From Clostridiaceae bacterium (lineage in GTDB: Bacteria; Bacillota; Clostridia; DSM-8532), in assembly GCA_025361665.1 (NCBI GenBank), contig JANYKF010000375.1, positions 1 to 14,135 on the forward strand: a DNA stretch of 14,135 nucleotides. The letters are read 5' to 3'. Positions 1 to 14,135 of this stretch are shown here, one piece after another (the first letter of the stretch is position 1; the number at the start of each line of letters is the position of its first letter). The notes beneath the pieces are model-generated. The model was not told the DNA's origin and searched no databases. It worked only from the letters and a program-made list of their open reading frames with translations. The translations under genes and the position numbers were made by a program.

Positions 1-184
1 GCAGGCGGTGAAAGCATATGAAAAGCTGACTGTGAAAGCCGGCCTTGAAGGAGACTATGCCTCGGCCCTGTCCGCCTTGCTGACGCATCCCCTCATCGGC
101 GACTATCACCGGGCCAAACCGCTGCTTGACGAGATGCTGGAAGCGAACCGGGCCTACCTGCCCCAATTCAGGATTTGGGATTGA
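1..184 (+). CDS. C-terminal end of a glycoside hydrolase family 4 enzyme (6-phospho-glycosidase type), partial
   Basis: Only the last 60 codons are in the window; the gene enters from the left and stops with TGA at 182-184. The readable tail contains AYEKLTVKAG, HPLIGDYHRAKPLLDEM and ANRAYLPQF. This is the typical end of NAD- and metal-dependent family 4 glycosidases of the LicH/CelF type, which hydrolyse 6-phospho-beta-glucosides after PTS uptake. The catalytic and NAD-binding parts are outside the window, so the substrate (phospho-beta-glucoside, alpha-glucoside or galacturonide) is not decided here. The last codons and the stop lie inside the first copy of a 33-bp tandem repeat. An amino-sugar kinase gene follows on the same strand 97 bp downstream, which suggests a sugar-use operon. 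The family call is from recognition of the C-terminal motif only. Confidence 0.72.
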   Translation, partial: QAVKAYEKLTVKAGLEGDYASALSALLTHPLIGDYHRAKPLLDEMLEANRAYLPQFRIWD

Positions 185-257
185 TCGTCGGCGACATCTC
201 ATAGGATTTGGGATTGACCGTCAGCGACATCTCATAGGATTTGGGATCGACCGTCAC
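171..257. repeat. 33-bp tandem repeat, about 2.6 copies, over a stop codon
   Basis: Copies run 171-203, 204-236 and, partial, 237-257. Each begins GGATTTGGGAT and the full ones end GACATCTCATA. Copies 1 and 2 differ at two positions; copy 3 carries further changes and decays after about 21 bp. The TGA stop of the upstream glycosidase lies in copy 1, so the duplicated segment is the 3' end of that gene. The repeat ends 24 bp before the kinase start codon. There is no spacer between copies, so it is not a CRISPR array. Confidence 0.9.
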
Positions 258-281
258 AGAAACACAATGGGAGGCCGCCTC

Positions 282-1358
282 ATGCCGGACAGCAAGGAAG
301 CCCGCCGCACCTGTTCCCCTCCCGTCGTACTCGGTGTAGACGGCGGCGGAACGAAAACCCATTACGCGCTGTTTGACGTACGGGGCCGTCCGGTCGACTT
401 TTCCACCTCCGGCCCCACCAACCACGAATCCCTCCCGGACGGGTTCACAGGTCTTCGCTGCCGCCTGGAGGAGGATCTTGATGCCCTGCTTTCCAGAAAC
501 GGGCTGACTGCGAACGATGTCGCAAATGCCGCCTTCGGCCTTGCTGGCGTGGATACGCGGCGGCAGCACGGCATCATCTCCGCCATCCTGCATCATATCG
601 GAATGCACAGGTTTATCCTGTGCAATGATTCTTTTTTGGGCGTGAAGGCCGGCTGTGTCAGCGGATACGGCATCTGCGCCATCAATGGGACCGGGTTCTC
701 TGTCGGCGGCATCGACCGGCACGGATGCATGCTCCAGGTCGGCGGACTGGGAGAACTCACGGGTGACGAGGGCGGTGGCGGGATCCTTTCGCAGCGGGTG
801 ATTCGAGCAATTTACGATCATCTTTACAAGGACACGCCGGCCACCCTTCTGCAAGACCTGCTGTTCCACAGACTCGGCATCACGGACTCTTCCGACTATC
901 CTGAATTGCTGCTGGAAGCGCTGGCTGAGGGACGGTGCCAATTCGCGGAAATCGGCCGGATCGTCTTTGAAGCGGCAGATCAGTGCGATGCGGTTGCCTT
1001 GGAAATCCTGGACCATTCCGGCCGGGAATATGCGCGAAGCATTCAGGGGGTCCTCGAGCGCCTTGATTTCGGATCGCGGGAGCAGCCGCTCCCCCTCGAA
1101 CTTGTATTGGCCGGTTCTGTTTTCGTGAAAGGATCCAATCCGCGCATCATCAGGACCATGTCGGAACTGCTTGCGGCATGGAACCCGACCCGGAAAATCA
1201 CCCTTTCAACGCTCTCCTCCCCACCCGTACTCGGTGCCGTCCTCTGGGCGCTGGAGGCATTTGAAATACCGGACTGCCAGACATTGGTCAAAGACGGGCT
1301 TGCGGCTTTGCTGGAAAATGAACAAGACCCCAACGAATCGAGCCTGCTGAACGAATGA
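282..1358 (+). CDS. BadF/BadG/BcrA/BcrD-type amino-sugar kinase (probable N-acetylglucosamine or N-acetylmuramic acid kinase)
   Basis: A 358-residue protein of the ASKHA kinase superfamily, COG2971-like, expected to phosphorylate N-acetylglucosamine, MurNAc or a related sugar in the cytoplasm with ATP. The phosphate-1 loop DGGGTK is at residues 20-25, GLAGVDT at 87-92, the ND pair at 116-117 (FILCNDSF), the second phosphate loop INGTG around 134-138, and GDEGGGG at 161-167. The start at 282 is chosen because GGGAGG at 269-274 lies 7 nt upstream; the in-frame ATG at 267 would overlap that ribosome binding site. The C terminus (NEQDPNESSLLNE) is encoded inside the first copy of another tandem repeat, so its last dozen residues are probably not conserved. 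It follows a family 4 glycosidase gene, consistent with catabolism of amino-sugar-containing saccharides or recycling of wall sugars. The family is clear; the exact sugar is an inference. Confidence 0.85.
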   Translation: MPDSKEARRTCSPPVVLGVDGGGTKTHYALFDVRGRPVDFSTSGPTNHESLPDGFTGLRCRLEEDLDALLSRNGLTANDVANAAFGLAGVDTRRQHGIISAILHHIGMHRFILCNDSFLGVKAGCVSGYGICAINGTGFSVGGIDRHGCMLQVGGLGELTGDEGGGGILSQRVIRAIYDHLYKDTPATLLQDLLFHRLGITDSSDYPELLLEALAEGRCQFAEIGRIVFEAADQCDAVALEILDHSGREYARSIQGVLERLDFGSREQPLPLELVLAGSVFVKGSNPRIIRTMSELLAAWNPTRKITLSTLSSPPVLGAVLWALEAFEIPDCQTLVKDGLAALLENEQDPNESSLLNE

Positions 1359-1466
1359 ACAAGATCCCAACGAATCGAGCCTGCTGAACGTATTGAACAA
1401 GATCCCAACGGGTCGAAACCGTTGAAAGAATGCACAAAGCCACACCGATCTGAAACCGTTGACCTA
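1319..1466. repeat. Degenerate tandem repeat of about 37 bp, 3 clear copies plus a decayed fourth
   Basis: Copies start at 1319, 1356, 1394 and, weakly, 1431. Each opens TGAACAAGA(C/T)CCCAACG (the fourth TGCACAAAGC). Copies 1 and 2 share CGAATCGAGCCTGCTGAACG, while copies 3 and 4 share GAAACCGTTGA, so the array has diverged in two steps. Unit length is 37 or 38 bp. The TGA stop of the sugar kinase (1356-1358) is the first three bases of copy 2. The array fills the whole gap between the kinase and the convergent rlmH gene, and reaches the stop codon of rlmH. No rho-independent terminator is visible in this convergent gap. Confidence 0.85.
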
Positions 1467-1943
1467 CTTGTGATACGTTTCGTTTCCCAGGATCTTCATC
1501 ACCCGGTAGATTTGCTCGAGCAGCACAATCCGGGCCATCTGGCGGGGAAAGGTAAGTCTGGACAAGCACAGCCTGAAATCGGCCCGATTCAGAACCTCCG
1601 GGGATAATCCCGTCGATCCGCCGATGATGAAGATGAATGAGCTCTTTCCCTTGTTGGTCCATTCACGGAACAGTGCGGCCAATCCCGGCGAATCCGGTAC
1701 TTCGCCCGTCAAATCAAGCGCGATGGCCATGCTTTGCTTTGGCAGCGCCTGTAGAATGCGGATGCCCTCTTTATGGCGGCCTTGCGCTTCCGCCACGGAT
1801 GATGCCCCATCCGGCAGCTTTTCCTCGGTAGTTTCATGAACCTTTGCATCCGCAAACCGGGTGAGTCGTTTCAGATATTCGGCTTGCGCTTCGATCCAAT
1901 AGGTTTCCTTCAGTCTGCCAACGGCCACGATTTCTATCTGCAT
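1464..1943 (-). CDS. rlmH: 23S rRNA (pseudouridine1915-N3)-methyltransferase RlmH
   Basis: A 159-residue SPOUT-class methyltransferase that uses S-adenosylmethionine to methylate pseudouridine 1915 in helix 69 of 23S rRNA on the assembled 70S ribosome. The length is usual for the family. The N terminus MQIEIVAVGRLKE and EYLKRLTRF match the usual RlmH opening; IGGSTGLSPEV (107-117) is the glycine-rich SAM loop of the trefoil knot; LSRLTFPRQMARIVLLEQIYR (127-147) and the terminal YHK are typical. The usual TFPHQ reads TFPRQ here (R134). The start at 1943 fits the family N terminus; a GGGGG tract lies 4 nt upstream. An in-frame extension to 1991 only reads through a tandem repeat. The gene ends the wal cluster, as it does in Bacilli, but is separated from walJ by 207 bp. 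Confidence 0.95.
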   Translation of the reverse strand: MQIEIVAVGRLKETYWIEAQAEYLKRLTRFADAKVHETTEEKLPDGASSVAEAQGRHKEGIRILQALPKQSMAIALDLTGEVPDSPGLAALFREWTNKGKSSFIFIIGGSTGLSPEVLNRADFRLCLSRLTFPRQMARIVLLEQIYRVMKILGNETYHK

Positions 1944-1988
1944 CCATCCCCCGCAAATCCGCTCTGCATCCATCCTTCGCAAATCCGC
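1937..1988. repeat. 26-bp tandem duplication covering the rlmH translation start
   Basis: Two adjacent copies, 1937-1962 and 1963-1988, differ at two bases (CCCCC versus CCTTC in the middle). Read on the minus strand, each copy carries GCGGATTTGCG, a purine-rich Shine-Dalgarno-like stretch and GGATGGATGCAG. Thus the ribosome binding site and start codon region of rlmH is duplicated. Because 26 is not a multiple of three, a different ATG of each copy is in frame with rlmH: the second ATG of the proximal copy (1943, the likely true start) and the first ATG of the distal copy (1973). Confidence 0.88.
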
Positions 1989-2150
1989 CATGAACAGGAT
2001 GAGACAGACCAGTCAGCCAGGCTCTACCCTGTGAATGCGTCGAATCAATAACAGAAACCATTAAGCCAAGACGCATTGATAGTGGCTTGCTGGTGTTTCG
2101 AGCGAAGCATGTAAAGACTACCCATGAATCGGCAGAACCTGGCTAATGGT

Positions 2151-3122
2151 TCAAGCCTTCTCTGCAACCCGGATTGTCAGCCAGTCATCCGTTTCATCCG
2201 TCCCCATCAAATCTGCCACGTGCAATTTCGCAGCACCTGAAAACCCTGGCATCTGCTGCAGTCCCGGCAAGGTCAGCTGCTCCGGCGCCAATCCGGCAAA
2301 CGGCACGGGCTCACACCAGATGCGTTCGCCATCCACCCAGACAATGCTGCTGGTCTGATCGCGCCTGGCCACCTCCAGGTGAAACCCTTCTCCCGGGATC
2401 AGATTTTTCTCGGCCAGCGCGTTGGCCGCGGTCTGCCAGGCCAATTCGGGAAAGTTGTTTTCATGGCTCAAATGACCGAGAAGGACGCATCGGGCGCCGT
2501 TCGCCACCAGATGCGCCACGACCTTTCCCGCCATATCGTTGCACAGATGCCCGTGATCCCCCAAAATGCGCTGTTTCAGGGGCCAGGGATACCGGCCCAT
2601 CTTCAGCATGCCGATATCATGATTGGATTCCAGGAGCAGGATATCGCTGCCTTCAAGATTGCGCAGCAAGGCCCTGTTCATGTGCCCCAGATCCGTCGCC
2701 ACCGTGATTTTTCTGCCTTGCATATGGAAAGAATAGCCGACCGGTTCCGCCGCATCATGCGGAATGGGGAACGGTTCGATTTCCATCCCGCCGATGTGGA
2801 AGCGCTCCCCCGGGACAAACCGGCATTGCTGACCCGGCGCCAGCTTTCCGGGGAAAGTGCCCATGGCCTCCCAGGTTCCCCCGCTCGCATAAATGGGCAC
2901 CTTGTACCGGCGAGCCAATACCCCGATGCCCATCGTATGATCACTGTGTTCGTGCGTGACCAGGATGGCCCGCAAATCCGAAGGATGCTCGCCCACGGCG
3001 GAGAGCGACGCTTCGATGCGTTTTCCGGAAAGGCCCGCATCCAGGAGTATCCGCGTTTCACCATCGGAAAGAAAGATGCAGTTCCCGCTCGAACCGCTGA
3101 AGAGGCTCACCAGTTTAATCAT
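2151..3122 (-). CDS. walJ: WalJ (YycJ)-type metallo-beta-lactamase-fold hydrolase
   Basis: A 323-residue cytoplasmic metallo-beta-lactamase-fold protein of the YycJ/WalJ group, a presumed metal-dependent nuclease linked in Bacilli to the WalRK pathway and to coordination of replication with wall growth. The metal-binding motif HEHSDH is at residues 57-62, after LLDAG (27-31); further likely ligands are in TDLGH, ESNHD and the late GHLSHENN. The start MIKLVSLFSGSSGNC is at 3122; its ATG overlaps the murA stop region (ATGATTAA, 8 nt), which implies translational coupling, and no strong ribosome binding site is visible. The family is usually about 265 residues; here about 66 extra residues (258-323) follow the core, rich in Trp, Pro and acidic residues and without a motif that I recognise. 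rlmH lies downstream; the HtrA protease gene usual at this place is missing. Confidence 0.9.
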   Translation of the reverse strand: MIKLVSLFSGSSGNCIFLSDGETRILLDAGLSGKRIEASLSAVGEHPSDLRAILVTHEHSDHTMGIGVLARRYKVPIYASGGTWEAMGTFPGKLAPGQQCRFVPGERFHIGGMEIEPFPIPHDAAEPVGYSFHMQGRKITVATDLGHMNRALLRNLEGSDILLLESNHDIGMLKMGRYPWPLKQRILGDHGHLCNDMAGKVVAHLVANGARCVLLGHLSHENNFPELAWQTAANALAEKNLIPGEGFHLEVARRDQTSSIVWVDGERIWCEPVPFAGLAPEQLTLPGLQQMPGFSGAAKLHVADLMGTDETDDWLTIRVAEKA

Positions 3123-4401
3123 TGCTGTCTTCGCAAAAGGTTCTTGTTTCCCTGCGGATGTCCGCTCCGAGTGCTGTGAGTTTCTCGACCAGATTCTCAT
3201 ATCCGCGATCGATGTACTGGACATTCAGGATTTCCGTTTCCCCCTCCGCCACTAGGCCCGCCAGCACGCACGCAGCACCCGCCCGCAGGTCGAGTGCCTT
3301 GATGGTGCAGCCGGAAAGCGGTCTTCCGCCTTCAATCATGGCGGTGCGCCCGTTCACCTGGACCTCCGCCCCCATGTGCCGCAGTTCTTCCATGTATTTG
3401 AAGCGATTGTCATATATGCCCTCGGTTATCGTGGAAACGCCTGCCGCCAGCATGAGCAGCACGGCGACCGGAGGCTGCAAATCAGTGGGAAAGCCCGGAT
3501 ACGGCAATGTCTTGATGTTCGCCTTCATGAACGGTCCGTTGCCGGGCCGGATGTGGATGCAGTCATCGCGTTCCTCCACCTGCACATTGATCTCCAGGAG
3601 TTTGGCCGTGAGGGATTCCATGTGCTTGGGGATGACGTTCTTCACCATCACGTTGCCCCTGGTGGCTGCCGCTGCCACCATGAAGGTTCCGGCCTCAATC
3701 TGATCTGGAATGATGCTGTGCACCACGCCGCCGTTCATGGCCCGGACGCCGCGGACCTTGATGATGTCCGTGCCCGCTCCCTTGATATCCGCGCCGAGTG
3801 CGTTTAGAAAGTTCGCGATATCGACGATGTGGGGTTCTTTTGCCGCATTTTCAATCGTGGTGAGTCCTTCCGCGCGCACGGCCGCCAACATGATGTTGAT
3901 GGTGGCGCCAACGCTGACGACATCCAGATAAACCGGCGCACCCACGAGATGTTCCGCTTTCAGGTGGATGCAGCCGTGATCGATGACCACGGTCGCGCCC
4001 AGTGCTTCAAACCCCTTGAAATGCTGGTCGATGGGCCTGTTTCCGAAGTCGCAGCCGCCGGGAAAGGTGATCACTGCCTCGTGGAATCGACCGAGCAAGG
4101 CCCCCATGAGATAGTAGGATGCCCGGAGACGATGCATTTCGTCCCCGGTCGCATGGAAGGTGGAAACCCCGCTGGTGTCCACCCGCAGCGTATCGTGCCC
4201 CACCGTTTGAAAAACGACGCCGAGGGAGGCCATGATGTTTTTCATCCGCGTAATGTCGAGGATGTCCGGCACGTTTTCAATGGTACAGACCTCACCGATG
4301 AGGAGGGCGGCAGGCAGCACGCCCAGAGCGGCATTCTTCGCGCCGCTGATGGTCACTTCGCCCATCAGTGGCCTTTGACCGCGTATGATGAGTTTATCCA
4401 C
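3115..4401 (-). CDS. murA: UDP-N-acetylglucosamine 1-carboxyvinyltransferase MurA
   Basis: A 428-residue cytoplasmic enzyme that transfers enolpyruvate from phosphoenolpyruvate to UDP-GlcNAc, the first committed step of peptidoglycan synthesis. Visible landmarks are ISGAKNAAL (18-26, Lys22), FPGGCDFGNRP (113-123) with the catalytic Cys117 that fosfomycin alkylates, FPTDLQP (304-310, general base Asp308), and IDRGYENLVEKL (397-408). With the Cys kept, the enzyme should be fosfomycin-sensitive. I chose a GTG start at 4401 because it gives the family N terminus VDKLIIRG and has AGGTG 6 nt upstream; a GTG three codons earlier and an ATG at 4431 are possible. A TATAAT lies about 95 bp upstream, so the gene probably has its own promoter as well as read-through from walRK. 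It overlaps walJ by 8 nt. Confidence 0.96.
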   Translation of the reverse strand: MDKLIIRGQRPLMGEVTISGAKNAALGVLPAALLIGEVCTIENVPDILDITRMKNIMASLGVVFQTVGHDTLRVDTSGVSTFHATGDEMHRLRASYYLMGALLGRFHEAVITFPGGCDFGNRPIDQHFKGFEALGATVVIDHGCIHLKAEHLVGAPVYLDVVSVGATINIMLAAVRAEGLTTIENAAKEPHIVDIANFLNALGADIKGAGTDIIKVRGVRAMNGGVVHSIIPDQIEAGTFMVAAAATRGNVMVKNVIPKHMESLTAKLLEINVQVEERDDCIHIRPGNGPFMKANIKTLPYPGFPTDLQPPVAVLLMLAAGVSTITEGIYDNRFKYMEELRHMGAEVQVNGRTAMIEGGRPLSGCTIKALDLRAGAACVLAGLVAEGETEILNVQYIDRGYENLVEKLTALGADIRRETRTFCEDSND

Positions 4402-4494
4402 TCTCTTCACCTGCCTTCCAGCATCCTGCATGGCGTCCGGGAAAATGACCGTTGTGCAGTTCAAGGTTGCCGGACGACAAAGCACTCAACATAG

Positions 4495-4500
4495 ATTATA
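4495..4500 (-). promoter_or_regulatory. Extended -10 of a likely murA promoter
   Basis: On the minus strand the sequence ATGGTATAATC contains a perfect TATAAT (4500 to 4495) with TG one base upstream, that is, an extended -10. No good -35 hexamer is seen 16-18 bp upstream. It lies in the 181-bp gap between yycI and murA. The same 11 bases occur at the walR promoter. Confidence 0.6.
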
Positions 4501-4582
4501 CCATGAAGGGGCACGAGGGGAAAGCACGGGAGATGTCCTCGCGAACCAGGGAAGACCGGTATTCCGTGTCCCGCTGAATAAA

Positions 4583-5425
4583 TCAGTCCGGGAGCCGGAT
4601 GCCGGTATAGGCATCCAGCCTTATCTCCTGCCCGCCCTCGAGGCGCACGCGCCACACGGGACTGAAGTAAAGTTCCCCCGCATCCGCCTGACCCCAGCCA
4701 TATTCAACCGCCGTGACGGACAGGGGCCCCTTCAGGGAGGACAGCATCACCGCCTGCAGCGCGGACAGCACCTCACCGGAACTGCCGTCCGCCGGCGCGA
4801 TCATTTGCCGGATGGGAAACAGGGAGAACACGATCCGGGCAATGCCGGAATTGCGAAGCAGAAATAAAACCCGGTTGTCGAAAAGCTTTCCATTTTTATA
4901 AGACTGGACGTAGGTGAGGAGGATTCCCTCCCCTGTTTCCCTGACATCGTCACGGATGAATTCATATGAACCCAGCCCAATCCCTTTGAGCAGGTTTCGG
5001 ATTTCACGATCCCTTTTGTCTTCGGTCGAAGTGTCCAGCTGATAACCCGCCGCAAGGTCTTCATAGACCGTTTCCGCGCTTCCCGTCTCCGTGCCGGATG
5101 CTTCCGTCAGCGTCCTGCTCCCCATGCGATAGGATCGGATTCCCTTGCTGTCTGTTTCTGCTGAGGCACCGGGCAGCAGCCTTTCGATCAATTTGTCCAT
5201 TGGCGGGGAGCTGTTGTCAAAACGAATCATTCCGGCTGTCGCCGGACCCTGGGGCCATGTTCCCGCCAGCGTGATGCCTCGTGATGCCAGGATGTCGGTT
5301 GCGTGGGCCACATATTCCTGCTGGCCCCCGCCGGCCGCAGTGCCGTAATACAGCGAGCCGCCAAGAAAAAGATTCAATAGGATGAGGAGAAGGATGAACA
5401 GCGTCTTCACATGTCTCCAATCCAT
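4583..5425 (-). CDS. yycI: YycI-like membrane regulator of WalK
   Basis: A 280-residue protein with a short cytoplasmic N terminus (MDWRHVKT), one transmembrane helix at about residues 8-27 and an extracytoplasmic domain. In B. subtilis YycI and YycH form a complex with the WalK kinase through their membrane helices and tune its activity; in Staphylococcus aureus they activate it. MDWRHVKTLFI is the family's usual opening, and residues such as GYGWGQADAGELYFSPVWRV near the C terminus fit the YycI fold. It starts one base after the yycH stop (TGACATG), which points to coupled translation and fixed stoichiometry. Identification rests on position, length, topology and the N-terminal motif; sequence conservation in this family is low. 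Confidence 0.88.
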   Translation of the reverse strand: MDWRHVKTLFILLLILLNLFLGGSLYYGTAAGGGQQEYVAHATDILASRGITLAGTWPQGPATAGMIRFDNSSPPMDKLIERLLPGASAETDSKGIRSYRMGSRTLTEASGTETGSAETVYEDLAAGYQLDTSTEDKRDREIRNLLKGIGLGSYEFIRDDVRETGEGILLTYVQSYKNGKLFDNRVLFLLRNSGIARIVFSLFPIRQMIAPADGSSGEVLSALQAVMLSSLKGPLSVTAVEYGWGQADAGELYFSPVWRVRLEGGQEIRLDAYTGIRLPD

Positions 5426-5426
5426 G

Positions 5427-6911
5427 TCAAGGCACCGCCTTTCTCATCGGCAGCGTATAGACGACGCCGTTTGCCTGCAGGATCCATTGCGGGGATAGTT
5501 GCGCGCCGCTTTCCTTTTCGGGGATCAGATACCCGTTCCGGATGATGGACAGTTCCTGTCCCTTTTCCTGCAGAATGGGAAACATCTTGATGGCATCCGT
5601 GTAAAAATCAACAAAAAATACATTCCACCGCTCACTGGCAACGGGTGTAAACTTCCGGATGCACCAGTCGCAGGCAATGACCCGATCGGCGACGGCCGTG
5701 ATGGTGACCGGGGCTCCCGCATTTCCGGTTATGGCATTCTTTGCCAGCACCGTGCACCCGTCAACCCGATATGCAAAGGAGAAAGTAAAGGCCATCATCT
5801 TGCCGGAGGGAACCGCAGTGCCGGTTGCGGAAGCGCTTACGCCGTCCAGGATCAAACCGGTATCTCCGAGAAGCCATCGCCGGTCCTCCAAAAAAGCCAT
5901 CGCCTGACGGAACGCGCTTTCCATGTCTGTACCTTCCGTTCCGGCTCCGGGCAGGTAACGATAGGAAAAATTTCCGGTCATATCGAGCTTGAACGTGTTT
6001 TCGGTATCGGAGAATGTGATTTCCCCGGTGGTTTCATCCAGGCGGGTCAGCAGGCTGTCCTTCCGGTTGAGCAGAAGGCTCTCCTGAAGCGCTTGCAGAT
6101 TGTCCATGGCGAAGGTCGCGGAAATGGCTTCGGGTAACGCGGCTTCATAGACAGGCAGCGTGACCAGGTCGGATTCATCTGTCGAAACGAGGAGATCCTG
6201 CCGTGCGGAGGGTACGAACAACGTTTCACCCATCAGGGAATAAAGGTGATTTTCACCGACGGCAAGGGCCCGCTGATCCATCACATACCAGCTTTTCGGC
6301 AGCGCCTCCGCCGGCAGGGCCACCATGAAGCGATAAACCCCTTGCGCCGACAAAACATACAGGGTGTTGATGTTGGTATTGACATTCTCCGAGGGCACGA
6401 TGGCGATCTTTTCAATATCCGTTATCGCTGAAGCAAAAGAAATTCCCTTTTTACCCGATGAGGTTCCGGTCAGCCACGGCAGAATTTCCACGGGAATCGG
6501 GTGCTCGAACTCGAAAAGGACCGTGCGGCGGGACGCAAGCAACTGACCCCACGAAGACCGCTGCAATTGCTTGTCCGGTTTTTCAGTGACCAGCCGCGGC
6601 AGGTAGTGCGTTGTCAAATCAAGCCAGGCGGTTCTCCAGGAAGCACCCAGCGGATCCAGCACCCACCTCGCGGACTGCTCGTCGGAAACCACGATTCGGT
6701 TTGGCGTCACGTATCCGATTTTTTTGACGGACAGCTGTTTTTCATCCACAACCGTGTCATCGGCATTGGCTTGCAGGAGGGTGGAGACAAAACGAAAGGG
6801 ATGTCCCTGGACCTGAAGGTTCCAGTGAATCCCCACTTGCAGAAGGCTTGTCAACATCAGGCCGATCAGCGCGCCTGTTTTCAGTTTTTCCCTCAACCCG
6901 GCCTCCATCAT
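5427..6911 (-). CDS. yycH: YycH-like membrane regulator of WalK
   Basis: A 494-residue protein with a single N-terminal membrane anchor (about residues 12-30) and a large extracytoplasmic part; YycH proteins are about 440-490 residues. With YycI it forms a heterodimer that contacts the WalK transmembrane region. The opening (REKLKTGALIGLMLTSLLQ) and the phrase IHWNLQ soon after the helix fit the family. The start at 6911 has AGGCGG 7 nt upstream; a second ATG follows directly and could also be used. It begins 11 bp after the stop of the unknown secreted gene and ends 1 bp before yycI, so these three genes are probably co-transcribed. Low sequence conservation means that the call depends partly on the gene order. 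Confidence 0.87.
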   Translation of the reverse strand: MMEAGLREKLKTGALIGLMLTSLLQVGIHWNLQVQGHPFRFVSTLLQANADDTVVDEKQLSVKKIGYVTPNRIVVSDEQSARWVLDPLGASWRTAWLDLTTHYLPRLVTEKPDKQLQRSSWGQLLASRRTVLFEFEHPIPVEILPWLTGTSSGKKGISFASAITDIEKIAIVPSENVNTNINTLYVLSAQGVYRFMVALPAEALPKSWYVMDQRALAVGENHLYSLMGETLFVPSARQDLLVSTDESDLVTLPVYEAALPEAISATFAMDNLQALQESLLLNRKDSLLTRLDETTGEITFSDTENTFKLDMTGNFSYRYLPGAGTEGTDMESAFRQAMAFLEDRRWLLGDTGLILDGVSASATGTAVPSGKMMAFTFSFAYRVDGCTVLAKNAITGNAGAPVTITAVADRVIACDWCIRKFTPVASERWNVFFVDFYTDAIKMFPILQEKGQELSIIRNGYLIPEKESGAQLSPQWILQANGVVYTLPMRKAVP

Positions 6912-6922
6912 GCGGATGCCGC

Positions 6923-7582
6923 CTATTTCAACATTGGGATAAAGGTATTTCTCATCACTTCCGTGATGCCGATCCGCAGGCGGTCCATGACGGTATAGGT
7001 TCGGGCCACAACCTTGAGATCCGTGATCTGAAGGTTCTTCTTCAGGTCCAGCTTGCTCATCTGCGACCTGTGAAAGGCGATGATGCGGAGTTCATTGACC
7101 TTGTCCGTGCCAAGGTTGTCCAGTTTGATTTTCGCGTACAGCAGTTTCGGGGTCTCGATGAGGTTGGTATCCTTGTTCACCTTTGCATCGACGGTTTCAA
7201 GCGGAACGAACATGCCGTCCCGTTTGATGTACAGCAACACGATGATGGTGTCGTCCGCTTCCGCCGGATTATCGCCTTCCGCAGCATCGATCTGTTGAAC
7301 GCTGCCGGTCAGGACATAGCGGAGAGGGTCGTTTGCCTTCAGGTCGCGGCTGGCGGCAATGGAGAGCAAATATGGGTCGTCGGAATTGATGTCTTGATCA
7401 AAAAAGAGACCGGCATGTTTCTCGGCAAAAAATTCAACCCCGCCAGGGGACGTGATATCCGATGGAACTTTGATTTCAATACTGACTTTTTTGGCCGGAT
7501 CCGTGTCCGCCGCAAGCGCTGTCACCGTGCTGCCCATCAGGACAAGCAACAGCACCGACAGGAACACAAAACGCTTCGTCAT
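6923..7582 (-). CDS. Secreted protein of unknown function inserted between walK and yycH
   Basis: A 219-residue protein that I do not recognise. Residues 1-24 form a classical signal peptide: MTKR, a hydrophobic core FVFLSVLLLVLMG, and an ALA cleavage site before ADTDPAKK. The mature part is about 195 residues, hydrophilic, without cysteines or further membrane helices, with beta-rich stretches (VSIEIKVPSD, TIIVLLYIKRDGMFVPLE, LLYAKIKLDNLG); it could be an adhesion-like or immunoglobulin-like fold, but no motif proves this. ATG at 7585 and 7582 are both possible; GGGAG is 7 nt before the second. It sits where Bacilli normally have yycH directly after walK. A TATAAT and a WalR-box-like repeat lie in the 113-bp gap upstream, so it may be a WalR target. 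A role in sensing or feedback on the Wal pathway is only inferred from location and export. Confidence 0.85.
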   Translation of the reverse strand: MTKRFVFLSVLLLVLMGSTVTALAADTDPAKKVSIEIKVPSDITSPGGVEFFAEKHAGLFFDQDINSDDPYLLSIAASRDLKANDPLRYVLTGSVQQIDAAEGDNPAEADDTIIVLLYIKRDGMFVPLETVDAKVNKDTNLIETPKLLYAKIKLDNLGTDKVNELRIIAFHRSQMSKLDLKKNLQITDLKVVARTYTVMDRLRIGITEVMRNTFIPMLK

Positions 7583-7666
7583 CATGATTCTCCCAACTCG
7601 CTGCAGCAACCGTGCTGCCTGTCTATAAAATGATGGCCGGACTATGCCCAGCACCCGAACAATTCA

Positions 7667-7672
7667 ATTATA
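7667..7672 (-). promoter_or_regulatory. -10 element of a promoter for the secreted gene and yycHI
   Basis: A perfect TATAAT reads from 7672 to 7667 on the minus strand, about 85 bp before the start of the secreted gene. There is no TTGACA-like hexamer 16-18 bp upstream; that space is taken by a WalR-box-like direct repeat ending 11 nt before the -10. This arrangement is usual for promoters that need an OmpR/PhoB-family activator. The promoter and its dependence are predictions. Confidence 0.55.
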
Positions 7673-7683
7673 CCGCAAAAGCC

Positions 7684-7700
7684 ATTACAAAACTGTTACA
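7684..7700 (-). promoter_or_regulatory. WalR-box-like direct repeat over the walK stop codon
   Basis: On the minus strand TGTAAC, five bases (AGTTT), then TGTAAT: an exact match to the published WalR (YycF) box TGTWAH-N5-TGTWAH. The first half-site includes the TAA stop of walK (7698-7696). It replaces the -35 region of the downstream TATAAT, with 11 nt between box and -10. This suggests direct regulation, more likely activation, of the secreted gene and yycHI by WalR. Confidence 0.65.
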
Positions 7701-9558
7701 CCCCATTTACTTCTTGTTGACCCTTGACAAATTCGGAGATAGGCAATAGGACTGTAATCACCGATCCCTCATTCACGCGGGACTGTGCATGAATGCTTCC
7801 GCCGTGCAGCAGGGCGATTTCCTTTGCGATGGCAAGTCCGAGTCCGGTGCCGCCCATCTGTCTGGACCTGGCTTTGTCGACCCTGTAAAAGCGTTCAAAA
7901 ATGCGGCTCAGATCCTTTTCGGGAATTCCGATGCCCGTATCGTGAACACGGATCGCCAGTTTTCCCTCCTGAGGTGTCAGAACAACCCGTATCTGGCCGC
8001 CGGCGGGCGTATATTTCACTGCATTGCCCACAACATTCAGCAGCAGCTGCTCAAGGCGATCCCGATCCCCCTGCACAATCAATGGATTCGGCAACCCTTC
8101 CATCCGCTCGCAAAACAAGTTCTGCCTCTTGTCGGCAGCCTGGTGGCGCAGCCGCTCGATGCAGGCTTTGACCAGTTCTTCGGGTTCAATGGGTGCCATG
8201 GAAAGTTTCAGTCCGCTGTCATGCTGGGAGAGCAGCAGGAGATCCTTGACGAGGCGGACCATGCGGTCCGTTTCTTCATTGATGACTTTGAGAAACTTTT
8301 CCGTAATCTTCGTATCTTCCATCGCGCCATCCAGCAACGTTTCCGTATAGCTTTTCACAGATGTCAGGGGTGTGCGCAGTTCATGGGAAACATTGGCGAC
8401 GAACTCGCGCCGCATGTTTTCAAGCCTGTGCTCCTCCGTGATGTCCTGCAGCACGATGATAACCCCGCCAAGCTGTCCGGACTCATCGCTGAATGCGGCG
8501 AACTGAAGACGGAGGAAACGCTCCAGCACGGGGACCGTCACCGGTTTCTGGGGGGAAGGTTCCTGCTTCAGCACCGTTTCCAGCGTAGTTTCGACGCCCA
8601 GTGCCTGCATCAGGCTGTCGAACCGGATGTTCCTATCGCTCAGACGGCCGCTCCGCTTCCTGGCAAAGGTTCCCAGCATGCCGGTGGCGGCAGGGTTGAT
8701 GTGAATGGCCAGTCCATTGCGATCAAAGGCAAGCACGCCATCGGACATATGGTTGATGACCGTTTCCACCTTGTTCTTTTCTGCGGCAATTTCCATGATC
8801 ATGCTTTTGAGTCTCGTGGACATGAAATTGAACGTGGACGTCAATTTTCCGATTTCGTCCATCGATTTGACTTCCAGCAGCTGTCCAAATTCGCCCGCCG
8901 CAATGCTTTCCGCCTTGTGCATGATGTCGGTGATGGGACGTGTGATCGTCCGCGAAAAGGCAAGGCCGAGGCCGAGGGCCGCCACGAGGGCCAGGAGGAT
9001 GCTGGTCAGAATCATGCCGTTGAACTTGTCGAGAACGCCAAGGGCCTTCGTGCGGCTGTATTTGAAGAAAAGAACGACATCACCGCCCTGCAGCGGCTGC
9101 AGTCGGACATAATCATAAAAATCGCCCAGCCCTTGTATGTTGGTCCGCGTATGAACCGGTTGAAGGCCTTCCGGTTCTCCGTCCAGCACGGCCATCAGGT
9201 TGACGGATTTGTAGATGGCTGTTTTGAATTGCGCCTGACGGACGACATCCTGGTAAACCGGATCGGATGAATAATAGATGTCTCCGGTCGCCTTGTCCAG
9301 CATGGTGAAGCTTTTGTATTCGCCAAGAATCAGCCCGGTGATGACGGCATCTGTCGTAAGCCTTTTCTTGAGGGTTTCCTCGGTTGCCGTATCCTTGATG
9401 CCGAGGCTGTCGTAATTCCGGGCGATATCATCTTTGAATGAGTCGTAAAAACTCCGCTCCACTTGAAAGTTCAGAAAGACCCAGACCACGGTCATCAGGA
9501 CAAAAGTGATCAAGGACAATATGAAGATGAGCCGCCATTGGATCGTGCGGAAAAACAT
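7696..9558 (-). CDS. walK: Sensor histidine kinase WalK (YycG/VicK)
   Basis: A 620-residue membrane kinase that phosphorylates WalR and controls peptidoglycan hydrolase expression. Order of parts: TM1 about 9-30; extracytoplasmic sensor domain 31-181; TM2 about 182-202; HAMP about 203-255; cytoplasmic PAS about 262-375; HisKA with the phospho-acceptor His392 in VANVSHELRTPLTS; HATPase_c with N-box LLLNVVGNAVKYT (Asn512), G1 DTGIGI (540-545), F-box around FERFYRVD and G2 GGTGLGLAI (569-577). The length and domain order match WalK of Bacilli. Of the four zinc ligands reported for the S. aureus WalK PAS domain, three seem kept (His270, Asp273, Glu375), while the His of VLHDVTE is Gln371 here. 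GGGGGT precedes the ATG, 24 bp after the walR stop, so the two are co-transcribed. Confidence 0.97.
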   Translation of the reverse strand: MFFRTIQWRLIFILSLITFVLMTVVWVFLNFQVERSFYDSFKDDIARNYDSLGIKDTATEETLKKRLTTDAVITGLILGEYKSFTMLDKATGDIYYSSDPVYQDVVRQAQFKTAIYKSVNLMAVLDGEPEGLQPVHTRTNIQGLGDFYDYVRLQPLQGGDVVLFFKYSRTKALGVLDKFNGMILTSILLALVAALGLGLAFSRTITRPITDIMHKAESIAAGEFGQLLEVKSMDEIGKLTSTFNFMSTRLKSMIMEIAAEKNKVETVINHMSDGVLAFDRNGLAIHINPAATGMLGTFARKRSGRLSDRNIRFDSLMQALGVETTLETVLKQEPSPQKPVTVPVLERFLRLQFAAFSDESGQLGGVIIVLQDITEEHRLENMRREFVANVSHELRTPLTSVKSYTETLLDGAMEDTKITEKFLKVINEETDRMVRLVKDLLLLSQHDSGLKLSMAPIEPEELVKACIERLRHQAADKRQNLFCERMEGLPNPLIVQGDRDRLEQLLLNVVGNAVKYTPAGGQIRVVLTPQEGKLAIRVHDTGIGIPEKDLSRIFERFYRVDKARSRQMGGTGLGLAIAKEIALLHGGSIHAQSRVNEGSVITVLLPISEFVKGQQEVNGV

Positions 9559-9582
9559 CGCGAGACCCCCGGATATCCCTGC

Positions 9583-10278
9583 CTACAGATTCGGATTGAA
9601 GTAGTAGCCGACACCACGCTTGGTGAGGACGTATTCGGGATGGCTCGGTTCACGTTCCAGCTTCTCCCGGAGGCGGCGTACCGTGACATCCACCGTGCGG
9701 ACATCTCCGTAGTATTCATATCCCCAAACCTTTTCCAGCAGGTTTTCCCGCGTGAAAATCTGGCCTTTCTGCATCATGAGGAAACGAACCAGCTCAAACT
9801 CACGCAGCGTGAGTTCGAGAACCTGACCATCCCGGCGAACTTCATACTGAACGGAATCAACTTCCAGATCTCCTGCCTTCATTGGCGGGGTTCCAGGCTT
9901 TTTCACCGCTTCATCGGTTAGCCGGCGCAGGTTGGCCTTCACACGGGCCATCAATTCCCGGGGACTGAAAGGCTTGGTAATGTAGTCATCCGCACCGAGT
10001 TCCAAACCCAGCACCTTGTCGACTTCCTCTTCGCGGGCAGTCAGCATCAGGATGGGAACCTGGGAATTCTGGCGGATCCGCCTGCAAACCGTGAATCCGT
10101 CGATTTCCGGCAGCATCAGGTCCAGCAGGATGAGGTCAGGCTTCTCGCGCTCTGCCATCTCAACCCCAGCGAGTCCGTCATAGGCTTCCAATGTATCGAA
10201 TCCTTCTTTCTGAAGATTGAACTTAAGGATGTCCACGATATTTTTTTCATCTTCCACGATGAGAATCCGTCGTTTCAT
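9583..10278 (-). CDS. walR: Response regulator WalR (YycF/VicR)
   Basis: A 231-residue OmpR/PhoB-family response regulator, partner of WalK and usually essential in Bacilli. The receiver domain holds the acidic pair Glu9-Asp10, the phosphorylation site Asp53 in LILLDLMLP, Thr80 (ILMLTARE) and Lys102 (ITKPFSP). The winged-helix DNA-binding domain (about 130-231) contains LTLREFELVRFLM, the recognition-helix region DVRTVDVTVRRLREKLE, and ends TKRGVGYYFNPNL. The start at 10278 has GGGAGGT 5-6 nt upstream; an upstream in-frame ATG at 10323 is rejected because the promoter -10 overlaps it. First gene of the minus-strand wal cluster. Targets should carry TGTWAH-N5-TGTWAH boxes, one of which is seen just after walK. 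Confidence 0.97.
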   Translation of the reverse strand: MKRRILIVEDEKNIVDILKFNLQKEGFDTLEAYDGLAGVEMAEREKPDLILLDLMLPEIDGFTVCRRIRQNSQVPILMLTAREEEVDKVLGLELGADDYITKPFSPRELMARVKANLRRLTDEAVKKPGTPPMKAGDLEVDSVQYEVRRDGQVLELTLREFELVRFLMMQKGQIFTRENLLEKVWGYEYYGDVRTVDVTVRRLREKLEREPSHPEYVLTKRGVGYYFNPNL

Positions 10279-10309
10279 ATTGACCTCCCTTTCGTGCCGT
10301 CCTGAGCCG

Positions 10310-10315
10310 ATTATA
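10310..10315 (-). promoter_or_regulatory. Extended -10 of the walR promoter
   Basis: On the minus strand ATGGTATAATC gives a perfect TATAAT (10315 to 10310) with an extended -10 TG. A weak TTGCGT lies 19 bp upstream (about 10340-10335). Transcription would start near 10303, leaving a leader of about 25 nt with the GGGAGG ribosome binding site. The 11-base core is identical to that of the murA promoter. Confidence 0.65.
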
Positions 10316-10354
10316 CCATACAACGGCCTGAACCACGCAATTTGTCGTGTTCCG

Positions 10355-10379
10355 TGCAGGATTCCGATGGAATCCTGCA
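10355..10379. repeat. Perfect inverted repeat, 11-bp arms, 3-base centre
   Basis: The arm TGCAGGATTCC (10355-10365) and GGAATCCTGCA (10369-10379) are exact reverse complements around GAT. It lies 40-65 bp upstream of the walR -10 and directly abuts a second, longer inverted repeat. No T-tract follows on either strand, so it is not a simple intrinsic terminator. It could be an operator or an RNA hairpin. Confidence 0.8.
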
Positions 10380-10408
10380 GACCAACTCGCAGTCGCGAGT
10401 TGGTCTGC
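10377..10408. repeat. Perfect inverted repeat, 14-bp arms, 4-base centre
   Basis: The arm GCAGACCAACTCGC (10377-10390) and GCGAGTTGGTCTGC (10395-10408) are exact reverse complements around AGTC. Its first bases are shared with the right arm of the neighbouring 11-bp inverted repeat, so the outermost pairs of the two hairpins compete. No T-run follows on either strand. The position between two divergent regulator genes suggests a protein-binding or folded DNA/RNA element; the function is unknown. Confidence 0.85.
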
Positions 10409-10484
10409 GAGAATCATTCATGGAAATGCAACGCTTTCGTCCGCGGTTGTGTCAGAATGGAGAGGAAAAAAGAACCTGCCACAT

Positions 10485-10510
10485 TGAACGATTCGTTCTG
10501 CTCAGTCGTA
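10485..10510 (+). promoter_or_regulatory. ECF-type promoter of the SigY-like operon
   Basis: TGAACG at 10485-10490 and CGTA at 10507-10510 are separated by 16 bp. The AAC-type -35 and CGT-type -10 with this spacing are the hallmark of ECF sigma promoters, and the -35 resembles the autoregulated B. subtilis SigY promoter. Transcription would start near 10517, 14 nt before AAAGGA and 27 nt before the sigma gene's ATG. Predicted autoregulation. Confidence 0.6.
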
Positions 10511-10543
10511 TCATCCGTGAAAAGGGCAGGAAAGGAACGAAGC

Positions 10544-11122
10544 ATGGATGACGTCCGCAAACGGCGAATTGAGTCTGCGAAAGCCGGAGATGAGTCTTCC
10601 ATGGCACTTCTGATGGAAGAAGCATGGCCGGTTGTCTTCCGTTTCCTGCGGAGCCTGGGTGCGCCGGATGCGGATGCACCGGACCTGGTGCAGGACGCCC
10701 TCATCAAGGGCATGACGCGTCTGGACGGCTACAATTCCGAAAAGGCGGAGCTGCATACCTGGCTGTGTGCCATCGCGAAAAACCTGTTCCTGGATCTGCT
10801 GAAAAAGCAGCGGAGGCTATCCTCGCTTGATGCCGTGCCTGAAGGAAGCCAACCCGTCAGCACGCTCTCGGGGCAACCCACAGGATTGTTCGCGGATGCC
10901 GCTGCCTCCACCATGCACTTCCAGGATCCGATGGACATGGACCTGCGCGAACTGCTGGTAAAGCTTCCTTCCGAAGTCAGGTTTGCCATCCTGATGCGAT
11001 ATGTCCACGGCTATACGAACAAAGCGGTTGCACGCATGCTGGGCATTCCGGAAGGAACAGTGAAGTCAAAGGTCCATTACGGTTTGGGCAGGCTCAGAAA
11101 GGATTTGGCGGAACATGCATGA
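10544..11122 (+). CDS. sigY: ECF RNA polymerase sigma factor, SigY-like
   Basis: A 192-residue group IV sigma-70 factor. Region 2 spans about residues 20-90: FRFLRSLGAPDADAPDLVQDALIKG and TWLCAIAKNLFLDLLKKQRR, the latter the DNA-melting and -10 recognition helices. Region 4 is at about 130-190, with ILMRYVHGYTNKAVARMLGI and PEGTVKSKVHYGLGRLRKDL as the helix-turn-helix for the -35. The linker between them is somewhat long and Ser/Pro/Ala-rich. The start at 10544 has AAAGGA 7 nt upstream and gives the normal length; a longer in-frame reading from 10217 would cross the promoter. Five genes follow in the order of the sigY-yxlCDEFG operon, which is the main reason for naming it SigY. It overlaps the next gene by 8 nt, typical for a sigma/anti-sigma pair. 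Confidence 0.88.
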   Translation: MDDVRKRRIESAKAGDESSMALLMEEAWPVVFRFLRSLGAPDADAPDLVQDALIKGMTRLDGYNSEKAELHTWLCAIAKNLFLDLLKKQRRLSSLDAVPEGSQPVSTLSGQPTGLFADAAASTMHFQDPMDMDLRELLVKLPSEVRFAILMRYVHGYTNKAVARMLGIPEGTVKSKVHYGLGRLRKDLAEHA

Positions 11123-11432
11123 GGAAGATTGGACCGGCATTCTGAAGACCATTTCAGAGCAGGCAGTGAATCAGGACCTGCCTCTGCCGCCAGGCGGGCG
11201 GTTCAAGGCCATGGCCAGGGAAGCGATGGCGCGCCGAAAAAAGCGTTTGCTCCTGGAAACCTTTCTTTTCCTGGGTTCCGCAGCCGTGCTCCTTGCCACT
11301 GAATTCATCCTGCTCAACTTGTCGGGGATGCTGTTCCTGCTTCTGCAGAGTTTCGCCGTCACTGCAGGCGTCGTCTGGCTGTGCTCATCCCGTCAACCCG
11401 GCAAACCTGAAACGTCAGCAAGCAAAATCTGA
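11115..11432 (+). CDS. Small membrane protein, YxlC-like probable anti-sigma component
   Basis: A 105-residue protein with a cytoplasmic N-terminal part (1-44) that ends in a strongly basic stretch (ARRKKR), then two transmembrane helices at about 46-68 and 71-90 and a short polar tail. Its ATG lies inside the end of the sigma gene (8-nt overlap), so the two are translationally coupled. The length, topology and place match YxlC (DUF5345-like), one of the small membrane proteins that hold SigY inactive in B. subtilis. I do not see a zinc-binding anti-sigma motif (HxxxCxxC), so any sigma binding would have to use the N-terminal segment in another way. Assignment by context and topology rather than by a sequence signature. 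Confidence 0.7.
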   Translation: MHEEDWTGILKTISEQAVNQDLPLPPGGRFKAMAREAMARRKKRLLLETFLFLGSAAVLLATEFILLNLSGMLFLLLQSFAVTAGVVWLCSSRQPGKPETSASKI

Positions 11433-11564
11433 AGCATGATGCTCACGCAAATACTCGATTCACCGACTTTTTACTGTTTACTCAAGCATTCGCTTTCAAA
11501 CCTGGAGACCCAAACGATGTCATGCACTCCGTTTTCCGGTCTTTTCACAGGAGGTGTTCAGCAT

Positions 11565-11834
11565 ATGACGGACCCAAGCCCTGTCACAACCGTTCTTGCC
11601 GGGTTTCCCGATCCCATCGCGCCGTTTCCCGCCTGGTCCTTGTTCCTGCTGTTCATCCTGCTGCTCGCACAGGGCCTGTTTCTTTTTCTTGACGGCAGGA
11701 GGAATGGCATTCGATTGTACTGGGTGTGGGCGCTCTGGAGCCTGACCACCTGTCCGTTGCCTTCTGTCCTGTACTGGTTTCTTGTCCGCAGAAAACACAT
11801 TCGAAAGCATCTGCCCCCTCCATCGGCTCAATGA
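11565..11834 (+). CDS. Two-helix membrane protein, YxlD-like
   Basis: An 89-residue protein with helices at about 23-42 (WSLFLLFILLLAQGLFLFLD) and 51-74 (LYWVWALWSLTTCPLPSVLYWF), then a basic tail (RRKHIRKH). The start at 11565 is set by a very good AGGAGGTG at 11549-11556, 8 nt upstream; the same frame is open further left, but without a ribosome binding site. It lies third in the SigY-like operon, where B. subtilis has YxlD, a negative regulator of SigY. The second helix, with its YWVWALWSL and PSVLYWFLVRR pattern, recalls PLDc_N-like two-helix domains. The stop codon is inside the first copy of a 30-bp tandem repeat, and ATGA there would let a ribosome restart on a tiny reading frame. The 132 bp before it contain no gene. 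Confidence 0.72.
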   Translation: MTDPSPVTTVLAGFPDPIAPFPAWSLFLLFILLLAQGLFLFLDGRRNGIRLYWVWALWSLTTCPLPSVLYWFLVRRKHIRKHLPPPSAQ

Positions 11835-11911
11835 TTCCTAACTGGAAGATGATCGGCTCAATGATTCCTAACTGAAAGATGATCGGCTCAATGATTCCTA
11901 ACTGAAAGATG
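11822..11911. repeat. 30-bp tandem repeat, 3 copies, over the yxlD-like stop codon
   Basis: Copies are 11822-11851, 11852-11881 and 11882-11911. Copies 2 and 3 are identical and copy 1 differs at one base (GGAAG for GAAAG). Each contains CGGCTCAATGATTCCTAACT. The stop of the upstream gene is the TGA at 11832-11834 in copy 1. The near identity suggests recent expansion. The array is in the middle of an operon, between two genes of the same strand. Confidence 0.93.
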
Positions 11912-11920
11912 ATTTGGTGT

Positions 11921-11946
11921 CATCCGGCTGCATTTGCCGCCGGATG
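11921..11946 (+). other. Stem-loop in the leader of the yxlE-like gene
   Basis: CATCCGGC (11921-11928) can pair with GCCGGATG (11939-11946) around a 10-base loop. It follows the 30-bp array and ends 31 bp before the AGGAGGT of the next gene. There is no T-tract, so it is more likely an mRNA processing or stabilising structure than a terminator; this role is only a guess. Confidence 0.4.
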
Positions 11947-11991
11947 CATGCAATTTGGCCTGCCGGAATCATTTTATAGGAGGTTCGACAA

Positions 11992-12213
11992 ATGGAAACC
12001 CTTCAGCCTTACTTGCCCTACCTGATCCCTTTGCTACTGGTTCAGCTTGCCTTGCAGGTTCTGTCCCTCATCCAGCTGCTCAGACCGGAAACCCAGGTGC
12101 GCGGCGGCAGCAAACTCATTTGGGGGGTTGTGATCCTCGCGTTCCAGCTGATGGGTGTCCTGGTTTACCACTTGGCAGGAAAGCTTCCTCCAAACGGATC
12201 CGATGAAGAATGA
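11992..12213 (+). CDS. PLDc_N-type two-helix membrane protein, YxlE-like
   Basis: A 73-residue protein with helices at about 8-30 and 42-62. Between them lies a basic/polar loop ending SKLIWGVVILAFQLMGVLVYHLAGK. This pattern (xxWxxxIxxFQxxGxxxYxxxGK) is that of the phospholipase D nuclease N-terminal (PLDc_N) family, to which YxlE belongs; these small proteins have no phospholipase activity of their own. In B. subtilis YxlE is a negative regulator of SigY. The AGGAGGT ribosome binding site is at 11978-11984, 7 nt before the ATG. It follows the yxlD-like gene after a tandem repeat and a stem-loop, and precedes the ABC ATPase gene by 30 bp. Confidence 0.82.
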   Translation: METLQPYLPYLIPLLLVQLALQVLSLIQLLRPETQVRGGSKLIWGVVILAFQLMGVLVYHLAGKLPPNGSDEE

Positions 12214-12243
12214 GGGTTCCCGCCACAAGCACGAGGTGTTCAA

Positions 12244-13167
12244 ATGACCGCATTGGAATTGACTTCCCTCCAGAAGAACTATGAATCGGTTCAGGCCGTA
12301 TGCAACCTGCATTTGTCCATTCCCGAAGGCTCCATCTATGGTTTTCTTGGACCGAACGGTGCCGGGAAGACAACGACCTTGCGCATGATCACGGGCCTCA
12401 TCAAGCCAACAGCGGGTGAAATCCGCATCTGCGGCCGGCCGGTCGCCTTCGGCAATGCCAAAGGCCGTGAATCCATCGGATATTTGCCGGATGTGCCAAA
12501 CTTCTATCCCTGGATGAAACCGCAGGAGTACCTGATGTTCTCGGGAAAGCTCTACGGAATCCCGCATCGGCAATTGAAAACACAAGTATCGGAGGTGCTG
12601 GAAACAGTGGGCCTTGCCAAAGCCAAACGGTCGATCGGCAGTTATTCGCGCGGCATGAAGCAGCGTCTCGGTATTGCGCAGGCCCTGCTGCACAAGCCGA
12701 AGCTGCTCCTGCTCGATGAGCCGGCATCGGCCCTAGACCCAATAGGGCGCAAGGATGTGATGGAGATCATCAAGCGCGTGTCCAGTTCGACGACCGTTTT
12801 TTTTTCAACCCATATCCTGACGGACATCGAGCGGGTATGCGACCGCGTGGCCATTCTGAACGGCGGCGTTCTTGTCGTGGAAGACAACATGGACGCCCTG
12901 AAGAGGAAATACGCCTTGAATCAGTGGCGGATTCGTGTGGACAGCCATCAGCAGGCCATGAGACTCTCTGACGCCCTGCAGGGCGAGGCATGGGCCAGCC
13001 GGATCCGGATTGAACAGGATGTCGAGGTGCTTGTGTCCGTCAGCGACAAGGAAACGGGTTCTTACCGCATTCCGAAAATCGTGTCCGATTTGGGCCTTCC
13101 AATCAACGCCATGGAACTCCTTGCCCCTACGCTGGAAGATATCTTTGTAAAGGCGGTGCGTTCATGA
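12244..13167 (+). CDS. ABC transporter ATP-binding protein, YxlF-like
   Basis: A 307-residue ATPase that would power the ABC-2 permease encoded next. An aromatic A-loop residue is Tyr13; Walker A GPNGAGKT at 36-43; signature SRGMKQR at 135-141 (the YSRGM variant of LSGGQ, common in this subfamily); Walker B LLLLDEP at 154-160; D-loop SALD at 162-165; switch His190. The usual Q-loop glutamine is replaced in YLPDVPNFYPWM (80-91), as in many ABC-2 ATPases of this type. About 80 residues after the ATPase core (from about 225) form the C-terminal domain of the CcmA/DrrA group. GAGGTG at 12233-12238 precedes the start by 5 nt. ATGA overlap with the permease shows coupling. The cargo is unknown; in B. 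subtilis YxlFG has no settled substrate. Confidence 0.92.
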   Translation: MTALELTSLQKNYESVQAVCNLHLSIPEGSIYGFLGPNGAGKTTTLRMITGLIKPTAGEIRICGRPVAFGNAKGRESIGYLPDVPNFYPWMKPQEYLMFSGKLYGIPHRQLKTQVSEVLETVGLAKAKRSIGSYSRGMKQRLGIAQALLHKPKLLLLDEPASALDPIGRKDVMEIIKRVSSSTTVFFSTHILTDIERVCDRVAILNGGVLVVEDNMDALKRKYALNQWRIRVDSHQQAMRLSDALQGEAWASRIRIEQDVEVLVSVSDKETGSYRIPKIVSDLGLPINAMELLAPTLEDIFVKAVRS

Positions 13168-13940
13168 GGCATTTGTCTGCCTTGCTTGAAAAAGAATGGA
13201 TGGAAACGCTGCGTGACGCGAAAAGGCTTGTCCTGGTGGCTGTTTTTGTTTTTGTCGGCCTTCTCAGCCCGTTGATGGCCAAACTGACTCCGGAACTCTT
13301 TTCACTAATCGCCGATTCTCCCGGAATGTCCGGCATCAGGATGAGCATCCCGGAGCCTGACATCTTCACATATTATGAACAATTCCTCAAGAACATGTCC
13401 CAAATGATCCTGTTTGCCGTCATGCTGGCTTTCATGGGGTCCGTTTCCCAGGAAAAGGCGGAGGGAACCGCTTCGTTGGTCCTGACCAAAGGCGTTTCAC
13501 GCATTGTCTTCCTGACGGCGAAGTTCCTGTCCGTCCTCACGATTATTAGCGCTGCCTATTGGCTTTCGGCGATTCTGTTCCTGCTCTATACGTCGCTGCT
13601 GTACGGCACTTCGGTCATTGCAGGCACCTGGGCCGCCTTGTCCCTCATGTGGCTGTATCTGCTTTTTGTGTCAGCCCTTGTGCTGCTGGCCAGCACGTTT
13701 TCCAGAAGCATCGGGATGTCTGCGCTCCTGGCTTTCGGCCTCGTATTTTTCCTGATGGCCGTCAGCGCGCTGCCAGTCCTGCGCGATTGGTCACCCATGT
13801 CGCTCTCCGCGCTTCCATCGCGCATCCTGCAAGGGTTGGCAACGTTTCGGCAGATAATCCGGCCAGTCATCACCGGTATCCTCTCCATTCCCGTCTGCTT
13901 ATTGCTTTCATCCTGGTCTTTCTCCCGGCAGGAGTTGTAG
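13164..13940 (+). CDS. ABC-2 type permease subunit, YxlG-like
   Basis: A 258-residue membrane protein with about six helices (near 22-40, 80-98, 118-142, 150-177, 185-205 and 232-250). The stretch EKAEGTASLVLTKGVSR (97-113), between the second and third helices, is the typical cytoplasmic coupling segment of NosY/YxlG-type ABC-2 permeases. The region from 41 to 75 between the first two helices is polar and probably extracytoplasmic. The start codon overlaps the stop of the ATPase gene by four bases (ATGA), so the two subunits are made together. Last gene of the SigY-like operon; it is followed by an rRNA operon coming from the other direction. Substrate unknown. Confidence 0.9.
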   Translation: MRHLSALLEKEWMETLRDAKRLVLVAVFVFVGLLSPLMAKLTPELFSLIADSPGMSGIRMSIPEPDIFTYYEQFLKNMSQMILFAVMLAFMGSVSQEKAEGTASLVLTKGVSRIVFLTAKFLSVLTIISAAYWLSAILFLLYTSLLYGTSVIAGTWAALSLMWLYLLFVSALVLLASTFSRSIGMSALLAFGLVFFLMAVSALPVLRDWSPMSLSALPSRILQGLATFRQIIRPVITGILSIPVCLLLSSWSFSRQEL

Positions 13941-13990
13941 CCTGCAATGCCCCTCAATGTTCGAAAGTCAACGCAGGTGCGTATTTAACG

Positions 13991-14025
13991 CAAACAAAGG
14001 GCTGTTTCTTTCGAAACAGCCCCTT
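13991..14025 (-). terminator. Rho-independent terminator of the rRNA operon
   Basis: On the minus strand, arms GGGCTGTTTC and GAAACAGCCC (10 perfect pairs, 14022-14013 and 14008-13999) enclose a GAAA tetraloop, followed by TTTGTTTGC. It begins about 15 bp after the end of the 5S gene. On the plus strand the same hairpin is followed only by CCTTGATAT, so it may stop the SigY-like operon weakly, too. Confidence 0.88.
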
Positions 14026-14037
14026 GATATAAAATTC

Positions 14038-14135
<98 letters not shown>

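What the first reader, a model, noticed from the sequence alone, without database searches (positions are those of the whole stretch)
7667..7700. A perfect WalR box contains the walK stop codon and replaces the -35 of a promoter for an unknown secreted gene
The minus strand shows TGTAAC-N5-TGTAAT (7700-7684), an exact fit to the known WalR box TGTWAH-N5-TGTWAH. It lies 11 nt before a perfect TATAAT that lacks a -35. In PhoB/OmpR-family activation, a box 10-11 nt upstream of the -10 substitutes for the -35. The walK TAA stop is part of the first half-site, so this control element is built into the coding end. It would let WalR drive the secreted protein plus YycH/YycI separately from walRK, a feedback loop inside the locus that I do not know from B. 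subtilis.
Basis: partly seen in the sequence, partly recalled or inferred. Interest (0 to 1): 0.75.

Follow-up and report, generated by a model that had tools for sequence, protein, structure and literature searches.

The report
WalR-type promoter for wal accessory genes
At the end of the gene for a bacterial cell-wall sensor lies a repeated DNA switch that probably lets the sensor's own partner protein turn on the sensor's helper genes, and the same switch guards those helper genes in many Clostridia, even in some where they have moved away from the sensor.

Summary
It is the only such site in the window (0.01 expected) and in the 2.6-Mb draft genome. The walK stop TAA (7698-7696) is the third half-site's TAA. 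Of 24 relatives chosen by the downstream protein alone, 23 keep the site at that place. In 128 genomes of the class it follows walK in 34, and in 13 more (8 families) it precedes gene X away from walK. Where gene X is absent and YycH follows walK directly, the site is absent (6 genomes, 2 families). Best explanation: an internal, WalR-activated promoter for X-YycH-YycI, giving feedback on WalK separately from walRK. WalR binding, activation and the sign of the loop are inferred. Gene X is an unnamed secreted Ig-like protein. Papers seen report wal operons as not autoregulated, so this is a new variant of a known kind. The stop-codon overlap is largely a by-product: TAA every 11 bp stops all three frames.

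The parts
7718..7721 (-). half-site 1 (GTCA), 11 bp upstream of half-site 2; lies in walK coding sequence
   Evidence: sequence; same register in G001 (L002)
7707..7710 (-). half-site 2 (GTAA), in walK coding sequence
   Evidence: sequence
7695..7700 (-). half-site 3 (TGTAAC), holds the walK stop TAA 7698-7696
7684..7689 (-). half-site 4 (TGTAAT), 11 nt before the -10
7667..7672 (-). -10 element TATAAT; no -35 at spacers 15-19
   Evidence: kept in 24 of 25 loci found by gene-X homology, the window's own included
7589..7594 (-). probable ribosome-binding site GGGAGA of gene X
   Evidence: sequence
6923..7582 (-). gene X (start ATG 7582 or 7585): secreted protein of about 219 aa, signal peptide, Ig-like beta-sandwich, C-terminal helix; unnamed family
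   Evidence: no Pfam or NCBIfam hit; match in 25 of 41 genomes, own included; model pLDDT 81.5, Ig/FnIII-like matches
5427..6911 (-). YycH-like membrane protein
   Evidence: by position, and homologues follow X in relatives; no Pfam YycH hit itself
4583..5425 (-). YycI-like membrane protein
   Evidence: Pfam YycI E 3.4e-5, 24 bits, below the 29.7-bit cut-off
7696..9558 (-). walK sensor kinase; its last codons are read from the array
   Evidence: best NCBIfam model HK_WalK, below its cut-off
9583..10278 (-). walR response regulator
   Evidence: best NCBIfam model YycF 326.5 bits, cut-off 340; DNA-binding domain closest to solved VicR/WalR-type domains

Best explanation
It is an internal promoter of the wal locus. 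Phosphorylated WalR binds a tandem array of four 11-bp-spaced half-sites that overlaps the 3' end of walK and covers about -62 to -24. It replaces the missing -35 in the manner of PhoB-type activators and recruits RNA polymerase to the TATAAT at 7672-7667, starting transcription near 7660 of an operon that encodes a secreted Ig-like protein (X), YycH and YycI. WalK activity thereby sets the amount of its own extracellular and membrane partners without changing walRK: a feedback loop. Shown by sequence: the array, the -10, their spacing, their conservation, and their travel with X. Inferred: that WalR is the binder, that it activates, that X acts in WalK signalling, and the sign of the loop (negative if YycH/YycI inhibit WalK as in B. 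subtilis, positive if they activate it as reported for S. aureus).
For: Exact WalR consensus, unique in window and genome. Kept in 23 of 24 relatives selected by X homology, spacing 10-11 nt, -10 with 5-6 of 6 matches. Short pattern over 41 genomes: 39 places against 3 in the reversed control. In 128 class genomes, 34 have it after walK and 13 before X elsewhere, together 47 of the 63 with a match; the two samples overlap in some genomes. YycI and YycH beside relocated X confirmed by profile comparison for 5 and 8 of them, E 2.6e-37 and 2.9e-36. Array and X are absent together in 6 genomes of 2 families. WalR DNA-binding domain: the five best solved matches score 117-125 bits (next 86); three are named VicR, walR or yycF, two only DNA-binding response regulator; the recognition helix equals that of yycF 2d1v. 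Other TGTAAY-N5-TGTAAY sites in relatives lie beside genes that look like cell-wall genes, e.g. mraZ in at least 4 of 25 family genomes of 3 genera (simple, post hoc chance estimate 4e-11). No array in 30 pstS loci (best -3.1). E. coli pho box substitutes the -35 (PMC4971064, passage).
Against: No binding, footprint or transcript data. The box without the -10 is not enriched in the window's own genome. Of 22 genomes checked, 14 have the exact WalR helix DVTVRRLREK; G124 has array and X but yielded only a paralogue, and G056 only a truncated hit. Paralogues with a similar helix exist in 8 of them. In G076 and G042 the WalR and the kinase hit are not neighbours, so the kinase there may not be WalK. 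Similar arrays stand before a pstS-like gene in a Nitrospiraceae genome and before other genes (21 of 118 loci are not shown beside walK; two of these, L207 and L242, are contig edges with X-like genes), so the motif class is shared. The regulon association has no full control set. In S. aureus, WalR sites between -35 and -10 repress (PMC10746227, passage).
Confidence: 0.8

Rival explanations
1. The array is bound by another OmpR-family regulator (PhoP, or the WalR paralogue with helix VDVH(I/V)RRLREK), so the operon answers to another signal.
For: Paralogues with a near-identical helix were seen in 8 of 22 genomes; G124 has the array but only a paralogue was found; a similar array precedes a pstS-like gene in a Nitrospiraceae genome (L212).
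Against: No array in 30 pstS loci of this class, both strands (best -3.1 against 13 or more for wal arrays); G021 pstS instead has TTAACA repeats in the other orientation. The array is tied to walK or X in 47 of 63 genomes. WalR itself shares the recognition helix of yycF 2d1v.
Confidence: 0.12
2. WalR binds here but represses: the array overlaps the RNA polymerase site and shuts the internal promoter when WalR is active.
For: S. aureus WalR represses when bound between or downstream of -35 and -10 (PMC10746227, passage).
Against: There is no -35 for unaided RNA polymerase in the window; the last half-site ends 10-11 nt before the -10, as in pho-box activation (PMC4971064, passage).
Confidence: 0.1
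3. Chance: the repeats are an accident of walK's 3' coding sequence or of AT-rich intergenic DNA.
For: Part of the array is coding in the window.
Against: 0.01 expected in the window; kept across families, in G001 about 110 nt after the walK stop in non-coding DNA, and where walK is elsewhere.
Confidence: 0.01

Closest known systems
WalR (YycF/VicR) operators of Bacilli, TGTWAH-N5-TGTWAH
   Same: same half-site, same 11-bp period, same recognition helix as yycF 2d1v; consensus as used in PMC9210968 (passage)
   Different: four half-sites instead of two; sits inside the wal locus, overlapping the kinase stop; passages seen state wal operons are not autoregulated (PMC9210968, PMC4801191)
PhoB pho-box class of promoter
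   Same: direct repeats near the -10 that replace the -35 (PMC4971064, passage); 11-bp period recalled
   Different: the half-site and the attributed regulator are WalR-type; no array at 30 pstS loci here
S. aureus walRKHI operon
   Same: walR-walK-walH-walI order
   Different: in S. aureus one transcript from two promoters before walR with no WalR site there (PMC4801191, passages); here a secreted gene X and a dedicated promoter precede YycH
C. difficile walA (lipoprotein of the wal operon)
   Same: an exported accessory protein coded in a clostridial wal operon (PMC9210968, passages)
   Different: walA is the first gene, before walR, with a predicted beta-propeller; X follows walK and is Ig-like; no homology test was run between them

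Membership tests
WalR operator | two TGTWAH half-sites with 5-bp spacer | tested here: met
   exact, once in the window
WalR operator | bound by WalR protein | not testable with these tools
   needs gel shift, footprint or ChIP
WalRK two-component system | response regulator with the WalR DNA-binding domain | tested here: met
   five best solved matches 117-125 bits, among them VicR, walR and yycF; next 86
WalRK two-component system | scores above the curated NCBIfam cut-offs for YycF and WalK | tested here: not met
   YycF best but 326.5 of 340 bits; HK_WalK best but 473.9 of 725
WalRK two-component system | locus order walR-walK-(X)-yycH-yycI-yycJ | tested here: met
   yycH by position; in the window murA stands between yycI and the yycJ-like gene
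PhoB/OmpR-type activated promoter | no -35; last half-site 10-11 nt before a -10 | tested here: met
   (the -35 test on the window only)
PhoB/OmpR-type activated promoter | transcription depends on the phosphorylated regulator | not testable with these tools
   needs start-site mapping and a reporter
Pho regulon box | same element at pst genes of these genomes | tested here: not met
   best score -3.1 in 30 pstS loci scanned whole on both strands, against 15.9 for the window and 23.4 or more for the 68 arrays of the matrix

The most novel reading that the evidence does not exclude
Across Clostridia, WalR directly switches on a dedicated feedback operon whose first product is a new family of secreted Ig-like proteins (X) that joins the WalK-YycH-YycI sensory complex or binds the wall and tunes WalK. 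The regulatory wire is kept in trans even when the operon moves away from walRK, and is absent together with X.
Probability: 0.45. Interest if true: 0.8.

Novelty: new variant of a known kind. Interest (0 to 1): 0.7.

Why it matters
WalRK is the essential cell-wall regulator of most Firmicutes, and the published work seen here treats wal operons as not autoregulated. A conserved WalR-type promoter inside the locus, tied to an unstudied secreted protein, would be a hard-wired homeostatic loop. It points to a missing partner of WalK and makes the open question of what YycH/YycI and WalK sense testable in culturable Clostridia.

Full report
What is in the window. The minus strand carries walR, walK, a gene of no named family (X), yycH-like, yycI-like, murA and a yycJ-like gene. 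Between walK and X lies the reported element. Its coordinates are exact, and it is rarer than chance would give: 0.01 expected in the window, once in the draft genome. Reading upstream in the same register shows two further half-sites, GTCA at 7721-7718 and GTAA at 7710-7707. The element is therefore a four-half-site array with 11-bp period, followed by 11 nt and TATAAT. No -35 exists at spacers 15-19.

Conservation, unbiased by the motif. Loci were first picked by homology of X (25 of 41 genomes, own included). In 24 of these 25 loci, that is 23 of 24 relatives, the box and -10 are present, with 10 or 11 nt between them (best site 16-18 of 18, second best in the same gap 13-16). The exception, L017, is cut by its contig end; that genome (G016) has the array after walK on another contig. 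In 21 of the 24 the half-sites read GTAA-TTAA-GTAA-GTAA; in the window and its genus mate G001 they read GTCA-GTAA-GTAA-GTAA; in L011 the contig end cuts the first two. In G001 walK stops about 110 nt before the array, so the same DNA is coding in the window and non-coding next door: the selection is on the DNA.

Conservation, by the motif. The short pattern (two half-sites plus -10) hits 33 of 41 genomes, 39 places in all against 3 for the reversed control, usually once per genome and at the wal site. The full array was then sought in a collection of one genome for each of 84,980 species. In 97 of the 118 the array lies within 300 nt downstream of walK on the same strand; the spacer to the -10 is 10 nt in 79 and 11 nt in 18 (the pattern allowed 9-11). 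Of the other 21, L207 and L242 are cut at the contig edge but are followed by an X-like gene. The remaining 19 are not shown to be wal loci: among them L204 (another kinase 387 nt off), L212 (before a pstS-like gene), and L187, L190, L201 (before genes that look like exopolyphosphatase, glutamine synthetase and ammonium transporter; these names are my reading, from no call). Named hosts with the array after walK include Acetivibrio, Thermoclostridium, Pseudobacteroides, Herbivorax, Thermoanaerobacterium, Alkaliphilus, Natronincola, Fusibacter and Acetoanaerobium. Downstream genes, where the held DNA reaches, are a small exported protein, then YycH and YycI; Pfam supports YycH or YycI in five such loci tested, some below the cut-off.

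Natural experiments. In 128 genomes sampled from the class, 63 have the short pattern and 82 a WalK-type hit. The array follows walK within 300 nt in 34, of 15 families, six of them from the window's own family (with G036). I fetched 16 genomes whose array was not beside walK. In 13, of 8 families, it stands directly before an X gene; YycH follows in 12, and in G121 the contig ends after X. No walK lies in the flanks held (243 nt in G110, 400 nt or more in the others) except in G121, where walK is 2.8 kb upstream with another gene between. The kinase hit is on another contig in nine, 40 kb away on the other strand in G065, and not found in G124 and G056. WalR stands beside that kinase in the seven of these genomes where both were placed and adjacent (G084, G070, G051, G110, G065, G121, G058); in G076 and G042 it does not. 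Profile comparison supports YycI in five and YycH in eight of the 13. The other three arrays were G097, before an amidase with a stalk domain, G087 and G071. Of the 16 array genomes outside the 47, G028, G032 and G040 were looked at, G071, G087 and G097, and G094, where the array precedes X-YycH at a contig start; nine were not examined.

Presence and absence. Of 52 genomes with a kinase hit at E 1e-100 or better, 14 had neither arrangement. Five of them have X with a slightly different array (G078, G104, G045, G146, G094; scores 13-23) and G047 shows a partial array at a contig end. Six have a YycH-like gene directly after walK, no X and no array (G117, G090, G141, G063 of one family, G072, G035 of another; YycH judged by place, length and N-terminus). 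G102 has unrelated genes after walK, and G027 has an X-like gene with a degenerate array, score 2. Presence of the array thus follows presence of X, with G027 the doubtful case. In G004, 4.5 kb separate walK from the array, which stays beside X.

Who binds. The window's WalR DNA-binding domain is closest to five solved domains, three of them named VicR, walR and yycF, with the recognition helix identical to yycF 2d1v (that 2d1v is from B. subtilis is recalled). Among 22 genomes checked, 14 keep DVTVRRLREK exactly, six carry variants, G124 yielded only a paralogue and G056 a truncated hit. G035, with an altered helix, also lacks the array; G058, with another change, has it. Other TGTAAY-N5-TGTAAY sites in relatives (40 loci fetched, not all that one search listed) often lie beside what look like cell-wall genes: mraZ in four of 25 family genomes (three genera, G001 included; box 211-274 nt away, other strand), M23 endopeptidase, amidases, NlpC/P60 with SLH, LysM with phosphatase, D-Ala-D-Ala carboxypeptidase. 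These names are my reading of the sequences; I did not run a domain search on that set, nor a control set. The mraZ coincidence has a chance of about 4e-11 under a simple estimate made after seeing it. Thirty pstS loci hold no array on either strand. So WalR is the best candidate, not proven.

How it would work. In E. coli the pho box stands close to the -10 and substitutes the -35 (PMC4971064, passage). The geometry here is alike, so activation is the likely mode. S. aureus WalR activates from upstream of -35 and represses from between -35 and -10 or downstream (PMC10746227, passage). YycH and YycI inhibit WalK in B. subtilis (PMC7299342, passages) and are reported as activators in S. aureus (PMC5013275 and PMC7355866, title and abstract start only). 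The sign of the loop is therefore open.

The stop codon. In 32 of 69 kinase genes the stop lies inside the array, and in 28 it is a half-site TAA: the first in 23, the second in 5 (on the 80 loci). The window's place, the third half-site, was not seen among them. An 11-bp period is 2 modulo 3, so TAA repeats at that period close all three reading frames. A walK frame that reaches the array must end in it. The overlap is therefore a common by-product rather than a special device, though it does place the operator at the kinase's coding end.

Gene X. It has no Pfam or NCBIfam match. The model (28 sequences, mean pLDDT 81.5) shows a signal helix, an Ig-like sandwich and a C-terminal helix. Solved-structure matches are generic Ig/FnIII sandwiches. 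Counterparts in other families are mostly shorter, and 3 of 10 tested touch Glucodextran_B below threshold; profile comparison of two groups gave probability 71, E 3.8e-5, over 54 columns. Homology of all these X proteins is likely but not proven.

Compared with print. [quoted passage not shown] difficile or other Firmicutes, and PMC4801191 found no WalR site before S. aureus walRKHI (passages). That agrees with the window: no array precedes walR. The feedback here is on the accessory genes only. I found no paper on such a promoter in the searches listed under Tried and rejected.

Noticed in passing
window 3115-4485 (-); L149, L160, L169, L174 and others: murA follows yycI in many wal loci with the array (14 murA-like against 12 yycJ-like and 3 other of 29 where the next gene was seen; two of the other 3 also look like murA), so WalR might also drive the first committed step of wall synthesis.
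   Followed up: partly
L062 (G015) 1908, L070 (G010): A second array with -10 stands before a large repetitive lipoprotein gene in two genomes of one genus.
   Followed up: partly
L057 (G040:C3:25406); same pattern in G074 and G127: An array with -10 precedes a 941-aa gene that looks like FtsK (my reading) in G040; the pattern recurs nearly letter for letter in two relatives.
   Followed up: no
L212, L201, L190: In other phyla the same four-half-site array precedes genes that look like pstS, an ammonium transporter and glutamine synthetase (my reading), hinting at a shared operator grammar of OmpR-family regulators.
   Followed up: no
L145, L177, L244, L248: In four Clostridia genomes the full array precedes one kind of 360-380-aa gene (MSIK.EIKKEGIEV...), away from walK; unknown.
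   Followed up: no
L327, L330, L332-L337: A WalR paralogue with helix VDVH(I/V)RRLREK and TKWGVGYY occurs in 8 of 22 genomes checked; its function was not examined.
   Followed up: no
window 170-256, 1317-1410, 1937-1988, 11822-11913: Four short tandem repeat arrays (periods 33, 37, 26, 30) at or near gene edges.
   Followed up: no
G035 (L304, L324): WalR's recognition helix is altered (DVTVARIREK) in a genome that lacks X and the array.
   Followed up: no
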